From assembly GCA_038741495.1 (NCBI GenBank), contig JAVYKX010000001.1, forward strand, positions 118,918-182,917: a stretch of DNA of 64,000 bases, read 5' to 3'. Made by a program: the position numbers and the translations under genes. The DNA comes from Thermofilum sp. (GTDB lineage Archaea > Thermoproteota > Thermoprotei > Thermofilales > Thermofilaceae). Below the pieces are notes generated by a model. That model saw only the letters and a program-made list of their open reading frames with translations, ran no database searches and was not told the DNA's origin. Of the stretch, positions 1 to 64,000 are shown one piece after another. The stretch's first letter is position 1; each line of letters starts with the position of its first letter.

Positions 1-9
1 TTAAGGTGG

Positions 10-195
10 GTGGTTAGCTTGGAGAGGATAGTCGAGGATCTCAAGAGGAGGTTGGAGCACCTCGAAGCTGTGAAGCTGCTTGCCGAGCTGCTGGTTTACT
101 CGGTGCTGGGAGCGCTCTTCCTTCTACTCCTTTTCTCGCTGCTTGCGTCGGTGGGCTCTTTCGCGGAGCGGGTTCTGGGCCAGCTGAAGCCTTAA
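10..195 (+). CDS. small membrane protein, hypothetical
   Basis: A 61-residue product with a charged amphipathic helix at about residues 4-25, possibly a coiled coil, then one hydrophobic membrane span at about residues 26-48 and a short polar tail. The start is GTG at 10; TTG at 19 is an alternative. It is convergent with the pilus/secretion genes that begin 14 nt downstream on the other strand. No family was recognised. The helix-plus-span design would suit an accessory membrane-complex subunit, but that is inference. The short length and window-edge position limit confidence. Confidence 0.45.
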   Translation: MVSLERIVEDLKRRLEHLEAVKLLAELLVYSVLGALFLLLLFSLLASVGSFAERVLGQLKP

Positions 196-209
196 TCCCG
201 CGTGGGCTT

Positions 210-1121
210 CTACAGCTGGGGAGTGAGGAGAGGTTCTAGGAAGATTTCCTGCACGTTGAAGTAGGCTACGACGGCGAGCGTCATTACCATGGTGTGGGTA
301 ACACCCGCTTTCACAGTTCCTCTGCTGATCTTCCCGGAGATGAGGCCGCCGAAGATTGCCTGCATGTAAGCGGCGATGAAGAATCCGGCTTTGAAGAGGT
401 GGGGTGGGGGTGGGGTCACGAGGCCTGGTGCTCTCAGAGTGTAGAGGGGTCCCACGAATACGGATGTGATTATCGTCGCCGTGATGAGGAATACGGCGAG
501 AGCTATGTAAGTCACCCAGATGTAGGTGGCCATTCGGGCCTTCCTTTCCTCCTCGTAGCCCCTCAGCATGCCGTACATCTCGGCAGCCGCTCCGAGCACG
601 TCAGCCACCCTGCCCCCCGACTCGTAGGCTGCAGCTAGCAGGCTGGCCGCCCTCCTGAACACGGGTACAGGAACCCTCTCCGCAGCGCGGCTTAAAGCCT
701 CCCTAAAGGGTACCCCCAGGGAAAGCATGGCGAGGATGTTCTGAACCTCGCTTCTTAAAGGGTCTCCGGCAGCCTCCGCCGATGTGGCGAGCGCCCTATC
801 GAGGGTCATGCCTGCTCTCACCCCGTCGGCCACCCCCTTGAAGAAGGTGGGCAGCTGCTTAGCTAGCGCGTCGGTGTAACGCGAGTTGTTCCAGTACACG
901 TAAGCTAGGGGTGCTAGCGCGAGCGGTAGCGCGAACCCGAGCAGGGTGTAAAGGGGGAGCGACCAGGGCAGCGCTAACCCTTCCAGGAGCTCCGCTTGCT
1001 CCACCGTGTTCTCCAGGCTACCCCACGCCGCGGCCAGTACAGCTAGCGGGGAGGAGCCGAGGGTTAGGGATAGCGCTGCTAGAAGGAGTGCAGTCCTACC
1101 CTTCACCGGGATGTAACCCAT
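210..1121 (-). CDS. type II/IV secretion system F-family membrane protein (TadC/ArlJ-like)
   Basis: This is a polytopic platform protein of type IV-pilus-like machines, predicted to anchor the assembly ATPase at the membrane. In its 303 residues, hydrophobic N-terminal segments (about 10-32 and 55-76) precede a cytosolic helical domain at about 80-200 typical of T2SSF proteins. Three further membrane spans follow (about 203-230, 243-265 and 273-293). It is the last gene of a three-gene operon, 4 nt after the second T2SSF gene. One T2SSF domain per protein resembles bacterial TadB/TadC rather than the two-domain archaeal ArlJ. No pilin or prepilin peptidase is visible here, so the exported substrate is unknown. 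Confidence 0.8.
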   Translation of the reverse strand: MGYIPVKGRTALLLAALSLTLGSSPLAVLAAAWGSLENTVEQAELLEGLALPWSLPLYTLLGFALPLALAPLAYVYWNNSRYTDALAKQLPTFFKGVADGVRAGMTLDRALATSAEAAGDPLRSEVQNILAMLSLGVPFREALSRAAERVPVPVFRRAASLLAAAYESGGRVADVLGAAAEMYGMLRGYEEERKARMATYIWVTYIALAVFLITATIITSVFVGPLYTLRAPGLVTPPPPHLFKAGFFIAAYMQAIFGGLISGKISRGTVKAGVTHTMVMTLAVVAYFNVQEIFLEPLLTPQL

Positions 1122-1125
1122 AGCG

Positions 1126-1989
1126 CTACACCCTGGAGAGAACCGAGTCCAGGATAACGAGAACTGCTGCTGCCGAGAAGGGTACCAGGATGAGGACGAT
1201 GACCGCGATGAGCAGGTTTGCCGGGAGCCCGGCTACGGAGCCCCCGAGCATGCCGATTATGGAGAGCATCACGATGAACATCAGTGGTGCGGCGACGATT
1301 AGCGCGGTGTACATCTCCGCAACCGTGGCTAAAGCGTTCACCACACTGCTGAGCTCTGCCCTCCTCATCTCGAGTAGCCTCTGCGCAGTGAATGATACGT
1401 ACTCGTAGAGGCTCCTCCCGGTTATGTAGGCGTCCCGCAGCCCTGAGAAGAAGAGCGCGAGCGCGGCTGAAGGGCTCCTCGCCGCTCCCCGCTTGATCGC
1501 TGTGGGTACGTCGAGGCCGAGGAGCTCCACGTCTGTGAGGAAGAGGTCGAGCTCTCTCCGGAGCTCCTTGCTCTCCTCTAGGTCGCGTACCTCCCTGATG
1601 ATCTCGGTGAGCGTGCTGCCTGAAGAGGCGAGCACGGCGAAGTGTGCAAGCGCGTGCGGGAGCCTGGCGGTGATGGTCCAGCCGCGGGAGTGCCTCCGGT
1701 AGACCGGGTAGTAGAGGCAGCCCATCGTGAACAGCAGCGTGTAGATCACCAGGATGATGAGTGTGAGTAGCGCGGAAACGGGGGCTGGGTAGCCGAGCAC
1801 TGAAGAGTGAAAAGCCATAGATAAGGCAGCAACAGCTGGCGTGGAGGCAGCGAAAGCTAACCCCCATTTACCTAGGTACTCTTCGAAAGTCTCGCTGAAC
1901 CCAGCGGTGCAGTAAATCTCCCTGAAGGGCTTAATCCTCTCTCCCGCAAGCTTCGAAAGCTGCTGTCCAACCAGGTAGGGTAGGCTCAC
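1126..1989 (-). CDS. type II/IV secretion system F-family membrane protein (TadB-like)
   Basis: This is the second platform protein of the pilus/secretion operon, at 287 residues. A cytosolic helical N-terminus is followed by two spans at about 44-97, a central soluble T2SSF-like domain at about 105-215, and two C-terminal spans at about 219-243 and 258-283. The GTG start at 1989 overlaps the stop of the upstream ATPase gene by four bases (GTGA), implying translational coupling. With its neighbour it probably forms a TadB/TadC-like heteromeric platform. Assignment rests on topology and operon context more than on short motifs. Confidence 0.75.
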   Translation of the reverse strand: MSLPYLVGQQLSKLAGERIKPFREIYCTAGFSETFEEYLGKWGLAFAASTPAVAALSMAFHSSVLGYPAPVSALLTLIILVIYTLLFTMGCLYYPVYRRHSRGWTITARLPHALAHFAVLASSGSTLTEIIREVRDLEESKELRRELDLFLTDVELLGLDVPTAIKRGAARSPSAALALFFSGLRDAYITGRSLYEYVSFTAQRLLEMRRAELSSVVNALATVAEMYTALIVAAPLMFIVMLSIIGMLGGSVAGLPANLLIAVIVLILVPFSAAAVLVILDSVLSRV

Positions 1990-3482
1990 AGAACGTACAC
2001 CCCCCTCTCCACAGCGGCGTACACTGCTGAAGGTCTGAGGGCGAAATCTCGGACGAGCTTGCTAACCCTCCTGAAGTCCGTCACCTGTCTCTCAACGAGC
2101 CAGTCGAGAACGAACTTCCTGTGCTCAAGCTCTTCTCTGAGCGCGCTCAGCGGCAGCCCCTCCTCAGAAGCTATCTTCTGGAGGAGAACGCTATCCCCTA
2201 CCACCTCCAACCTGTCCTTGAGCTGGTTGTACTTAAAGACGGTGTTCCACTCAAACTTCTCGCCACTTACCGCTTCAACCACCTCCACGACTCTGCGGAA
2301 CACGCGCTCCCCGGAGAAGAACTTCCTGACGGTGATGTACACGTTCATCAGCGGGATGAGGGGAGGAGGCACGTTCATGGGCTCTGAAGTAAGCCTCTTC
2401 ACCGCGTAGTCCACGTTCTCCGCGTGCAGAGTGCACATGCCCGCGTGCCCCGTCGCGATAGCCTGGAACAGGGTGAACGCCTCCTCGCCCCTCACCTCCC
2501 CGACGATCACGTAGTCTGGCCGCATCCGCAGAGCCGACTTGAGAAGGTCGAAGAGCGTGACATCCCTCGTCCAGGGATCTCTGGAGGGCCGGACGACGAG
2601 CGGCGCCCAGTTCTCGTGAGGCAAGTTCAGCTCCGGCGTCTCCTCGATACTCACAATCTTCGCGTCCGGCCTGATGAACGTGGCAACAGCGTTCAGGAGA
2701 GTTGTCTTCCCGCTCGCCGTCGCGCCGACAATCATCAAGCTCTTCTTCCTCTCGATGAGGAGCCACAGGTAGGCAGCCAGCTCGGTTGTCAGCGTGCCGA
2801 GCCTCACCAGGTCAACAATGGAGAAGGGAACCTCCCTGAATTTCCTGATCGTGAACGTCCCCCCTCGCCTCGAGATCTCTGAGAGCGTCGCGTGCAACCT
2901 ATAACCCTCGGGAAGCGCGCCCTCCGCGATCGGCTGCGCCACGGAAATGTGCCTTCCCGCCTTGTGGGCAAGCCTCTCGATAGCTTTCTCAAGCTCCTCA
3001 GGGTCTTCGAAGACGATGTTCGTGGGCAGCGACTCAAACTGGCTGTGCCACACGAAGACCGGTAGGCCTACACCATCGCACGAGATATCCTCGATGTTGG
3101 GATCTCTGAGCGGAACCTCCAGCTTCCCGTAGCCGAGCATATCCCTGCGAACGTAGTAGAATATCTTGTCGAAGGCCTCCGGCGCGACGGGCAGCTTGCG
3201 CTTCTTTATGATGCTCTCCACCCTCCTCCTCAGGACCTCCTCTGGGCTCTTCTTCTTCAGCTCATCGTAGAGGGGTCTCTGCTCCTCCAGCAAAACTCTC
3301 TTAATCTCGCCGATTACTTTCTCATCGGTTTGCGTCAGGACAGGTTCTAAAGCTCTGTAGAGCATTCGCCCCGTCTTCACGTCTCTCGTGATTGCTACGT
3401 GAGCGAAAGGCGGTACAACCTCGTATAACGCTATTATAACTTCCCCTGGAGGTATTAACCCGCCTGGCCCGCTAGCAGACAA
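1986..3482 (-). CDS. type II/IV secretion ATPase (TadA/GspE/VirB11 family)
   Basis: A hexameric-type cytosolic ATPase that would power pilus assembly or secretion. A Walker A motif GATASGKTT lies at about residues 252-260 and a Walker B region IVGEVRGEEA at about 325-335. Between them lies an Asp-box-like SIEETPEL, and afterwards an AIATGHAG segment resembling the His box. The N-terminal 120 residues are the usual adaptor region. The 498 residues are normal for archaeal TadA-like ATPases. The start is TTG at 3482, with GGAGG about 13 nt upstream. It is first in an operon with two T2SSF genes, and its promoter region carries an inverted repeat at 3498-3515. The archaellum ATPase ArlI is less likely because no arl genes flank it. 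Confidence 0.9.
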   Translation of the reverse strand: MSASGPGGLIPPGEVIIALYEVVPPFAHVAITRDVKTGRMLYRALEPVLTQTDEKVIGEIKRVLLEEQRPLYDELKKKSPEEVLRRRVESIIKKRKLPVAPEAFDKIFYYVRRDMLGYGKLEVPLRDPNIEDISCDGVGLPVFVWHSQFESLPTNIVFEDPEELEKAIERLAHKAGRHISVAQPIAEGALPEGYRLHATLSEISRRGGTFTIRKFREVPFSIVDLVRLGTLTTELAAYLWLLIERKKSLMIVGATASGKTTLLNAVATFIRPDAKIVSIEETPELNLPHENWAPLVVRPSRDPWTRDVTLFDLLKSALRMRPDYVIVGEVRGEEAFTLFQAIATGHAGMCTLHAENVDYAVKRLTSEPMNVPPPLIPLMNVYITVRKFFSGERVFRRVVEVVEAVSGEKFEWNTVFKYNQLKDRLEVVGDSVLLQKIASEEGLPLSALREELEHRKFVLDWLVERQVTDFRRVSKLVRDFALRPSAVYAAVERGVYVL

Positions 3483-3497
3483 GACTGGTCCCTATCC

Positions 3498-3515
3498 TCC
3501 TTGAAACTTCAAGGA
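3498..3515. promoter_or_regulatory. inverted repeat at the secretion-operon promoter
   Basis: Perfect 8-bp arms TCCTTGAA and TTCAAGGA are separated by two bases. The repeat lies between an AT-rich TATA-like element for the minus strand (about 3514-3525) and the TTG start at 3482, where a repressor would block initiation. No binding protein is identified. Confidence 0.4.
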
Positions 3516-3649
3516 TAATATTTTTTACAGCGTGCAGCCCTTACACGGTGTTTATCATCTTTCGAGCGTGCTAGTTTGCTGGGAAATCTCTCGCACCCGT
3601 GAAATAAGAACCCTCGAGAGTCAGAAGTCCCAACTGTATTGCAAAATAG

Positions 3650-3657
3650 TTATAAAT
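3650..3657 (+). promoter_or_regulatory. TATA box of the zinc-ribbon gene
   Basis: TTATAAAT is centred about 30 nt upstream of the ATG at 3684. This spacing fits a leaderless or nearly leaderless transcript and rejects the upstream TTG at 3639, which would lie upstream of the box. Confidence 0.6.
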
Positions 3658-3683
3658 TGCACAATCGGAGAAGACACAGAGTA

Positions 3684-4676
3684 ATGGAGTTCGCGAGGCA
3701 AAGTCAAGCCATGCGAGCGGCGGTAAAGCAACCGAGGATGCCTTCGAGAGCCCTGGTAGACGTGCTCATCACTATACTGAAGGCGGGACTGGATAGGCTC
3801 GTACCGGAGTTTTCGAACGAGCTAGGCTACTTCTACCCTGACGTCCTAAAGGTTTCTGTAAGGTACAAGGTTCGCGACGCGGAAATTCTCGAAGAGCTTG
3901 CAAACCTCGGAGCCCTGGAGAGGGAGCACTACGATGCACTGATACTATGCCCGAGCTGCGGCTCCCACTTCATACTATCCAAGCTGAAGTGCCCTTCCTG
4001 CGGCTCTGAGCGGCTACGCAGGGAGGTCACCGTAAGCCATGTGAGCTGCGGGGCGGTTAACACTGTTGAGAGAATACACGGCTCTACTTGCAGGAAGTGT
4101 GGGGAGCCGCTGAAGCCCGACAACACGGTCACCATAGGCGTGCTGTACAGCTGCCTAAGCTGTGGGTTGCGTTTCGAGACGCCGAGCCCCCTCTACAGGT
4201 GCGGTGTCTGCGGCACCACCTTCGACCATAAGAATGCAAACTACACAGTCATCTATGCTTATAAGGTGAGGGTTGAGGAAGCATCACGCCTGGAGAAGCA
4301 GCTCATCACAGCGGAGGTGAAGAGCCTCGCGGAGAGCGCTGGGCTCAGCGTCACTCAGCCCGCTAGGGTCAGGGGGCAGAGCGGCTTTGAGCACGTGTTC
4401 GATCTCTCAGTCTCTGACGGCAAGAGGGTAGTCTACATAGATGTCATTAACTCGGGACCCAGCGCTGTGGTAGAAGCTCTATCCTCGGCAGCCAAGACTG
4501 CAGACATCGCTGAGAAGCCTCACTTCATACTAGCTCCTAAGCAGCTCGAAGGCAAGGTGAGAGCAAACCCCGCTGAAGCGCTTAAAACGTACGAGAGCGC
4601 TGATGACATCCTGGAGAAGACCAGTAATACTCTCGAGTCATTCTTCGGGAGAAGGCCCAAGATCGGTGTGAAGTAG
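3684..4676 (+). CDS. multi-zinc-ribbon TackOD1-like protein with nuclease-like C-terminal domain
   Basis: A cytosolic protein of 330 residues. A basic helical N-terminus (about 1-85) may be a winged helix. The middle (about 90-200) carries successive Cys pairs (CPSC, CPSC, SCG, CRKC, CLSC, CGVC) consistent with several zinc ribbons, matching the layout of the TackOD1 output domain known from TACK archaea. The C-terminal 120 residues contain GFEHVFDL and VVYIDVINSG, reminiscent of a restriction-endonuclease-like fold but with a degenerate active site. ATG 3684 is chosen because the TATA box lies at 3650-3657. It stands alone between divergent and convergent neighbours. The role is unknown, perhaps a sensor output or nucleic-acid-binding protein. 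Confidence 0.65.
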   Translation: MEFARQSQAMRAAVKQPRMPSRALVDVLITILKAGLDRLVPEFSNELGYFYPDVLKVSVRYKVRDAEILEELANLGALEREHYDALILCPSCGSHFILSKLKCPSCGSERLRREVTVSHVSCGAVNTVERIHGSTCRKCGEPLKPDNTVTIGVLYSCLSCGLRFETPSPLYRCGVCGTTFDHKNANYTVIYAYKVRVEEASRLEKQLITAEVKSLAESAGLSVTQPARVRGQSGFEHVFDLSVSDGKRVVYIDVINSGPSAVVEALSSAAKTADIAEKPHFILAPKQLEGKVRANPAEALKTYESADDILEKTSNTLESFFGRRPKIGVK

Positions 4677-4686
4677 CTCGGAGTCT

Positions 4687-4700
4687 GCGGGGAGCCCCGC
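4687..4700. terminator. GC-rich hairpin between convergent genes
   Basis: GCGGGG and CCCCGC form a 6-bp stem with a two-base loop, 11 nt after the zinc-ribbon gene stop and before the convergent small gene. No strong T-run follows on either strand, so a termination role is only suggested. Confidence 0.3.
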
Positions 4701-4711
4701 CAGCAACTCTC

Positions 4712-4975
4712 CTAGGTTTCGCCGCCCAGGCTGCTTAGCTCTTCCAGGCCCTGAACCACTCCGAGCGAGTCGGGCAGCCTGCCTTCGCGGACGAGCTTCT
4801 CGTAGAGGGACCACACCCTCTTGTTCGAAACGAGGCCAGCGTAGAACCCCTTCTCCTCGAGCCTCGCCCTAACCCTTTGAGGAAGCTCGTCCGGGCTCAG
4901 GATGACTTCGCTTAAAACCTCCTTCAACGCCTCGACGATATCGCTGTTGCGGGGGTATGGTTTCCTCCCTTTCAC
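4712..4975 (-). CDS. hypothetical 87-residue protein downstream of guaA
   Basis: A soluble, charged, mostly helical protein of 87 residues, possibly a small helix-turn-helix fold. The start is GTG at 4975, 11 nt after the GMP synthetase stop, so it is probably co-transcribed with it. No family was recognised and no catalytic or metal-binding motif is visible. The helical pattern and operon position support a real gene, but nothing indicates its function. Confidence 0.55.
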   Translation of the reverse strand: MKGRKPYPRNSDIVEALKEVLSEVILSPDELPQRVRARLEEKGFYAGLVSNKRVWSLYEKLVREGRLPDSLGVVQGLEELSSLGGET

Positions 4976-4986
4976 ATCGAAGCCAC

Positions 4987-5922
4987 CTACTCGTACTCGA
5001 TGGTCGCGGGCGGCTTACCGGTGATCTCGTAGAGCACTCTCACGACGCCCGGCACCTCGCGAGTGATCCTCTCCGCAACTTTTCTCAGCAGCTCGAAGGG
5101 AACCTCCAGCGGCTCCGCGGTCAGGGCGTCCTCGCTCCTCACAGCCCGCACAGCAACTACGTAGCCGTACCGCCGCTCCCCTCCAACCAGCCCCGTCGCC
5201 CTGTCGCTCAGGACAGCGGCGAAAACCTGGAAGGCGCCTAGGCCAGAGAGCTCCTCCTCCACCACTCTGGTGGCGAGCCTAGCCACCTCTAGCTTCTCCT
5301 CTGTCACCTCCCCGACAACCCTCACCAGCAGGCCGGGTCCCGGGAACGGCATCTTCTCTGAGATCTCCCTCGGGAGGCCGAGAAACCTCGCAACCTCTCT
5401 AACCTGGGGCTTGAAGAGCTCTCTGAGCGGCTCTACAACCTCGAAGCCGTATGTTCTCGGATCCAGGCCCAGCTGCACGAGGACATTGTGCTGCGTCTTC
5501 ACGCCCCCCACAGTCTCGACGATGTCTGCCTTTATCGTCCCCTGCACGAGGTAGCGCGCGCCGAGCTCTCTCGCAACCCTCCCCAGCACGCTGTAGAACG
5601 TGTGCCTGAACGCCTTCCTTTTCTCCTCAGCGTCCCTAAGCCCTTTCACAGCCTCGAGGAACTCCCTCCTGGCGTTTACGAGCTCGACGTCGAGCCCCAG
5701 CCCCTTCAGCAGCTCCACGGTTCGCTTAGGCTCGCCCAGCCGCCTGAAGCCGTCGTCGATGTAGACCGCCCTGAGCCTATCGCCTAGCGCCATCCTCGCG
5801 AGAACCGCGGCAACAGTGCTGTCGACACCCCCCGAGCAAGCTGCAACCGCGAGAGAGTCCCCTACAATCCTCCTGATCTCGGAAACCGCCTCCTCCACGA
5901 ACCTGCGTGGGTCAAAACTCAT
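4987..5922 (-). CDS. guaAb: GMP synthase, ATP-pyrophosphatase subunit
   Basis: Converts XMP to GMP by adenylating XMP and using ammonia from a separate glutaminase subunit; in archaea the two activities are usually separate proteins. The PP-loop SGGVDST sits at residues 30-36, and the protein ends with the family's terminal signature ITGKPPATIEYE. Its 311 residues fit the ATPase plus dimerisation domains with no amidotransferase domain. ATG 5922 is preferred over the TTG at 5961, because homologous sequence begins just after this Met and a GGGGGG tract lies upstream. The glutaminase partner (GuaAa) is not in the window. Confidence 0.93.
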   Translation of the reverse strand: MSFDPRRFVEEAVSEIRRIVGDSLAVAACSGGVDSTVAAVLARMALGDRLRAVYIDDGFRRLGEPKRTVELLKGLGLDVELVNARREFLEAVKGLRDAEEKRKAFRHTFYSVLGRVARELGARYLVQGTIKADIVETVGGVKTQHNVLVQLGLDPRTYGFEVVEPLRELFKPQVREVARFLGLPREISEKMPFPGPGLLVRVVGEVTEEKLEVARLATRVVEEELSGLGAFQVFAAVLSDRATGLVGGERRYGYVVAVRAVRSEDALTAEPLEVPFELLRKVAERITREVPGVVRVLYEITGKPPATIEYE

Positions 5923-5963
5923 ACTGGGGCAAACCCCCCGAGCAATATCTCTTTTTCGCAAAG

Positions 5964-6992
5964 CTACAGGCTCCAGAACTGCCTCAGCAGCCCCTTCAAG
6001 TCCCGGACGTACTCCCGAGCCACCCTGAAGACAGGCTCCCTGGAAGCTACCCGCTCTGCCTCCGGGCGGAGATCAAGCAGAGCGGCGATGAAGGCGGGCA
6101 AACCCCGGGAGAGGCCAACCGAGTAGCCTCCCTCAAGGACCGCTGCGCACTTCCCGCGCAGTCCCAGCTCTGACGGCAGCTCTCCCATCCTCGCGAAAGC
6201 CCACTCGCCCGCTCTAAGGTGCGTGAGCCCGTCACCCTCGAACGCGTCGAACCCCGCCGAGAAGAGGAGGAGCTCCGGCTTAAACTCCTCCAGGATAGGC
6301 AGCACAACCTCCTCTAATGCGAGCCCGTAGACGTCGTCGGCACTACCGGGCGGCAGCACGACATTCACCTTCGTCCCTCTAGCCTCCCCCTCGCCGAGCT
6401 GGTTCGGGAAACCGGTCCCCGGGTAGAGCGTAGAAGGATCCTCGTGCAGGTCGATGTGCAGCACTCTCGGATCCCTGTAGAAGATCTCCTGAGTCCCGTT
6501 ACCGTGGTGCGCGTCGAAGTCCACGATAGCCACCTTCTTGACACCACGCTCGAGGAGCCACGCGGCCGCCACCGCAACGTTGTTCACGATGCAGAAGCCC
6601 TGCGTCCTAGCACCCATCGCCCTCCCGCTTCTCCCAGCATGGTGCCCCGGAGGCCTCACCAGCGCGAAAGCAGGTTCACCTAGCAGGGCTGACAGAGTAG
6701 CTTCTATAGCAGCCCCCGCCGCTGCCTTCACTGCCTCTAGCGTCCCACTAGAGACGTAAGTGTCTTCGTCCAGCAATAGAAGCTTCTCCGAGATGATATA
6801 CTCTAAGCGGTCAAGGTAACTGCCTGTATGTACCCTCTCTAAGTCCTCTCTACTAGCTAACGATGGCTCGCGGAAAGTAAGCATTTCAAACTGCTTAAGT
6901 GCATTCATAGCCACCGAAAGCCTCTCGGGATTTTCCGGGTGAGGAAATGGAGGTTCATGGGCACGAGTCCTTCTATTGTAAAGCAGGAGCAC
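5964..6992 (-). CDS. histone deacetylase superfamily protein (AcuC/HDAC-like)
   Basis: A zinc-dependent amidohydrolase of the arginase-deacetylase fold, 342 residues. Signature segments are RPPGHH at about 113-118, DFDAHHGNG at about 157-165 and GFDAFEGDG at about 245-253, which supply the charge-relay histidines and the Asp/His zinc ligands. Members deacetylate acetyl-lysine, acetylpolyamines or other amides; the substrate here is not evident. The GTG start at 6992 lies 26 nt below the centre of a minus-strand TATA-like box at about 7012-7022, so the message is probably leaderless. guaAb follows about 40 nt downstream on the same strand. Confidence 0.88.
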   Translation of the reverse strand: MLLLYNRRTRAHEPPFPHPENPERLSVAMNALKQFEMLTFREPSLASREDLERVHTGSYLDRLEYIISEKLLLLDEDTYVSSGTLEAVKAAAGAAIEATLSALLGEPAFALVRPPGHHAGRSGRAMGARTQGFCIVNNVAVAAAWLLERGVKKVAIVDFDAHHGNGTQEIFYRDPRVLHIDLHEDPSTLYPGTGFPNQLGEGEARGTKVNVVLPPGSADDVYGLALEEVVLPILEEFKPELLLFSAGFDAFEGDGLTHLRAGEWAFARMGELPSELGLRGKCAAVLEGGYSVGLSRGLPAFIAALLDLRPEAERVASREPVFRVAREYVRDLKGLLRQFWSL

Positions 6993-7011
6993 AGGTTAAA
7001 GGATCAGCACT

Positions 7012-7022
7012 CGATATTTTTA
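7012..7022 (-). promoter_or_regulatory. TATA-like box of the deacetylase gene
   Basis: Reading the minus strand gives GATAAAAATATCG, centred 26 nt upstream of the GTG at 6992. The spacing implies a leaderless transcript. Confidence 0.5.
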
Positions 7023-7079
7023 TCACCGCACCCTAAGCGTACACATTACTTAGCCCTTGTCTCAGAGGCTAAAAAGTTA

Positions 7080-7112
7080 ACATAAAAATATAGAAAAAAT
7101 TTTTATTTATTT
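7080..7112 (-). terminator. T-rich terminator after the ABC binding-protein gene
   Basis: On the minus strand, just after the stop at 7115, several runs of four to six T occur in an AT-only stretch. This fits archaeal intrinsic termination at oligo-T tracts without a hairpin. Confidence 0.5.
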
Positions 7113-7114
7113 TC

Positions 7115-9283
7115 TTATTTCTTTCTTACTGCAAGATATATTACGGCAATGATAAGCAGTATAGATATTACTAAATTTATCGTAACTAGTGTAGTGAGGT
7201 TCGAGAGCTGGACAGTCAAGCTGCCAACGCTGTCTTTAAGAATCGAGACGGTGTTTGTGAGAGCTGCAACTTGGTCTACGAGAGGTTTCAGTTCAGGCGC
7301 AAGGCTTGGTATTGGTGGTGTGTAGGAAGCGTACCCTTTCTTTATCCAGAACTCAGCGTCGTCGGAGGGTATCCGTGCTGCATCGCCAGCCTTAAACGGC
7401 CCGTACCAGATGAGATCTATCCCTCTGAACCTGGGTGTATCCTTTGTGAAGTATACTGTAGCGTAATCGATTCTCGCTGGCTTAATGCCGCCCACCCATT
7501 CTCCTTTTGAGGGGGAGTAGTAGCCATTCACGACGAGGTTGAACTGAGCCCACCAAGGCACGGGCATTATCCACGGGTTCTCGGCGGTAGGCCATCCAGT
7601 CCAGTATTGTGTACTAAACGGTACAATAGCGGGAGCCTGAACTACGGGGATCACGGGTAGGTCGCGGTAGAATATTTCCATTATCTGCTTGAAGAGAGTT
7701 ATTGCCTTTTCTTTCTCGAGTGGGGAAGTTAACTGCAGTTGATCAATGAGCTTATCGTACTCGGGGTTTATATACCTCCACCCATTATATTCCCAGTTGG
7801 AGACAGGCTGACCAGGCGGTGCAGCGAACTTGCTGTGAGAAATGTAGAGGTTGAAGAAGGGGTCAGAGTCTCCGGGGCACATGTACCCGTACCTGAGGTC
7901 CCACTCGCCTCTGTTCATCGTATCGATGAACGCTGGCCCCTCAAGTCCTTTAGCGATTACGGAGATTCCTGCGGCTCTTAGAAGTGATGTGATAACTTCC
8001 ATCGCTTTTCTCTGCTCTACCGGGTCGGATGCAGTGTGATAAATGTAGATTGCTTCTAACTTTGTGCCGTTTGGTGTGACCCAGATTCCGTCAGGCCCCT
8101 TCTTAAAGCCGAGTTTTGTGAAGATTTCTTCAGCTTTCTTAGGATCATACTTCAGAATTTCGTACTTATCAACAAGGTCCTTAACAGCGTCAAGGTATGG
8201 CTTCATGCCACCGTACTCTGGGAATATGTAAGGAGTGGGATAGGTAGTTTTGTCGAAAACAAGCTCTGCTATGAGCGGTCGGTTCAGGAGGTAGGATATT
8301 GCGTGCCGAACTTCAGGCAAGCTCCACGGGTACCGCTGGTTGTTGACCATAAGCACTCGGGGGCATGGATCGATCCATGAATAAGGAGATGTTCTACGCC
8401 AGACAATAACTGCTGGGTTTCGAGCAATCACCGTTTGAAGGGTTCCAAATGTTATCATGCCAATGAAAACGGCATCTACATCGTTTGCAGCTAGAGCTGC
8501 AGCGAGGCTCTCTTCAGGACCGTAGTACTTACAGACTATATACTTCGGAGCTGGACGAATTCCGAAAAGTTCTGTAGCCCACCAGTCATCTCTTCTCTCT
8601 AGAATGCTCTCTGTTTCACCTGAGCTCACCACCCTGTAGGGGCCAGTACCCACAGGAGGATAGTTTTTGAAAGTCAATGGGTCTTCTTTCTCCCAGATAT
8701 GCTTAGGGACTATCGTAAGCCCGCCCCAGACAAGAGCTGCTGGGAACGTGCTCCGATCCAGGTGGAAACGCGGGTCTGGGTCTTTAAGTAGTATCTCCAC
8801 AGTGTAGTCGTCGATCTTCCTAGCACCCGCAACCTTAGCAGCTACCGCGGCTGAACCGCTTAGCCTTGGTGCGTACTTTAGCAACATCTCGTATGTGAAG
8901 ACAACATCATCGGCTGTGAAGGGGTGGCCGTCACTCCACTTGACGCCCTTCCTTAAGTAGATTTTCACGCTCTTGTAATCTGGAGAGTACTCGAATTTTT
9001 CTGCTAACCAGGGTATATACTCCCCCGTCTCGAAATTGTAGTAAAAGAGGTACTCCCAGACAAACTGGTGCATGCATGTGTGGCTACGCGAAGGAGCTCC
9101 TGGAGCATAAAGGTTCAGCAACGTCGGGTTCACAACCCTTCCGCGCGCTATATAGAGTGTTTCTTCTCTGGGAGGCGGCTGGGCAAAAGCCCCGTAAAAC
9201 GACAGAGTGAGCAAAAGCACGAGAATAGCTACACAGAGGGTTTTCGCAAATCTCTCGGTTGTGAGCTTTTTAAATCTTCCCAT
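7115..9283 (-). CDS. ABC transporter substrate-binding protein, family 5 (Opp/Dpp type)
   Basis: An extracytoplasmic solute-binding protein of 722 residues. A signal peptide at about residues 10-35 ends near AFAQ. The family-5 binding fold follows, with features such as WSDGHPFTADDVVFTYE and YPPVGTGPYRV. A Ser/Thr-rich coiled-coil linker leads to a C-terminal membrane anchor at about 695-718 before RKK, an archaeal way of tethering binding proteins. ATG 9283 is preferred over the adjoining TTG because the TATA box at 9308-9316 places transcription start next to it. It is divergent from the hydrolase-permease-ATPase operon. In archaea such transporters often carry oligosaccharides rather than peptides. 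The gene is AT-richer than the flanks. Confidence 0.9.
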   Translation of the reverse strand: MGRFKKLTTERFAKTLCVAILVLLLTLSFYGAFAQPPPREETLYIARGRVVNPTLLNLYAPGAPSRSHTCMHQFVWEYLFYYNFETGEYIPWLAEKFEYSPDYKSVKIYLRKGVKWSDGHPFTADDVVFTYEMLLKYAPRLSGSAAVAAKVAGARKIDDYTVEILLKDPDPRFHLDRSTFPAALVWGGLTIVPKHIWEKEDPLTFKNYPPVGTGPYRVVSSGETESILERRDDWWATELFGIRPAPKYIVCKYYGPEESLAAALAANDVDAVFIGMITFGTLQTVIARNPAVIVWRRTSPYSWIDPCPRVLMVNNQRYPWSLPEVRHAISYLLNRPLIAELVFDKTTYPTPYIFPEYGGMKPYLDAVKDLVDKYEILKYDPKKAEEIFTKLGFKKGPDGIWVTPNGTKLEAIYIYHTASDPVEQRKAMEVITSLLRAAGISVIAKGLEGPAFIDTMNRGEWDLRYGYMCPGDSDPFFNLYISHSKFAAPPGQPVSNWEYNGWRYINPEYDKLIDQLQLTSPLEKEKAITLFKQIMEIFYRDLPVIPVVQAPAIVPFSTQYWTGWPTAENPWIMPVPWWAQFNLVVNGYYSPSKGEWVGGIKPARIDYATVYFTKDTPRFRGIDLIWYGPFKAGDAARIPSDDAEFWIKKGYASYTPPIPSLAPELKPLVDQVAALTNTVSILKDSVGSLTVQLSNLTTLVTINLVISILLIIAVIYLAVRKK

Positions 9284-9291
9284 CAAGTACT

Positions 9292-9360
9292 GTTAATATA
9301 GAGATCTCCTTATAAACTTTATGGTATTAATGCAAATATAAATGAAAACTATATATGAGG
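9292..9360. promoter_or_regulatory. divergent promoter region of the uptake cassette
   Basis: A minus-strand TATA at 9308-9316 (centre about 27 nt from 9286) serves the binding protein. A plus-strand CTATATATG at about 9346-9354 serves the hydrolase gene starting at 9387. The whole 100-bp gap is AT-rich, and the two boxes share one possible control region. Confidence 0.5.
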
Positions 9361-9386
9361 CTTGACCTCTAAAAGTTGGAAGTAAT

Positions 9387-10658
9387 ATGAGAATTCCTGC
9401 ATTGAATAATGAGGTTGTTTCAGAGGCTATAAGTGTACTATACCATAACACTGTTAAATACAGAGGATTTAATATAACAGTGCCGCACCTGGAAAGATAC
9501 CCTATACCTTACTGTTGGGATACTGCATTTCATGTATTAGCATTTCTGCATTTTGATGTAACTCTTGCAAAGGAAAATCTCGAGTGCTTACTTTCTCTCG
9601 CGGATCCTGATGGTAAAATTCCAAATGCTCCTACAGAGGCTGGAGATCAAGACCTGAGAAGCCAGCCGCCAATAATTGTTTATTCTGCTTTACGGCTGTA
9701 TGAGGTTGAGAGGAATAGGGAGCTTCTGCTGAAGTGGTACCCATCGCTGAAACAGTATTATTGGTGGTGGCGAAAAAAAGGAGATCCTTTGAATCATGGC
9801 TTTATTAGTCCTTTCACTGGGGCTCGGGAAAAAGCTCATCCAAAAACGGCATATTGGGCGGTGTGCTCGACCGGGATGGACAATCACCCCATCTACGACT
9901 TCACGAATGGTAATGCACTTGAAGTTAATGGGCTGTACTACATACCTGTTAAAGACTTGCTGCTGACTTCGACTCTGGCTCTTGCGGCGAAGGCTTTAGC
10001 CGAGATGGCAGGGCAGCTAAAGTTTGAGAACGATAAAGCGGTTTTTGAGCAGGAATATGAATGTCTTTCAGAAAAATACAGGTATGAGCTGTGGGATGAT
10101 GTAGAAGAGTTCTACTTTGCGGCTGATTGGAAGGGATCTCGGATAAAGGTGAAGAGTGTGCAGGCTTTCGTTTCTCTCCTAGCGGATATCCCTGATAGCA
10201 GTCAGCGGAAGCATCTCATTGGTCACTTAACGTCACCAGAAGAATTTTGGGGTAACCTCGGTATTCCTTCCGTAGCATTTGATGATGAAACTTACATGAC
10301 CCCACAGCCTTCATGGTACTACTCGCGTGACCCCTATTATTGGCGGGGACCCATATGGGCGCCCACAACGTACCTCGTTTTCCGCGCCCTTCTAAATAAT
10401 GGATACGCTAATTTAGCAAGAGAAGTAGTTCAACGCTGGGTCGACCTCGTGTATGCGAGCAAAGAGTTTCCTGAGTACTTTTACGCAGATGGGAGACCCG
10501 GAGCAACTAGGCTGAGCAATTTCGGGTGGACTGCGGCGGTTACTGTAAGCATGCTGGTAGAGTCAGGCCTAGTGAGCAGATCGGAAGTTACCGCTGCGAA
10601 GGAGCAAGTCGAAGAACTTCTGAGGAGGCGGGGTGCAAGCTATGGCCGCGCCGATTAG
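9387..10658 (+). CDS. glycoside hydrolase, GH63/trehalase-like (alpha/alpha)6 barrel
   Basis: A cytoplasmic hydrolase of 423 residues without a signal peptide, expected to cleave an imported glucoside or mannoside. Features typical of the GH37/GH63 clan are PYCWDTAFH near residue 45, CSTGMDNHP near 160-168 (likely catalytic acid Asp), RDPYYWRGPIWAP near 315, and PEYFYADG near 361 with the candidate base Glu. It resembles mannosylglycerate or glucosylglycerate hydrolases and trehalase-like proteins, and the exact substrate is not resolved. It is first gene of an operon with the Opp-type permeases and ATPases, so it likely acts on the transported sugar. Base composition is AT-rich like the rest of the cassette. 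Confidence 0.75.
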   Translation: MRIPALNNEVVSEAISVLYHNTVKYRGFNITVPHLERYPIPYCWDTAFHVLAFLHFDVTLAKENLECLLSLADPDGKIPNAPTEAGDQDLRSQPPIIVYSALRLYEVERNRELLLKWYPSLKQYYWWWRKKGDPLNHGFISPFTGAREKAHPKTAYWAVCSTGMDNHPIYDFTNGNALEVNGLYYIPVKDLLLTSTLALAAKALAEMAGQLKFENDKAVFEQEYECLSEKYRYELWDDVEEFYFAADWKGSRIKVKSVQAFVSLLADIPDSSQRKHLIGHLTSPEEFWGNLGIPSVAFDDETYMTPQPSWYYSRDPYYWRGPIWAPTTYLVFRALLNNGYANLAREVVQRWVDLVYASKEFPEYFYADGRPGATRLSNFGWTAAVTVSMLVESGLVSRSEVTAAKEQVEELLRRRGASYGRAD

Positions 10659-11646
10659 GTACTGGGCTCAGAGGTTTCTACTTTACATCTTTACCATCTA
10701 CTTGTCAGCTACCATTATATTTGTAATCCCGCGACTAATTCCCGGAGATCCTCTTTCTGTATACTATGAGCAATTGAGGGAAGTGGGAGCGCAGAGGGGT
10801 GCAGAGCTTATGATAGAAGAGTATAGGAAAGTTTTTGGGTTAGACAAAGATATCTTTTCGCAGTACATAAGTTTCCTTTACCAGATACTTAAGGGTGATT
10901 TCGGTTACTCCATCTCTCAGTTTCCCGCAAAAGTTTCAGAGCTTATAGCTGCTGCTCTTCCCTGGTCCATCGGTTTACTCTCAGTAACCACGGTCATTTC
11001 CTGGGTTCTCGGAACACTTATGGGGGCGATAGCCGGGTGGGTTAGAGAATCAAGAGCGTCGAAGATCATGGCTGCGGGTGCGCTCTTACTCAGTATAATT
11101 CCGTATTACATTTTAGCGATCCTATTGGTTTTCTTATTTGCATACACACTGAGGTGGTTTCCAAGCGGAGGGGGATATACAGCTGGAATGACACCCGCTT
11201 TTGACCTGGCTTTTATTCTCAATGTACTGTGGCATGCTTTCCTACCAGGGCTGAGCATTATCATATCATCCCTTACTTGGTGGTTCCTCAGTATGAGGTC
11301 AATGATCTCAATGATCAAGGGTGAGGACTTCGTAATACTTGCTGAGGCAAAAGGACTTCCTAAGAGGGAGATATTGTGGAACTACGCTGCGAGGAATGCT
11401 ATTCTCCCTCAGCTAACGGGTTTAGCTCTTTCTCTCAGTAGAATTTTCACGGGAGCTCTAATAACCGAGGTTATCTTCGGTTATCCGGGACTGGGAACCT
11501 TACTCGTAACGGCAATAAGGAATCTTGACTATTTCTTGCTGCAAGGCACAATTATGCTGTCTATTTTTGCTGTAGCTACCGCTAATCTTTTGGTAGAGAT
11601 CTTTTATCCGCTGGTTGATCCTAGAATAAGACATAGCGGTGGTTAG
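10642..11646 (+). CDS. ABC transporter permease, OppB/DppB type
   Basis: An inner permease of a peptide/opine/sugar (PepT-class) importer. About six membrane spans are visible, beginning with the LYIFTIYLSATIIFVIPRLIPGDP segment typical of DppB. The EAA loop is EDFVILAEAKGLPKREILW, where it contacts the ATPase. ATG 10642 overlaps the hydrolase stop; GTG 10633, closer to GGAGG at 10624-10628, is an alternative. It pairs with the OppC-type gene that follows with a short overlap. Confidence 0.9.
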   Translation: MAAPIRYWAQRFLLYIFTIYLSATIIFVIPRLIPGDPLSVYYEQLREVGAQRGAELMIEEYRKVFGLDKDIFSQYISFLYQILKGDFGYSISQFPAKVSELIAAALPWSIGLLSVTTVISWVLGTLMGAIAGWVRESRASKIMAAGALLLSIIPYYILAILLVFLFAYTLRWFPSGGGYTAGMTPAFDLAFILNVLWHAFLPGLSIIISSLTWWFLSMRSMISMIKGEDFVILAEAKGLPKREILWNYAARNAILPQLTGLALSLSRIFTGALITEVIFGYPGLGTLLVTAIRNLDYFLLQGTIMLSIFAVATANLLVEIFYPLVDPRIRHSGG

Positions 11647-12529
11647 TATGCCAAGACTCGGGTACCTTCTTGGACCTCTTCTTATGCTGCGTGCATCGAT
11701 TAGAAGGCTCCTCAGTAACAGCTTCTTTGTTATCGGGTTCGCATCTTACGTAGGCTTAGTTGCCGCTTGCGCGGTAGGGTATCTCATAATTCCCAAGGAT
11801 CTGGCAAGAGTAGGTGCGGCACCTCCGCTGCTGCCACCGCAGGCTGACCACTTTCTCGGGACTGATGTTTTAGGGAGAGATATCCTCGCGCTGCTCGTAG
11901 AGGCTACTTTAAACTCCAGCAAGATAGGTTTGATAGCAGCAACCTTTGGAACAATAGTAGGTACACTGATAGGTTTCGTTAGTGGTTACTATGGAGGTCT
12001 CCCGGATAACGTTCTGAGGTTAATCACTGATGTATTTCTTGCAGTTCCATCCATGCTGTTTTTAATCCTCATTTCTGCACTTGTTAGAGTTGTAACTGTG
12101 GAGATGATGGCGCTTTTAATCGCTATTTTCTCCTGGCCCTGGCCAGCTAGACAGGTGAGAGCACAGGCGCTCAGCCTTAAAGAGAGGGAGTTCGTTTATC
12201 TTGCCTGGCTCTCCGGCGAAAGCAAGTTTGAGATCATTCTGAAGGAGCTCATGCCTCATATGGTTCCTTGGATGGCAGCTAATTTCGTTAATGCGTACTT
12301 AGTGGCTATTCTCACCGAGGCAGGGCTCGCCATTCTCGGGTTGGGTCCCCAAACGGATATCACGCTGGGGATTCTTCTCTGGTGGGCTCTAAGTCATGCG
12401 GCGATCTTCCGGGGACTTTGGTGGTGGTGGCTGCCGCCGGTAATACTGCTAATTTATTCGTTTTTCACTCTATATTTAATACAAATTGGAATATCCGAGG
12501 TGGTTAACCCCAGATCTAAGGTGATTTAG
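11639..12529 (+). CDS. ABC transporter permease, OppC/DppC type
   Basis: The second permease of the PepT-class importer, 296 residues. It shows an N-terminal OppC-like span, then HFLGTDVLGRDILALLVEA, a hallmark of OppC/DppC proteins, then five further spans. The EAA loop is around SLKEREFVYLAWLSGES. GTG 11639 overlaps the preceding stop by eight bases; ATG 11648 is also possible. It lies between the OppB-like permease and the two ATPase genes, with two bases between its stop and the next start. Confidence 0.9.
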   Translation: MVSMPRLGYLLGPLLMLRASIRRLLSNSFFVIGFASYVGLVAACAVGYLIIPKDLARVGAAPPLLPPQADHFLGTDVLGRDILALLVEATLNSSKIGLIAATFGTIVGTLIGFVSGYYGGLPDNVLRLITDVFLAVPSMLFLILISALVRVVTVEMMALLIAIFSWPWPARQVRAQALSLKEREFVYLAWLSGESKFEIILKELMPHMVPWMAANFVNAYLVAILTEAGLAILGLGPQTDITLGILLWWALSHAAIFRGLWWWWLPPVILLIYSFFTLYLIQIGISEVVNPRSKVI

Positions 12530-12531
12530 AA

Positions 12532-13497
12532 ATGGAAAAAAGTATTCTTGAGGTTAGGAGTTTAAGTGTATGGTATGACGTTCCACCGCGTCCCTTGAGA
12601 GCTGTGGATAAGGTTAGCTTTCTAGTTCGGAGGGGAGAGATTCTCGGGTTGGCAGGTGAGTCAGCCTGTGGGAAATCAACGCTAGCACAGGCTATCCTAA
12701 GATTATTGAAACCCCCTGGACGTGTCATCGACGGTGAGGTTCTTTTTGAGGGGGTTGATCTCCTAAGGTTGAATGAGCAGGAATTAAGGCGTATCAGGTG
12801 GAAGCAGATATCTTACGTCCCGCAGAGTTCGATGAATGCTCTAAACCCTGTGATGAGGATCCGTGATCAAATAATTGACGTGTTTAAAACACATGAGGGA
12901 TCCGCGCTGTCAAAAGAGGAGCTGTCGAAACGGGTAGAGGAGTTACTGACCCGCGTAGGTCTCGCCGAAGAGGTCTCGAAGATGTTCCCGCACGAGCTTA
13001 GTGGTGGGATGCGTCAGCGAGTAGTTATAGCTATGGCACTTGCTCTGCGCCCGCAGCTTCTAATAGCTGATGAACCTACAACAGCTTTAGATGTTGTCGT
13101 TCAAAGGGGAATTCTCCAACTTTTAAAAGACATCAATGTAAAGGATAACACAACAGTAATGCTAATTACGCATGATATGGCAGTTCACGCGGAGGTCACT
13201 GACAGGGTTATGATTATGTACGCTGGGAAGATTGTCGAGAGCGGTCCCACGCTGAAACTTTTCTCCGAGCCTCTACATCCGTATACCAAGCTGTTGATAT
13301 CTTCGATACCACGAATAAGGGAGAAGAGAAAAATCATAGGAATCACCGGGCTACCACCTGATCTCCGCATGCCTCCGCCCGGTTGCCGCTTTCATCCCAG
13401 GTGTCCTCATTTTATTAAAGGAAAGTGTGACATGGATGAGCCGGTGATGAGACGGCTAGAGCCCGACAGGTGGGTAGCTTGTCATCTGTACAGCTAG
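12532..13497 (+). CDS. ABC transporter ATP-binding protein, OppD/DppD type
   Basis: One of two nucleotide-binding subunits energising the importer. Walker A is GESACGKST near residue 41, the signature is LSGGMRQRV, Walker B is LLIADEPT, and the H-loop is ITHDM. The C-terminal extension PGCRFHPRCP is the Cys-containing motif of the oligopeptide-transporter C-terminal domain. The 321 residues match the family. It starts two bases after the OppC stop and is followed by the OppF-type gene. Confidence 0.93.
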   Translation: MEKSILEVRSLSVWYDVPPRPLRAVDKVSFLVRRGEILGLAGESACGKSTLAQAILRLLKPPGRVIDGEVLFEGVDLLRLNEQELRRIRWKQISYVPQSSMNALNPVMRIRDQIIDVFKTHEGSALSKEELSKRVEELLTRVGLAEEVSKMFPHELSGGMRQRVVIAMALALRPQLLIADEPTTALDVVVQRGILQLLKDINVKDNTTVMLITHDMAVHAEVTDRVMIMYAGKIVESGPTLKLFSEPLHPYTKLLISSIPRIREKRKIIGITGLPPDLRMPPPGCRFHPRCPHFIKGKCDMDEPVMRRLEPDRWVACHLYS

Positions 13498-13507
13498 GTG
13501 ACTGCTG

Positions 13508-14476
13508 ATGAGTGTCCACAGCTTACTTGAGCTAAGAAATGTCACAAAAATTTTCTCAACAGGTGTGCTGTTCTTCAGGCAGAGAATAGTAGCGGTCGAT
13601 GATGTATCGTTTCGCATTCCGGGCGAGAGGCCTGTTGTATTTACATTAGCTGGTGAAAGTGGTAGCGGTAAAACGACGATCGCCAGACTCATCTTAGGTT
13701 TTCTCAAACCTGATAAAGGAGATATAGTTTACAGAGGAAGAAATCTCACTGCTTTTTCTAGCAAGGACTGGAACTGGTACCGCCGCGAAGTTCAAGCAGT
13801 TTTTCAAGACCCTTACGCTGCTTACAATCCGATATACACTGTAGACCGAGTTCTTTTTACGCCGTTAAAGAAGTATAGGCTAACATTCAGTGACTCGGAA
13901 GCCAGTGAGATGGTAGCAAAAGCCCTTGAATCCGTAGGTTTAAGGCCAGAGGAGATTCTTGGAAGATACCCCTACGAACTCAGCGGAGGTCAACGCCAGA
14001 GAGTGCTTCTCGCCCGGTCGTTGCTTCTCAAGCCGCGCCTAATAATCGCCGATGAGCCAGTATCCATGCTTGATGCTTCTCTTAGAGCGGAAGTGCTTAA
14101 CCTTATGCTCGATTTGAAGAACAAAGTTGGAGTCTCATTTCTCTACATTACTCACGACTTATCAACAGCAAGCTACATCAGCGATTTCTTAGCCATCATG
14201 TACCGGGGGGTTCTAGTTGAGACAGGACCTATTGATGAAGTTATAGAGGAGCCTCTTCACCCCTACACGAAGCTACTGCTTGACTCTATACCTGTACCAG
14301 ATCCAAATAAACGCTGGACTTCAAGGGTGGTGCTTCCTCCCAGAGAGTACACCGAGGAGAAGAGAATGGGCTGCAAATTCTACGACAGATGTCCCTTGAG
14401 AATGAACATTTGCAAGGATAATGTCCCGCCGCCTAAGATCATTAACTCAAGGGTTGTTCGCTGTTTTCTTTACTGA
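13508..14476 (+). CDS. ABC transporter ATP-binding protein, OppF/DppF type
   Basis: The second ATPase subunit. Walker A is GESGSGKTT near residue 50, the Q-loop is AVFQDPYAAYNP, the signature is LSGGQRQRV, Walker B is LIIADEPVS, and the H-loop is ITHDL. The C-terminal oligopeptide-transporter motif is GCKFYDRCP. It has 322 residues. It is the last gene of the AT-rich cassette, and T-rich sequence follows its stop. Confidence 0.93.
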   Translation: MSVHSLLELRNVTKIFSTGVLFFRQRIVAVDDVSFRIPGERPVVFTLAGESGSGKTTIARLILGFLKPDKGDIVYRGRNLTAFSSKDWNWYRREVQAVFQDPYAAYNPIYTVDRVLFTPLKKYRLTFSDSEASEMVAKALESVGLRPEEILGRYPYELSGGQRQRVLLARSLLLKPRLIIADEPVSMLDASLRAEVLNLMLDLKNKVGVSFLYITHDLSTASYISDFLAIMYRGVLVETGPIDEVIEEPLHPYTKLLLDSIPVPDPNKRWTSRVVLPPREYTEEKRMGCKFYDRCPLRMNICKDNVPPPKIINSRVVRCFLY

Positions 14477-14499
14477 TCACCGTAGCTTTCAAAAAGAGG

Positions 14500-14522
14500 A
14501 TACATTCTTGTCTTTTTACTAT
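14500..14522 (+). terminator. T-rich terminator after the transporter operon
   Basis: The sequence shortly after the stop at 14476 includes TTCTTGTCTTTTTACTATTA, an oligo-T region on the coding strand that suits archaeal intrinsic termination. Confidence 0.35.
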
Positions 14523-14534
14523 TACTTGGGGGTG

Positions 14535-14560
14535 CCGGGACAGATTTTTATATATCCCGG
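14535..14560. promoter_or_regulatory. TATA box bracketed by an inverted repeat
   Basis: The arms CCGGGA (14535-14540) and TCCCGG (14555-14560) flank TTTTTATATA at about 14546-14554. The box centre lies 26 nt upstream of GTG 14576, giving a leaderless transcript. A dimeric regulator on the arms would compete with TBP. Confidence 0.5.
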
Positions 14561-14575
14561 TTTTCATCTTTTAAA

Positions 14576-15397
14576 GTGCCCACTGAAGAGAGTGGCATAG
14601 CTAACGAGGTTAGGAGGCTGGCAAAAGTTCTAGGAGCAGCAGAAGCTTTAAGGCGTATTACGAAGGAGATTTTCGAGAGCTTGGACGACCCCTTTAAGGG
14701 CTGCAGGAGAGTTCTATGTATTCAGCCGCACCCCGATGACTGCGAGTACGGTGCTGGCGCGACTCTCGCGGAGCTCGCCGACGCGGGCATAGAGATCACT
14801 TATCTCACGCTGACCGATGGGAGCAAGGGTACGCTGGACCCCAGCATGGATCCGAGAGTGCTGGCGCAGATCCGGAGGTTGGAGCAGGAGCGGGCGGCTA
14901 AGGTGGTGGGCGTGAAAAAGCTCCTTTGGCTAGACTACCTCGACGGGGAGCTTCCGTACTCGGCAGAGGTGAGAAGCAAGCTCATTGAGGCTATTAGAGC
15001 TGAGAAGCCGGATGTGGTGTTCGCGCCGGACCCCTACCTCCTCTACGAGGCGCACCCCGATCACAGGGTCGGCGGGCTCCTCGCTTTGGAAGCTGCAATG
15101 TTCAGCCCCCTCCCCCTCTTCAGCAGGGGGTCGCAGCCGCACGAGGTACGCGCAGTAGTCCTCTACTACACTGCGAGGCCGAACCTTCTGAAGCCTGTCG
15201 ACAGGACCTTCGAGAGGAAGCTTCAAGCGCTGAAAATGCACGAGAGCCAGTTCTCCTCCAGCTGGAACCTCTTCGAGCTATACCTTAGAGTGGTCGCTGC
15301 CGCTTACGGCGCCCAAGCTGGTTCGGAGTATGCGGAAGCTTTCCGGGTGCTGCCCACGTCTCTGCTGCACGCTACAGCGCTCTCGGAGCTCGTGTAG
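14576..15397 (+). CDS. PIG-L/LmbE family N-acetylglucosamine deacetylase-like protein
   Basis: A zinc-dependent de-N-acetylase of the LmbE fold, 273 residues. The metal motif HPDD at about residues 52-55 and the downstream AHPDHR at about 160-165 supply ligands. Substrates in the family include GlcNAc-inositols, chitooligosaccharides and diacetylchitobiose. The GTG start is fixed by the TATA box 26 nt upstream. It follows the sugar-uptake cassette in the same direction but has its own promoter and returns to GC-rich composition. A role on an acetylated sugar delivered by that transporter is plausible but unproven. Confidence 0.88.
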   Translation: MPTEESGIANEVRRLAKVLGAAEALRRITKEIFESLDDPFKGCRRVLCIQPHPDDCEYGAGATLAELADAGIEITYLTLTDGSKGTLDPSMDPRVLAQIRRLEQERAAKVVGVKKLLWLDYLDGELPYSAEVRSKLIEAIRAEKPDVVFAPDPYLLYEAHPDHRVGGLLALEAAMFSPLPLFSRGSQPHEVRAVVLYYTARPNLLKPVDRTFERKLQALKMHESQFSSSWNLFELYLRVVAAAYGAQAGSEYAEAFRVLPTSLLHATALSELV

Positions 15398-15453
15398 GCT
15401 GCTGGGGCGCGCTGCGGCCGAGGCTGGCTAAAAGAAGATTTCCTCCAGCACTG

Positions 15454-16248
15454 CTACTGCAGGAAGTCGTAGACGCTCTTCAAGCCCAGCTTACCGGCTC
15501 TCGGGCATAAGTAGAGCGCGTCAAGTCTAGGCTTCGCTTTAAGGCAACTGTCTCTGTCGACCCCAGTGATCACCGCGCCGGCAGCCCTCAGCGCGTTCAG
15601 TATCTCTGGCTCAGCGCTTCTCAGCAGGCACGGGATGTGGACTACACCCTCGTACTTCACTTTCAAGCCTAGAGTCGTGAAAGCCGTAGGGAGGAACCTC
15701 AAGCCGAGTGCGTGAGCTGCTTCGGGAGACACCGAGTAAGCTTCACGGCCTGATAGCGCTTTCACCACCGCTCTAGCGGAAGATCCTTCCAGGGGCCTTC
15801 CCTCAGTGTACCTCTGGTCGAGGGCCTTCACCACCGCTAGCCCCGCTCCCAGCCTGCTCGAGAGGCTGGAGGCATAGCTCTCGTCGAGACCCTCTACGGC
15901 GACGAGCAGAGGAGAGCCCTCCCTCAGCACCCTAAGCTCTAGCCTCGCTTTCTCGCGGGAGTAGGTTTCGGGGAGCTGGTGCCTCGCAGGGCACTCCTGC
16001 ACGCACCTCCAGCACTTAGCGCACTTTTCCTTGCCGAGCTCGAGGTGTCGGGAGTACCCTAGGGGGCTGAGCATCATGTTCCCGCTGTCCAGGAAAGTGG
16101 GGCAGGAGGCTAGGCAGATCCCGGGACAGTAGAGGCAGGGGTTTCTAACTTTTCTCAGAGGGAGGAGCGCGAAGCGCGCGACGAGCTTCGGCGTGAGCTT
16201 CACGGCTTTCAGGACAGTGAGGCTGACCAGAGCGATCACCCTAGCCAC
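15454..16248 (-). CDS. Fe-S protein with two cysteine clusters, electron-transfer partner of the GlcD-like oxidase
   Basis: A 264-residue protein. After a hydrophobic N-terminal stretch come NPCLYCPGICLASCP and EKCAKCWRCVQECP, two Cys clusters suited to 4Fe-4S centres as in GlpC/GlcF-like subunits. The C-terminal half holds scattered Cys (IPCLLR, RDSCLKA, YLCPRAG) that recall a reduced CCG-type domain. GTG 16248 overlaps the GlcD-like gene's stop by 13 nt, so the two are coupled and probably form a complex passing electrons from the flavin. The acceptor (quinone or ferredoxin) is not known. Confidence 0.75.
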   Translation of the reverse strand: MARVIALVSLTVLKAVKLTPKLVARFALLPLRKVRNPCLYCPGICLASCPTFLDSGNMMLSPLGYSRHLELGKEKCAKCWRCVQECPARHQLPETYSREKARLELRVLREGSPLLVAVEGLDESYASSLSSRLGAGLAVVKALDQRYTEGRPLEGSSARAVVKALSGREAYSVSPEAAHALGLRFLPTAFTTLGLKVKYEGVVHIPCLLRSAEPEILNALRAAGAVITGVDRDSCLKAKPRLDALYLCPRAGKLGLKSVYDFLQ

Positions 16249-17633
16249 TTGCCGGGGTTGCTGACGTTGCCTGGGTCTAGCGCCCTCTTCACCCTCTTGA
16301 GGTAGTCGAGCGCGCTACCCAGCTCTTCCGCTACCCAATCCTTGCGCAGAAGCCCTACGCCGTGGTGGTGGCTGATCGTCGCGCCTGTCTCGATCAGGGT
16401 CCTCATCGCTTCCCTCCACATCCTCCAGTAGACTTCCTCGCTAGCCTCGTACGTCAGCGTGAAGTAAATGCAAGCACCGGTGGTGTAGAAGTGGGATGCG
16501 TGGGCCAGGACGGCGTACACCCCCTTTACGGCTTTAACTCTCCTCTTGAACTCCGAGTAGACTGCTGGCAGCTTACTCCACGTCGCCGCGGTCTCGATCG
16601 TGTCAAACCAGAGCCCCAGCGGCACAACAAGCTTCTTGAGCTCGCTGATCACGTCGAACCTCGTCTTCAGCCACTTCTCAACGTACTCTCCACCCAGCTT
16701 GACGCCGCCGTGCTTCGCCGCCAGCTTCTCGATCACGGAGACCTTCGCCCGGAGAAGCTCCTCGCTGCTCTCCTCCACGATGAGGAGGAGGATGTCGCGA
16801 GGGTCGTGGAACCTGGCAGCGCTATCGTCTCTATCGTAGAGCCTCGCAACAGCCGGTGTTGCCCACGAGAGCATAACCTCCCTCATAGCCTTCAGCCCCG
16901 CCTCGAAGCTCGGGAACGCGTAAGCCTCCTTCCACACGTGCTGAGGTAGTGGGAAGACTTTCAGGGCAGCTTTCGTTATCACGCCAAGCTGGCCCTCACT
17001 GCCGATCAGCAGCCTCTTAAGGTCGGGGCCGGTCGCAGCCCGCGGGACGAGGTTCCTCCGCATGGGCACCAAGACCCCGTCAGGTGCTACGAACTCTAAG
17101 TCCAGGACTAGCTCCTCTATACCGCCGTACTTGGTGCTGAACTGTCCAGTGCTCATAGTCGCTATCAGCCCCCCGAGCGCCGCCTCCGGGTAAGACTGCG
17201 GTATGTGCCTCAGCGTGAACCCCCTCTCGTTGAGGAACTCCTCAAGCCTCCTCAGAAGCACGCCAGCCTCCGCGACCACGAGAGCGTCCTCCTCCGAGAA
17301 CGTGAGGACCCTGTTCATCCGCTTCACGTCGATGACGAGGCACTTCTCGCAGATCGTCCCGCCTATGACGCCGCTACCCCCAGCGTAGGGCGCGAAGGGG
17401 ATCCCGTACTCGTTGCAGAGCCTGACGAGCTCGGCCACCTCTTCAGCGGACTCGGGCCACGCCACCGCGAGCGGCTTAGGCAGAGGCTCGCCCCTCAACT
17501 CCTTTAAGAGCGCGAGAGGCCAGTAATCCCTGCTGTAGAGCCTCAAGGTGTCCGGGTCGCTGGCCACCCTACCTTTAAGCAGCTCTTCCACTCTCCTCAG
17601 AAACTCCCTCTCAGGAACGGGTTCTCCTCCCAC
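16236..17633 (-). CDS. FAD-linked oxidase, GlcD/lactate dehydrogenase family
   Basis: A VAO/PCMH-type flavoenzyme of 465 residues. The FAD-binding segment is FAPYAGGSGVIGGT, with IPQSYPEAALGGLIATMSTG further on, and a C-terminal FAD-oxidase domain ends in LDPGNVSNPGKW. Relatives oxidise glycolate, D-lactate or alkylglycerone-phosphate compounds. It overlaps the kinase gene upstream by 37 nt and the Fe-S gene downstream by 13 nt. GTG 17591 is a possible later start with GAGG nearby. Context suggests oxidation of a glycerol- or glycerate-derived hydroxyacid, or a polyol phosphate. Confidence 0.85.
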   Translation of the reverse strand: MGGEPVPEREFLRRVEELLKGRVASDPDTLRLYSRDYWPLALLKELRGEPLPKPLAVAWPESAEEVAELVRLCNEYGIPFAPYAGGSGVIGGTICEKCLVIDVKRMNRVLTFSEEDALVVAEAGVLLRRLEEFLNERGFTLRHIPQSYPEAALGGLIATMSTGQFSTKYGGIEELVLDLEFVAPDGVLVPMRRNLVPRAATGPDLKRLLIGSEGQLGVITKAALKVFPLPQHVWKEAYAFPSFEAGLKAMREVMLSWATPAVARLYDRDDSAARFHDPRDILLLIVEESSEELLRAKVSVIEKLAAKHGGVKLGGEYVEKWLKTRFDVISELKKLVVPLGLWFDTIETAATWSKLPAVYSEFKRRVKAVKGVYAVLAHASHFYTTGACIYFTLTYEASEEVYWRMWREAMRTLIETGATISHHHGVGLLRKDWVAEELGSALDYLKRVKRALDPGNVSNPGKWLG

Positions 17634-19039
17634 CTGCGCACCACCTCTAAAAGCTCCTCGTAGCTCCTGAGCCAGAAGCCCCGCTCCTCTGCGTCCGCGC
17701 GGGGCTCGAAAAACCTGCCAACGGGGGGCGGCTCCGCGAGCTCTCTCTTCGAGATCTTCCCGTCGGAGAGGAGGAGCAGCTTAGCCACCCCGCGAGAGCT
17801 GGCCTCTACGTCTACAGGCCTAGCGACGCGCATTCCCGTCACGTCCGAGAGGATCTGGAGGAAGGGGTCCGACTTCGAGTAACCTCCCGAAGCCCAAAGG
17901 GGCTCAACCGGCTTGCCTGCGTGCTTCGATATTTCCTTTAAGAGCAGCGCGATGTGGAGGGCTACCCCCCAAGCTAGCCCCGCGATCACCTCAGCGCGCC
18001 CAGCGCCCAAGCTGAGGCCTACGACCAGGCCCCGGAGCTTTCCCGCCCTCGGGCACCGAAAGCCGCCGAACGCGGGGACCACGAGGACCTCTCTCCTCCC
18101 CTTTCCCGCGAGATCGTTCATCTCCTCGTAGGTGTTGAAGAAGCCTGACTGGCGGAGCCACTCGACGATAGACCCGGTGGTCCTGACGAAGCCCTCGATC
18201 CCGTAGGTTCTCTCGCCGTCCAGGCTGAGCATCACAACGGGTACTAGCCCCCCGCTCGGGACTTTCAGGCTGCCCGTGCACTGCTCGACGAACGATCCCG
18301 TGCCGTGAACACTCTCGACGCGCCCCCTCTCGACTGCGCCCACCGCCAGGGCTGCGGACTGCTGGTCAGCTATGACCGCTGATACTTCAAGCCCCTCGAA
18401 GGAGCCGAACTCCGCCACGTTATCCACCACCTCCGGAGCGGCGCGCGGCAGCTTGAGTATGCTGTACACTACGCTTATCTCCTCCAGGTTCCGCGGGTGT
18501 AGAAGCCCCGTGAGCGTGGCGTTCGTAGCGTCCGCGAGGAACCTTCCCGTCAGAGTGTAGATGAGGTAGGAGTCGAGAGTCCAGAGGAAAGCGCCGCCCC
18601 GCAGCACTTCCTCGTTGAGACCCGGGTTGTGGTCGAGGATCCACCTCATGAGGACTGCTGGGGAGTCGGGGCTGAGGATTTGCGACAGCGAGCTGCTCAG
18701 CTTCTTCAAGAACGCTACGTGCGCGGGTAGCTTCTCGACGACTTCACGGCCCCTGCCGTCTATCCAGGTGACAACGTTCGTGATCGGGGTGCCGTCCCTC
18801 CTCCAGGCGAGCACTGAGGCGCGGTAAGTGCACAAGCCGAGCTTTCTCGCACCCATCGACCTAGCTTTCCTTGCGAAGCCCCGTACTACCTCGGCGAGCT
18901 TAGCGCTGCTCTGCTCCACGAAACCCTCCTCCGTCTTCTCGAACCCGAGCTCCACCCTCTCGGAGTGCACTCTTTTCAGCTCCTCGTTGAAGAGGAAGAG
19001 CTTGACCCCCGTCGTGCCGACATCCACCACAGCGTACAT
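17597..19039 (-). CDS. FGGY-family carbohydrate kinase, probably glycerol kinase-like
   Basis: An ATP-dependent sugar/polyol kinase of the actin-like ATPase fold, 480 residues. The N-terminal phosphate loop is DVGTTGVKLFLF, WIDGRG follows near residue 93, SVHGTGSF precedes the C-terminal domain, and WASGGYSKSDP is the adenosine-binding region. Its position next to GlpA-like and GlpB-like flavoproteins favours glycerol, but xylulose or another polyol cannot be excluded from motifs. The ATG start lies 3 bases after the upstream stop, and the gene is in the middle of the five-gene operon. Confidence 0.85.
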   Translation of the reverse strand: MYAVVDVGTTGVKLFLFNEELKRVHSERVELGFEKTEEGFVEQSSAKLAEVVRGFARKARSMGARKLGLCTYRASVLAWRRDGTPITNVVTWIDGRGREVVEKLPAHVAFLKKLSSSLSQILSPDSPAVLMRWILDHNPGLNEEVLRGGAFLWTLDSYLIYTLTGRFLADATNATLTGLLHPRNLEEISVVYSILKLPRAAPEVVDNVAEFGSFEGLEVSAVIADQQSAALAVGAVERGRVESVHGTGSFVEQCTGSLKVPSGGLVPVVMLSLDGERTYGIEGFVRTTGSIVEWLRQSGFFNTYEEMNDLAGKGRREVLVVPAFGGFRCPRAGKLRGLVVGLSLGAGRAEVIAGLAWGVALHIALLLKEISKHAGKPVEPLWASGGYSKSDPFLQILSDVTGMRVARPVDVEASSRGVAKLLLLSDGKISKRELAEPPPVGRFFEPRADAEERGFWLRSYEELLEVVRRWEENPFLRGSF

Positions 19040-19042
19040 GGC

Positions 19043-19999
19043 TTAAAGCACCTCCAACCGGACCCTCCCAGCCTTCGGGAGCTCCACGACCGGGTAAGGC
19101 TCCTCGGCCTCCACGACCTTACCGTCAACCCTGATCCTAGCCCCCCTCGGCGCAGCCACCATCGCGCAGCCCACGCTCCAGGGAACCCTGCGGGGGTAGA
19201 CGGGCACGCTGCTATCAATCTCCACGAAGTCTCCGCCAGCTCTGAGAGCCCGCGCGACAATCCTGGAGAGCTCTACTACCTTAAGCGGGTGCTCCACCAC
19301 CATGGCCGCGTTACCCGCTAGAGCCTCAAAGCCGAGAGGGTTCCAGGCAGCCGGCACCGCGAGGATGAGCGCGTCAACCCTCAGCTCGCCAGCACTGGTC
19401 TTCACGGATTCGACTCTCTCCGCACCCTCGACGCGCTTTACGCGCCCCCTGAGCGGCTCAGCTCCCAGCTCGACCGCTTTATCCGGTGGATGGACGAGAG
19501 ACGGCTCGCTGAACACCACGTAGACCTTCTCGGAAGCTCTCCGGAGCTTCTCGACGAGGGAGAGCGAGAAGTGGTTAAGCCCGTAAACGAGGACGCGGTC
19601 ACCGAGCGAGTAACCTCTCGCCGCGAGCTCCCAAGCAGCCGTGAGGTACCAAACGCCTGCAGGCCTGTGGCCGTAAACGCCAAGCTCCACAGCAGTTTTC
19701 TCGCGGAAGCCCGTCGCCCCCACGACGGCCCCCCTGAGGAGCCTAGCCCCCTCCACGCCGACTACCCACACACCATCCCGCCGCACCTTGAATGCGGTAA
19801 GCTCCGTGAGGGGCTTAACCGCCCCGAGAAAGCTCTCCACGAGCTGCTTCCCGGTTACCCCCTCCACGGGCAGAGTATCTTCTGCGAAGAAGCCTCCAGG
19901 CCTGCTCCGCGCTTCGATGACGATCGCCTCGCCGAGCTCCCTCGCTAGGGATAGCCCGGCGAGACCCGCTCCGACCACGATCACTTCTTCACTAGCCAC
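19043..19999 (-). CDS. FAD-dependent oxidoreductase (GlpB-like / pyridine nucleotide-disulfide oxidoreductase fold)
   Basis: A two-dinucleotide-fold flavoprotein of 318 residues. The N-terminal FAD motif is VVGAGLAGLS, the ATG motif is VVGATGFREK, and a second nucleotide-binding region is RVLVYGLNHFS, where the usual GxGxxG is poorly kept. No redox CxxC pair is seen, so it is not a classical disulfide reductase. It overlaps the GlpA-like gene by 19 nt. In other organisms such proteins sit beside GlpA-type dehydrogenases and probably relay electrons to or from NAD(P). Confidence 0.8.
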   Translation of the reverse strand: MASEEVIVVGAGLAGLSLARELGEAIVIEARSRPGGFFAEDTLPVEGVTGKQLVESFLGAVKPLTELTAFKVRRDGVWVVGVEGARLLRGAVVGATGFREKTAVELGVYGHRPAGVWYLTAAWELAARGYSLGDRVLVYGLNHFSLSLVEKLRRASEKVYVVFSEPSLVHPPDKAVELGAEPLRGRVKRVEGAERVESVKTSAGELRVDALILAVPAAWNPLGFEALAGNAAMVVEHPLKVVELSRIVARALRAGGDFVEIDSSVPVYPRRVPWSVGCAMVAAPRGARIRVDGKVVEAEEPYPVVELPKAGRVRLEVL

Positions 20000-21369
20000 G
20001 AGCCGCCACCTCTCAGAGTAACTTCTTCGAGCGGGATCCCGAGCTCTTCAGCAATGATGCGCATGACCTCGGCAGCGCACCTCGACCCCTGGCACACCCC
20101 CATTCCAGCGCCCGTGCGGAACATGACACCCTGAAGCGTGCGCGAACCTCTCCGCACAGCCTCCCTAACCTCCTCCTCGGTCACGAGGCTGCACGCGCAG
20201 ACAACCCTCCCCCTCCCGGCTTCGGGGTTATCCCTAAGCCTGGGGAACGGTCTCCGCGGCTTCACGGCTTTCGGCTTCAGGGTCAGGCCGGCCTCCCGCA
20301 GCATGGCGATAATCTTGTCTGCGATCACCGGGGAGGCTGTGAAAGCCGGCGACTCCGTGCCCATAGCGTGGACGACCCTGCTCGAAGCCTTCGAGTAAAC
20401 GATTCTGAAGTCGTTCTCAGGGGGGATCGGGCGTATACCCGCGTAAGCCTTCAGCGGGATCCCTGGATCCGCGTCGAGCAGCGGCGAGAACTTCCTCATC
20501 AGCGCCTCCACATCTTCCTCGTCGACGGCAGTGTCGGATTTGCCTCTCGCAGGCCTCAGGTTAGGTCCCCACAAGCCCCGCTCGTCGACAGTGTACATGA
20601 TCGCGCCGCCCTTCGTCTTGGGGTCGGGCTTGAGGTAGAGCGGGGCGATGAACCTCTTAGTCACTCTCCTCTCGAAGACCAGGAGGGCCCCCTTACCCAG
20701 CTCGAAGTCCACGTCGTCGCCAGTCATCTTAGCTATCTCGTCTGCCCAGAGCCCCGCAGCGTTCACAACGTAGCGAGCGCGGTACTCGCCTCTACTCGTC
20801 TTAACGGTAACGAACTCCGGTTCGACGGATATCCCGGAGACTCTCTCGCCGAAAGCGAAGTCCACCCCGTTCTCGCGCGCAAACTCGTAGAGACCGTAGA
20901 GAAGGTCGAAGTTGTCCACGAGGCCGTACCCCTCAACCTCGATCGCGCCTAGAGCTTTCTTCGAGAGGGCGGGCTCCTCCCTCCTGAGCCAGCTCCTGCC
21001 GCGCAGCTTCACGGGGAACTCCTTGCCGAGGTTCAGCTTCAGGTACAGCGCGACGAGAGGCATCGCTAGGAAGTGGTGAAGCTTCATCGCCACAGCTAGA
21101 GAACTCGTCCGCTCGAACCTCACCCCCAGCTCCCGGCAGATTTTCTCGAGCTGCCTGTTCCCCTCTCTCGCCATCCTGCTCTTCAGCGAGCTGAAGGGGA
21201 GCTGCACCACGTGGACTACAGCGGCATGAGCTTTCGAAACACCCCAGCCGGGCTCAGGGCAGGCCTCGATTACCAGAGTTCTGACGTCGTAGTGCGCTAG
21301 CTTGTACGCGAGCATTAAGCCGACGATGCCGCCCCCCACGATGGCGACGTCGTAAGGTCCCCCGCCCAC
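19981..21369 (-). CDS. glpA: FAD-dependent glycerol-3-phosphate dehydrogenase with BFD-like [2Fe-2S] domain (GlpA type)
   Basis: Oxidises sn-glycerol 3-phosphate to dihydroxyacetone phosphate, feeding glycerol into glycolysis. The DAO-fold FAD motif VAIVGGGIVG is near the N-terminus. The C-terminus has VCACSLV and GVCQGSRCA, the four Cys of a BFD-like [2Fe-2S] domain. GTG 21369 is chosen because a minus-strand TATA-like box at 21391-21400 sits 27 nt upstream; GTG 21402 would lie upstream of it. This gives 462 residues and is the first gene of the operon. Archaeal lipids use glycerol 1-phosphate, so the role is catabolic. Confidence 0.85.
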   Translation of the reverse strand: MGGGPYDVAIVGGGIVGLMLAYKLAHYDVRTLVIEACPEPGWGVSKAHAAVVHVVQLPFSSLKSRMAREGNRQLEKICRELGVRFERTSSLAVAMKLHHFLAMPLVALYLKLNLGKEFPVKLRGRSWLRREEPALSKKALGAIEVEGYGLVDNFDLLYGLYEFARENGVDFAFGERVSGISVEPEFVTVKTSRGEYRARYVVNAAGLWADEIAKMTGDDVDFELGKGALLVFERRVTKRFIAPLYLKPDPKTKGGAIMYTVDERGLWGPNLRPARGKSDTAVDEEDVEALMRKFSPLLDADPGIPLKAYAGIRPIPPENDFRIVYSKASSRVVHAMGTESPAFTASPVIADKIIAMLREAGLTLKPKAVKPRRPFPRLRDNPEAGRGRVVCACSLVTEEEVREAVRRGSRTLQGVMFRTGAGMGVCQGSRCAAEVMRIIAEELGIPLEEVTLRGGGSWLVKK

Positions 21370-21390
21370 GGGGCTACTAATGTCTTGCAG

Positions 21391-21400
21391 AAAATATATC
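21391..21400 (-). promoter_or_regulatory. TATA box of the glycerol operon
   Basis: Minus-strand GATATATTTT is centred 27 nt upstream of GTG 21369. The five genes that follow overlap or nearly touch, so this is likely the only promoter. Confidence 0.55.
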
Positions 21401-21512
21401 ACGCTTTCTACAGTAAGCCCCGCTGCTCACGCTCTTCCCCGTAGCGAACCACGAGAAGCTGGGCAGCTAGCTGAAAGCTAGAGACGGGTGGCTCGCGGGG
21501 GCTCCTCTACTT

Positions 21513-22007
21513 TCACTTCTTCCTAGCCAAACCCGCGGCGAAGACGACGAACGCAAGTACGAGGGAAATCAACGTCCCTAAGCCCAAGCCGAGGGAACCG
21601 AGGAGCACCATCCCGGCACCGGCCAGCGCGAAGACGAGGGCGAGGAGCCTCTCCGCGAGGTAGTAGAGCACAGCTGCGAAAGCTAGGGAGAGTAGGGCTA
21701 CAGCTTCCTCAGCGTTAACTATGATGCCGAAAGCTGCGAGGGAGTAGGCAGCTAGGAAGCCGGCCAGCAGGGATACGGCTAGCTTGAACGTAGAGAAGCC
21801 GATCAGGGCTCCCGCTATGAACCCCACGGCGAAGAGCACGGGTCTACCCACCGCGGCTATCAGGCTGGGCGAGGCGTAAGCGTAGAGGAGGTAGCCTACG
21901 GCTAGCCCGAAGGAGAGCGAGACTAGAAGCTTCGCGAGCTTTACGCCGAAGAAGGCGAGGACAACTCCTAGGATGATTAAAGCCAGGCTTGTCAGCGTGT
22001 CGAACAT
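21513..22007 (-). CDS. hypothetical multi-span membrane protein
   Basis: 164 residues made almost entirely of about six hydrophobic, Gly/Ala-rich helices, ending in a short basic tail ARKK. The repeated Leu-Gly-Ala spans recall DUF4203/TMEM198-like proteins, but no signature allows a firm call. The ATG at 22007 comes 9 nt after the stop of the secreted-type protein upstream, so both are probably one transcript. Function unknown. Confidence 0.6.
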   Translation of the reverse strand: MFDTLTSLALIILGVVLAFFGVKLAKLLVSLSFGLAVGYLLYAYASPSLIAAVGRPVLFAVGFIAGALIGFSTFKLAVSLLAGFLAAYSLAAFGIIVNAEEAVALLSLAFAAVLYYLAERLLALVFALAGAGMVLLGSLGLGLGTLISLVLAFVVFAAGLARKK

Positions 22008-22016
22008 TCTTATTCG

Positions 22017-22709
22017 CTAACTCTTAGCGGCAGTGGCTCTTATTTTCTTCCATGCAAAAAGCGCGAGAGCCAGGACAGCTGCCAGAAGAAGCGCGAGAGC
22101 CACGGCCCGTAGCGGATGCTCCTGAGCGGGCCAGACAGGTATCTCGTACACGTCCAGAGGCAGCGGGGCTCTGCAAACCGCTTGAGGTGCTGCTCCCGGC
22201 ACCTGGTAGTAGCTAACCCACGTGCCGTTTAACCAGAGGAGCCTGTAGTCCCACCCAGCCTTCCCGGCGGCGCAAGCAGCTCTGAACGCCTTCAGCATAT
22301 CGCCGCCAACTCCCCCCAGAACCTGCTCCTTCGACAAGCGCTCTAGCTCGAAGCCAGCCGCTCTGCAGAGCTCCTCCCCCGTCAGGTTGAAGAGAGGCGC
22401 CTTTCCCGCAAAGGGCACTTGAAACCTCACCGTCGGGAAGCTTACACCCAGCGGCGGGGCAGCCGAGTAGTAGAGGAGCACGACCACCCTCGTGTCGAAG
22501 CCGCTCCGGTAGGCGTACACTCCCGGCGCCACCTCCCTCGCGTCTTTCAGAGCTCGGAAATCCAGCCTCGCGCCCGGCGCAGACAGCACGGCTTCTACAG
22601 CGTAAAGGTCCTCGGGCTCCGGGCACGGCTGAGCAGCAGCTATGCTAGCGAGCAGGGCCAGCACTATGCAAGCGGCGGTGAAGCATAAACAGCGCCTCTC
22701 CACGTGCAC
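22017..22709 (-). CDS. hypothetical membrane-anchored exported protein
   Basis: 230 residues. A hydrophobic signal sequence at about 9-27 is followed by CPEPEDLY. An extracellular domain with several Cys (GEELCRAAG, FRAACAAG, QAVCRAP) precedes a C-terminal membrane anchor at about 200-222 and a short basic tail. The Cys may form disulfides. The GTG start at 22709 is 25 nt from the shared TATA at 22729-22738, giving a leaderless message. Not recognised; it may work with the small membrane protein downstream. Confidence 0.6.
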   Translation of the reverse strand: MHVERRCLCFTAACIVLALLASIAAAQPCPEPEDLYAVEAVLSAPGARLDFRALKDAREVAPGVYAYRSGFDTRVVVLLYYSAAPPLGVSFPTVRFQVPFAGKAPLFNLTGEELCRAAGFELERLSKEQVLGGVGGDMLKAFRAACAAGKAGWDYRLLWLNGTWVSYYQVPGAAPQAVCRAPLPLDVYEIPVWPAQEHPLRAVALALLLAAVLALALFAWKKIRATAAKS

Positions 22710-22728
22710 GTCCTCCTCGTTGCGGAAT

Positions 22729-22738
22729 TCATATAAAT
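22729..22738. promoter_or_regulatory. shared TATA element between divergent genes
   Basis: TCATATAAAT reads as a TATA-like box on both strands. Its centre is about 25 nt from GTG 22709 on the minus strand and about 34 nt from TTG 22768 on the plus strand, leaving a leader of about 7 nt for the latter. One element may serve both genes. Confidence 0.45.
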
Positions 22739-22767
22739 CCTAGCCTTCGCGGCAGGCGGAGGGCGGC

Positions 22768-23793
22768 TTGAACGCGAGGAGGGTGGCGGAGGAAAGCGGT
22801 GTGCGCACGGATATAGTCAAGGAAGCTGGTAGGGTTGATGGTGGGAAAGCCTACAGAGCCCTCGTAGATGTCCAGGCTGAAGCCTTCTTGCTCGACACCG
22901 ACAGCGGGCTGAGGATCGCTTCCCAACCGGAGCTGGTCGGCTCCGAGCTCGAGGAAGAGGCTCTGCGCGCGGCTCTCGCAGCCGCCGGCCTCATAGCTAG
23001 GAGGGCTTCGGCTAAGAGAGTCGTATTCCTCCACGTCCTCAGAGCTTCGCGCGGCTACCGGCTTCACGAAGCTCTCTCACGGGGAGGTTTTCAGCTGCAC
23101 GAAGTTTTCGTGAGAGTAGCCTACCCGGGTTCGGGGGCTGGCGTGCACGATTCGGGAACGGCTAGCGTTCTCCTGGCGCGCGCCGGCAGCCTCCCCAAAG
23201 GCGAAGGCGTGCTGGTTGTGAGCGACACCGTCGCGACGGGGAAAACGCTTCAAGCGGCGCTCAGCTTCCTTTTGGAGCTAGCGGAGTTCAAGGGCTTGAA
23301 GCTCGTGGAAGCGCACATTTACGGCTTCATCTCTGAGGCCGGGCTGAGGCGCGTAGCAGAGTACCTCGAATCCCAAGGCGTGGAGAAAGTATCGTTTTAC
23401 GCGGTGCAGGACCTCACAGCTCTGTCCAGCAACAACTACGATATGCCGCTCTACGGCCCCGACCTGCCTAGCCACGAGGCTGGCGAGCCGCGAACGCTGG
23501 GAGGCGTAGCCTCCGAAGAAACTCTCGCGAGGATGCTTCCTCGCTACTTTCCCGGAATGGACCAGCCGGGCGACTGGAGCGAGCGCCAGTGCGTGCTGTA
23601 CAACGGGGAAAGCTACGAGAGGGGGCGTATCCGCGACCACCTCGAGAGGAGCCTGAAGGCTTTAGAGAGGCTCCGGGAAGCCTCCCGAGCGTACCCGTGG
23701 TACGGGGACTGGCTCGACCGGGTCTACGAGGAGAGGCGTAGAGCACTTCTCGAGGCTCTGGAGAGGAGGGCCTACTGCCGGGACACCGCCTAG
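22768..23793 (+). CDS. phosphoribosyltransferase-fold protein with helical C-terminal extension
   Basis: 341 residues. The segment VVSDTVATGKTLQAAL at about 150-165 matches the PRPP-binding loop of type I phosphoribosyltransferases, and the preceding ESG/SAKRVVFLHVLRA region fits the fold. The remaining 120 residues are Arg/Glu-rich helices. The TTG start has GGAGGG four bases upstream and lies below the shared TATA element. It overlaps the convergent pyroglutamyl peptidase gene by four bases. It is not close enough to PyrE, Upp or Apt to name a substrate. A salvage or regulatory role is possible. Confidence 0.6.
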   Translation: MNARRVAEESGVRTDIVKEAGRVDGGKAYRALVDVQAEAFLLDTDSGLRIASQPELVGSELEEEALRAALAAAGLIARRASAKRVVFLHVLRASRGYRLHEALSRGGFQLHEVFVRVAYPGSGAGVHDSGTASVLLARAGSLPKGEGVLVVSDTVATGKTLQAALSFLLELAEFKGLKLVEAHIYGFISEAGLRRVAEYLESQGVEKVSFYAVQDLTALSSNNYDMPLYGPDLPSHEAGEPRTLGGVASEETLARMLPRYFPGMDQPGDWSERQCVLYNGESYERGRIRDHLERSLKALERLREASRAYPWYGDWLDRVYEERRRALLEALERRAYCRDTA

Positions 23794-24452
23794 AGGGGGA
23801 TTCTTTCATCGCCTGCATCCAGCCGTTCGAGCGACGTGAGGGCAGCGATTTCGACCGCCCTAGTGAGAAGCTCGCGCGCCATGCTCGGCGCGTACCCGCA
23901 CCAGCTCCTCTTGCTGGCAGCCTGCTCTGGAAGGTAGGGAAGGTGTAGGAACCCGGCCCGCCGCGGCCATCCCCTCGTAGCGGAGAGGTGGAGCAGCTCG
24001 AACATTACGAGGTTGCAGATGAAGGTGCCTGCAAAGTACGAGAGCGCAGCAGGTATCCCCGCTTCTCTCAGCTTCTTCACGATCAGCCGCACTGGGAGAG
24101 TCGAGAAGTACGCTGCAGGCGCGCCGGGCTCGATGGGCTCGTCCACAGGCGCGTAGCCGTCGTTGTCCGGGCTCCCAGTGTCCATGAGGTTTACCGCAAC
24201 TCTCTCGACCGCCACGTAGGCTAGCCCCCCGGCTTGCCCGAGCGCGATAGCTACGTCAGGCTTGTGCTTCTCGACGAGGTCCCTGACTGCTTCCCTAGCG
24301 CGCCTGTAAGAGACGGGGAGCACAGCGCTCACGACGCTAACTCCAGGGAGCTTGCTCGCTAAGGTTCGGGCAGCTTCTACAGCTGCTAAACTGCTGGGGT
24401 TCACGCTTTCGCCGCCGAACGGCTCGAAGCCGGTTATCAGCAGCGTTGACAC
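23790..24452 (-). CDS. pcp: pyroglutamyl-peptidase I (peptidase C15)
   Basis: Removes N-terminal pyroglutamate from peptides in the cytoplasm. The N-terminus LLITGFEPFGGESVNPS is diagnostic. The catalytic Cys lies in AGTFICN, the His in FLHLPYLPEQ, and the Glu is expected near YVAVERVAVN. Its 220 residues match the family. GTG 24452 lies 25 nt below a minus-strand TATA-like box at 24474-24480, so the transcript is probably leaderless. A C/D-box sRNA candidate lies just upstream on the opposite strand. Confidence 0.93.
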   Translation of the reverse strand: MSTLLITGFEPFGGESVNPSSLAAVEAARTLASKLPGVSVVSAVLPVSYRRAREAVRDLVEKHKPDVAIALGQAGGLAYVAVERVAVNLMDTGSPDNDGYAPVDEPIEPGAPAAYFSTLPVRLIVKKLREAGIPAALSYFAGTFICNLVMFELLHLSATRGWPRRAGFLHLPYLPEQAASKRSWCGYAPSMARELLTRAVEIAALTSLERLDAGDERIPL

Positions 24453-24473
24453 GCGGTGAAGAGAGCAGCGCTA

Positions 24474-24480
24474 GTTATAA
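24474..24480 (-). promoter_or_regulatory. TATA-like box of pcp
   Basis: Minus-strand CTTATAAC is centred about 25 nt from the GTG at 24452. Confidence 0.45.
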
Positions 24481-24506
24481 GCTACGCTCACAACTTCATA
24501 TGAGGC

Positions 24507-24560
24507 GATGATGAGCGCCTGCGACGCACCTGACTCGTGAAGAGTACCAAACCACCTGAG
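24507..24560 (+). ncRNA. C/D-box sRNA candidate 1
   Basis: Elements appear in the correct order and spacing for an archaeal 2'-O-methylation guide. They are a perfect C box ATGATGA (24508-24514), a 15-nt spacer, D' box CTGA (24530-24533), four bases, a C'-like TGAAGA (24538-24543), a 12-nt guide, and D box CTGA (24556-24559). It lies in the gap between pcp and the DUF123 gene and is antisense to their direction. No convincing terminal stem is seen. Pairing to an rRNA was not tested. Confidence 0.6.
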
Positions 24561-25034
24561 TCACAGAAGGATCGTCACCGGGTTGAGCCCAGCCCTGCGG
24601 AAGGCTTCTTCAACTCTCGCCAACACATCCTCGCCTGCAGGCTTCCAGAGCAGGTGGGAGCGGCACCCTGAAGTGCAGTCAGAGCTCCCGAAGCCGGGAA
24701 GCGGGTGGGCGAAGCCTAGGTTCTCGAGGTGCGGTGTCAGCACGCACTCCCTCTCTCTAGTTTCCGCGAACACGATGCCCAGAGCTCTCGCGGCAGCAGT
24801 GAGCTGGTCGATATGCCACTTAACCTTCTTCTCGCGCCTCAAGTGCCTAAGCACCCGCGCTCTAACGCCGCCGGGCCCCCTTGCAGATCCAATGTAGACG
24901 TATATGCCCGGCGGGAGAGCTCCTCTCTCCCTGCCCATCGTGACTTCAAGTTCCTGCTGCAGCTCGAGAACGAGCGCGTAAACACCGCTCCTGTCAGTCA
25001 CCTGCGGTGCTGCGGACCGCGGTGAACTCTCCAT
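24561..25034 (-). CDS. DUF123 / GIY-YIG-like nuclease-family protein
   Basis: 157 residues. GIYVYIGSARGPGGVRARVLRH is the GIY-YIG-like core of the DUF123 family, followed by WHIDQLT and a C-terminal Cys-containing part (RECVLTPHLE, SDCTSGCRSHLL). Such proteins are common in archaea and appear fused to or near nucleases; their activity is not established. ATG 25034 has GGAGG nine bases upstream and overlaps the upstream 91-residue gene by 41 nt. Confidence 0.8.
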   Translation of the reverse strand: MESSPRSAAPQVTDRSGVYALVLELQQELEVTMGRERGALPPGIYVYIGSARGPGGVRARVLRHLRREKKVKWHIDQLTAAARALGIVFAETRERECVLTPHLENLGFAHPLPGFGSSDCTSGCRSHLLWKPAGEDVLARVEEAFRRAGLNPVTILL

Positions 25035-25269
25035 CGAAGCCAGCCTCCTTGAGCGATTCCCTCACCACCCCTAAGAGCTCCTCGCAGAAGCTGATGCAGT
25101 AGAGCGAGCTTTTCTTCTTCAGCGGCTCCAGGAGCAGGACCCCCGCGATCCTGCCACGCCACCCGAGGAGGAACTCGAACGCGTGCCACCTCACGTAAAC
25201 TCCCCTCCTTCTGAGAGCGTTTACCAGCTTCATTCTACGCTGAAGAGTCAGGCTCAAGAGGGCGCTCAC
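24994..25269 (-). CDS. hypothetical 91-residue protein
   Basis: A small, basic alpha/beta protein starting at GTG 25269. Motif-like segments are RRRGVYVRWHAFEFLLGW and YCISFCEELLG. It overlaps the DUF123 gene by 41 nt in another frame, so the two are probably translated from one message. No family was recognised. The composition is protein-like and no competing reading frame is better. Confidence 0.5.
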   Translation of the reverse strand: MSALLSLTLQRRMKLVNALRRRGVYVRWHAFEFLLGWRGRIAGVLLLEPLKKKSSLYCISFCEELLGVVRESLKEAGFDGEFTAVRSTAGD

Positions 25270-25322
25270 CTTCCCCGCTATTCAAGCGCTAGCAACAACA
25301 GCCCCCGGCTTAAGTCTATTTT

Positions 25323-26477
25323 GTGAACCCCTCGGAGTACTACCGTAACGCGCGCGTGCTGTCGGAGGTAGCGGACTTCCTGAAGGGCCGCTGGGTGGCT
25401 TTCCACTGCGAGAAGCAGCTTAAGGACGGTAGGCCCGTGCTTGTCCGCTACCACAGAGGTAGGCTGCTGAAGGCTTCAACCCCCGCAGAGCTCTCCGCTA
25501 TCATGCGGAAGCTAGCTCACTTGAGGCCCCGCGCCGTGTACGGGACTGCAAGCATCTACCAGAAGCTGGAGGCACCGGAGGATGTGAGGAGCATGGATCT
25601 CGTTGTGGCGAGAACGCTGACGTGGGACATCGACTCCACGCCAGAGCACTGGAGAGCTACGGTTGAAGCTGCTAGAACGGTAGTCGACGTGCTCGAGAGG
25701 CACGGTGTCGTCGAGAGCGTATGGCTGAAGTGGAGTGGGAGGGGTATGCACGTTCACGTGCACGAAGCCGCGCTAACTACAGACTTCCTCAAGAGGCGCG
25801 GGGTTCTCGACGCGACGTGGTCAGCGGTGCAGTATGTTGCGGATAAAGTCAGGGAGAAGATACTTGAGATCAACATCCGGCACGGTTCAAGCGTCAAGGT
25901 CGAGAACTTGATGGACCCGCAGAGAGTTTTCACCGCACCTCTAAGCCTGCACAGGCAGCTCGACTCCGCTTGCATCGCGTTGAAGCCAGAGAACCTGGAC
26001 TCGTTCGAGCCCGGGTGGGCGGACCCCAGAAGCCCAAAGCACGAGCCTGCTTGGAGGCGGCACGTGGAGGGCGAGGCTGAGAGCCTAGCTGAAGTGGCTC
26101 TGAGAGAGGTTGGCGGCTACCTGGGCCGGGGCAGGCGGCTCCAGGCTAGGTGGAGGCTCCTCGAGGAGAAGTTCTGGCAGGAACCGCTACCCGAGCGCGA
26201 GCCCGCGCCCGTGCTCGGAGATCTCGAAGTTAAGCCGAACATGTCTCCTGGGCCGCTGGAGGGCAGGGACTTGAGAGGCGATCCCTTCAAGGCGGTGCGC
26301 TTCCTTGAGGATGTTCTGGGGCACTTATCTCTCGGGAGAATAAGCAGGGAGAGAGCTTTCTCGCTGCTAAAAGCTACCGCTGAGGTTACGATCAAGGCTC
26401 AGGGTTACCGAGAGGAGGATGTGAGAAAGCTGGCTGAGCTGTACGGGAGAGTGCTGGAAAAGTTAAAAGAAAGTTAG
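25323..26477 (+). CDS. archaeo-eukaryotic primase (AEP) superfamily protein, PriS-like
   Basis: 384 residues. Three motifs of the AEP fold appear in order: TWDIDST near 100 (metal-binding D-x-D), WSGRGMHVHVHE near 140 (the SGxGxH motif), and FTAPLSLHRQLDS near 205 (the basic motif). The zinc-knuckle Cys/His set of classical archaeal PriS is absent, as only two Cys occur. It may therefore be a PriS paralogue or primase-polymerase-like repair enzyme. The helical C-terminal third has no recognised domain. GTG 25323 starts the frame and no clear TATA fits. A small RHH-like gene follows convergently. Confidence 0.65.
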   Translation: MNPSEYYRNARVLSEVADFLKGRWVAFHCEKQLKDGRPVLVRYHRGRLLKASTPAELSAIMRKLAHLRPRAVYGTASIYQKLEAPEDVRSMDLVVARTLTWDIDSTPEHWRATVEAARTVVDVLERHGVVESVWLKWSGRGMHVHVHEAALTTDFLKRRGVLDATWSAVQYVADKVREKILEINIRHGSSVKVENLMDPQRVFTAPLSLHRQLDSACIALKPENLDSFEPGWADPRSPKHEPAWRRHVEGEAESLAEVALREVGGYLGRGRRLQARWRLLEEKFWQEPLPEREPAPVLGDLEVKPNMSPGPLEGRDLRGDPFKAVRFLEDVLGHLSLGRISRERAFSLLKATAEVTIKAQGYREEDVRKLAELYGRVLEKLKES

Positions 26478-26499
26478 AGAAAGAAAGAGTAGCGGAGTT

Positions 26500-26679
26500 T
26501 TACTCTCCCCAGAACTCCTCGAATGTCGTTCGGGTCCTGTAGCCGGCTAGCGCGCCTCCAAGGTACTTCTCTAAAGCGACGTTCACGTGGTGCCCGATGT
26601 CGCCCATCTCGGCTAGCTTTGTGTAGAGGTCTTCGTAGATCTGTAGCCGCACTTCCACTAGCTTTCTGTCAAGGCCCAT
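26500..26679 (-). CDS. small ribbon-helix-helix-like protein
   Basis: 59 residues from ATG 26679. GTG 26697 is an alternative, but a TATA-like TTATTAA at 26707-26713 fits the ATG better. The segment LVEVRLQIYEDLYTKLAEMG resembles the strand plus first helix of RHH DNA-binding proteins, followed by a second helix HVNVALEKYL. It faces a 300-bp intergenic region containing two palindromes that could be its operators. It is convergent with the primase-like gene. Confidence 0.5.
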   Translation of the reverse strand: MGLDRKLVEVRLQIYEDLYTKLAEMGDIGHHVNVALEKYLGGALAGYRTRTTFEEFWGE

Positions 26680-26747
26680 TTTGATCAAAGACCGCACAAC
26701 TAACCTTTTATTAAGGGTTTCCCCTGACAGTTCTTTACTATAGGGCG

Positions 26748-26763
26748 ACGTAAAGCTTTACGT
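26748..26763. promoter_or_regulatory. perfect 16-bp palindrome
   Basis: ACGTAAAGCTTTACGT is fully self-complementary. It lies about 70 bp upstream of the RHH-like start and about 235 bp upstream of pyrF. It shares the TAAAG/CTTTA half-site with the second palindrome at 26831. Confidence 0.5.
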
Positions 26764-26830
26764 AAGGCAAAAATGGTGTTCGCCGCCTCTGCTCTCGGCT
26801 TAGAGGTTTTTTATCCATTTTCCGCCAGTG

Positions 26831-26851
26831 TAAAGGTAAATATTACCTTTA
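26831..26851. promoter_or_regulatory. 21-bp inverted repeat
   Basis: The arms TAAAGGTAA and TTACCTTTA are perfect 9-bp complements around ATA. The region is about 150 bp upstream of pyrF. The half-site TAAAG repeats that of the palindrome at 26748, suggesting one regulator. Confidence 0.5.
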
Positions 26852-26946
26852 AGAAGCGATTTTTCAGTAAAATTTCCATCAAGGTGCCAGGTTCCCGTTC
26901 GCTGCTTCTACCTTGCTGGAAAAAGTTTCTTTGCCCGGATGAGGAT

Positions 26947-26957
26947 TAGCTATTTAT
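26947..26957 (+). promoter_or_regulatory. TATA-like box of the pyr operon
   Basis: AGCTATTTAT is centred about 33 nt upstream of the TTG at 26986, predicting a leader of only about 6 nt. No other start-proximal AT element is present. Confidence 0.4.
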
Positions 26958-26985
26958 CCGCTCTGAGCGTTGCTAGACGTGGGTC

Positions 26986-27684
26986 TTGCCTTCCAAGTTG
27001 AAGAAGTTGGCTGCTGAGAAGGGTTCCAGAGTAATCCTCGCGCTAGACTACTACCCTCCGGGGAAGGACCCTCTAGACTTCTGGAGCCAGCTGCTAGACA
27101 GCGTAGACGACCTGCTCGCTGGCGTGAAGCTGGGGCTGCCCGCGCTCTTGTCTGTAGGGCCTGAAGGGCTGCGCGAGCTTGTGGAGAGCTTCAGCGACAG
27201 CAACTACTTCATCGCGGACTTCAAGTTAGCTGACATCGAGGATGTTGTGCGCACAGCCGCTCAGAGGATACTGAGGCTAGGCTTCGACGGGGCGATCGTG
27301 CATCTCTTCCCGATGTGCTACAGCAGGCTTGCGGAGAGGGAGGCGGGAAGGTCGCTGGACATCTTCGGCCTCGTCTCGATGAGCTGCCGCTCGCCGCTGA
27401 TGGACTTGCACCTTGAAGACCTTGTAGACTACGCTGTGAAGCTCGACCTCGCGGGCGTTGTTGTCGGAGCGACAAAGCCCGAGATTGTGAAGAGGGTGAG
27501 GGAGCTTCTAGGCCAGAGAGGCGTCATCCTGTCGCCAGGGGTCGGCGTTCAGGGTGCTGAGCCGGGGTCAGCGGTCAGAGCTGGCGCCGACTTCGAGATT
27601 CTAGGCAGGTCTGTTGCCGCTAGCCCCAGCCCGAGGCAAGCTCTGGAGAAGATTGTGAAAGCGTACCCCCTGCCGAGGTGGTAG
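26986..27684 (+). CDS. pyrF: orotidine 5'-phosphate decarboxylase
   Basis: The final step of UMP synthesis, decarboxylating OMP. The TIM-barrel motifs are ILALDYY at the first strand, ADFKLADIED with the catalytic Lys-Asp pair, and LSPGVGVQGAEPG binding phosphate. It has 232 residues. The start TTG 26986 is the first plausible codon below the TATA-like box. It is first gene of a seven-gene operon and overlaps pyrE by 7 nt. Confidence 0.93.
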   Translation: MPSKLKKLAAEKGSRVILALDYYPPGKDPLDFWSQLLDSVDDLLAGVKLGLPALLSVGPEGLRELVESFSDSNYFIADFKLADIEDVVRTAAQRILRLGFDGAIVHLFPMCYSRLAEREAGRSLDIFGLVSMSCRSPLMDLHLEDLVDYAVKLDLAGVVVGATKPEIVKRVRELLGQRGVILSPGVGVQGAEPGSAVRAGADFEILGRSVAASPSPRQALEKIVKAYPLPRW

Positions 27685-28214
27685 ACGTGTCTGTGGAGGA
27701 GCTGCTGTGGAGGATCGGGGTAGTGCAGAGGGGTTTGTTCAGGCTCACCTCCGGGAGGATCAGCGAAGTGTACGTAGACCTGAGGAAGCTGCCTTCCCAC
27801 CCCGCAGAGTTTAGGGCTATCGTCGGCGAGATGGCTAAGCTGGCTTCCGGCATCGGCGCTGACTACGTGTGCGGGATAGCGGTGGGCGGCTTACCGCTGG
27901 CTGCAGCTCTCGCCTACGAGCTGGGGAAGCCTCTCATCTACGTGAGGAAGGAGAGGAAGGAGCACGGCACGATGAAGCAGCTCGAAGGGGACTTCGAGAA
28001 GGGTGCTAAGGTTCTGCTGGTCGACGACGTTGCTACGACAGGCGGGACGCTGGCGGACACTTGCAGGATCCTGAGAGGTGAGGGGCTCCGCGTCGAGGAC
28101 GCTCTCGTGGTTGTCGACCGGCAGGAGGGCGCTGAGGAGGCTTTGCAGGCTCTCGGCGTGAAGCTCCGCAGCCTGACGACGCTGAAGAAGCTTCTCGAGG
28201 TGGGCGGGAGGTGA
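27678..28214 (+). CDS. pyrE: orotate phosphoribosyltransferase
   Basis: Joins orotate to PRPP to give OMP, the substrate of pyrF. The PRPP loop [13 protein letters not shown] is at about residues 112-124, and VRKERKEHG is the catalytic flexible-loop region. It has 178 residues, typical for archaea. GTG 27678 overlaps the pyrF stop, and its own end overlaps the pyrB start by four bases (GTGA). Confidence 0.93.
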
Positions 28215-29125
28215 AAGGGAGGGACGTGATCTCGATCTTAGACTTCGAGAGGCGCGAGCTAGAGCAGCTCTTCGAGCTCACCGACGAGATCCGCAGGAGC
28301 CCGCGCGCTTTCTCAGAGGAGCTGAAAGGCTACATAATGGCTACCGCTTTCTTCGAGCCCAGCACGAGAACAAGGCTGAGCTTCCAGACAGCGATGCTTA
28401 GGCTCGGCGGGTCTTACATAGACCTCGGCGAGCTCGAGAGGAGCTCTGTCGCGAAAGGCGAGAACTTCGCCGACACCATACGCATGCTAGACTCCTACGC
28501 TGACGTGATCGTCGTCAGGCACAGGCTTGAAGGCGCAGCTAGGTACGCGGGGGAGATCGCGGCAGCGCCTGTGATCAACGCTGGCGACGGGCGGAAGAAC
28601 CACCCGACTCAAGCGATGCTCGACCTCTACGCGGTCAGGACTCTCCAGGGAGGTATCGACGGCCTAGTCTACGGCGTGCTGGGGGACCTCAGGTTCGGCA
28701 GAGCTGCGGCGAGCTTCATCCTAGCGCTATCGCTCTTCAAGCCTTCGAAGATCTACCTGGTGTCGCCCCCGCTCCTCAGGGCGAGGCCGGAGGTGCTCGA
28801 GGTGCTTAAAGCTAGAGGGGTTGACTTCGAGGAGGTTGACAGCCTCGAGAAGGTTGTAGGGGAGCTCGACGTGCTCTACGTGACCAGGGTCCAGAAGGAG
28901 CGCTTCCCGGACCCTGCGGAGTACGAGAAGGTTAAAGGAAGCTACCTCGTGAGCTCCAGCACGTTGAGGCAAGCTAAGGAGAACCTTATCGTGCTTCACC
29001 CTCTGCCCAGGGTCGACGAGCTCGGCTTCGACCTCGACTCGACTAGGCACGCAAAGTACTTCGAGCAGGCAGCCTTAGGGGTCCCCGTGAGGATGGCGCT
29101 GCTGAAGCTGGTTCTGAAGGGGTGA
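28211..29125 (+). CDS. pyrB: aspartate carbamoyltransferase catalytic subunit
   Basis: Condenses carbamoyl phosphate and aspartate. The carbamoyl-phosphate loop [12 protein letters not shown], the [10 protein letters not shown] segment and the C-terminal LHPLPRVDE are all present. It has 304 residues. GTG 28211 overlaps pyrE by four bases. The regulatory-chain gene pyrI follows with another four-base overlap, so a classical PyrB/PyrI holoenzyme is expected. Confidence 0.95.
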
Positions 29126-29607
29126 TCGGGATGCACGCGGAGGAAAGCCTTCTCGTGAGGAAAATCCGCGAGGGCACGGTAATAGACCACATCCCAGCCG
29201 GCAGAGCGCTCGACGTGCTAAAGATCCTGGGGCTGACGGGCGAGGAGGGCTACACGATCGCGATCGTGATGAACGTTCCTAGCGGGAAGCTCGGGAAGAA
29301 GGACATCGTGAAGGTGGAGGGCAGGTTCCTCAGCCCTGAGGAAGTGAACGAGATCGCTCTGATCGCGCCTACAGCGACGATAAACATCGTGAGAGACTAC
29401 GCGGTCACGCTGAAGAGGAGGGTGGAGGTCCCGGCCGTCATCGAGGGGCTGCTCCGCTGCCCCAACCCTAGCTGCATCACTAACTCGCCTCGGGAGCCGC
29501 TCAAGCCGAGGTTCGAGCTCTTGTCGAGGATGCCCCTGAGGTTCAGGTGCAGCTACTGCGGGGACGAGCTCTCGGAGAGAGATATCGCAAAGCAGCTAGC
29601 TGGTTAG
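29122..29607 (+). CDS. pyrI: aspartate carbamoyltransferase regulatory subunit
   Basis: Binds CTP/ATP and tunes PyrB. The nucleotide-binding N-terminal domain contains [16 protein letters not shown]. The zinc domain has CPNPSC and, 27 residues on, CSYC, the four structural Cys. It has 161 residues from GTG 29122, which overlaps pyrB by four bases; ATG 29131 is an equally plausible start. The gene ends two bases before pyrK. Confidence 0.93.
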
Positions 29608-29609
29608 CT

Positions 29610-30398
29610 ATGCACAAGAGAGGGCGAGTGGTCGGCGCTAGCTTAGCGTGCGAGCAGGTGATGGAGCTCAAAGTAGAGGTCGATCTCCCTCAGCCGACAC
29701 CCGGGCAGTTCGTGATGCTCTGGGTTCCCGGAGTGGGAGAAGTACCGATGAGCATCGCCGACTACGAGGAAGGCCTGCTAAGGCTTTTCATCACGAAGAG
29801 AGGGTTAGTCACCAGCTACATCCACGAGCGCGCGAAGCCCGGCTGGGAGGTCTTCGTCCGGGGGCCCTACGGGCGCGGCTTCACGATCCCAGCGGGTGGG
29901 CGGGTGCTGCTGGTAGGCGGAGGCACGGGCGCTGCCCCGCTCCACTTCCTCGCCAAGCTGGCTAGGGGTGCGGAGTGCGTTGCGGCGCTGGGCTTCAAGT
30001 CCTCAAAACACGTGCTGCTGCTGGAGGATATCGGGAAGTACTGCAGAGTTCACGTGGCGACCGACGACGGTAGCGCTGGCTTTGCAGGGCCTGTCCATAA
30101 GCTGGCCGAGAGCCTTCTGGCCTCGGAAAGCTTCTCGAAACTCTACACGTGCGGGCCTGAACCCATGATTGCAGAGCTGCTTCGGCTCGCGGAGGAGGCG
30201 GGTATCCCGCTGGAGGCTTCCCTGGAGAGGTACATGCGCTGCGCAGTAGGCGTGTGCGGCAGCTGCGTGCTAGACCCTCTCGGCCTCAGAGTCTGCAGGG
30301 ACGGTCCCGTCTTCGACGGGGATACGCTGCGCGGGGTTTGGGACCTGGGTAGGTGGTGGAGGGGGGCTGACGGCAGCAAGGTTCCGCTCAAGGCCTAG
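29610..30398 (+). CDS. pyrK: dihydroorotate dehydrogenase electron-transfer subunit (PyrK-like)
   Basis: A ferredoxin-reductase-like flavoprotein that passes electrons from PyrD to NAD or another acceptor. A FAD-binding barrel and a nucleotide motif VLLVGGGTGAAPLHF are followed by the C-terminal [2Fe-2S] cluster MRCAVGVCGSC with a fourth Cys in RVCRDGP. ATG 29610 follows pyrI by two bases and gives 262 residues; longer in-frame readings would run into pyrI. The pair with class 1B-like PyrD in the same operon supports the call. Confidence 0.9.
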   Translation: MHKRGRVVGASLACEQVMELKVEVDLPQPTPGQFVMLWVPGVGEVPMSIADYEEGLLRLFITKRGLVTSYIHERAKPGWEVFVRGPYGRGFTIPAGGRVLLVGGGTGAAPLHFLAKLARGAECVAALGFKSSKHVLLLEDIGKYCRVHVATDDGSAGFAGPVHKLAESLLASESFSKLYTCGPEPMIAELLRLAEEAGIPLEASLERYMRCAVGVCGSCVLDPLGLRVCRDGPVFDGDTLRGVWDLGRWWRGADGSKVPLKA

Positions 30399-30400
30399 GG

Positions 30401-31696
30401 GTGACCGGCTTGAGGAGAGTAGACCTACTGCTGGTGGGCAGGGCTTACGTTGATGGCTCGCTGGAGGAGGTCGCTGTCGCCGTCGATGGCGGGAGAGTGG
30501 TGGCGGTCACGCGGCCCCCTCTAGCACCTCTGGCTGAGAAGAAGCTGGAGCTCGGAGCGAGCGCTATCCTTCTCCCAGGCATGGTCGATATTCACGTGCA
30601 CATGCGCGAGCCGGGCCTGGAGTACAAGGAGGACTGGAGGACTGGCAGCATGGCTGCCGCTAAGGGAGGGGTAACCTGCGTGTTCGACATGCCTAACAAC
30701 AGCCCGCCCGCTAACACCTGCGAGAGGCTGAGGGAGAAGTTTTCCCGCGCTTCTGCGAAATCGCTGGTAGACTTCGGCTTCTACGCCGGCTTCAGCCCGA
30801 ACCTGGAGGGGCTCGCCGGCTGCCCCGAGCTCTTCCTCGGCTTAAAGCTCTACCCCGAGGACCTCTTCCACGAGAAGTCGCCCGACGCCTTCGCGCTGGC
30901 AGCCAAGCTTGGGAAACCGGTGGTCGTGCACGCGGAGGACCCCAGCCGCTTCAAGCCTTCAGATATCCACTCCGAGGCGCGCCCTCCCGAAGCTGAGCTC
31001 TCCGCAGCTAGGCACGCGATCCTGCTGGCGGCGAGGACGGGAGCCTGGCTGCACCTCACTCACGTCAGCACGGGGGCTGTCCTCAGAGAGGCTCTCGCGG
31101 CGAGAGTTTCCCTGAGCGTCACCACCGACGTGACACCGCACCACATGCTGCTCAACGAGTCCCTGTACAGGGGGCGCGCCGCGGGTCTAGCTAAGGTGAA
31201 CCCGCCGCTCCGCGGCGAGGAGGACAGGAGGGACGTCTACGAGGCTGCGCGGAAACTCGCTGTAGACGCTGTAGCGACGGATCACGCGCCGCATTCGCTT
31301 GACGAGAAAGTCTCACCGAGCCCTCCTCCCGGCTTCCCCGGCCTGGAGATCGCGCTTCACCTCCTCTTAAGGGAGATCCTGGAGGGGAGGTTCCCGCTGA
31401 GGGCTCTCGACCTCTACAGCAGGAGGCCGTCCGAGCTGTTCGGGGTGAGGAAGGGGGTTATCGCACCCGGCTTCGACGCGGACTTCGTAGTAGTCGAGAA
31501 GTCCGAGTGGGTTGTAAAAGGCAGCGACTTCGCTTCTAAGGCGAAGTACACGCCCTTCGAAGGCATCGTTCTGAGGACGAAAACCGCCATGACCTTTGTG
31601 AGAGGGCAGCTAGTCTACAGAAACGGCGAGTTCCACGAGGGTGCCTGGGGCAGTCTCGTCAGGCCCGGGCTGGGAAGGGGGTGGCAGCTTGACTAG
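30401..31696 (+). CDS. pyrC: dihydroorotase, class I
   Basis: Cyclises carbamoyl aspartate to dihydroorotate. It is an amidohydrolase of 431 residues with the metal motif DIHVHMREPG, the GLKLYPED region holding the usual carboxylated Lys, LTHVSTG, TPHH and ATDHAPHS. GTG 30401 lies two bases after pyrK. It overlaps pyrD by eight bases. Confidence 0.93.
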   Translation: MTGLRRVDLLLVGRAYVDGSLEEVAVAVDGGRVVAVTRPPLAPLAEKKLELGASAILLPGMVDIHVHMREPGLEYKEDWRTGSMAAAKGGVTCVFDMPNNSPPANTCERLREKFSRASAKSLVDFGFYAGFSPNLEGLAGCPELFLGLKLYPEDLFHEKSPDAFALAAKLGKPVVVHAEDPSRFKPSDIHSEARPPEAELSAARHAILLAARTGAWLHLTHVSTGAVLREALAARVSLSVTTDVTPHHMLLNESLYRGRAAGLAKVNPPLRGEEDRRDVYEAARKLAVDAVATDHAPHSLDEKVSPSPPPGFPGLEIALHLLLREILEGRFPLRALDLYSRRPSELFGVRKGVIAPGFDADFVVVEKSEWVVKGSDFASKAKYTPFEGIVLRTKTAMTFVRGQLVYRNGEFHEGAWGSLVRPGLGRGWQLD

Positions 31697-32600
31697 CCTG
31701 GAGGTTAGCCTCGCCGGGCTCAAGCTGCGCAACCCTACAGTGCTCGCCTCGGGCATCTTAGGCGTCAGCCTAGGCTCTGCGAGGCGCGTGGAGAGCGCGG
31801 GCGCAGGGGCTTTCACCACGAAAACCATCACGAAGGAGCCGAGGAGAGGCTACTTCAACCCGACTTTCGTCGCCACAGAGCACGGCTACCTCAACGCTGT
31901 GGGGCTGGCGAACCCGGGTATCGAGCACTTCTGCAGCGAGCTCCGCGAGATCGTGAAGAGCTTAAGCATCCCAGTGCTGCTTAGCGCAGGCGGCTGGTCA
32001 GGAGAAGAGCTCGTCGAGGTTGCTAAGCGCGGGCTAGAGTGCGGTGCTCACGCCGTAGAGCTTAACGTGTCCTGCCCCCACGTGAAAGGCATGGGAGTAG
32101 AGCTCGGCCACAACGTGGAAGAGGTAGTGGAGGCTGTGCGCCAGATCAGGAGCGCTGGAGGCCGCGTCTTCGTGAAGCTCTCAGTGCACCACAACTACCT
32201 CAAGCTCGCCGAAGCGGTCGTCGACGCCGGGGCGAGCGGGCTCACCGCGATCAACACGGTTAGAGGGATGGCGATCGACATATACGCTCGGAAGCCGGTG
32301 CTCTCCAACGTCTACGGGGGTTACAGCGGCCCCGCGATAAGGCCCATCGCCGTCAGAGTAGTGTACGAGCTCTACGAGCACTTCCCAGAAACCCCGATAA
32401 TCGGCGTCGGCGGCGTGGACAGCTGGGAGGGAGCGGTCGAGATGCTCCTCGCAGGGGCTACAGCGGTCGGCGTAGGGTCTGCTATCGCCCTTAAGGACCT
32501 CGAGATCTTCCGGGAGATCGCGGAAGGGCTGAGAAAGTACCTTGAAAGCGAAGGCTTCAGCTCGGTGAAGGAGCTCGTAGGGCTAGCGCACCGACGCTAA
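31689..32600 (+). CDS. pyrD: dihydroorotate dehydrogenase, class 1B-like
   Basis: Oxidises dihydroorotate to orotate with FMN. The catalytic base is Cys in LNVSCPHVKG, as in class 1B enzymes that need PyrK. GLANPG and GVGGVDSWEGAVEML are FMN/phosphate-binding segments. TTG 31689 gives 303 residues and aligns with the family N-terminus LEVSLAGLKLRNP; a longer frame would add a Gly-rich leader from within pyrC. It is the last gene of the pyr operon, and a C/D-box sRNA candidate begins 32 nt downstream. Confidence 0.92.
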   Translation: MTSLEVSLAGLKLRNPTVLASGILGVSLGSARRVESAGAGAFTTKTITKEPRRGYFNPTFVATEHGYLNAVGLANPGIEHFCSELREIVKSLSIPVLLSAGGWSGEELVEVAKRGLECGAHAVELNVSCPHVKGMGVELGHNVEEVVEAVRQIRSAGGRVFVKLSVHHNYLKLAEAVVDAGASGLTAINTVRGMAIDIYARKPVLSNVYGGYSGPAIRPIAVRVVYELYEHFPETPIIGVGGVDSWEGAVEMLLAGATAVGVGSAIALKDLEIFREIAEGLRKYLESEGFSSVKELVGLAHRR

Positions 32601-32631
32601 CTCTTTAACGCTCACCCGCGCTCTAACCCGG

Positions 32632-32683
32632 GATGAAGAGACTACGGGGGCCTGAGTAGTGAAGAAACGTCCCGAACACTGAC
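32632..32683 (+). ncRNA. C/D-box sRNA candidate 2
   Basis: C-like box ATGAAGA (32633-32639), 12-nt guide, D' CTGA (32652-32655), four bases, C' TGAAGA (32660-32665), 13-nt guide, D CTGA (32679-32682). Flanking GG and CC can pair as a minimal terminal stem. The spacing equals that of the other two candidates. The C box has A where T is usual, which weakens it. It lies in the gap after pyrD. Confidence 0.55.
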
Positions 32684-32774
32684 CGCCCTCGAGCGAGTGG
32701 AGGAAGATTCCCGCGAGTACCCCGCTAGGTGGGCGCTCGCCCCCGCTTCGAACATCTTTTGATGGGGCGCGGCG

Positions 32775-33563
32775 TTATCTTTCTCTGAAAAGTTCTCTTA
32801 TAGATCTCAAGCCCGCAAGCAAGAGGACGTAGGAGGTTGCGTAGAGGAGGTCCGCTGGGAGGAATTCAAATGTTCCGGCAGCGTAGTAGAGGAGGTCGGC
32901 GAAGCAGAACGCGATGAAAGCTAGGGCAATTAGCGAGAGCGCGGAGCCCATAACACCCGGCCTGAAAGTCATGGCCGCGTACAGGGAGGTGAAGAGGAGC
33001 GCTGCATCCAGGAAAATGTAAAGCAAGGTGAGCAGCCTTCCGGTCGGAGAACCTCCTTTAAGCAGCGTGCTAGCGACCGCTGCAGCGGCTAGGGAAGCTG
33101 CCGCTGCGGTGATCACGACGGCCGGTGCTAGGATCTTGAGGGTTTTAATCTCTTTTAGCTGCGAAGCGAAAGGCTTAGCTAGATACCACAGTCCCACCAT
33201 GAGTAAAGGGTACCCTGCAGTCCATAGACCGTAGGCAACGGATTCTACCTGAGGCCCGCCGTAAAACGCGTAGAGTGCAGCCCAAGAGATCTCGGAGAAT
33301 GTCCACACAGCTAATCCGGCGGTTACGAAGAGCCAGGGGCGCAGCACGTGAGGTGGGTCTCCGGCGCAGCTCTTCAGCAGCAAGAGGCCTTCCCGCAGAA
33401 CGAGCACCGCTACAGCGGCGCTGAATAAGTTGAAGTAGAGGTTTACGTGGAACGAGCGGGAACCTTGCCCTGCGAAAAGCAGCGCGATGACCGGCACTAG
33501 GAGAATTGTTAGCGCTGAAACAAGTAGTCTTAGGGAGGATTCGATCATCCGTTTAGACGGCAT
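32775..33563 (-). CDS. hypothetical eight-span membrane protein, paralogue A
   Basis: 262 residues with about eight hydrophobic segments, short loops and a basic C-terminal tail. It shares with its neighbour the conserved blocks LLYYAAGTFEFLPADLLYA, an S-E-x-x-W/Y region and a similar span layout, so the two arose by duplication. The layout resembles 7TM sensor input domains, but no output domain is attached. It starts at ATG 33561-33563. No function is recognised. Confidence 0.65.
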   Translation of the reverse strand: MPSKRMIESSLRLLVSALTILLVPVIALLFAGQGSRSFHVNLYFNLFSAAVAVLVLREGLLLLKSCAGDPPHVLRPWLFVTAGLAVWTFSEISWAALYAFYGGPQVESVAYGLWTAGYPLLMVGLWYLAKPFASQLKEIKTLKILAPAVVITAAAASLAAAAVASTLLKGGSPTGRLLTLLYIFLDAALLFTSLYAAMTFRPGVMGSALSLIALAFIAFCFADLLYYAAGTFEFLPADLLYATSYVLLLAGLRSIRELFRER

Positions 33564-33636
33564 GAACCCTTACTCTCATATTCTCAATATGGCTATTTAT
33601 ATTGATTTATTGCCAGGCCTTTCCTAGACTTTTAGC

Positions 33637-34437
33637 TTAGTGATGCTTTTCCCGTCCGCTTTCCCGCAATATTTCCAGATTCACCCGCAACCCCAGGGTT
33701 ACTAAGACGTAGGAGGCTGCGTATAGAAGATCTGCGGGCACGAACACGGGCGTACCAGCAGCGAAGTAGAGGAGGTCGGCTACGCTGAAGTGAATCAACC
33801 CTAAGGCCACGAGCCAGTATGCGAAGCCTAAAGCCCCTCCCCGGAATGCGCGAACCGTAGACGCTGACATGACGAGGAGCACAGCATCTAGGACCGTGTA
33901 GGAGGAGTCGACGAGTTGAGCGAGCGAGAGCTGTCCATCCGCCCCTGCCTTAACGTACACTACAGCGGTGGCGGTTACAGCGAGAGCGATGGAGAAAATT
34001 ATCAGCAAGGACGCGCTCCCGGTGCTTACTCCGAGCCGTTCAAGCTGAGAAGAAAAAGGTCTAGACAGAGTCCACAGCCAGAGGAAGAGTAGCGGGTAGC
34101 CGGCAAGCCACAGGGCATCGCAGACAGAGAGGGCGAGCGCCTCCCCGTAGAGGATGATAAAACCCGTGTAAACAGTTTCGGCAAGCGCCCATAGCGCAAC
34201 ACCGGTTACCAGGAAGAGGAGCGGCTGCGTGACTTGCCTCGGGCTGCCTGCGTACGCGCGTAGGAGAGCTAGCCCGCTGAGAAGAGCGGCGAAAGAAGCC
34301 GCAGCAGTATAAACGTTGACGTACACAGCGTACAGGTCACGGTTCACGAAGAGGAGCAGGGCTGCCGGCAGCAGCAGGGCCGCCAAGAGTATGGCGAGGT
34401 TTCTGGCTGCGAAACCCCTCAAATCTCTCAAAGGCAT
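33637..34437 (-). CDS. hypothetical eight-span membrane protein, paralogue B
   Basis: 266 residues with the same topology as the adjacent gene. Shared blocks are DLLYFAAGTPVFVPADLLYA, LWLAGYPLLFLWLW and FSSQLERLG-like loops. The two genes are in tandem, separated by 73 bp of AT-rich sequence that could hold a promoter for the downstream copy. It is divergent from the flavodiiron gene. Substrate or signal unknown. Confidence 0.65.
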   Translation of the reverse strand: MPLRDLRGFAARNLAILLAALLLPAALLLFVNRDLYAVYVNVYTAAASFAALLSGLALLRAYAGSPRQVTQPLLFLVTGVALWALAETVYTGFIILYGEALALSVCDALWLAGYPLLFLWLWTLSRPFSSQLERLGVSTGSASLLIIFSIALAVTATAVVYVKAGADGQLSLAQLVDSSYTVLDAVLLVMSASTVRAFRGGALGFAYWLVALGLIHFSVADLLYFAAGTPVFVPADLLYAASYVLVTLGLRVNLEILRESGREKHH

Positions 34438-34501
34438 GCGGGATGCCCGCCAGCCCAGCTACTATGTCTAACCTCTTTCGCTGCTCTAACGTCAAGCAAG
34501 C

Positions 34502-34510
34502 AAATATAAA
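34502..34510 (+). promoter_or_regulatory. TATA box of the flavodiiron gene
   Basis: AAATATAAA is centred 27 nt upstream of the in-frame GTG at 34533, and this spacing fixes the start. Confidence 0.55.
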
Positions 34511-34532
34511 GAGGCTTCGAGAAGTGTCCAGC

Positions 34533-35750
34533 GTGGAGCCTAGAACTTTTGTCGAGAAAGTGACGCCTGACCTCTTCCTGCTTCGAGTAGACGATACGAG
34601 GATCAAGTTCTTCGAAGGCATGTGGGAGATTCCCGAAGGGATCACGTACAACGCGTACCTGCTCGCCACCGGCGAGGGCGCCGTGCTCTTCGATGGCTGG
34701 AAGCGCGAGTACGCGGAGCTTCTCCTAAGCTCGCTCGAGAGCATCGTGGATATCCGAAGCGTCAAGTTCGCTGTCGTGCACCACGCGGAGCCTGACCACT
34801 CGGGCTCTGCTCCCGTTCTGGCGGAGAAAGCTCCTCACGCCGTCTTCCTCGGGCACCCGATAGCGGGCAGGATCCTGAAGTCGCACTACCGTGTGGAGAG
34901 GTTCAGGCCCGTGAAGGATGGCGAGGCTCTCCAGCTGGGCGGGCGCACGCTGCGCTTCATCTACGCGCCGTGGCTGCACTGGCCTGACACGATCTTCACC
35001 TTCGTAGAGGAGGAGGGCGTCCTCCTATCCTGCGATGTTTTCGGCGGCTACTCCACTCCATCCCTCTTCGACGACGAGGCTGACTTAGAGGCGCTGGCGC
35101 GCGCCTTAAGGAAGTATGCTGTCACGGTTGTCGGCCACTACAGCGAGTGGATAGCGAAGGGCTTGGAGAAGCTGAAAACCGCAGGCATCAACCCCAAGAT
35201 TATCGCGCCGGCGCATGGTCCCGTGTACCGTAGCAACCCGCACTGGGCCATCGAGAGGTGGGCTGAGATCTCCTCCGGTGCGGCTAAGCGGGGTAAAACC
35301 GCCCTCGTCTACGTCTCCATGTACGGCAACGTCGACAGGCTTTTCCACGCGCTCGAGGAGCGCTTGAGGGGGAGGGGCCTAGAGGTCGCTGTTCACGCGT
35401 TCACCGACAAGCAGCGTTCTCTCGCGAGCGAGGTTCTCACCGACGTATCCGACGCAGAGCTGCTGATTCTCGGCGTGCCCGTGTACGAGGCGAGCGTACA
35501 CCCCCTGATGATCCACCTGGCGAGGCTCATCGGCGAGAAGCTACCCTCCCGCAAGCAGATCCCGATCCTTCTTCTCTCGAGCTACGGCTGGGGCCCCGCG
35601 AGCCGCAAGCTAGCCGAGATCCTCCAGAGCTACGGCTTCACCAACCTGCACATCATCGACTTCGAGGGCTCTGCAGGCGCAGAGCTACTCGCTAAAGTCG
35701 ACTCCCTGCTCTCCGAAGCCCACGCAAAGCTAGCAGGGGGAGGAGCCTAG
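34533..35750 (+). CDS. flavodiiron protein (A-type; FprA/ROO family)
   Basis: Reduces O2 to water (or NO to N2O), protecting an anaerobe. An N-terminal beta-lactamase-like domain carries the diiron ligands HHAEPDH, LHWPD, SCDVFGG and PAHGPV. A C-terminal flavodoxin domain binds FMN, with a phosphate loop at SMYGNVDR. GTG 34533 is chosen from the TATA box and gives 405 residues, normal for the family; homologous sequence begins close to this point. It stands alone, so the electron donor (rubredoxin or similar) must be encoded elsewhere. Confidence 0.9.
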   Translation: MEPRTFVEKVTPDLFLLRVDDTRIKFFEGMWEIPEGITYNAYLLATGEGAVLFDGWKREYAELLLSSLESIVDIRSVKFAVVHHAEPDHSGSAPVLAEKAPHAVFLGHPIAGRILKSHYRVERFRPVKDGEALQLGGRTLRFIYAPWLHWPDTIFTFVEEEGVLLSCDVFGGYSTPSLFDDEADLEALARALRKYAVTVVGHYSEWIAKGLEKLKTAGINPKIIAPAHGPVYRSNPHWAIERWAEISSGAAKRGKTALVYVSMYGNVDRLFHALEERLRGRGLEVAVHAFTDKQRSLASEVLTDVSDAELLILGVPVYEASVHPLMIHLARLIGEKLPSRKQIPILLLSSYGWGPASRKLAEILQSYGFTNLHIIDFEGSAGAELLAKVDSLLSEAHAKLAGGGA

Positions 35751-35805
35751 CCTCCCCTCTCTTCCCTCGTGCAGCTCCAGAGCCAGCCCTGCAGCCCAGC
35801 AAGCT

Positions 35806-36531
35806 CTAGATGCTGGCTGCTTTCACCCTGCCGACCAGCTCGACGAGAGCTTCCACAGCAATCTTGAAGACTTCAGCGCCCTTCTCCCGCGTGGAAGTCT
35901 TCGAGACGCCGAAAACCCCGCTCCGAGTCCTATCGTGGGTGTACTCCGGGTAGAACGCCAGCCCGTCGGTCGGCAGCTCCGCAGGCTTCTCGTCCACAGC
36001 CCTGCTCATGTTCACGTGCTCTCCGTGAAGGTACAGGTTTAGCGAAGTCTCCACAGCTGCCGCGTGGCCGAGCTCCTCCCTGCTGAAGAGCTTCCCGAGC
36101 TCGGGAAGAGTCCACCACTGGAAAACCACCACGAGCAACCCCTCGCTTCTCAGCTCTCTAGCGAGAGACAGCAGCGCGGAGAGGTTTCCACCGTGCCCGT
36201 TCACCACGATAATCTTCCTCGCACCGTGCTTCTTCAGCGAGAGCACGATATCCCGGACGTACTCCTTCAGCACATCCTCACGAACCCAAACGGTTCCCGG
36301 GAAGGCTGAGTGGTGCGCGCTCACCCCGAAGGGCACAGGAGGCAGCACGAGCGTCCCCGTTCTCCGTCCCGCCTCCTCGGCGAGGGCATAAGCCACCAGG
36401 TAGTCGGTTCCCAGGGGGTTGTGAGGCCCGTGCTGCTCCACAGAGCCTACGGGAAGGAGGACCGTGTCGTTCGAGGAGAAGTAATCTGCCGCGTCCTTCC
36501 AGCTCATAAGGGAAAGCCTAAGCTCTCTCAC
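35806..36531 (-). CDS. creatininase-family amidohydrolase
   Basis: 241 residues. The metal-binding set of the family is present: PVGSVEQHGPH, GTDYLVA, VNGHGGN and AAVETSLNLY. Relatives include creatininase, the archaeal FAPy deformylase ArfB of riboflavin/F420 synthesis, and MftE. The substrate cannot be assigned from sequence alone, though ArfB is the archaeal role to test. GTG 36531 is about 26 nt below a minus-strand TATA-like box at 36553-36561, so probably leaderless. No riboflavin genes are adjacent. Confidence 0.82.
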   Translation of the reverse strand: MRELRLSLMSWKDAADYFSSNDTVLLPVGSVEQHGPHNPLGTDYLVAYALAEEAGRRTGTLVLPPVPFGVSAHHSAFPGTVWVREDVLKEYVRDIVLSLKKHGARKIIVVNGHGGNLSALLSLARELRSEGLLVVVFQWWTLPELGKLFSREELGHAAAVETSLNLYLHGEHVNMSRAVDEKPAELPTDGLAFYPEYTHDRTRSGVFGVSKTSTREKGAEVFKIAVEALVELVGRVKAASI

Positions 36532-36552
36532 AACGTCCCCAGGAGAGAATCT

Positions 36553-36561
36553 GCTTTAAGC
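36553..36561 (-). promoter_or_regulatory. TATA-like box of the creatininase-family gene
   Basis: Minus-strand GCTTAAAGC is centred 26 nt from GTG 36531. Confidence 0.4.
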
Positions 36562-36594
36562 TTTCGCCAGGCCAGCAGTCAGCTTCGATGCATA

Positions 36595-37161
36595 CTACTC
36601 TATCGTCACTTCAAAGCTGTCATGAGTGTAGCCGAGCCCCCAGCAGTGATTTTCTCGCACAGTTACTCTCCGTCCGGTTAGCCTGTGGAGCGAGCCGGCG
36701 ATCAAACCCCTCTCGAAGTGGCAGACCGCTCTACCGATGTTGGGAATGCCCGAGCTCGAGATTGACTCGTAGACGAGTATGCGGGCATGCTTCTCCCCGG
36801 CTTCTAGAACGTCGAGAATACCGATACGCTGGTTAAGAGTGAAGTTTGCTAATTCTTCGATGCTGCTGACGAGACCTCTCTCCACAGCTTTCTCACCTAT
36901 CTCGCGCCCAGCGCTGTAGAGAACTATTGCTAGAGCTTTCTCGCCGAGCTCCGGCGGCTGAGACCACCTCAAAAGCCTAAACGTCATCACGTACACTGCA
37001 TCCTCCGGGTTCAAGCTCTGAAACGTAGGTCGCTCCGCGGCTAAGAGGTCGGTTAGCGTGAAGCTCTCAACTCGGGGGCTCAACTCGGCCTCTCCTCTCT
37101 CTTCTCTGAGAGCCTGCTCGCGGTACTGGCGGATAACATTGCTCAAATCCTCGAGCTCCAC
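36595..37161 (-). CDS. V4R (4-vinyl reductase-like) domain protein
   Basis: 188 residues. A C-terminal domain with VYESISSSG, AVCHFERGLIAGSLHRLTG and RENHCWGLGY resembles the V4R small-molecule-binding domain of regulators, including two of its conserved Cys positions. The N-terminal 60 residues are charged and helical. No attached DNA-binding or kinase domain is present, so it may be a stand-alone sensor. The GTG start at 37161 is tentative. The next gene upstream on this strand is the 127-residue hypothetical, 46 nt away. Confidence 0.65.
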   Translation of the reverse strand: MELEDLSNVIRQYREQALREERGEAELSPRVESFTLTDLLAAERPTFQSLNPEDAVYVMTFRLLRWSQPPELGEKALAIVLYSAGREIGEKAVERGLVSSIEELANFTLNQRIGILDVLEAGEKHARILVYESISSSGIPNIGRAVCHFERGLIAGSLHRLTGRRVTVRENHCWGLGYTHDSFEVTIE

Positions 37162-37207
37162 GGCCGAACCCCCAGGCTTTTCCTTTTCTTCAAATCGCCG
37201 GTTTAAA

Positions 37208-37591
37208 TTACTCGCGTATGATTTCGCTCTTCAAAGCACGAGCGAGCCGAACAACTTCTAGAAGTGCACGCGCGTGGAGCCTGTTCTCGGGCGTCGCAGG
37301 GCTTTCGAATACGCGGCTGAAAACGTTCTCGATAGCGGCGTAAATCTTCTCATCGAAGGGGATGAGCCCCCTAGCCTGTACGAGCAAATCGTAAAGGCGC
37401 CACGCGTTGGTTGAAGGAACGCGCAGCAGAGCGTCTCGGAAAACACCTTGCGCAAAGAACGTGAGTGGGACTACGTGCGTCCACCGTCCATAGGCCTCTT
37501 CAACCGCTCTCGCGCAGTCCTCCCACCTCTCATGCTGAGAGCACTGCTCAACCCAGTCGCGTAGCACGCGCACAGACCAGCGTACTGCCAT
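37208..37591 (-). CDS. hypothetical 127-residue helical protein
   Basis: A soluble protein made mostly of helices with Trp- and Arg-rich segments. No family was recognised. It ends 46 nt before the V4R gene and starts divergently from the aminotransferase gene, with start codons about 60 bp apart. Its presence argues that the aminotransferase does not begin upstream of 37592. Confidence 0.5.
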   Translation of the reverse strand: MAVRWSVRVLRDWVEQCSQHERWEDCARAVEEAYGRWTHVVPLTFFAQGVFRDALLRVPSTNAWRLYDLLVQARGLIPFDEKIYAAIENVFSRVFESPATPENRLHARALLEVVRLARALKSEIIRE

Positions 37592-37617
37592 CTCTTCATT
37601 CTAATTCCCGTATCCTC

Positions 37618-37630
37618 GTAAAAAAGAATA
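37618..37630 (+). promoter_or_regulatory. AT-rich promoter element of the aminotransferase gene
   Basis: GTAAAAAAGAATA is centred 27 nt upstream of GTG 37651. It is a weak TATA match, but its position agrees with the start chosen on protein grounds. Confidence 0.35.
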
Positions 37631-37650
37631 GCGGGTGCCGCCTCGAAGAT

Positions 37651-38679
37651 GTGATCCGCGTGAGCCGGAGAGGAGGCTACGTGCGTTTGAACATGAACGA
37701 GTCACCTTACCCTCCCCCACCGCTAGCTGTCAAGATGGCGAAGAGGTACGCTGGCCACATGAACCTCTACGAGGTCGAGCACCTGCGGGAAGAGCTTCTC
37801 GAAGAGCTGAGCCGCTACGCTGGCGTCAGCCGGCGCAGCATCGACTTGTTCGCAGGCAGCTCGGAAGCAATCTCCATCATGCTGTCCCTAGCCAGGGCGA
37901 GCGGCGTCGACGTAGTGCTGCCGCACCCAACCTTCTTCGTCGTCTACGAGCTGGCCCGCGCGCACGGCGTGAGGCTGGTTCCCGTCCAGCTTAGCGGAGA
38001 AGACTTCGAGCTGCGAGCCGAGGAGCTCGCCCGGAGAGCAGGGGGAAGGCTGGTCTACCTCGCGAACCCGAACAACCCGACGGGTAATCTTCTCGTCGAG
38101 GATGCTGCGCTTGTAGCGAGGCTCGCCGCCAGAGCTAAGTACCTGTTCCTCGACGAAGCGTACTATGAGTTCTCCGGCACCACCTTCTGCAGCGACGCGG
38201 TCGAGCTAGGTAACGTCGCCGTGCTGAGAAGCCTTTCGAAAGCGTTCAGCCTCGCGGGGGCTAGAGTCGGCTACGTTGTCGCGAGCCCCGAGATGCTTAG
38301 AGCCCTCAACAGCTTTAGAATAGGTTTCGAGGTCCCTGTGATCTCGCAAGCTGCCGCCCTGGGTGCTCTGAGGTCCCGCGGCTACGCGAGTAGAGTAGTC
38401 GAAGAGGTCTCCAAGACTAGGGAGTGGTTTAGGGAGAAGCTTCTCGAGCTGGGGATCCCAACCCCGGAGAGCCGGACGAACTTCGTGCTCGCTAAGCTGC
38501 CTACTTCATGCGTAAAGGTTCAGAGAAGGCTGAGGAGGATGGGCTTCCTGGTCATGTGCTTCGACGGCGTGCCGGAGCTCCGCCGCTTCAGACAGTACAT
38601 GCGCATCACGGTTGGGAGGCGCGACCAAATGGAGGCTTTCCTCGAGGCTTTCAGGAGGGCTCTCGGGAAAGAGATATAG
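37651..38679 (+). CDS. histidinol-phosphate aminotransferase-like class I/II aminotransferase
   Basis: A PLP enzyme of 342 residues. The N-terminus LNMNESPYPPPP is typical of HisC and threonine-phosphate decarboxylase-like proteins. NPNNPTGN contacts PLP, DEAYYEF follows, and SLSKAFSLAGARVGY carries the Schiff-base Lys. GTG 37651 suits the AT element 27 nt upstream and avoids overlap with the divergent gene. No other his or cobalamin genes are adjacent, so HisC or a CobD-like role cannot be decided. A 2-hydroxyacid dehydrogenase gene follows after 22 nt. Confidence 0.85.
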   Translation: MIRVSRRGGYVRLNMNESPYPPPPLAVKMAKRYAGHMNLYEVEHLREELLEELSRYAGVSRRSIDLFAGSSEAISIMLSLARASGVDVVLPHPTFFVVYELARAHGVRLVPVQLSGEDFELRAEELARRAGGRLVYLANPNNPTGNLLVEDAALVARLAARAKYLFLDEAYYEFSGTTFCSDAVELGNVAVLRSLSKAFSLAGARVGYVVASPEMLRALNSFRIGFEVPVISQAAALGALRSRGYASRVVEEVSKTREWFREKLLELGIPTPESRTNFVLAKLPTSCVKVQRRLRRMGFLVMCFDGVPELRRFRQYMRITVGRRDQMEAFLEAFRRALGKEI

Positions 38680-38701
38680 ATTCAGCCAGGTGCCTGCACT
38701 G

Positions 38702-39664
38702 ATGGCGAAAGTTTTCGTCGCCTTAAGGCTGACCAGCTGGGAGCGGGAGATTCTCGAGTCCGCTCTTCTCGGCTTAGCGGAAGTGGCTTACCTGCGAAGC
38801 GAGTCGTACGAGGGCATCGAGGACGCTGAAGCAGCGATAGCGCTCCAGCTGCCGCTTCAAGCTCTCGACAGAGCTCGGCGTCTACGCTTCGTGCAAGTGC
38901 CTGCAGCCGGCGTGGACTGGCTCAACGTGAAGGAGCTGGCTGCGCGCGGAATCACAGTCGCCTCAGCTAAAGGTTGCAACGCTAGAGCTGTCGCGGAGCA
39001 CGCGCTCGCCCTAATCTTCGCCCTGGCGAAGCGCATCGCTCTCCAGGATTCTGAGCTAAAGCGTGGCTCGTGGCTCCGCTACGTTGAGGAGAACTTCCTC
39101 CAAGACATCGAGGGGTCGACGCTGGCTATCGTCGGCTACGGGAGCATAGGGAGGGAGCTCGCTCGGATGGCTAAGGCTCTCGGCATGAAGGTCATCGGCG
39201 TGAGGAGAAACCCCCAGCCCGACGGCGTCGCAGACCTTGTGTGCGGAGTCGAAGAGCTTCACAGAGTTCTGGGCGAGGCGGACTACGTCGTCGTAGCGCT
39301 GCCTCTCACAGAGGAGACTCGCGGGCTGATCGGCGAGCGCGAGCTGAGAGCCATGAAGAGAAGCGCTTACCTGATCAACGTGGGGCGCGGCCCAGTCGTG
39401 GATGAGAAAGCGCTCCGCAGGGCTTTGGAGGAAGGATGGATCGCCGGCGCGGGTATAGACGTCTGGTGGCTCTACCCGCCTGAGGAGGGCTGGCCCTCCC
39501 GGGAGGGTATTCACAAGCTGCCGAACGTCGTCGCAACGCACCATAAGGCGGGATGGACGAGGAAGTCTAGAGAGGCTTGCCTGCGCTTCTCCGCGGAGAA
39601 CGTTGCACGCTTTCTCAGCGGCCTTAAACCGCTGAACGTGGTTGAGCCGGGCCAGTGGTACTGA
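38702..39664 (+). CDS. D-isomer-specific 2-hydroxyacid dehydrogenase family protein
   Basis: An NAD(P)-dependent reductase or dehydrogenase of 320 residues. The nucleotide motif is VGYGSIGRELA, the catalytic Arg-Glu region is INVGRGPVVDE through GWIAGAGIDVWW, and the His is in THHKAGWT. It may act as glyoxylate/hydroxypyruvate reductase or phosphoglycerate dehydrogenase-like; the length lacks the ACT/ASB domains of long SerA. It lies 22 nt after the aminotransferase, suggesting one transcript and possibly a transamination-reduction pair. ATG 38702 is clear. Confidence 0.85.
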   Translation: MAKVFVALRLTSWEREILESALLGLAEVAYLRSESYEGIEDAEAAIALQLPLQALDRARRLRFVQVPAAGVDWLNVKELAARGITVASAKGCNARAVAEHALALIFALAKRIALQDSELKRGSWLRYVEENFLQDIEGSTLAIVGYGSIGRELARMAKALGMKVIGVRRNPQPDGVADLVCGVEELHRVLGEADYVVVALPLTEETRGLIGERELRAMKRSAYLINVGRGPVVDEKALRRALEEGWIAGAGIDVWWLYPPEEGWPSREGIHKLPNVVATHHKAGWTRKSREACLRFSAENVARFLSGLKPLNVVEPGQWY

Positions 39665-39680
39665 TCCTCGGCTTTAAGGA

Positions 39681-39690
39681 AAGTTTAAAT
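39681..39690 (+). promoter_or_regulatory. TATA-like box of the EamA transporter gene
   Basis: AAGTTTAAAT is centred about 27 nt upstream of GTG 39715 and follows directly after the previous gene's stop. Confidence 0.5.
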
Positions 39691-39714
39691 CGCCGGGCTT
39701 CTCGCAGCTTCCCC

Positions 39715-40578
39715 GTGTCTTCGCCGGCGGCGACTGCACTCTCGCTGATTGGAGCACTTTGCTTTTCAGGGGCAGCTGTCCTCTACCGCTCAGGGATGCA
39801 AAACTCCTCGATCTCACCGCTCGCAGCCAACGCGCTCCGCTCCCTGACGGTGCTCCCCCTCCTGGCAGCCATCGGGGCCCTGACAGGAGCCAGCTACGAG
39901 AAACCTGCCCAGTTCTACATTCTCGCGTTTCTCTCAATGCTCTTCATCTTCTTCGTAGGCGACTCCCTCCTTCTCTACGGGCTGGGTGTCGCTCCGATAA
40001 GCCTGGTTTACCCCGCCGCCTACACGTACCCTCTCTTCACGGTGCTTTTCTCGAAGCTTCTCCTAGGGGTGAACGCGAAGCCGAGCGTTCTCGCAGCAGC
40101 GCTGCTCATCATAGGCGGCGTCACCCTAGCTTACTGGGGCGGCTCGGGGAAGATGGGCGGCTCGGTTGCCCGCGGGCTCGCGGCAGGCTTAGGCGCTAGC
40201 GTGAGCTGGGGTCTCGGGATCACGCTCAACCAGCCGGCTCTCTACTACTCGACCCCGGTCGAGTTCACGGTAGTGAGGCTCGTGATGCTCCTTGCCCTAT
40301 CCCTGCCCGTCGCTCTGAAAGAGCTCTCTCAGAAAAGAGCGGTGCGCGCCGGCCCCCTAGTTCTGGGAGGGCTTCTCGGCGTTGGCGCCGGCCCCCTAGC
40401 GTACCTTTACGCTATAGAGATGGTCGGGGTCGTGGAGCCCAGCGTCATTTCTTCCTCGACCCCGGTGCTAGCGCTCCTGCTCGGCGGGCTCACCCTCAAG
40501 GAGAAGCCCGGCTTCAGAGCCCTGCTGGGCAGCCTTCTTGTAGCTGCCGGCATCTCCATCCTGGTGCTCGGCCCCTGA
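39715..40578 (+). CDS. EamA/DMT-family transporter
   Basis: A polytopic permease of 287 residues with about ten hydrophobic segments in two EamA repeats. Each repeat starts with a short Ser/Gly-rich span such as SLIGALCFSGAAVLYR and GASVSWGLGITLN. Family members export or import metabolites, amino acids or nucleotide sugars; the substrate is unknown. GTG 39715 is set by the TATA box 27 nt upstream, which discards a 20-residue basic leader. It ends five bases before the convergent thioesterase gene. Confidence 0.85.
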   Translation: MSSPAATALSLIGALCFSGAAVLYRSGMQNSSISPLAANALRSLTVLPLLAAIGALTGASYEKPAQFYILAFLSMLFIFFVGDSLLLYGLGVAPISLVYPAAYTYPLFTVLFSKLLLGVNAKPSVLAAALLIIGGVTLAYWGGSGKMGGSVARGLAAGLGASVSWGLGITLNQPALYYSTPVEFTVVRLVMLLALSLPVALKELSQKRAVRAGPLVLGGLLGVGAGPLAYLYAIEMVGVVEPSVISSSTPVLALLLGGLTLKEKPGFRALLGSLLVAAGISILVLGP

Positions 40579-40583
40579 GCTTC

Positions 40584-40988
40584 TCAGCCGCCAGCCCGGC
40601 TAGCGAGCAGTGTTTTCACCTTTCGGGCAAACTCCTCTCTACTCACTATAGCCCTCTCGTGGAAAGCGTAGCCGATCATTTCCACCCCGCTCCACGCCTC
40701 CGCCCAGAAGAGAATCCGCCGCTCGTCAGCGTGGAGAACCTGGACGCGAACCTCTACCTCCGCCCCTTCGGGAGCAGGCTTCACGTGGTGTATCTCTACG
40801 CGCACTCCGACGGTTGTGAACTCTGCTGGAAGATGCTGGTCTGCGAGAATCCGGCAAGTCTCCTCCACGAATCCTACTAGAGAAGGGGTTGCTAGAACTC
40901 TCAGGCCGCCGGCGTCTATGTGCTTCGCAGTGTTCTCAGCTTTGACGGTGAAGCGGCGCGAATACGTGCTTCCACGCTCGATCGGCAC
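40584..40988 (-). CDS. FlK-like hot-dog thioesterase
   Basis: A hot-dog fold acyl-CoA thioesterase-like protein of 134 residues. Segments match the FlK (fluoroacetyl-CoA thioesterase) family: TPSLVGFVEETC, VGVRVEIHHVKP, and IGYAFHERAIV. GTG 40988 lies 27 nt below the minus-strand TATA-like box at 41012-41018; GTG 41009 would be too close to it. The acyl-CoA substrate in this organism is not known. Confidence 0.8.
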   Translation of the reverse strand: MPIERGSTYSRRFTVKAENTAKHIDAGGLRVLATPSLVGFVEETCRILADQHLPAEFTTVGVRVEIHHVKPAPEGAEVEVRVQVLHADERRILFWAEAWSGVEMIGYAFHERAIVSREEFARKVKTLLASRAGG

Positions 40989-41011
40989 GCGGCTGCGAAG
41001 CCGGTCCACCT

Positions 41012-41018
41012 AATTAAG
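41012..41018 (-). promoter_or_regulatory. TATA-like box of the thioesterase gene
   Basis: Minus-strand CTTAATTA is centred 27 nt from GTG 40988, which sets the start. Confidence 0.45.
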
Positions 41019-41038
41019 CTTCCGGAGATGTTGAGCGT

Positions 41039-41111
41039 GGGGCCAGCCCCTCACGCGTCATCGATGCAGGCTCTCGAAGCGCTCCCTGAGAGGAGTGGAG
41101 GGGCCAGCCCC
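41039..41111. repeat. two copies of a 12-bp hairpin sequence
   Basis: GGGGCCAGCCCC occurs at 41039-41050 and 41100-41111, each followed by T. Each copy can fold as GGGG/CCCC or GGGGC/GCCCC with a tiny loop. The copies are 61 bp apart in the noncoding gap between the thioesterase and DUF131 genes. A control or transcript-end role is possible. Confidence 0.4.
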
Positions 41112-41199
41112 TGATGCTAGCGGGATATTTGCGTATAAAGTTGGCGGCCCGAGAAGCTCCGCGGCCAGCGAAGCCTGGGGTGAGGCTTGAGCAACGTTT

Positions 41200-41487
41200 A
41201 TGACCTGTCTCTGCCTGCTTCTACCAGCGATGAGCCTGGCTGGCTTGGCTCTGCTGCTCCTCGTAGCCGGCTTTGCGGCGATTCTAGTGGGAATACTACT
41301 TTTCGTGCTTTCGGTTCTGAGGGGAGAAGAGGGGAGCCGCGTGGAGGGTGGTGCAGTGCTTGTGGTGGGTCCTCTCCCGATCGTTTTCGGGACGAGCGAG
41401 CGGGTGGCGAAAGCCCTTCTGGTGCTGGCGATTGCTTTGACGCTCGTTACATTTGCTGTGTTTACCGTTCTGAACCTTCTTAGGTGA
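41200..41487 (+). CDS. DUF131-like small membrane protein, copy 1
   Basis: 95 residues with spans at about 13-35 and 70-93 and the central block GGAVLVVGPLPIVFGT, the pattern of archaeal DUF131/TIGR00304 membrane proteins. ATG 41200 starts the frame, and ATG 41230 is an alternative. A TATA-like GTATAAAG near 41133-41141 lies well upstream. It ends three bases before, and in frame with, the start of a second copy. Function unknown. Confidence 0.7.
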   Translation: MTCLCLLLPAMSLAGLALLLLVAGFAAILVGILLFVLSVLRGEEGSRVEGGAVLVVGPLPIVFGTSERVAKALLVLAIALTLVTFAVFTVLNLLR

Positions 41488-41798
41488 GAAGGATGAGAGC
41501 GGAGGAGATCGGCCTAGCGCTGATCTTCACCGGTTTCGTCGTCATTTTCGCTGCGGCAGCGATCCTAGCTTTCTCCTCGCTTAGAGGAGAGCTGAGCGTC
41601 GGCGGTTGCATAGCCGTAGCTGTCCCGATCCCCATTTGCTTCGGGGCAGGCTCTGAGGCGCCGCTGCTAGTCCTCATCTCGTACATCGTTTTTCTCGTAT
41701 TCTTCATCATCGCGCTGCTTATCCTCTGGCCTCTCCGGAGAAGTCCCGCGGATCTACTCCTAGAGCAGCGAGAGGTTGACGACGGGCACTATCGCTAG
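41484..41798 (+). CDS. DUF131-like small membrane protein, copy 2
   Basis: 104 residues with two spans and the central block GGCIAVAVPIPICFGAG, parallel to the first copy, so the pair is a tandem duplication or a heterodimer. It overlaps the stop of copy 1 by four bases. Its 3' end overlaps the convergent 234-residue gene by 39 nt. Function unknown. Confidence 0.7.
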   Translation: MRRMRAEEIGLALIFTGFVVIFAAAAILAFSSLRGELSVGGCIAVAVPIPICFGAGSEAPLLVLISYIVFLVFFIIALLILWPLRRSPADLLLEQREVDDGHYR

Positions 41799-42464
41799 AG
41801 CTGGCGCGCAGCTCGCGTCGAGCCTTTCAAGGTTGCCTGCCCGCGCTGCGAGAGCTAGGTTGTCCACGTAGAGGAGTAGAGGCCGCCCCTCCTCGCAGCT
41901 TACTCTCCAGTACCGCTTCGCGTCTCTCCTTACTCTCTCCAGCCTATTCCTCAGCAGTGGCTCCGGGTCGGAGCCCGCGAGCACTTCTAAAGCTTCGTCG
42001 ATGCACTCCTCGTAGAAGTCGAGAATCGTGTAGTCGGCTATCCTGAGGTGCAGCTTCCACAGGCGCTTGTCCATCTCTTTGCATGTGAGCACTGCACCGG
42101 AAGCGAGGGGGATTAGGCTCTCGAAGAGCTTCTCGCCGATGAGGAGAGCTGGCGCAACGTATGCTGACGCGTAGACGAGGGCTTCCGCAGCTTCCAGCGG
42201 GAGCTTTAAGCTCGCGTGAAGCATGCGGGGCAGGGTTTCCAGCGCGGGCAGCGGGAGCGCTAGCTCGCGGAAGGGTCGGCTTTTAAGCTGCTTCGCCAGC
42301 TCCGGGATCATGCTCCGCAGCGTTGAGGGGACGATGCCCAGCTCTCTGTAGCGGTAGAGCTTGGCGAGCTGCTCAAGCTTCTCGAGAGCGCCCTCCTCGC
42401 TTGGGTCGGCTGCGATAACTCCTCTCAGGTTTTTTACAGTTGCAGCGTACTTCGCGAAGCTCAC
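41760..42464 (-). CDS. hypothetical 234-residue helical protein
   Basis: A soluble protein dominated by Leu/Ala-rich helices, with Cys at LTCKEMDKR, YEECIDE, RVSCEEG and DASCAPA, but no recognised metal motif. GTG 42464 lies about 28 nt from the centre of the palindromic TATA element at 42487-42498, making it a leaderless divergent partner of the CinA-like gene. Its 3' end overlaps the DUF131 copy. No family was recognised. Confidence 0.6.
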   Translation of the reverse strand: MSFAKYAATVKNLRGVIAADPSEEGALEKLEQLAKLYRYRELGIVPSTLRSMIPELAKQLKSRPFRELALPLPALETLPRMLHASLKLPLEAAEALVYASAYVAPALLIGEKLFESLIPLASGAVLTCKEMDKRLWKLHLRIADYTILDFYEECIDEALEVLAGSDPEPLLRNRLERVRRDAKRYWRVSCEEGRPLLLYVDNLALAARAGNLERLDASCAPALAIVPVVNLSLL

Positions 42465-42486
42465 AATTCCTTCTCCTCGGCGCTCA

Positions 42487-42498
42487 CTTTAATTAAAG
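42487..42498. promoter_or_regulatory. palindromic bidirectional TATA element
   Basis: CTTTAATTAAAG is a perfect 12-bp palindrome centred at 42492.5. The start codons GTG 42464 (minus) and ATG 42519 (plus) lie about 28 and 26 nt away. One symmetric box could therefore position initiation in both directions, both leaderless. Confidence 0.6.
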
Positions 42499-42518
42499 AG
42501 CTTCTCCTCTTGTCCGCG

Positions 42519-43316
42519 ATGGAAGCTTGGGTATTCGCGCTGGGCACTGAAGTGGTTACCGGGAGAGTTGTGAACACGAACGCTGCGTACCTTGGTAGGC
42601 GCTTGATGCTACTGGGTTTTCAGGTCTTGGGGTCTGTGTCGCTCGTCGATGATGTGCAGCTGATCGCCGAGTGGCTCGGGAGAGTACTCGAGAGGAGGCC
42701 GCGCCTCATCGTCACGACTGGTGGGCTTGGGCCTACCTACGACGATGTCACGCTGGAGGCAGTGGCAAGGGCGCTGGGCAGGAGGCTTACGCTGATCGAG
42801 GAGGCTCTCAGCATGGTTAGGAGGAAGTACGAGGAGAGGGGGTTAGAGCTCACTCCCGAGAGGGTGAAGATGGCTTACCTGCCGGAGGGGGCGGAGGTGG
42901 TACCCAACCCCGTCGGAACGGCGCCCGGCTGCTGGCTGGAGCATGGGGGGACTATCGTTGTCTGCTTGCCGGGAGTGCCGCGCGAGCTAGAGGCGATGTG
43001 GGAGGGTTATGTCGAGCCTAAGCTCCGGGGGGTTGCGCCTCTAAAGCGCATCGCTGAGAGGAGCTTCACGGTCGTAGGCGTACCTGAGTCTTCAGCCGCT
43101 GTAGCTGTGAAGGAGGTCCTCGGGCTGTATCCGGGGCTCTACGTGAAAACCCACCCTAAAGGCCACGAGACTAGGGGTCCCGTCCTCGACGTGTACGTTC
43201 AGGCGTCGGCCGAGAGGGTTGAGGACGCGGAGAGAGTGGCGGCAGAGGCTGTAGAGCTGCTCTCCCAGAAGCTCAAGGCGCTCGGCGGTGTCGTGAGCAC
43301 GGTAGGGCAAGCTTGA
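42519..43316 (+). CDS. CinA-like molybdopterin-binding fold protein (COG1058)
   Basis: 265 residues comprising only the CinA N-terminal domain. LGTEVVTGRVVNTN, TTGGLGPTYDDVT, PNPVGTAPG and CLPGVPRE are the family signatures. Related domains act as ADP-ribose/NMN-recycling pyrophosphatases; the C-terminal NMN deamidase domain of bacterial CinA is absent. ATG 42519 sits 26 nt from the palindromic TATA element. It precedes hypC by 26 bp, and co-transcription is possible. Confidence 0.88.
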   Translation: MEAWVFALGTEVVTGRVVNTNAAYLGRRLMLLGFQVLGSVSLVDDVQLIAEWLGRVLERRPRLIVTTGGLGPTYDDVTLEAVARALGRRLTLIEEALSMVRRKYEERGLELTPERVKMAYLPEGAEVVPNPVGTAPGCWLEHGGTIVVCLPGVPRELEAMWEGYVEPKLRGVAPLKRIAERSFTVVGVPESSAAVAVKEVLGLYPGLYVKTHPKGHETRGPVLDVYVQASAERVEDAERVAAEAVELLSQKLKALGGVVSTVGQA

Positions 43317-43342
43317 TATTCTGACGGTGCTTTTCAAGTACT

Positions 43343-43639
43343 GTGTGCTGGGGGTCTCCCGCGGTTGTCGTGGCGTTGGACGAGAGGAGGGGTACGGCGA
43401 AGGTCGACTACGGGGACGGCATAGAGCGGGAGGTGATAGTCGGCATAGGTTCCGAGAAGCTTAGGAGAGGCGACATCGTGCTTGTGCACGCGGGCGTCAT
43501 AATCTCGAAGCTCACCAGGGAGGGTATTCTCGAGCAGATCAGCTTCTTCAGGGAGGTTCTAGGGGAGGAGGCGGAAGCCGCTGATCTCATCAAAGTGTAC
43601 CAGGCTGTGCTCGAGCTCGCCGAGAGGCTGGGTGGGTGA
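43343..43639 (+). CDS. hypC: hydrogenase maturation chaperone HypC/HypG
   Basis: A small chaperone that carries the Fe(CN)2CO intermediate with HypD during [NiFe]-hydrogenase assembly. It begins Met-Cys-Trp-Gly; Cys2 is the essential ligand, and HAGVIISKL is the second family motif. It has 98 residues. GTG 43343 is confirmed by the need for Cys at position 2. It overlaps hypE by four bases. Confidence 0.9.
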   Translation: MCWGSPAVVVALDERRGTAKVDYGDGIEREVIVGIGSEKLRRGDIVLVHAGVIISKLTREGILEQISFFREVLGEEAEAADLIKVYQAVLELAERLGG

Positions 43640-44694
43640 GCGTGCCGGCTTCTCTCAGGAGCGGTGCTGTGAGTCTAGCCCAAGGGCAGGGAGGTGTGGA
43701 GACCTGGGAGCTTCTCCAGGCTCTGGTGTTCTCCCGCGTGAAGCTCGGGAGAGTGGGGGAGGGTGTGGGCCTGGACTGGCCGGACGACGGCGCCACGATA
43801 CCGCTTCCCGACGGCACGCACCTCGTGGTCACGGTCGACTCCTACACGGTTAACCCGCCGTTCTTCCCGGGAGGGAATATCGGCAGCCTGGCTGCGGCCG
43901 GCACGATAAACGATGTGGTCGTGATGGGCGGCCGCCCGCTCGCAGCGCTGGACTCGGTGGTGGTGGAGGAGGGCTTCCCGCTCGGGGACCTTGAGGTGAT
44001 AATCGAGTCTTTCGTCTCGACCTTGGAGCAGAACGGGGTCGCGCTGATAGGCGGAGACTTCAAAGTCATGCCGAAAGGGCAGATCGATCGCATCACGATA
44101 ACGGCGGTGGGCGTCGGTATCGCTAAGCACCCCATAGTGGATAAGCCTAAGCCGGGCGACAAGCTGATCGTCACGGGTCCTGTCGGCGACCATGGAGCCG
44201 TGATCCTCCTCCTGCAGATGGGGCTCGAGCGGGCGGAAGAGCTCTCCCACGGCCTGCTGCGTAGCGACGCCCGCCCCCTGACGCCCCTCGTGAACGTCCT
44301 CGAGAAGCACCACGCTCATGTTCACGCAGCCCGCGACCCAACCAGGAGCGGAGTGGCTGGAACCTTGAGCGAGTGGGCGAAGAGCACGGGGACGATAATC
44401 GTCCTTGACGGGGGCTCTATACCCGTCAGGGAGCCTGTCAGAAAGTACGCGGAGATGCTGGGCGTGGACCCGCTGTACCTCGCCAGCGAGGGTGCGGCTG
44501 TCCTCAGCGTCAGCCCCGAGGCAGCTGGAGAAGTGCTGGAGGACCTGAGAGCGAGCGGTTTCGAGGAGGCTGCAGTGATAGGCGAGGTCAGAGCGAGCGA
44601 GAGGTACCGGGGCTTAGTCCTCCTGAAGACGGAGGTGGGAGGCCACAGGATCCTAGAGCCTCCGCGCGGCGTCCTAGTCCCGAGGATCTGCTAG
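43636..44694 (+). CDS. hypE: hydrogenase maturation protein HypE
   Basis: Dehydrates its carbamoylated C-terminal Cys to a thiocyanate, source of the CN ligands of [NiFe]-hydrogenase. It is an AIR-synthase-like ATPase of 352 residues. DSYTVNPPFFPGGNIG and the GTINDVVVMGG region are conserved, and the protein ends PRIC with the reactive terminal Cys. It overlaps hypC by four bases. HypA, B, D, F and any hydrogenase are absent from the window. Confidence 0.93.
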   Translation: MSVPASLRSGAVSLAQGQGGVETWELLQALVFSRVKLGRVGEGVGLDWPDDGATIPLPDGTHLVVTVDSYTVNPPFFPGGNIGSLAAAGTINDVVVMGGRPLAALDSVVVEEGFPLGDLEVIIESFVSTLEQNGVALIGGDFKVMPKGQIDRITITAVGVGIAKHPIVDKPKPGDKLIVTGPVGDHGAVILLLQMGLERAEELSHGLLRSDARPLTPLVNVLEKHHAHVHAARDPTRSGVAGTLSEWAKSTGTIIVLDGGSIPVREPVRKYAEMLGVDPLYLASEGAAVLSVSPEAAGEVLEDLRASGFEEAAVIGEVRASERYRGLVLLKTEVGGHRILEPPRGVLVPRIC

Positions 44695-44714
44695 CCCCGC
44701 TGGAGGCTACGGAA

Positions 44715-44740
44715 GCACTTCCGCAGCTGTTGCGGAGTGC
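44715..44740. terminator. hairpin after hypE
   Basis: GCACTTCCGC and GCGGAGTGC pair over nine bases with one bulged T and a seven-base loop, 20 nt after the hypE stop and before the TATA of the protease gene. It may end the cinA-hyp transcript, but no T-run follows. Confidence 0.35.
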
Positions 44741-44797
44741 CTGGAGGGCTGGGACGAAACTTTTATACCGGCCCTCGTCGACTCCGCTTTGCGAGGT

Positions 44798-45904
44798 ATG
44801 CGGGAGAAGGTATCCCTTCTGCTAAGCTTGATCGCTGTAGCTGCGGTCATGGCTCTGGTAGTCCAGCTCGCCTCCCCCTACTTCATGCCCGGCTACACCG
44901 GCTTCGCTGCGTGGTGGCTGGTCGACATGGTCGCTTACGCTCTAGCCCTTACGGCGCTCTTCACGGCTTCCGGCGTTTTCGGGCGCTTCCTGACTTTCAG
45001 GCCGCCGAGCCTCGACGCCTTGAGGGCAGCTATGCTGGCTGCGAGCGCTGGAGTGGTCGGCGGAGTTCTCCTCGTCATCGCGGGACTCGCGTCCCTGCTG
45101 GGCACGGAGCTGACAACCCAGCTCGCGGTAGTAGCCCTCCTATTCGCCTTGATCCCGGCACTTTTCTCGTGGCTCCTTTCCCCGCTTCTCATCAACGTGA
45201 TGTACGGCTGCAAGCACGACCCCGGGCTCCAGGAGCTTGTCAACCGTGTGGCTGCTAGGGCTGGGATGAAGCCTCCGAAAGCTATGATCGCGAGCGCTAG
45301 CGAGCCCAACGCCTTCGCCTACTCATCCCCCCTCTTCGGTAGGTACGTGGCCGTCACAAGGGGGATGCTGGAGATGGCAAGCAGGGAGGAGCTCGAAGCA
45401 GTCATCGGCCACGAGCTGGGGCACCACAAGCACAAGGACAACTCAGTCATGCTGGTCTTCGGCCTGGTACCCTCTTTCGTCTACTTCCTCGGCCGCTACC
45501 TGATGTTCGCGGGGATCTACTCGAGCGGTTACCACGATGACAGGAGGGGGAGAGGTAACGGGATGATCTTCCTGCTGGCCGGCATCGCTCTAATAATCGT
45601 CAGCGTGATCATCCAACTCGCGGTTCTCGCCCTTTCAAGGCTTCGCGAGTATTACGCTGACGCGCACGGCGCGAAAGTCACCTCCCCGAGCGCGATGATA
45701 TCTGCTCTCTCCAGCCTTGATGCTTTCTACAAGAGGTACCGCGGCGCTATGGCCCGCGTCGACGCCAGCAAGCTCAAGATGCTCTTCATCTACGCTCTAG
45801 CTAACCCGGCTTTCGGCCTCGAAGAGCTCCTTGCCACCCACCCGCCGATCGAGAAGAGAATAGAGTTCCTCAGAGCGATCAGCCGCAGCTACTCTTACCT
45901 TTAA
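44798..45904 (+). CDS. htpX: HtpX-like membrane metalloprotease (M48)
   Basis: A membrane-bound zinc protease for quality control of membrane proteins. The zinc motif HELGHHKHK lies at about residues 206-214, with two spans before it and two after. The third ligand is likely Glu in REYYADAHG, a family hallmark. It has 368 residues. ATG 44798 is preferred, with the TATA-like TTTTATAC at 44761-44768 giving a leader of several bases; TTG 44789 is an alternative. Confidence 0.92.
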   Translation: MREKVSLLLSLIAVAAVMALVVQLASPYFMPGYTGFAAWWLVDMVAYALALTALFTASGVFGRFLTFRPPSLDALRAAMLAASAGVVGGVLLVIAGLASLLGTELTTQLAVVALLFALIPALFSWLLSPLLINVMYGCKHDPGLQELVNRVAARAGMKPPKAMIASASEPNAFAYSSPLFGRYVAVTRGMLEMASREELEAVIGHELGHHKHKDNSVMLVFGLVPSFVYFLGRYLMFAGIYSSGYHDDRRGRGNGMIFLLAGIALIIVSVIIQLAVLALSRLREYYADAHGAKVTSPSAMISALSSLDAFYKRYRGAMARVDASKLKMLFIYALANPAFGLEELLATHPPIEKRIEFLRAISRSYSYL

Positions 45905-45964
45905 GCGGCCGCTGTATTTTTTCATCGACTTTTTATACGCATGCTTTTTCCATCTAACCTTGGC

Positions 45965-46645
45965 GTGACCACTGTGCCGCGCCCTGCTCCTCTCCCACCG
46001 CCCCAGCAGGTTGCGGGCTTCCTACTCCTCCTCGACGCGCTAGGCCTCGGCGCGCTCCTCGCGCTCAGCTACCTTCTCTACAGGTCGTGGTCAATCACCA
46101 GGAACAGGCTCTTTGTCTTCTTCTTCCTCGGCTTCGCCGTTCTCTCCGCGGGCGAGCTATCTAGGCTCGTCCTGCTGGCTGTAGCTATGACGGCGAGAAT
46201 CTCAGAGCTGCGGCTGTTCTTCTTGACGCACGTGGCCGGCTTCATCCCGCAGCTAAGCCAGACGGTCGCTCTCACGCTGATAGCCATCGGCTACTCTCTC
46301 GAAGCTTTCCGAGCCGAATCGCTGCAAGTCATCTTACCGTACTGGCTGCTCAGGGAGCGCAGAGCTGCCTTCTGGATCACCGGGGTGCTGAACACGGCGC
46401 TGCTAGCTTACATCGTTGTGAATGCCTTCAGCGTTTACGCGGCCTCCCGAAGGAACCACTCCCTATTCCCCGCGCTCGCCTTCCTCTTAATGCTCGCCTC
46501 CAACGTAGTGTTGCTGTTCTCGCTAGGTATGGAGAACGAGCTCCTCTTCGTGTCCTCGAAGCTCCTGCACCTCGCGGGCCTCCTCCTGCTGCTAGTGCTA
46601 GCTGTGAGGGTGGTAAGGCTTGAGCGCAAGGAGGTCGAAGTTTAG
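45965..46645 (+). CDS. seven-span membrane protein next to a winged-helix regulator
   Basis: 226 residues from GTG 45965, with about seven hydrophobic segments and polar inter-helix loops, a layout like 7TM sensor domains. A TATA-like TTTTATAC at 45931-45938 lies about 30 nt upstream; ATG 45941 would be too close to it. Its 3' end overlaps the winged-helix gene by 26 nt, so the two are translationally coupled. It could be a membrane sensor or inhibitor for that regulator. No family was recognised. Confidence 0.6.
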   Translation: MTTVPRPAPLPPPQQVAGFLLLLDALGLGALLALSYLLYRSWSITRNRLFVFFFLGFAVLSAGELSRLVLLAVAMTARISELRLFFLTHVAGFIPQLSQTVALTLIAIGYSLEAFRAESLQVILPYWLLRERRAAFWITGVLNTALLAYIVVNAFSVYAASRRNHSLFPALAFLLMLASNVVLLFSLGMENELLFVSSKLLHLAGLLLLLVLAVRVVRLERKEVEV

Positions 46646-46895
46646 AATACTTTCGGACATCATGCGGGTTGTTGAGCGGGAAGGTGAAGCTAATGTCTCG
46701 ACCCTCCTCCTCGAGGCGAATCTCTCTTACGCGAGGCTATCTAAGTACCTGGAGGAGCTCGTCGACAAGGGCTTCCTCCTGAGAATCGAGGACGGGAGAG
46801 AGATTAAGTTCAAGCTTACGCCGAAAGGGGAGAGCTTCCTGAGAGAGGTCAAGCGCATAGAGGCGATAGCGGAAGCCTTCGGAGTCGAGCTTTAG
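46620..46895 (+). CDS. winged-helix transcriptional regulator (ArnR/COG3432-like)
   Basis: 91 residues. Helix-turn-helix pattern: SDIMRVVEREGEANVSTLLLEA, then NLSYARLSKYLEELVDKGFL, then a wing with KFKLTPKGESFL. It resembles small archaeal winged-helix regulators such as the ArnR/ArnR1 DNA-binding part, which in Sulfolobus are membrane-tethered. Here the DNA-binding domain and a membrane protein are separate overlapping genes. TTG 46620 is the start. Confidence 0.75.
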   Translation: MSARRSKFRILSDIMRVVEREGEANVSTLLLEANLSYARLSKYLEELVDKGFLLRIEDGREIKFKLTPKGESFLREVKRIEAIAEAFGVEL

Positions 46896-46906
46896 AGTGC
46901 TCTGCT

Positions 46907-47518
46907 TCAGCGAGACCGCCAGCGCTCCGGGAGCTCCTCCTGAAACTCTTTCACCATGAGGAGGAAGTCCCGGCCTGCGAACCTGGTGACCGCTAGCGGC
47001 GCGTAACCTCTCCTAGCGTAGAACATCAGCGCCCTGTTCTCCAGGTCGACTTCTAGGATTACAGCCTGCCTCCCGAGCCGGCGGCACTCCTCTTCCACGG
47101 TCTTCAGCACTCTCGACCCGTAGCCCCTCCCCGGCAGCAGAGAAGCGATGAAGAGCAGGTGGCACGGCTTCTCTACCTGCCGGAGAATACGCCTGTAGCG
47201 CGGGAACCACGCCGCAGACCCGGTGAGCAGCAGTAACCCGCGAAGCTTCAAACACGCGGCGAGAAAAGCTAGCAGCCTCGCAGCCGCACTAACCCCCGGC
47301 TTACCGCTAAGCTGCGCACGTCCGGCTGCCAGGAGTGCTGCCGAGGCCGCTGCCCCGCTGTCTTCCACGCAGACTAACTTCAATGCGCCGAGACGGGCTA
47401 GGCTGACCAGAAGCTCGAAGAAGATGTAGAGGCAGGAGGGGCTCCTGAGCAGGCTGTTCGCTAGCGGATCGCTTCTAAAACCCTTGAACAGCGTTAAAGC
47501 TGCCCTGCAGCAAGACAC
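46907..47518 (-). CDS. GNAT-family N-acetyltransferase
   Basis: 203 residues. The acetyl-CoA-binding motif A is LLPGRGYGSRVLKTVEEE, followed by EVDLENRALMFYARRGY, the motif B signature. The N-terminal half is unusual and Cys/Ala-rich. GTG 47518 lies about 28 nt below a minus-strand TATA-like element at 47541-47551, so it is leaderless, and that element sits inside the promoter zone of the divergent nitrilase gene. The acceptor substrate is unknown. Confidence 0.75.
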   Translation of the reverse strand: MSCCRAALTLFKGFRSDPLANSLLRSPSCLYIFFELLVSLARLGALKLVCVEDSGAAASAALLAAGRAQLSGKPGVSAAARLLAFLAACLKLRGLLLLTGSAAWFPRYRRILRQVEKPCHLLFIASLLPGRGYGSRVLKTVEEECRRLGRQAVILEVDLENRALMFYARRGYAPLAVTRFAGRDFLLMVKEFQEELPERWRSR

Positions 47519-47525
47519 GCGGAAG

Positions 47526-47551
47526 GTATATGCGCTCGGGGCTTTAAACTC
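47526..47551. promoter_or_regulatory. interleaved divergent promoters
   Basis: Plus-strand GGTATATG (47526-47533) is 27 nt upstream of GTG 47556. Minus-strand GAGTTTAAAG (47541-47551) is 28 nt upstream of GTG 47518. Each box lies between the other box and that box's start, so the two preinitiation complexes would overlap. Confidence 0.5.
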
Positions 47552-47555
47552 GAGC

Positions 47556-48350
47556 GTGCTCGAAATCGAGCTCTTTCAGGTTACCGCCGGGTCGGAGAAG
47601 CCGGCGAACCTGAGGAAGGTTCTCCAGCTCATCGACGGGACGGAGGCGGACTTGGCAGTGTTCCCCGAGTACCTCATGGGCGTTCCCCCGGAGGGGCTGA
47701 CAGCCGACTACGTTAGGTCGGTTGCAGAGCCTCTCACCGGCGAGTTTATCGGAAGCATCGCTGACAAGCTGCGCGAGAAAGGTATCTCAGCCGTCATCCA
47801 CGCTTACCTCCTCGAGCATGGCAGAGTGAGCAATGCGGCGATTCTCATCGAGAAGGGTTCGGTGAGGGCGGTCTACCGGAAGATCCACCTGTTCGATGCC
47901 TTCGGCTACAAGGAGTCGAGCATGTTCGCAGCCGGGTCGGAGCTCGCGGTCACCAAGCTGGGAGGCTTCACCGCGGGGTTAGCGGTCTGCTTTGACCTCA
48001 GGTTCCCGGAGCTTTTCAGGGCTTTGGCCCTGCGGGGTGTAGACCTGTTCATAATTCCCTCCGCCTGGTACAGGGGGCCCAGCAAGGAGGAGCAGTGGTA
48101 CGCGCTCACGAGAGCTAGGGCGCACGAGAATGTGGCCTTCCTCGTGGCGGTGAACCAGACAGGCTCTCTCTTCACGGGCCGGAGCGTTCTCGTCAACCCC
48201 ATGGGTCACGCGCTCGTCGACCTGGGGGAGGGTGAGCGCAGCATTCGGGTCGCCGTGGACCCCTCCGAGGTGAGGGAGGCTCGCGAGAAAGTACCCGTGC
48301 TCAACCTCCTCAGAAGGGATCTGTACCGAGAGTGGCTAGCTACTCCCTGA
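47556..48350 (+). CDS. carbon-nitrogen hydrolase (nitrilase superfamily)
   Basis: 264 residues. The catalytic triad is Glu in VFPEYLMG, Lys in YRKIHLFD and Cys in LAVCFDLRFPE. Family members hydrolyse amides such as omega-amides, N-carbamoyl compounds or short amides; the substrate is not evident. GTG 47556 is chosen from the TATA-like box 27 nt upstream. Longer in-frame readings overlap the divergent GNAT gene and add non-homologous sequence. Its end overlaps the convergent HAD gene by 11 nt. Confidence 0.88.
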   Translation: MLEIELFQVTAGSEKPANLRKVLQLIDGTEADLAVFPEYLMGVPPEGLTADYVRSVAEPLTGEFIGSIADKLREKGISAVIHAYLLEHGRVSNAAILIEKGSVRAVYRKIHLFDAFGYKESSMFAAGSELAVTKLGGFTAGLAVCFDLRFPELFRALALRGVDLFIIPSAWYRGPSKEEQWYALTRARAHENVAFLVAVNQTGSLFTGRSVLVNPMGHALVDLGEGERSIRVAVDPSEVREAREKVPVLNLLRRDLYREWLATP

Positions 48351-49059
48351 GCCTCGGCGCAAGGAGGAGCGAGACCGCCTCGGGTACCTCCTTGAGCGTC
48401 CCCACGATTGCTATCCTCTGCTTTCTCAGCAGCACTTTCTCCCCTGACCCCCTGTCGACGAGCACCCCTGCCATCTCCGACGCTAGAGCGCCTGCTAAGT
48501 CCTCGAAGGGGCTGTCTCCCACGTGAGCAGACTCTCTGCTTTCCGCGCCGAGCAGGTTGAGAGCCACTGCGAAGATCCTCGGGTGCGGTTTCAAGCACCT
48601 CACCTCGTCCGCATAAACCTGGACCCTGAAGTAGCCTGAAAGCCCTGCTTTGTCGAGAACTGTCCGCGTTAGGTAGCCTGGCCAGTAGATCACGTTGCTC
48701 ACAACCCCCAGGCGGTAGCCAGCATTTCTAAGCGACGTTAAGGCCTCTTCAGCCCCCTCGAGCACGATGCTTCCCGCGTCGACGGTGTTCACAGCCCGCG
48801 AGAAAGCCCAGTAGAGATCCTGCTCGGTGACGCCGGGCAGGCTCCTCAGCGCGATCTCCGTCGAACTTTTAACGACGTTGCTCTCGTCGATTAGCCCCTT
48901 CCGGCGTGCGGCTTTCACGGCCGCGTAAGCCCGGAGAAGGTTCTCTAGTGCTTCCTCCTCGCGGCCGCCCACCCTCTCCGCAAGCGCTCTCGCAGCCGCG
49001 CGGTAGAAACCGTTAATGTCGAGCAAAGTTGACCAGACGTCGAAGGTTACCGCGCTCAC
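48340..49059 (-). CDS. HAD-superfamily hydrolase
   Basis: 239 residues. Motif I is TFDVWSTLLD with the nucleophile Asp; Trp replaces the usual second Asp, as in haloacid-dehalogenase-type members. Motif II lies at LGVVSNVIYW, motif III at CLKPHPRIF, and motif IV at HVGDSPFEDLAGA. Substrate is probably a small phosphoester. GTG 49059 has AGGAGG ten bases upstream and an AT-rich box at 49083-49092. Homology begins directly at this start. Confidence 0.85.
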   Translation of the reverse strand: MSAVTFDVWSTLLDINGFYRAAARALAERVGGREEEALENLLRAYAAVKAARRKGLIDESNVVKSSTEIALRSLPGVTEQDLYWAFSRAVNTVDAGSIVLEGAEEALTSLRNAGYRLGVVSNVIYWPGYLTRTVLDKAGLSGYFRVQVYADEVRCLKPHPRIFAVALNLLGAESRESAHVGDSPFEDLAGALASEMAGVLVDRGSGEKVLLRKQRIAIVGTLKEVPEAVSLLLAPRLRE

Positions 49060-49108
49060 TTGAGGGGAACCTCCTGCTGGGTAATTATCCTTTATTCGGA
49101 GCTGGGCT

Positions 49109-49118
49109 ACGCTTTTAT
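49109..49118 (+). promoter_or_regulatory. TATA box of the Nudix gene
   Basis: ACGCTTTTATC is centred about 26 nt upstream of GTG 49140, defining a leaderless start. Confidence 0.5.
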
Positions 49119-49139
49119 CCGGAAGCGCGGTGCCTTGCC

Positions 49140-49607
49140 GTGAGCTCGAGGGAGTATCCAGCACACGCTGTAGCAGCGGTAGCTGCAGTCGTGCTTAAGG
49201 ATCGAAAGCTCCTAGTCATCAGGAGAGCGCACCCTCCCGGAGAGGGCTTGTGGGCTATCCCCGGAGGCGTTATCGAGGCCGGCGAGAGGGTTCTCGACGC
49301 GGCTAAAAGAGAGCTGGCCGAGGAGACGGGCTTGACCGGGGAGCCCGACGGGATCCTCGGGCTGACCCAGGTCATCAGGAGAGACGAGAGCGGAGCAGTC
49401 AGGTGGCACTACTTGATCGTGCTGGTGAGCTTTAACCCTGAAACGCTGAGAGGTGTGCTGAAGCCGAGCGGGGATGCTGCCGACGCCATGTGGCTCCCGC
49501 TGGAGGAGCTGCTTTCCCGGAGCGATGTGGCGGTAACGACGAGAGCCGTAGCCGAGCTGCTAGCCAGAAGTGGGAGCAAGCTGTCCTTATCGCACGTTAT
49601 AGGCTGA
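49140..49607 (+). CDS. Nudix hydrolase
   Basis: Hydrolyses nucleoside diphosphate-X compounds such as ADP-ribose or dNTPs. The Nudix box GGVIEAGERVLDAAKRELAEETGL is complete, with the expected Gly, Arg and Glu metal-binding residues at about 40-62. It has 155 residues. GTG 49140 is set by the TATA box; earlier codons would overlap the divergent HAD gene. It converges on threonine synthase with an 11-nt overlap. Exact substrate unknown. Confidence 0.9.
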   Translation: MSSREYPAHAVAAVAAVVLKDRKLLVIRRAHPPGEGLWAIPGGVIEAGERVLDAAKRELAEETGLTGEPDGILGLTQVIRRDESGAVRWHYLIVLVSFNPETLRGVLKPSGDAADAMWLPLEELLSRSDVAVTTRAVAELLARSGSKLSLSHVIG

Positions 49608-50706
49608 GCAGCTGCGAAAGCTTCTCAAGAGTCTTTAAGCCCGAGCCCGTCAGAGGCACGAGGACCCTCTCCCCTCTATCTAGAGCCCCTCCCTCGGAGA
49701 GCTCCGTGAGAGCTGGGAGGACGACGGCTGAGGTTGGCTCGACCAGAAAGCCCATCCTCGCGAACACCTTCAGGGCGCCTGGAATGCTCGAGTTCCTCAC
49801 AATGACCACATCGCCGCCGCTCTCCCTGATGGCGCTCGCGACCTGCTTTAAGCGTGGCGGGGCCGGTACGGCGATACCGTCGGCTAGAACCTCTCTGGAC
49901 TCGGGCACCCAGTCGCGCCCGTAGAGCTCCCTGAAGAGGGGCGCGTTGTTCTCTGCCTGCACGGCGTAGAGCCTGGGGGGCTTTCCCGCAACGCCGCTTC
50001 CCGCCAGCTCCTGGAACCCTCTCCACACCCCGAGGAGAAGGCTTCCACTGCCCACCGGCAGGACCACGGCATCCACGTCACCGATCTCTTCGAATACCTC
50101 GAAGGCGAGGGTTTTGCAACCTTCGAGGAAGAAGGGGCTCCAGAGGTGACCCGCGTAGAATCCACCTCGGTCGCTCTGTGCAGCCTGCGCGGCAGCTTCG
50201 CGGCTCTCAACTTCGACGAGCTCGGCGCCGTAAGCTCTGACCAGCAGCTTTTTCCCGACGGGAGCGGAGCGGGGAGCGTACACCCTGCAGCTCAAGCCGG
50301 CCGCGGAAGCGTAGGCCGCGAGGCTCAGCCCTGCGTTACCCGACGAGTCCGTAACCACCTTCTCCACTTTAAGGCTCTTCAGGTGCGTGACCACCACGCT
50401 GCTCCCGCGGTCCTTGAACGAGCCTGTGGGGTTCAGGTACTCTAGCTTAAAGAAAACTCTCAAACCTCTAACCTCTTTTTCGAGTACAGGCGTCCCGCCC
50501 TCCCCTAAGCTGAGAAAGGCACCAGAGTCCACGGGGAGCGAGCGGTGGTACCGCCATACTCCTCTTCTTTCGGGGTCGGGCTCGAACACCTGTTGCCCGC
50601 AAACAATGTCGAGCACGCCGCCGCAGCCGCACCTCCAGACGGGCTCCTGGATCTCGTACTCGGATCCGCAGGCTTGGCACTTCAGCTTGCACTTCCGTTC
50701 CGTCAT
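49597..50706 (-). CDS. thrC: threonine synthase-like PLP enzyme
   Basis: Converts O-phosphohomoserine to threonine. It has 369 residues, with an N-terminal zinc ribbon (CKLKCQACG and CGCGG) as in archaeal-type ThrC. The PLP Lys is in NPTGSFKDRG, the phosphate loop is PVGSGSL, and the substrate loop is TDSSGNAGLS. Its ATG follows the ParA-like gene's stop with no gap, so the two share a transcript. Related cysteate or diaminopropionate-type enzymes share the fold, but threonine synthase fits best. Confidence 0.85.
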   Translation of the reverse strand: MTERKCKLKCQACGSEYEIQEPVWRCGCGGVLDIVCGQQVFEPDPERRGVWRYHRSLPVDSGAFLSLGEGGTPVLEKEVRGLRVFFKLEYLNPTGSFKDRGSSVVVTHLKSLKVEKVVTDSSGNAGLSLAAYASAAGLSCRVYAPRSAPVGKKLLVRAYGAELVEVESREAAAQAAQSDRGGFYAGHLWSPFFLEGCKTLAFEVFEEIGDVDAVVLPVGSGSLLLGVWRGFQELAGSGVAGKPPRLYAVQAENNAPLFRELYGRDWVPESREVLADGIAVPAPPRLKQVASAIRESGGDVVIVRNSSIPGALKVFARMGFLVEPTSAVVLPALTELSEGGALDRGERVLVPLTGSGLKTLEKLSQLLSL

Positions 50707-51606
50707 CTACCTGCTGATGTGCTTGAAGATGTCTGATAAAGCTTCCTCGAGAGACTTCCTAGACTCTTTCTCCAATTCTTTCAGCTCCAGCCGCGAAATT
50801 TCGGCGGAGAGAGGGATGAGCGATCTCGATACATTTATCAGATTCTCTAGAGTGTCCACGTAGCTTCTCAGATCCGATGTGCGCTCGTCCTGCTTCGAGC
50901 GCGCCGAGGCGACTCCTCTGAAACCTTTAGCTAGTAGAGCGTCGGCCTCGCGGCTTCTGCGGACGAGGTTGAATACGCCCATGAACCTGCCGAGGAACTC
51001 GCCGGTGCTCAGGCCGAAATCGCTCGAATAGTCCATGAGCCTTCTGAGCATTCTCGTGGTTCTCCTGAAGTCGACGAGAGAGGGTCTCAGCACGACAACG
51101 TACCTGCTCGCCGCGTACAGGCTTAAGACAGTGTACCTCATGTCGAAGAAAGGTGCGCTGTCGAAGATCACGTACTCGTACCGGGTGTAGACCCCGCTCC
51201 TATCCATCAGCTTCCTGAAGCGGGGGCCAGGGTTACCAGGCCTCCAGAGCTCATCCACCACGAGGTCGAGTTCCTCGCCGGGGACGAGGATGTTTAACCA
51301 GTACTCACCACCGTGCTTTACCTTAGTCACGAAGTCTTCGATGTTCGCCGAGGCTACACCTCTCGTGAAAAAGCTCCTGTACAGCTCGACCAGGCTTCTC
51401 TTTTCGTCAACGCTCTGCTGGTACTCTTCCTCTCTCATCAGGGAAAGGCTGAGCCCAGCTGTCGGGTCCAAGTCTACCAAGAGAAGCCGCGGAGACGTGA
51501 CCTGCTTACTTTCAAGGAGCCACATCGCTAGATAGGCGGAGAGAGTCGTCTTGCCGACGCCTCCCGACGCCGAGATAAAGGATACCGTCTTAGCACTCGA
51601 CGACAT
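50707..51606 (-). CDS. ParA/MinD-like P-loop ATPase with altered Walker A
   Basis: 299 residues. P-loop SASGGVGKTT at about 12-21: the signature Lys of the deviant Walker A (KGGxGKT) is replaced by Ser14, while the second Lys is kept. LLVDLDPTAG and FDSAPFFD supply the Walker A' and B Asp residues. A C-terminal helical region follows. Without the signature Lys, the usual ParA dimer trans-activation may be lost. ATG 51606 overlaps the nuclease-like gene by 17 nt, and threonine synthase follows directly. Confidence 0.75.
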   Translation of the reverse strand: MSSSAKTVSFISASGGVGKTTLSAYLAMWLLESKQVTSPRLLLVDLDPTAGLSLSLMREEEYQQSVDEKRSLVELYRSFFTRGVASANIEDFVTKVKHGGEYWLNILVPGEELDLVVDELWRPGNPGPRFRKLMDRSGVYTRYEYVIFDSAPFFDMRYTVLSLYAASRYVVVLRPSLVDFRRTTRMLRRLMDYSSDFGLSTGEFLGRFMGVFNLVRRSREADALLAKGFRGVASARSKQDERTSDLRSYVDTLENLINVSRSLIPLSAEISRLELKELEKESRKSLEEALSDIFKHISR

Positions 51607-51979
51607 GCAGCCCGCTCACCTCCGAGAAGACGAGTGCGGGCACGCCTACCGCAGCGCACAGCTTCCTCATGGACTGCAGGTAATCGTCAGCTATCGCCTT
51701 CACCACGTGAAGGACAGCGACTCTCTCTAGGCCTGCCACGTGCTTCAGAGCGAGAGCCTGGTCGAACCCCTCGTAGAACCTTGAGGGGTAGAGCTTCACC
51801 TCGATGGCTTCACCCTCCCGGAGCAGGTCCGCTTCAACTCCGTTTACGATAACGCAGGCACTTGCGGGCAGGTGGCTCGCAAGCAGCTTGCAGAACTCCC
51901 TCTCGCTGGATGAGCTGCGCAGTAGCTTGCCGAGAACCTCTTTCTTTGCGAGAACTTTCAATTCCTCTATCAGCTTCAC
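51590..51979 (-). CDS. PD-(D/E)XK-like nuclease-fold protein
   Basis: 129 residues. NGVEADLL and, about ten residues on, AIEVKLYPS form an E/D ... ExK pattern of the restriction-endonuclease-like fold, followed by an YEGFDQALALK helix common in such proteins. GTG 51979 is favoured because an AT-rich element lies at 52006-52020; TTG 52003 is an alternative. It overlaps the ParA-like gene by 17 nt, so the two products probably cooperate. Activity is inferred only from the motif. Confidence 0.6.
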   Translation of the reverse strand: MKLIEELKVLAKKEVLGKLLRSSSSEREFCKLLASHLPASACVIVNGVEADLLREGEAIEVKLYPSRFYEGFDQALALKHVAGLERVAVLHVVKAIADDYLQSMRKLCAAVGVPALVFSEVSGLHVVEC

Positions 51980-52105
51980 GCGCCTCGTTAAACTATTACG
52001 CAAATGCGTTTAAATTTTTTCAGACAACCCGGTTTGAAACACCGTTAAGCTCGAGTAAAGAAGTTAGCTTTAAGAGCTCTGCTGCGCAGACCTACCGGGG
52101 CAGCT

Positions 52106-52804
52106 TTGCCCCTGCTGCTTCACGCGCCGAGGCTAAGGCTCGCTCGGGTGAGGCTGGCCGAAGTGCTGCTCGAGCTGGAGGGTGCGGAGAGGGTAGCTCT
52201 ACCCTACCCCAGCGACCTCGAGAGGGTGCTGAACCTCTACGCTCAAGGGCTGGTCGGCTGGAGGAGAGTTGTGGAAGAGGCTCGGGAGAGGATGCCCGGA
52301 TACTTCCGTAGCTGGTTGTGGAGCGAGGAGCCTCTCCTCAGAGCACTTCCCCTACTCGGAGCGAAAGTTAGGTGCTACATGCCTTCCAGCAAGGATTACT
52401 TCAGCAGAGCGTCAGAGCTAGCGGTGCTAGCTTTCCGAGTTCGCGTCACGGGTAAGGTAGACATAGAGGAGTGGAGGAAGCTTCTTGGGAGTGGCGCGGC
52501 AGCGCCGCCGGCCGAACACGTAGTTGTCGCGAGCTGGCCTCCGGGCGGGGGGCTGGGCGTGGATGTCTGGAGGCTACCTTACCCTCCTAGCGAGGTTCTC
52601 TCTAGCAGTAACCTTTCCGAGGAGGCTGTGAGGGAGTACGTGGACTACGTGTTCACGTACATCGTGCACTCCAAGAACATCGATGAAGCGTACCTCAGGT
52701 GGCTTGAGGAAAGGAAGGGTTTGAGGGTGCCCGAGCTCTGGAAGCTTCTTGAGATGAGTTACCGAAGATCGAAGGAGTTAAATTCAGGAGCGGAGCAGGT
52801 GTAG
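52106..52804 (+). CDS. hypothetical 232-residue protein
   Basis: A soluble alpha/beta protein with Pro-rich loops. Segments such as RMPGYFRSWLW and WRLPYPPSEVL give no known signature. It starts at TTG 52106, with an AT-rich stretch at 52060-52075 that may hold the promoter. It ends nine bases before the rhomboid gene in the same direction. It could be co-expressed with it, but no function is evident. Confidence 0.55.
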   Translation: MPLLLHAPRLRLARVRLAEVLLELEGAERVALPYPSDLERVLNLYAQGLVGWRRVVEEARERMPGYFRSWLWSEEPLLRALPLLGAKVRCYMPSSKDYFSRASELAVLAFRVRVTGKVDIEEWRKLLGSGAAAPPAEHVVVASWPPGGGLGVDVWRLPYPPSEVLSSSNLSEEAVREYVDYVFTYIVHSKNIDEAYLRWLEERKGLRVPELWKLLEMSYRRSKELNSGAEQV

Positions 52805-52813
52805 CTGAGAGAG

Positions 52814-54148
52814 ATGGTCTACGGGTATCCCTCGGGCTTCGAGGAAGTTGAGCACAGGAGGTCTCTCGTAACGGTGGCGCTGATCCTGGTTAATGTCGCC
52901 GTGTACCTAGCTACTTCGTGGAGGAATGGTTTCACAGCGATCAGCGAGGAGTGGCTGCAGGCGGGCGCCTTCGTTCCCGCGCTGCTGAGCCAGCCGGACC
53001 AGTGGTACAGGCTTTTCACCTCGATGTTTCTCCACGCGAACCTCCTCCACATATTTTTCAACATGCTGTTTCTCTACTTCTTCGGGAAGCATGTTGAGAG
53101 GGTGCTGGGCCCCGCTAACTACCTCGCGCTCTATATGGCTAGCGGACTTCTCGCGGAGGTATTCCACACAGCATTTCTACCTCTCGAGGGTGAAACCTCG
53201 GCTTTCATCCCGGCGCTGGGAGCGTCTGGAGCGATCAGCGGCGTGTTGGGCGCTTACCTCTTAATGTTCCCAGGGACTAAGCTCTCGATGTGTGTTTTCT
53301 ACTTCTTCATCCCGATCTGCTTCACGACTAGAGCTTACGCTTACCTGATTTTCTGGTTCGCCACACAGGTGCTTCAAGGGTACCTTGGCGCGAGCCTGGG
53401 GGTGGCGGTTTTTGCGCACGCAGGAGGGTTCATCGGCGGCTTGGCTCTCTTACCGCTGCTCCTCAGGAGCGAGCGGGTGGAGGCGCTTAGGGTGTACGCT
53501 TCCCTCCGCAGGTTCTTCTTCGACGTCTTCTTCGTGAAGCCGGGGCTAAGCTCTTTCGCCAAGGCGGTGCTCACCGCCCTCCTCCTTAGCGTGGCGGCCG
53601 GAGCCGTCTACTCCGCTTCGGCGGCTAGCAGTGCGCGAACCGTTTCGAAGGTCTTAGGGGTGAGTGTCAGCTACCAGGACGTCGTCGAGAGCGAGAGCGT
53701 GATCGTGCAGCTTAGCGACGGCTCGGTGAGCTTCACGCCGATCACCAGCAGCGGTGTCAGGGTAGTGGTGAACAGGCTGAGCGCCATGAACCTTCTCTTT
53801 GACGAGAAGTACGCAGGCAGGACAGTCAGTGTCGACGAGTCGCGGAGAGTGCGGGTTCAGGGCGTCCCCGTCCAGGTGCAGCTGAAGGCGCAGCTATCCT
53901 ACGATGAGTGGGGGCTGCTGACCAGCGGTAGAGGCTCCATGGTCACCGACGTCCTGCAGTGCAGTTACTACGGCTGCGTAGTCGGTGAGAGGCAGGCTTT
54001 CTCCTTCGAGGCGACGACGGAGAAATCCTGGGTGGGCTACGAGGGTATACCTGTTGTCGAGCTCTCTGTAGTATCGCTCGCGGTGTGCTTAGCAGCGATC
54101 CTCGCTGTAGCTAGGGCGGAGCACTACGAGATAGCTCCCTCTTCCTGA
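52814..54148 (+). CDS. rhomboid-family intramembrane serine protease with C-terminal extension
   Basis: 444 residues. The rhomboid core has RLFTSMFLHANLLHIFFNM, the catalytic Ser in GASGAISG at about 135-142, and the catalytic His in FAHAGGFIGG near 200. A seventh span near 250 is followed by an extracytoplasmic domain of about 150 residues with a Cys pair (LQCSYYGCVV) and a final membrane span. The extension is unusual for archaeal rhomboids and may recruit substrates. Its end overlaps the convergent THUMP-like gene by 38 nt. Confidence 0.88.
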   Translation: MVYGYPSGFEEVEHRRSLVTVALILVNVAVYLATSWRNGFTAISEEWLQAGAFVPALLSQPDQWYRLFTSMFLHANLLHIFFNMLFLYFFGKHVERVLGPANYLALYMASGLLAEVFHTAFLPLEGETSAFIPALGASGAISGVLGAYLLMFPGTKLSMCVFYFFIPICFTTRAYAYLIFWFATQVLQGYLGASLGVAVFAHAGGFIGGLALLPLLLRSERVEALRVYASLRRFFFDVFFVKPGLSSFAKAVLTALLLSVAAGAVYSASAASSARTVSKVLGVSVSYQDVVESESVIVQLSDGSVSFTPITSSGVRVVVNRLSAMNLLFDEKYAGRTVSVDESRRVRVQGVPVQVQLKAQLSYDEWGLLTSGRGSMVTDVLQCSYYGCVVGERQAFSFEATTEKSWVGYEGIPVVELSVVSLAVCLAAILAVARAEHYEIAPSS

Positions 54149-54599
54149 GCTGGAGGAGAGCGGAAACCGTCACTTTGCTGTCTCTCTCTTCGACTGCGAT
54201 GAGCCACCCCTTCTCGTCTACGAGACCCTCATCGAGCAGCGCCTTCTTGATGGCTGTGAAGTACTCCTGAGACCATCCTATCCGCGAGCTCAGCCGAACG
54301 CGGATTTTCCTCACCTTCAGCCCGGAGTCGGCAAGCACTCTCGGCAGTTCTCGCGCAAGCTCGCCCGCGGGCAGCGGGTCGAAGGCCGCCAGAACGTAAC
54401 GCACAGCTATGAGGTTTCTGATCGGGAAGGTATGCAGGAGCTTCCGGAGATCCTCGAGGTGGAGAGAGGTTTCAATGCAGATGTTCCAGCCGCACAGGGT
54501 GCCTTTCACATCATGGTCGTACGGAAAGAGCGCGTCGAGCAGGTCTCGGAGGACCGCTCTCTCGTGCCCTCTCTCCGCTGTCGCTACGACGAGGGGCAT
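54111..54599 (-). CDS. THUMP-like domain protein, tentative
   Basis: 162 residues from ATG 54599. The pattern VVATAERGHERAVLRDLLD, later GTLCGWNICIET and a Leu-rich helix before YVLAAFDP, recalls THUMP RNA-binding domains as in Tan1-like proteins, but conservation is weak. ATG overlaps the upstream enolase-superfamily stop as ATGA, so it belongs to that operon. An RNA-modification role would not fit its neighbours, so the call is tentative. Confidence 0.4.
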   Translation of the reverse strand: MPLVVATAERGHERAVLRDLLDALFPYDHDVKGTLCGWNICIETSLHLEDLRKLLHTFPIRNLIAVRYVLAAFDPLPAGELARELPRVLADSGLKVRKIRVRLSSRIGWSQEYFTAIKKALLDEGLVDEKGWLIAVEERDSKVTVSALLQLRKRELSRSAPP

Positions 54600-55708
54600 C
54601 AGGTTACCGCCCACCTCTCCCTCAAGAACTTCTCCACGACCTCTTCGCGCACTTCTACCCCCAGCCCCGGCTTCTCCGGTACCTCGATGGTCCCTCTCGG
54701 CGTGAGGGTCCAGGGGGGATCTACGATGTCCTCTCTCCAGTACCTGCTGCTGGCTGAGATATCGTTCGGGTAGTTAACTGAGGGGTGTGAGGCGAGAGCG
54801 ACGAGAAAGGCCCGCCCGATCCCTGTTTCGAGCATGCCGCCGATCCACGCTCCGAGCCCGAGTCCCGGCACTGCGTCAAGCATTCTCTTAGCTTCGAGGA
54901 CTCCCCCCACGCGGGCAGGCTTGATGTTCACAACCTCGGCGGATCCTATCATGGATGCGAGCACCATGTCGTGGAGGTTCTTGATGCTCTCGTCCAGGCA
55001 CACCGGCGTGGAGAGCTTCCTCGAGAGGATCGAGTGCTCGACCAGGTCGTCGTACGCCAGCGGCTGCTCGATCATCAGTAGATCGTACTTGTCGAGCTTT
55101 CTCAGCGTCGGCAGGTGCTCGAGCCTGTAAGCCCCGTTGGCGTCGACCTGCAGCGTAATATCCCCGAACTCCCTCCTCACAGCTTCAACGAGCTTAACGT
55201 CCATCCCTGGCTCGATTTTCAGCTTGATCCTGGCGTACCCCTCCTCAAGCCTGAAGGATACCTCTCTGAGCAGCTCGTCCACCGTGGGCTTCAGCCCGAT
55301 GCTCACACCGGAGACGATCTCCCTGCGTTTACCTCCGAGGATCTCCCTAAGAGGCTTACGCGTTACGCGGGAGTGAAGGCAGAGCAGGGCCTCCTCTAGA
55401 GCAGCTTTAGCCATAGGGTAGCCCCTTACGCTCGCCACAATCCGGTGGAAGTCGCTGGGTTCCTCGATCCTCTCCTTCAGCACAGCTGGTGCGAGAAACT
55501 GGCGCAGGATAAGCAGGTCAACCTCGTAAGTCTCGTAACTGTACCAGGGCCCCCACTCGCTTACCAGCTCGCCCCACCCCTCCTCTCCCCCCTTCTCCTC
55601 GACGCGGACGAGAACTACGGGCCTCGCTCTAAGGGAGCCGAAGCTGGTTCTGAACTCGCTGCTCAGCTCCATCTCGAGCAGGAGCAGCTCCACTTTCCTT
55701 ATCTCCAC
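54599..55708 (-). CDS. enolase-superfamily racemase/synthase (MenC/N-succinylamino-acid racemase type)
   Basis: 369 residues. The muconate-lactonizing subgroup catalytic set is complete: KxK in ARIKLKIEPG (about 160), Asp in QVDANG, Glu in IEQPLA, Asp in CLDESI, and Lys in NIKPARVGG (about 262). It most resembles o-succinylbenzoate synthase and N-acyl/N-succinylamino-acid racemase. The neighbouring acyltransferase gene overlaps its start by ten bases, a pairing known from the bacterial N-succinylamino-acid racemase pathway converting D- to L-amino acids. No menaquinone genes are near. Confidence 0.8.
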   Translation of the reverse strand: MEIRKVELLLLEMELSSEFRTSFGSLRARPVVLVRVEEKGGEEGWGELVSEWGPWYSYETYEVDLLILRQFLAPAVLKERIEEPSDFHRIVASVRGYPMAKAALEEALLCLHSRVTRKPLREILGGKRREIVSGVSIGLKPTVDELLREVSFRLEEGYARIKLKIEPGMDVKLVEAVRREFGDITLQVDANGAYRLEHLPTLRKLDKYDLLMIEQPLAYDDLVEHSILSRKLSTPVCLDESIKNLHDMVLASMIGSAEVVNIKPARVGGVLEAKRMLDAVPGLGLGAWIGGMLETGIGRAFLVALASHPSVNYPNDISASSRYWREDIVDPPWTLTPRGTIEVPEKPGLGVEVREEVVEKFLRERWAVT

Positions 55709-56598
55709 GGGTACTCCCCCGAGAGGGCTTCTTCGAGCTTCGTGCGCCAGAGGAGGTAGAAGTTCCTCCTCTCCCCTCCCTCCACGAGCGGCACGTGCTC
55801 AACCACTAAGTATCCGCGCGCCAGGTAGAAGCCGAGAGCTCTGCGCAGAGCCAGCTTCCAGGCGAGAGCTGCCTCCATGCTTCTGGCTTTCAGCTCGTTG
55901 ATGTCGCCGGGGAACTCCACGAGCACGAGGTCCCTGCTTTCGTCCAGGTTGGGGTCGCTGGGCAGCCGGAGCCCCTCGGACGGCTTGCTCTCTAGGGCTA
56001 GGTGGGCGAGGGGGGCGACTCTGCTGTAGCTTGGAGGCTGGTCTCTACCCGAAAGCCTGTTTTCGACGCGGGGGCTATCCACCCACCACTCGACCTTCAG
56101 TCGGTCAGTCGGGAGGCCCACGTTCAGGGAGTCTCTAATCTCGCCGTAGTAGTTCTCGAGGAAGCTCCTGCTGATCACCCCCAGCTTGCCGAAGTTGAAC
56201 CTCGCGTTTAAGCCTTGGCAGTGGTCGAATGTCCACTTCACGAGCCTGTACCCTCTCCTCAGCGCCCACTCTCTCTGCATTAGCTTGAGCTGAAGGGCGA
56301 TGTTCTTTCCGCGATACTCCCTCCTGACCCCGACCATGTGCGAGTACAAGTAGTAGCCGCGCTCTTCGCTATAACCGATGAAGCCGAAGGCGAAGCCGAC
56401 GACTCGCCTACAGCTCACCGCGAGCGCCAGAAACCCGCCGTTGTCGATGACCGCTTTAAGTAGGTGCGCGGGCACAGCCTCCGTATAGTCAGGCATACCC
56501 CAAGCGTCCCTCATGACGTCCATAGCTTCACGGAGAAGCTCGGGGCTGTCGCTCACCACGAACTTCACTTCCTCCGCGCATCCCCCCTCCCTGGTCAC
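55699..56598 (-). CDS. GNAT-family acyltransferase, COG3375-like
   Basis: 299 residues. VGVRREYRGKNIALQLKL is the CoA-binding motif A. WTFDHCQGLNARFNFGKLG and YYGEIRDSLNVGLPTDRLKVEWW are hallmarks of the COG3375 acyltransferases that occur beside N-succinylamino-acid racemases. Expected reaction: succinyl transfer from succinyl-CoA to amino acids, especially D-forms. GTG 56598 is about 31 nt below a minus-strand TATA-like GTTAATAA near 56625-56632; TTG 56619 and GTG 56568 are alternatives. It is the first gene of this operon. Confidence 0.75.
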   Translation of the reverse strand: MTREGGCAEEVKFVVSDSPELLREAMDVMRDAWGMPDYTEAVPAHLLKAVIDNGGFLALAVSCRRVVGFAFGFIGYSEERGYYLYSHMVGVRREYRGKNIALQLKLMQREWALRRGYRLVKWTFDHCQGLNARFNFGKLGVISRSFLENYYGEIRDSLNVGLPTDRLKVEWWVDSPRVENRLSGRDQPPSYSRVAPLAHLALESKPSEGLRLPSDPNLDESRDLVLVEFPGDINELKARSMEAALAWKLALRRALGFYLARGYLVVEHVPLVEGGERRNFYLLWRTKLEEALSGEYPWR

Positions 56599-56730
56599 GT
56601 CTTGGATCTTCTGAAGCAAGCTTATTAACGCTGCACTGCTCTCAGCAGGCTCCAGGCTGCTAGGGCCTTTTCCCCGCCCGCTCCTGGCGTGTGCGCTCTC
56701 GCACCTGCTTCTTTCGCAGCGCGAGTCTTA

Positions 56731-56741
56731 AGGTTAATAAG
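56731..56741 (+). promoter_or_regulatory. TATA box of tRNA-Ser
   Basis: AGGTTAATAAG is centred about 26-28 nt upstream of the predicted transcript start beside the tRNA 5' end at 56767. Confidence 0.5.
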
Positions 56742-56766
56742 CAGCTGGTGGTAGTCAGACGTGAGC

Positions 56767-56872
56767 GCCGGGGTGGCCGAGCGGACCAAGGCGGTGGACA
56801 CTGCTCGCGGCCACACTTGAGATCCACTGCCCATCTCTGGGCGCCCGGGTTCAAATCCCGGCCCCGGCGCCA
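56767..56872 (+). tRNA. tRNA-Ser(TGA) with 17-nt intron
   Basis: A class II tRNA. The acceptor GCCGGGG (56767-56773) pairs with CCCCGGC, the discriminator is G, and CCA is encoded (56870-56872). The long variable arm pairs GCCCA with TGGGC. The T-loop TTCAAAT is flanked by CCGGG/CCCGG. The anticodon stem is GTGGA/TCCAC, with 24 rather than seven bases between. Removing 56800-56816 leaves the loop CTTGAGA with anticodon TGA. Discriminator G and class II fold support Ser rather than Leu. Confidence 0.93.
56800..56816 (+). other. tRNA intron at noncanonical position 32/33
   Basis: The 17-nt insert leaves C32 and T33 joined on removal. Exon GTGG pairs with intron CCAC as the four-base centre of a bulge-helix-bulge motif, with three-base bulges ACA and ACT carrying the cuts. 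The intron folds further through CTG/CGG. A canonical 37/38 intron would give anticodon CTG, incompatible with the class II fold. Confidence 0.75.
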
Positions 56873-56914
56873 CTTCGTGTTTGAGGGGGTTGGGCCGCGC
56901 TTCTCGAGGCGAAA

Positions 56915-56925
56915 AGGTATTTATG
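56915..56925 (+). promoter_or_regulatory. TATA box of the ribosomal protein operon
   Basis: GGTATTTATGC is centred about 28 nt upstream of ATG 56949, indicating a leaderless rps13 message. Confidence 0.6.
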
Positions 56926-56948
56926 CTCGGACGACCCGCTGTGCTCCG

Positions 56949-57413
56949 ATGTCGTCTTCCGAAGAGTTTCGCTACATCGTTCGCGTGGCGGGCGTGGACT
57001 TGCCCGGGGACAAGGCGATAGCGTACGCTCTAGCAGACATCAAGGGTATAGGTTTCAACACAGCTTACGCTGTTCTCAGAAAGCTTGGCATCGATCCTCA
57101 TAGGCGTCTAGGCACGTTGAGCGAAGAGGAAGTAGAGAGGCTCTCTGATGCTCTCAGATCCCTCGAGAAGCTGGATCTCCCCGAGTGGATTCTGAACAGG
57201 AGAAAAGATCCCTTCGATGGTAAGAGCAAGCACTTAATCACTTCAGATCTCCTCCTGGCTGTGCGTAACGATATCGAGCAGATGAAGAAGATCAAGAGCT
57301 ACAGAGGAGTAAGGCACTCGCTGGGGTTGAAGGTCCGCGGCCAGCGCACGCGAACAACGGGTAGGACGGGAGTTACGGTCGGAGTGAAGAAGGGTAAGCC
57401 TACGCAGAAGTGA
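56949..57413 (+). CDS. rps13: 30S ribosomal protein S13
   Basis: A head protein of the small subunit contacting the P-site region and 23S bridges. It has 154 residues. RVAGVDLPGDKAIAYALADIKGIG is the N-terminal helix-two-turn-helix region, SYRGVRHSLGLKVRGQRTRTTGR is the rRNA-binding signature, and the tail is basic. ATG 56949 is fixed by the TATA box. It is first in the conserved archaeal cluster rps13-rps4-rps11, 12 nt before rps4. Confidence 0.97.
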   Translation: MSSSEEFRYIVRVAGVDLPGDKAIAYALADIKGIGFNTAYAVLRKLGIDPHRRLGTLSEEEVERLSDALRSLEKLDLPEWILNRRKDPFDGKSKHLITSDLLLAVRNDIEQMKKIKSYRGVRHSLGLKVRGQRTRTTGRTGVTVGVKKGKPTQK

Positions 57414-57425
57414 GGTGGTGGGAGG

Positions 57426-57947
57426 ATGGGTGACCCTAGGAAGTCTAGGAAGAAGTGGGAGCCGCCGTCTCACCCCTGGGTGAAGGAGATACTCCTAGAG
57501 GAGATGCGCCTACTCGGAGATTACGGCTTGAGGAACAAGAGGGAGCTCTGGATCGCCAGGAGCTTCCTCAGGAGCATCAGAGCACGCGCTAGAAAGCTTC
57601 TAGCTCTTCCGCCCGAGCAGAGGGAGCAGCAAGCGAGGCCGCTCATCGCGCGGCTCTACCACTTAGGGCTTCTCCCGAGCGAGGACGCTACGCTCGATGA
57701 TATTCTCCGGTTGACAGTGCAGGATATTCTCGAGCGGCGGCTGCAGACGATAGTCTACAGGAAGGGTTTAGCCAGCAGCATATACCACAGCAGGCAGCTT
57801 ATAGTCCACGGCCACATCGCCATCGGAGGGAGGAGGGTTCGCAGCCCCGGCAAGCTAGTAACTCGGGAGGAGGAGGCGCTCGTCGAGTACTACCCCTTCT
57901 CCCCAGTTGCGAGAGGAGCTCAAGCAGAGGTGAGAGCAAGTGAGTGA
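57426..57947 (+). CDS. rps4: 30S ribosomal protein S4
   Basis: A primary 16S-binding protein of small-subunit assembly. It has 173 residues, with an archaeal-type N-terminus lacking the bacterial zinc knuckle, an S4 RNA-binding domain at about 105-150 ([12 protein letters not shown] through [17 protein letters not shown]), and an acidic-to-polar tail. GGAGG directly precedes the ATG. It overlaps rps11 by eight bases. Confidence 0.97.
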
Positions 57948-58362
57948 AAGGAGCGGCGAAGCTCACGAGAAGGCTAAGAGGGGCGACGTTGGAATCTGCT
58001 GGATTTACGCCAGCTACAACAACACTATCATTCACATCACTGACCTATCGGGGTCGGAGACCATCGCCATGGCTTCAGGCGGCCAGGTGGCTAAGGCTGA
58101 CCGCGATAAGCCCTCTCCTTGGGCTGCAATGCAGGCTGCTGCTAAAGCCGCTAAGATAGCTCTCGACAAGGGGATAAGGGTTGTCCACGTGAAGGTTAAG
58201 GCCCCGGGCGGGTACGGGCCGAAGACCCCTGGGCCCGGCGCGGGCCCGGCGATCAGGGCGCTCGTCAGGGCAGGCCTCATTGTCGACAGGATAGAGGATG
58301 TGACGCCGCTGCCCACGGACACCATAAGGAAGCCTGGGGGCAGGAGAGGTAGAAGAGTGTAG
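57940..58362 (+). CDS. rps11: 30S ribosomal protein S11
   Basis: A platform protein of the small subunit. It has 140 residues. [16 protein letters not shown] and [27 protein letters not shown] are diagnostic, and the basic C-terminus is [13 protein letters not shown] 57940 overlaps rps4. rpoD, the usual next gene in many archaea, does not follow; instead a minus-strand sRNA candidate begins right after the stop. Confidence 0.97.
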
Positions 58363-58365
58363 TAG

Positions 58366-58418
58366 CTCAGCCCGGAAACCTCTTCTTCACTTTTCAGCGC
58401 TGCAATAGCTCGTCATCG
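58366..58418 (-). ncRNA. C/D-box sRNA candidate 3
   Basis: On the minus strand: C-like box ATGACGA (58416-58410), 12-nt guide, D' CTGA (58397-58394), four bases, C' TGAAGA (58389-58384), 13-nt guide, D CTGA (58370-58367). It has the same geometry and the same C' sequence as the other candidates. The C box has C where T is usual. It lies immediately 3' of rps11, antisense to it. A guide target was not searched. Confidence 0.55.
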
Positions 58419-58519
58419 CCGATCAGCGAGGGTGCTCAGGCTTTTAAAGGTATGCGGCTCTACCGCGCAAGCTTAAATTCTACAGCTCAGCTTTGAATGA
58501 GTGAAGCTGGGGATCGCTC

Positions 58520-59350
58520 TTGCCATGGGTCGGTGTATCTGCTGAGTGCCCTAAATTGGAGGAGGCGGAGAAGGTGCTGGAGTCCATGGGCTTCACTGTG
58601 ATGAAGAAGTTTCAGCTTGAGCTTCAGGTAGAGGGCGCCTGGCGAAGCTTTACTGTTTTCGAGGTTCTGGGCTTCGTTGAAGGTGCAGCCGAGCTGCTCG
58701 CCGCGGAGCTGGGCTGCCCAGCGCTCGAAAGCGGCCCCCACCTCGTTCTAGGAGAAGTTTCAGCGAAGATCTGGGATGAGGCGGCTAGGGTTGTCCTGCC
58801 GGAGGGGCGGGAGGTCCTAATCCCCATCCTCACTTACGACGCTTTTCTCGACCTGGTTCTCCCGACGCAGAAGGTCAGAGGGTTGGAGGGGAGGATTACT
58901 ATCACGGGAAGGACTTTCAAGCTGCCTCTCACTAAGGAGGACTTACTCGAGATCGCTAGGCTCGGCAGCAAGTACCTCGAGAAGGTTGAGAAAGCGATTG
59001 CGGTTTACGGGTCTGAGCGTATCGTTTCTGCTGCTGCGCTTTCAGAGCTCTTACTCCGTAGGGTCAAGCTGGAGGAGGAGTTCAGGTACGAGGTTGATTT
59101 CGACGAGGGTGTGGCTTTCCTGTACAAGGGTGGGAAGCTGACCGCGGTCTCGATACCCCGTCTCGCGGTAATGCTCGCGGAGAAGGGTAGGCTTGAGGAG
59201 GTCGAGCAGCTTTTGGAGAAGTGTGAGGGTGAGCTGCTCCACGAGGTTGAAGCCGCTTTACTCGACTTATACAGCTTGTATGGGGAGGAGAGTGTTGCCG
59301 GGAAGAAGTTGAAAGATTTTTTGGTGAAGAGAGGGATCTTAAAGGAGTAG
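58520..59350 (+). CDS. hypothetical 276-residue protein
   Basis: A soluble alpha/beta protein with a long helical C-terminal half. The TTG start at 58520 is forced by an upstream in-frame stop at 58502 and has a GGGGAT tract about nine bases upstream. TATA-like elements lie at 58441-58450 and 58470-58478. Short motifs such as LTYDAFLDLVLPTQKV do not match a known family by eye. It stands between the ribosomal operon and an aminotransferase, and its function is unknown. Confidence 0.6.
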   Translation: MPWVGVSAECPKLEEAEKVLESMGFTVMKKFQLELQVEGAWRSFTVFEVLGFVEGAAELLAAELGCPALESGPHLVLGEVSAKIWDEAARVVLPEGREVLIPILTYDAFLDLVLPTQKVRGLEGRITITGRTFKLPLTKEDLLEIARLGSKYLEKVEKAIAVYGSERIVSAAALSELLLRRVKLEEEFRYEVDFDEGVAFLYKGGKLTAVSIPRLAVMLAEKGRLEEVEQLLEKCEGELLHEVEAALLDLYSLYGEESVAGKKLKDFLVKRGILKE

Positions 59351-59387
59351 AGCTTTCCAGGCACTGTGATTTAAAGTACAATGCAAG

Positions 59388-59398
59388 AGAATATATTT
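59388..59398 (+). promoter_or_regulatory. TATA box of the aminotransferase gene
   Basis: GAATATATTTATG is centred about 36 nt upstream of ATG 59430, predicting a short leader of about 9 nt. Confidence 0.5.
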
Positions 59399-59429
59399 AT
59401 GCGCCTGTTGCATACGTGTTACGGGAAAC

Positions 59430-60635
59430 ATGCCAGGGTACTCTAGCAGAACCGAAAGTATCGTAGCATCCCCTATCCGCAAGATCGCCGCTCTTCTGGA
59501 CGAGGCCAGGCGTAAGGGGGAAATAATCAGTTTCGGGGGCGGAGCTCCCAGCTTGCCCCCTCCGCGGGAGGTCGTAGAGTACTTAGCTGAACTTCTCCGC
59601 GCGCAACCCCAGAGGAGTGTCGCGTACGGAGCCACCCGAGGGATGATCGAGCTCCGCGAGCTGATCGCCGAGGACATGAAGAAGTACTACGGGGTTTCTT
59701 ACGATCCCCGCTCCGAGATAATGATCGTGAACGGGGGCACCGAGGGTATATACCTGGCGCTTGGAGCGCTGCTGAACCCTGGCGAGGAGGTTATCATCCT
59801 CGACCCGACCTACGTGGGGTACAGCGAGCCCATCAAGCTCTTCGGGGGCAGGGTTAGGACTGTGCCCGTCAGAGTTGAAGAGGGTTACCAGCCCAGGGTC
59901 GAACTCATCGCGAAAGCTGTTTCGCCGCTGACCAAAGCCTTCATCCTACTGAGCCCGGACAACCCGACGGGGCGCATAGTCACTGAGAAGTTCGTGAGAG
60001 ACCTGGTTGACCTCGCTGTCCAGCATGACTTCTGGATCATATTTGACGCGGTGTACAAGCACATAGTGTACGAGAGGCCGCAGCCCTGGGTGGACGCTAT
60101 TCCTGAGGCTCGCGAGCGAACGATCACTATTAACAGTTTCAGCAAGGAGGCGAGCATCCCGGGCTTTCGCCTCGGCTACGTGACCGGGCCTCCAGAAGCG
60201 ATAGAGAGAATGGAGAAGCTCAAGCAGTACGTTTCGCTAGCACCGGATACTCCTGGACAGCTCGCGATGATAAAGTTCTACGAGGATGGTATAAAGGAGA
60301 GGTACCTGAGAGAGTTCGTCATCCCGACTTACAGGAGGCGTAGGGACTTCATGTACAAGATGATTCAGGAGTACCTCCCAGAAGCGAAGACTACACTGCC
60401 TGAAGGAGCTTTCTACTTCTTCGTGAACGTCGAGAAGTACCTGGAGGCGATGGAAAGGGATGACGAGGAGTTCGCTAATAGGCTTCTCTACAGGAAGAGC
60501 GTGGTGGTGATTCCTGGAAAGTACTTTGGTGAGATGGGTAAAGGCCACGTGAGAATGACATTTGTAAGCGAGCCTGAGGAGAGGATAGAGGAGGGCGTTA
60601 AGAGAATCGGAGCGTTCGTGAGCAGCTACCTATAA
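59430..60635 (+). CDS. class I/II aminotransferase (aspartate/2-aminoadipate type)
   Basis: A PLP enzyme of 401 residues. FGGGAPSLPPP, VNGGTEGIYLALGALL, SPDNPTGRIV, FDAVYKHIVY and NSFSKEASIPGFRLGY (Schiff-base Lys) follow the order of archaeal aromatic/aspartate/LysN-type aminotransferases, and the C-terminal Arg is near HVRMTFV. The amino donor cannot be fixed by motifs. ATG 59430 lies below the TATA box. It converges on the roadblock gene 12 nt away. Confidence 0.9.
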   Translation: MPGYSSRTESIVASPIRKIAALLDEARRKGEIISFGGGAPSLPPPREVVEYLAELLRAQPQRSVAYGATRGMIELRELIAEDMKKYYGVSYDPRSEIMIVNGGTEGIYLALGALLNPGEEVIILDPTYVGYSEPIKLFGGRVRTVPVRVEEGYQPRVELIAKAVSPLTKAFILLSPDNPTGRIVTEKFVRDLVDLAVQHDFWIIFDAVYKHIVYERPQPWVDAIPEARERTITINSFSKEASIPGFRLGYVTGPPEAIERMEKLKQYVSLAPDTPGQLAMIKFYEDGIKERYLREFVIPTYRRRRDFMYKMIQEYLPEAKTTLPEGAFYFFVNVEKYLEAMERDDEEFANRLLYRKSVVVIPGKYFGEMGKGHVRMTFVSEPEERIEEGVKRIGAFVSSYL

Positions 60636-60647
60636 CCTGCCTGCTCT

Positions 60648-61016
60648 TTAAACTAGGCTGCTTACCTTCTTTTTAATATCTCTGAGCGTGTATAGGAGCA
60701 CTCCTAGCCTCGTATCTCTGCCGAAAAGGACGGCTAGGTACCCCATCTCCCCGAGCTTGATATAGATGATTCCTGAGCCATCGGGGGCATTGACAGTGAT
60801 CCAGTCTGCTTCTCCCTTGCCCAGCTCAACGCTTGCACGGTTACCCACCTCAGCTAGCACGGCAGTTAAGGCGGCTATCTTCTCCTCCAGATCCTTATCG
60901 GTCAAACTGCTCAGTAGCGGTAATCCATCGCTTGTCGAGACCACGAAACCTTCGACACCCCCCACTCTCGTTACAGGCTCGATTAACTTCCTCACACTTT
61001 CCAAGTTTAGGCTCAT
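60648..61016 (-). CDS. roadblock/LC7-domain protein
   Basis: A small soluble protein with one roadblock/LC7 fold: a helix, then GVEGFVVSTSDGLPLLSS as the first strands, a long central helix (KIAALTAVLAEVG) and strands ending LGEMGYLAVLFG. Such proteins regulate small GTPases, as MglB does MglA. The ATG at 61016 has GGAGGTGA about seven bases upstream, with a TATA-like box at 61051-61060, so unlike many genes here it has a leader and SD site. It follows the GTPase gene by 61 nt. Confidence 0.8.
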   Translation of the reverse strand: MSLNLESVRKLIEPVTRVGGVEGFVVSTSDGLPLLSSLTDKDLEEKIAALTAVLAEVGNRASVELGKGEADWITVNAPDGSGIIYIKLGEMGYLAVLFGRDTRLGVLLYTLRDIKKKVSSLV

Positions 61017-61050
61017 CACCCTTCACCTCCTACCTCATGCCTCTTAAATT

Positions 61051-61060
61051 AGTATATATT
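61051..61060 (-). promoter_or_regulatory. TATA box of the last roadblock gene
   Basis: Minus-strand AATATATACT lies about 40 nt upstream of ATG 61016, predicting a roughly 12-nt leader that contains the GGAGGTGA ribosome site. Confidence 0.45.
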
Positions 61061-61077
61061 GCTTTCAAACCTCTCCC

Positions 61078-61605
61078 TCACTCTTCCGCTATTAGCCGGA
61101 TGAGCCGCCTGAGCACGGCCATCGCAGACTCCTTATCGTAAGCGGTAAGAGGCATAACAATCGACGAGTTAGCTCTGAAGATCTCCGCGGCTTTATGAGG
61201 AGGAACCGCTCCTTTCACATCCTGCTTGTTCACAGCTATGACGTGGGGGTACTCGCCCAGGGACTTCATGTACTCGTAGAGCGTCCTCCCCCTTATAACC
61301 TCCACAGGCGAGCTGCCGTCTACTATAAACACGTAGCCGTGCATTCCTGTGGAGAGAATTCTCCACATGAACTGAAGCCTGGTTTGGCCCGGCGTACCGA
61401 AGAGGTAAATCTCGTAACCATCCAGCACGAGTTTCCCGTAGTCGAAGGCTACCGTCGTGTACTGCTTTGTCTGAGCCTCGCGGGGATTGGAGACAGGGAC
61501 CTCGGTCTGAAGCACATACTGCGAGACTGTCTTAACGAAAGTCGTTTTTCCGCTAGCGTAGGGCCCGCTCACTAGTATCTTTAGGTAGCCTCTGGGGGCC
61601 AGCAT
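61078..61605 (-). CDS. small Ras-like GTPase (COG2229; MglA/CvnD-like)
   Basis: 175 residues. G1 is SGPYASGKTT at about 12-21, switch I Thr is in YTTVAFDYG, G3 is FGTPGQTR (the family form in place of DTAGQ), G4 is AVNKQD, and G5 is near PLTAYDKES. These place it with bacterial and archaeal COG2229 GTPases, which pair with roadblock proteins. ATG 61605 overlaps the upstream roadblock gene by 53 nt. It has no lipidation signal, so membrane recruitment would depend on its partners. Confidence 0.88.
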   Translation of the reverse strand: MLAPRGYLKILVSGPYASGKTTFVKTVSQYVLQTEVPVSNPREAQTKQYTTVAFDYGKLVLDGYEIYLFGTPGQTRLQFMWRILSTGMHGYVFIVDGSSPVEVIRGRTLYEYMKSLGEYPHVIAVNKQDVKGAVPPHKAAEIFRANSSIVMPLTAYDKESAMAVLRRLIRLIAEE

Positions 61606-61984
61606 AACCTACACCCGCGGTTTTCACAACATCGTCTTCGTACTTCCTGAGCACCAGGTGTATGAGGCCCAGGTTAGGCCTTGGTACAGTTGATAGAGCG
61701 ATGAACGCTCCGTCGACAGCGGATATCACTACATGCTCGCCGTTCTCAAACTCTACATCAACCCTCCTCACCTTCGAGCCGAAGATATCTCCCAGAGCGT
61801 CCAGTGAACCTAGCGCTGCAGCCGAAGCTACAGCCAGGAATTCGGCTTGCGCCTGCTCGGCGGCGAGGAAGTCTTGCGGTATGCCATCGCGCCACGCGTA
61901 GACGATTGTTGTGATCATTCTATGCGTCTCTTCGAGGATCTTGTTCAGCAGGCTCTTTAAGCTCCCTGGATTGCTAGCGGCCAT
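61553..61984 (-). CDS. roadblock/LC7-like protein
   Basis: 143 residues from ATG 61984; a longer frame would overlap the upstream gene further. A helical N-terminus is followed by a fold of strands and a central helix (FLAVASAAALGSLDALGDIFG), then DVEFENGEHVVISAVDGAFIALST, matching roadblock-like topology. The C-terminal about 18 residues are read from the same bases as the GTPase start in another frame. Position between the membrane protein and GTPase suggests it is the GTPase regulator. Confidence 0.7.
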   Translation of the reverse strand: MAASNPGSLKSLLNKILEETHRMITTIVYAWRDGIPQDFLAAEQAQAEFLAVASAAALGSLDALGDIFGSKVRRVDVEFENGEHVVISAVDGAFIALSTVPRPNLGLIHLVLRKYEDDVVKTAGVGYAGPQRLPKDTSERALR

Positions 61985-62717
61985 AGGCGCTCTCACCTTT
62001 AGCTGCAAGCCTCTCGTTAAAGTACCTACTTATTGCTTTCTTGGCTTTACTTACAACCTGCTCCGCTACATCGATACCGTCTCTGAACTCCAAAATGCCG
62101 TAGACCGATATATCTTTCACATCTCCGAGGTAGAATATATCGAACCTGAACTTGCCTTTCACGATTGAGGTAGCTGAGGTGCCGTAAAGCCTAACGATCT
62201 CGAGCAGCCGCGCAGGTTCCTCGCTGCAGCTGCCGTAGCTTTCAACCAGGAATCCCTGCGAAGTTATCACACCTGCGAATTTGACGTCGGGTGCCACGAG
62301 AATCACATCACTGAGCTTAGCTAGCGGCGGCGGCTCTTCCTCGAGAGAGGGCTTGGGTTGGAGAGTAGGGGGAGGTCTAGTCTCAATAGGCCTGGTAAGC
62401 CGTCTTTCCAAAACGGCTGTACGGCCCTCTAAACTCGTAATCTTAGATTCGAGCTGCGTGATCTTCTCCAGCACTGGTGCTATGTTTATCTTACTAATCG
62501 ATTCCTGAATTTCCTTGAATTGATTTGTGAGAATTTCTAAACGCTTATTCACTTCATCATCTCTTTCAGGCTTAATATTCTTAAAAAAGTACCTAATCGA
62601 GTAAAGAAAGCCGACCAGAAGCCCGAGAGAGATGCTGAAATTTATCAAGAGCAGCGTGACGTAAGCAGATTCTGATATCTGCCCTACTGCCAGAAAGCGG
62701 CCAGCTACCTCGAGCAT
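61974..62717 (-). CDS. membrane-anchored coiled-coil protein with roadblock-like C-terminal domain
   Basis: 247 residues. One N-terminal span at about 17-45 precedes a coiled coil of about 60 residues (NKRLEILTNQFKEIQESI through LESKITSLEGRTAVLERRL). A Pro-rich linker (TRPPPTLQPKPSLEEEPPP) leads to a C-terminal domain of about 100 residues resembling roadblock/LC7, with LVAPDVKFAGVITSQGFLVES and a central helix. It could hold the GTPase complex at the membrane. An AT-rich box at 62752-62762 may be its promoter. It overlaps the next gene by 11 nt. Confidence 0.7.
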   Translation of the reverse strand: MLEVAGRFLAVGQISESAYVTLLLINFSISLGLLVGFLYSIRYFFKNIKPERDDEVNKRLEILTNQFKEIQESISKINIAPVLEKITQLESKITSLEGRTAVLERRLTRPIETRPPPTLQPKPSLEEEPPPLAKLSDVILVAPDVKFAGVITSQGFLVESYGSCSEEPARLLEIVRLYGTSATSIVKGKFRFDIFYLGDVKDISVYGILEFRDGIDVAEQVVSKAKKAISRYFNERLAAKGESAYGR

Positions 62718-62765
62718 TACTTTCTCTTCAGTGATTTTTCCACATTATCCTAATATTTTTAATCG

Positions 62766-63965
62766 CTAGAAATGCCTGAAGGGGGTGCGCCTGAACCCTA
62801 TAGTAGGGTAGAGCGAGGTTATCTCTTCGATGAGAACTGCAACCTCTGGCGTGAACTTCGGCGATGCTTCAGAGATTGCTTTCTCGAAGGCGCGTTTAGC
62901 TGGAGAGCCTCCTGCTATTAGCTTGTCAGCTTTCCCAGCTATCTCGAGGAGCGTTGTCCTGTCGAGGTACTTTAACACGTTGAGGAACTCGGAGTCCAGG
63001 CTTTCGATAGCTTCCTGCGGGTAGCCTGAGAGTCTTGAGAGGAGGCTAACAGCCTCTTCCAGGGAAAGTGGAGGGATGTAGAAAACGAGAGTGTTCTCAG
63101 GGCTGAGCCCCTGCGGGATGGCTCCGTGCTCGTGGAAAAGAACTATTTTCGCGGCGCATTTGCCAACGCTTAGGATGCGCGTCCGGAGAGCTTGCTCGTC
63201 CTCCAGAGAGAGTCCCAGTAGCAGCAAGTAGCTGTACTTGCCTTTAAGGCACTCCTCTAGCACTAGAGACGTGTATGGTTTGAGATCTTCGAATAAGAGG
63301 TCTTCCGCGCTCTTCCTCTTCTCCCTGGGGGGAGGTGTTTTCACGCTTAAGCTCAAGCGGCGCGGCTGGTGCCAACCCGGGGTAGCTGCAAGCGATGCTA
63401 GCCCCGAAGCTGCGGCTACCGTGAGAACTTGTCTACCCAGCTCGAGCAGCGGTGTGTTCGCGCCGTAAAGTGCGGGAACGCTGAGAAGAAGAGGTGCGGC
63501 GATAGAAGAGCGTACTCTGCCTACCTCCTCCGCGAGGAGAGCTGACAGAAGCGCTGACGCGGCTAGCATCGTATAGCTTGCTGCCATGTAGGGGTCTTTC
63601 AGGAGCTTCTCCAGAAGTGCTAGGTAGAACTGACCCACGTTAACTACATCGAAGGGTGTTTTATCCAGTAGTGCAGCTAAACCACCGGGGACTCTGACCA
63701 AGCTGCATAGCCAGGTATCGCCAGGCAGCAGGAAACCCGACAAGACGAATACTTGTGATGAGAACACTAGTCCCGTCGCCGCTGCAGCGCGCGGTTCCTC
63801 TGCCGATGAGAGAGCGTAGAGGAGTCCGAGCAGCGCTGCTGCGTAACCGCCGCTTACGAGCATGAACACTGAGAGCAGCTGTAGGAATAGAGCCGAGTGC
63901 CAGCTTTGTAACCCCTTGTAAACCACCAGGAGGAGCACGGGAGTGAACAGGAGCAGCATTTTCAA
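62766..63965 (-). CDS. multi-span membrane protein with cytosolic domain, possibly 5'-truncated
   Basis: At least 399 residues: about seven N-terminal hydrophobic segments, then a soluble C-terminal region of about 190 residues starting near KTPPPREKRKS. The soluble part has a strand-helix core (YLLLLGLSLEDEQALR, KIVLFHEHGAIPQG) and a helical tail resembling an AAA+ lid without its P-loop. The frame stays open from 63965 to the window edge without a stop, so the true start may lie outside. It ends 48 nt before the coiled-coil gene in the same direction and may belong to the GTPase system. Confidence 0.6.
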   Translation of the reverse strand: MKMLLLFTPVLLLVVYKGLQSWHSALFLQLLSVFMLVSGGYAAALLGLLYALSSAEEPRAAAATGLVFSSQVFVLSGFLLPGDTWLCSLVRVPGGLAALLDKTPFDVVNVGQFYLALLEKLLKDPYMAASYTMLAASALLSALLAEEVGRVRSSIAAPLLLSVPALYGANTPLLELGRQVLTVAAASGLASLAATPGWHQPRRLSLSVKTPPPREKRKSAEDLLFEDLKPYTSLVLEECLKGKYSYLLLLGLSLEDEQALRTRILSVGKCAAKIVLFHEHGAIPQGLSPENTLVFYIPPLSLEEAVSLLSRLSGYPQEAIESLDSEFLNVLKYLDRTTLLEIAGKADKLIAGGSPAKRAFEKAISEASPKFTPEVAVLIEEITSLYPTIGFRRTPFRHF

Positions 63966-64000
63966 GCCCCCGCCCAGGTACAGGCTTGCGCCGATGACAA

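Follow-up and report, generated by a model that had tools for sequence, protein, structure and literature searches.

A predicted membrane-tethered roadblock, a soluble roadblock and an MglA-type GTPase form a conserved gene triad in Thermofilaceae that adjoins type IV pilus genes in related archaea

In a 64,000-nucleotide stretch of a Thermofilaceae-type genome (Thermofilum sp., G000:C1:118918-182917; hereafter the window), we found a cluster of five genes, here called A to E, whose conserved core is the triad D-C-B, encoding a predicted tethered roadblock, a soluble roadblock and a GTPase. On balance, we favour the reading that this cluster is a membrane-tethered MglA/roadblock switch acting on the TadA/TadC pilus machine, and that the gene set probably controls when or where the surface pili get built. 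The reading draws on the domain content and conserved order of the genes and on the position of the triad beside pilus genes in other families. A tethered-roadblock GTPase switch, linked in several families to a single TadA/TadC subfamily, would be a named and testable candidate for a regulator of the switching or placement of archaeal type IV pili (T4P).

Table 1. Coordinates of the five genes and their domains in the window (E and its domain as far as the window reaches)
Feature	Position	Strand	Description	Basis
A	60648..61019	-	soluble roadblock/LC7 protein, 123 aa	PF03259 E=6e-11
B	61078..61605	-	MglA/COG2229-type small GTPase, 175 aa	motifs and 3t12 match
C	61553..61984	-	soluble roadblock protein, 143 aa	orthologues' PF03259 matches
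D	61974..62717	-	membrane-tethered roadblock (predicted), 247 aa	AF2 model and Foldseek
D residues 135-243	61989..62315	-	predicted roadblock domain	DSSP of AF2 model
E	62766..64000 (window edge)	-	polytopic membrane protein; ORF continues to 64223	
E C-terminal cytosolic domain	62766..63347	-	AAA+-like, without Walker A	AF2, fold search

All five reading frames lie on one strand in the order E-D-C-B-A, and the overlaps given in the initial annotation, 11 nt between D and C (61974-61984) and 53 nt between C and B (61553-61605), were both borne out by the ORF coordinates. The start that it gave for E, at 63965, was wrong: the frame runs on past the window edge and encodes 485 aa in the genome (L001:6684-8141, reaching window-equivalent 64223). 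The cluster is preceded by a divergent Xaa-Pro-type peptidase gene and followed by a convergent aminotransferase gene, and its Thermofilum neighbourhood consists of ribosomal-protein, aminotransferase and peptidase genes, with no adjacent pilus genes.

The order E-D-C-B-A was present in the seven genomes of genus g1 that we examined (that of the window and six more; the G002 contig stops inside B). Every one of the 11 Thermofilaceae genomes in which B has a close homologue (genera g1, g2, g3 and g6) keeps D-C-B, and seven of them carry a HIT/GalT-like gene between E and D. In genera g4 and g7 of this family, a diverged B is accompanied instead by a roadblock and by a single-TM protein of small size. 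Beyond Thermofilaceae, D-C-B occurs twice in G018, a member of another family of the order, f2 genomes show three roadblocks, then B, then D, and a survey of 300 genomes of the phylum revealed B homologues in two further families, f23 and f40. Most f23 and f40 loci have a roadblock gene directly 5' of B and a TM-roadblock protein 5' of that roadblock, and the order D-C-B holds for nearly all of the f23 loci sampled and for seven of eight f40 loci. This recurrence, of E-D-C-B-A within the genus and of D-C-B across families, confirms that the cluster is genuine and not due to chance, and agrees with the earlier expectation that the gene order would be conserved in relatives. An apparent D match in Vulcanisaeta (L073-L075) was discarded as spurious; it has no TM segment and lies apart from the roadblock-GTPase pair.

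Judged by its motifs (P-loop GPYASGKTT, G3 FGTPGQ, G4 NKQD), B is an MglA/COG2229-type GTPase, as had been annotated, and the profile of its family finds its best PDB match in the MglA of Thermus thermophilus (3t12, E=1e-16). The protein is a single G domain with no membrane segment. About 30 residues separate the P-loop Lys from the G2 Thr in B, 29 in 3t12 and 19 in Ras, and by this spacing B carries the G1-G2 insertion of bacterial-type MglA. At G3, FGTPGQ replaces DxxGQ and the usual Asp is absent, which is the feature used to recognise the MglA family (Wuichet and Sogaard-Andersen, PMC4316618). A roadblock gene is coupled to that of B, through the overlap with C and an order that is kept in relatives. 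Our tree places B among COG2229-like homologues from bacteria, Aquificota and Chloroflexota included, apart from the Rab-like GTPases, a position compatible with Group 5 of Wuichet in a tree built without labelled Group 4 or 5 references.

From their profile matches, A and C are roadblock proteins. For A the identity is solid, with a PF03259 match over the cut-off (Table 1); its orthologues, 60-82% identical, adjoin B in genus g1, and in genus g3 the orthologue is relocated and adjoins a Xaa-Pro peptidase gene. The window copy of C taken alone gives a weak, sub-threshold match to PF03259 (E=0.016), its orthologues match this family in 11 out of 11 cases (best 1.8e-5), and the C profile weakly matches the Asgard roadblock structure 9jue (E=0.007), so that the roadblock annotation of 61553-61984 stands.

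From its N to its C terminus, D comprises a TM helix, a coiled coil (residues 50-112, with PDB coiled-coil profile matches), a Pro-rich linker and a C-terminal domain that is predicted to adopt the roadblock fold. Sequence profiles did not reveal a roadblock in the window copy, and profile-profile comparison gave a probability of 0.1-0.2 for D against C or A and of 11% against all roadblocks; the identity of the domain was therefore settled through structure prediction and distant homologues. In an AF2 model built from a five-sequence input, the C-terminal domain has a pLDDT of about 90 and an a-b-b-a-b-b-b-a succession of secondary structure, and all 50 of the PDB matches listed by Foldseek are roadblock-fold proteins, among them MglB, MglC, LAMTOR/Ragulator, Streptomyces and Asgard roadblocks and a roadblock-bearing Rag-like GTPase. 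Distant D homologues in G018 match the roadblock HMM at 4e-8 and 1e-6, and several f23 copies at 1e-5 to 1e-4. The initial annotation had described a membrane-anchored coiled coil ending in a roadblock-like domain and had made its case depend on such a fold being predicted for 61974-62717; the TM helix, the coiled-coil matches and the predicted structure all agree with that description.

The link to type IV pili comes from other families. In 11 of the 12 f23 genomes read, the triad has a gene for the TadA ATPase and/or the TadC platform next to it, for instance as TadC-B-C-D-TadA (L119) or as D-C-B, TadA, D-C, TadC, pilin (L112), with a pilin also near the triad in several of these genomes; in the twelfth (L114), the triad is followed by three pilin-like single-TM proteins. 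Given about 1-3 strong T4P ATPases per f23 genome, chance adjacency was estimated at ~3% per locus, a figure that ignores kinship, since these genomes are related (four genera) and the linked loci are not independent. Within the order of Thermofilum itself, TadA/TadC adjoin a roadblock-B-D cluster in G025 and a GTPase-roadblock cluster in G016, and pilin-like neighbours stand at the cluster in G018 and G022; we use pilin-like only as a label, because Pfam gave no pilin match for the single-TM proteins of L071. Two f23 loci (L112 and L113) have a second D-C pair, lacking its own GTPase, beside TadC, and in two further f23 genomes (G089 and G103) a roadblock adjoins TadC and no MglA was found, which together suggests that docking at the base of the pilus is a property of the roadblock pair itself.

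This linkage concerns one subfamily of the ATPase. All 13 GTPase-linked TadA copies fall into a single clade of 19, whose support (76/96) is not decisive, and none of the 13 copies outside it is linked. A Thermofilum TadA on another contig (C2:184857) belongs to the linked clade, within a subclade supported at 98/98 that also holds the linked copies of G016 and G025. The window has a TadA of its own (1986-3482), which lies outside the clade, and its TadA/TadC locus (1-3482) was for this reason rejected as the partner of the triad. A search for adjacent TadA and TadC genes at the Thermofilum cluster found none, and pilus genes are likewise not adjacent to the f40 triads; the main gap in the pilus argument is this separation in Thermofilum and f40. 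B is present in four of the six families that score high for the linked TadC subfamily, against about 3 of 54 others (hand count), a co-occurrence that we consider suggestive and do not rely on, the 800-bit cut having been set post hoc and the model built from linked copies.

We hypothesise that the TM helix and the coiled coil of D hold its roadblock domain against the inner face of the membrane, and that D and the soluble C (and/or A) make up an MglB-like dimer that binds B; alternatively, the MglB-like surface could be a C-C dimer, with A as a further roadblock. B would be recruited to this membrane site and reset there, the roadblocks possibly serving as GAP or GEF in its GTPase cycle, and B-GTP would act on the TadA/TadC-type machine by gating or positioning pilus assembly, in parallel with MglA and SofG, which act on pilus ATPases in Myxococcus (PMC4316618). 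The likely client in Thermofilum would be the TadA/TadC pair on contig C2. A wider formulation, which we hold tentatively, makes D-C-B a widespread, previously undescribed regulatory core of one archaeal T4P family: a TM-tethered roadblock dimer would load and reset MglA at the base of the pilus machine (TadA/TadC), and in Thermofilum the core would have left the pilus operon and become joined to a polytopic pseudo-AAA protein.

The same parts could instead make up a polarity module resembling MglA/MglB and not specific to pili, in which the tether labels a membrane domain and clients of division, secretion or the surface layer are brought in by the GTPase. The separation of the Thermofilum and f40 copies from pilus genes speaks for such a module, and bacterial MglA systems do govern several machines (PMC4316618); however, in f23 and in G025/G016 the linked T4P ATPases are repeatedly of one subfamily, and in G018 and G022 there are pilin-like neighbours, both of which speak against it, and we consider this alternative rather unlikely. 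D, C and A could also form a multi-roadblock platform that senses the state of the cell and docks a GTPase in the manner of Ragulator, pili being one output among several. The matches of the predicted D domain include LAMTOR/Ragulator roadblocks alongside MglB, and the GTPase-free D-C pairs and the roadblocks found beside TadC where no MglA was found would suit such a scaffold, but B lacks the C-terminal roadblock domain of Rag GTPases, and a platform of this kind seems improbable to us.

Two further possibilities are very improbable in our judgement. One is protein targeting, with B as an SR-beta-like GTPase (the formal name of COG2229) that D holds at the translocon. Pfam does give B an SRPRB match (E=1.6e-4), and secY (a secY-like gene at L001:17111) and ribosomal-protein genes are located about 10 kb away from the cluster; yet this match is under its cut-off and weaker than those to Arf and ATP_bind_1, the secY and ribosomal genes are on the opposite strand, past the divergent peptidase gene, and the loci of the relatives show no Sec linkage. 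The other is an archaeal conservon, a one-way pathway in which a membrane sensor, E, signals via the roadblocks to a CvnD-type GTPase. The operons of actinobacterial conservons (CvnA-D) do join a roadblock and a COG2229-type GTPase to a membrane protein, here one with a cytosolic domain, and CvnB (roadblock) and CvnD (GTPase) have their counterparts in A, C and B. Among the five proteins, however, there is neither a CvnA-type histidine kinase nor a CvnC-type family, a tethered roadblock and a polytopic protein supply the membrane parts, the domain of the latter is AAA+-like and not a kinase, and this polytopic protein was found only in Thermofilaceae, whereas D-C-B is widespread. The description of the cluster as conservon-like thus holds for its roadblock and GTPase parts, and membership among the conservons is rejected.

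The preferred reading, of a tethered switch acting on pili, has a close parallel in MglA/MglB (with SofG), the system known from Myxococcus xanthus and Thermus thermophilus, with which the cluster shares an MglA-family GTPase next to a roadblock gene, a G3 without its usual Asp, a long G1-G2 spacing like that of 3t12 and a link to type IV pili. It differs in several respects: one roadblock has a TM/coiled-coil tether, the gene of another, soluble roadblock overlaps the GTPase gene, the pilus machine is an archaeal TadA/TadC one, and no RomR/Frz-type genes were noticed in the loci examined. Ragulator (LAMTOR)-Rag likewise has a membrane-anchored roadblock scaffold serving small GTPases, whereas here the roadblock protein would carry its own anchor, a TM helix. 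The initial annotation saw a module not tied to known archaeal systems, a view that we had to give up: roadblock proteins, assigned to arCOG02603, are frequent in archaeal T4P loci (Makarova et al. 2016, PMC4858521), MglA proteins of prokaryotes, a few archaeal ones included, have been classified (PMC4316618), and D-C-B itself also occurs inside the pilus loci of another family of the phylum. The text of the former survey has neither an MglA GTPase nor a tethered roadblock, and the window copy differs from its loci in being detached from pilus genes. Our literature search, with most subscription papers and preprints outside its reach, found no account of an archaeal combination of MglA, roadblock and tether. 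The parts are of known kinds; what appears to be new is the triad with its tethered roadblock, and its tie to a single subfamily of pilus ATPases. Such a switch would extend the bacterial connection between MglA and pili into archaea, and would show in a prokaryote what is known from the eukaryotic Ragulator, a roadblock platform anchored in the membrane.

The remaining gene, E, encodes a polytopic protein (at least five TM segments) with a cytosolic C-terminal domain, as annotated initially, and this domain looks like a degenerate AAA+ domain. Its AF2 model (pLDDT 85) has p97/Vps4/katanin AAA+ proteins as its top Foldseek matches, which are modest (E about 4e-3 to 2.5e-2, probability up to 0.98), and its profile matches a VCP-like ATPase at E=0.026. 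A syntenic homologue in G011 (L068) matches AAA_14 at 3e-5 and has an intact Walker A motif; the motif was absent from the window copy and the other Thermofilum copies, so that E looks like a membrane protein whose AAA+ domain has decayed and may be a Thermofilaceae-specific accessory of the switch. At the opposite end of the cluster, ORF A opens with GTG-ATG, which makes the ATG at 61016 as good a start as the GTG at 61019.

Between E, which encodes the polytopic, AAA+-like protein, and D, the gene of the membrane-tethered roadblock protein, 7 of 11 Thermofilaceae genomes carry a gene for a HIT/GalT-like protein of ~400 aa, which is absent from this position in the window genome. Family f2 genomes (L070, L072) have the same parts as the triad loci (D, roadblock C and GTPase B) in a different order, with three tandem roadblock genes followed by the GTPase gene and then by D.

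The window genome also harbours a further small-GTPase operon (G000:C1:306136 region), where a Rab-like GTPase gene precedes the gene of a CPxCG zinc protein and those of two conserved proteins, of 278 and 363 aa. This operon is kept across Thermofilaceae and adjoins a roadblock gene in G016, G009 and G012; its Rab-like gene probably corresponds to the T. pendens gene reported in PMC4915359.

The window itself contains a Tad/type IV pilus-like locus, whose TadA falls outside the GTPase-linked ATPase subfamily. In the pilus loci of f23, another Thermoproteota family, an uncharacterised protein of ~180-260 aa, with zero Pfam matches above cut-off, is encoded alongside TadA and another roadblock gene. 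Three f23 genomes have a TadA open frame of ~1,090 aa, ~450 aa beyond the length of its relatives, in which the T2SSE match stops early, at profile position 232. The extra length is an in-frame insertion, perhaps an intein.

Positions of the accessory genes and loci
Feature	Position	Strand	Pfam match
HIT/GalT-like gene	L060:3569-4762; L065:3419-4636; and syntenic genes		
Rab-like GTPase operon	L100:8134-11337		
Pilus-like locus	window 210-3482	-	
TadC-like membrane gene, short	window 210-1121	-	
TadC-like membrane gene, short	window 1126-1989	-	
TadA ATPase	window 1986-3482	-	PF00437, E=8.5e-35
Uncharacterised protein, f23	L119:11685-12275; L109:4051-4650; L123:8887-9666		
Overlong TadA frame, f23	L112:2129-5416; L123:4086-7364; L125:1242-4499
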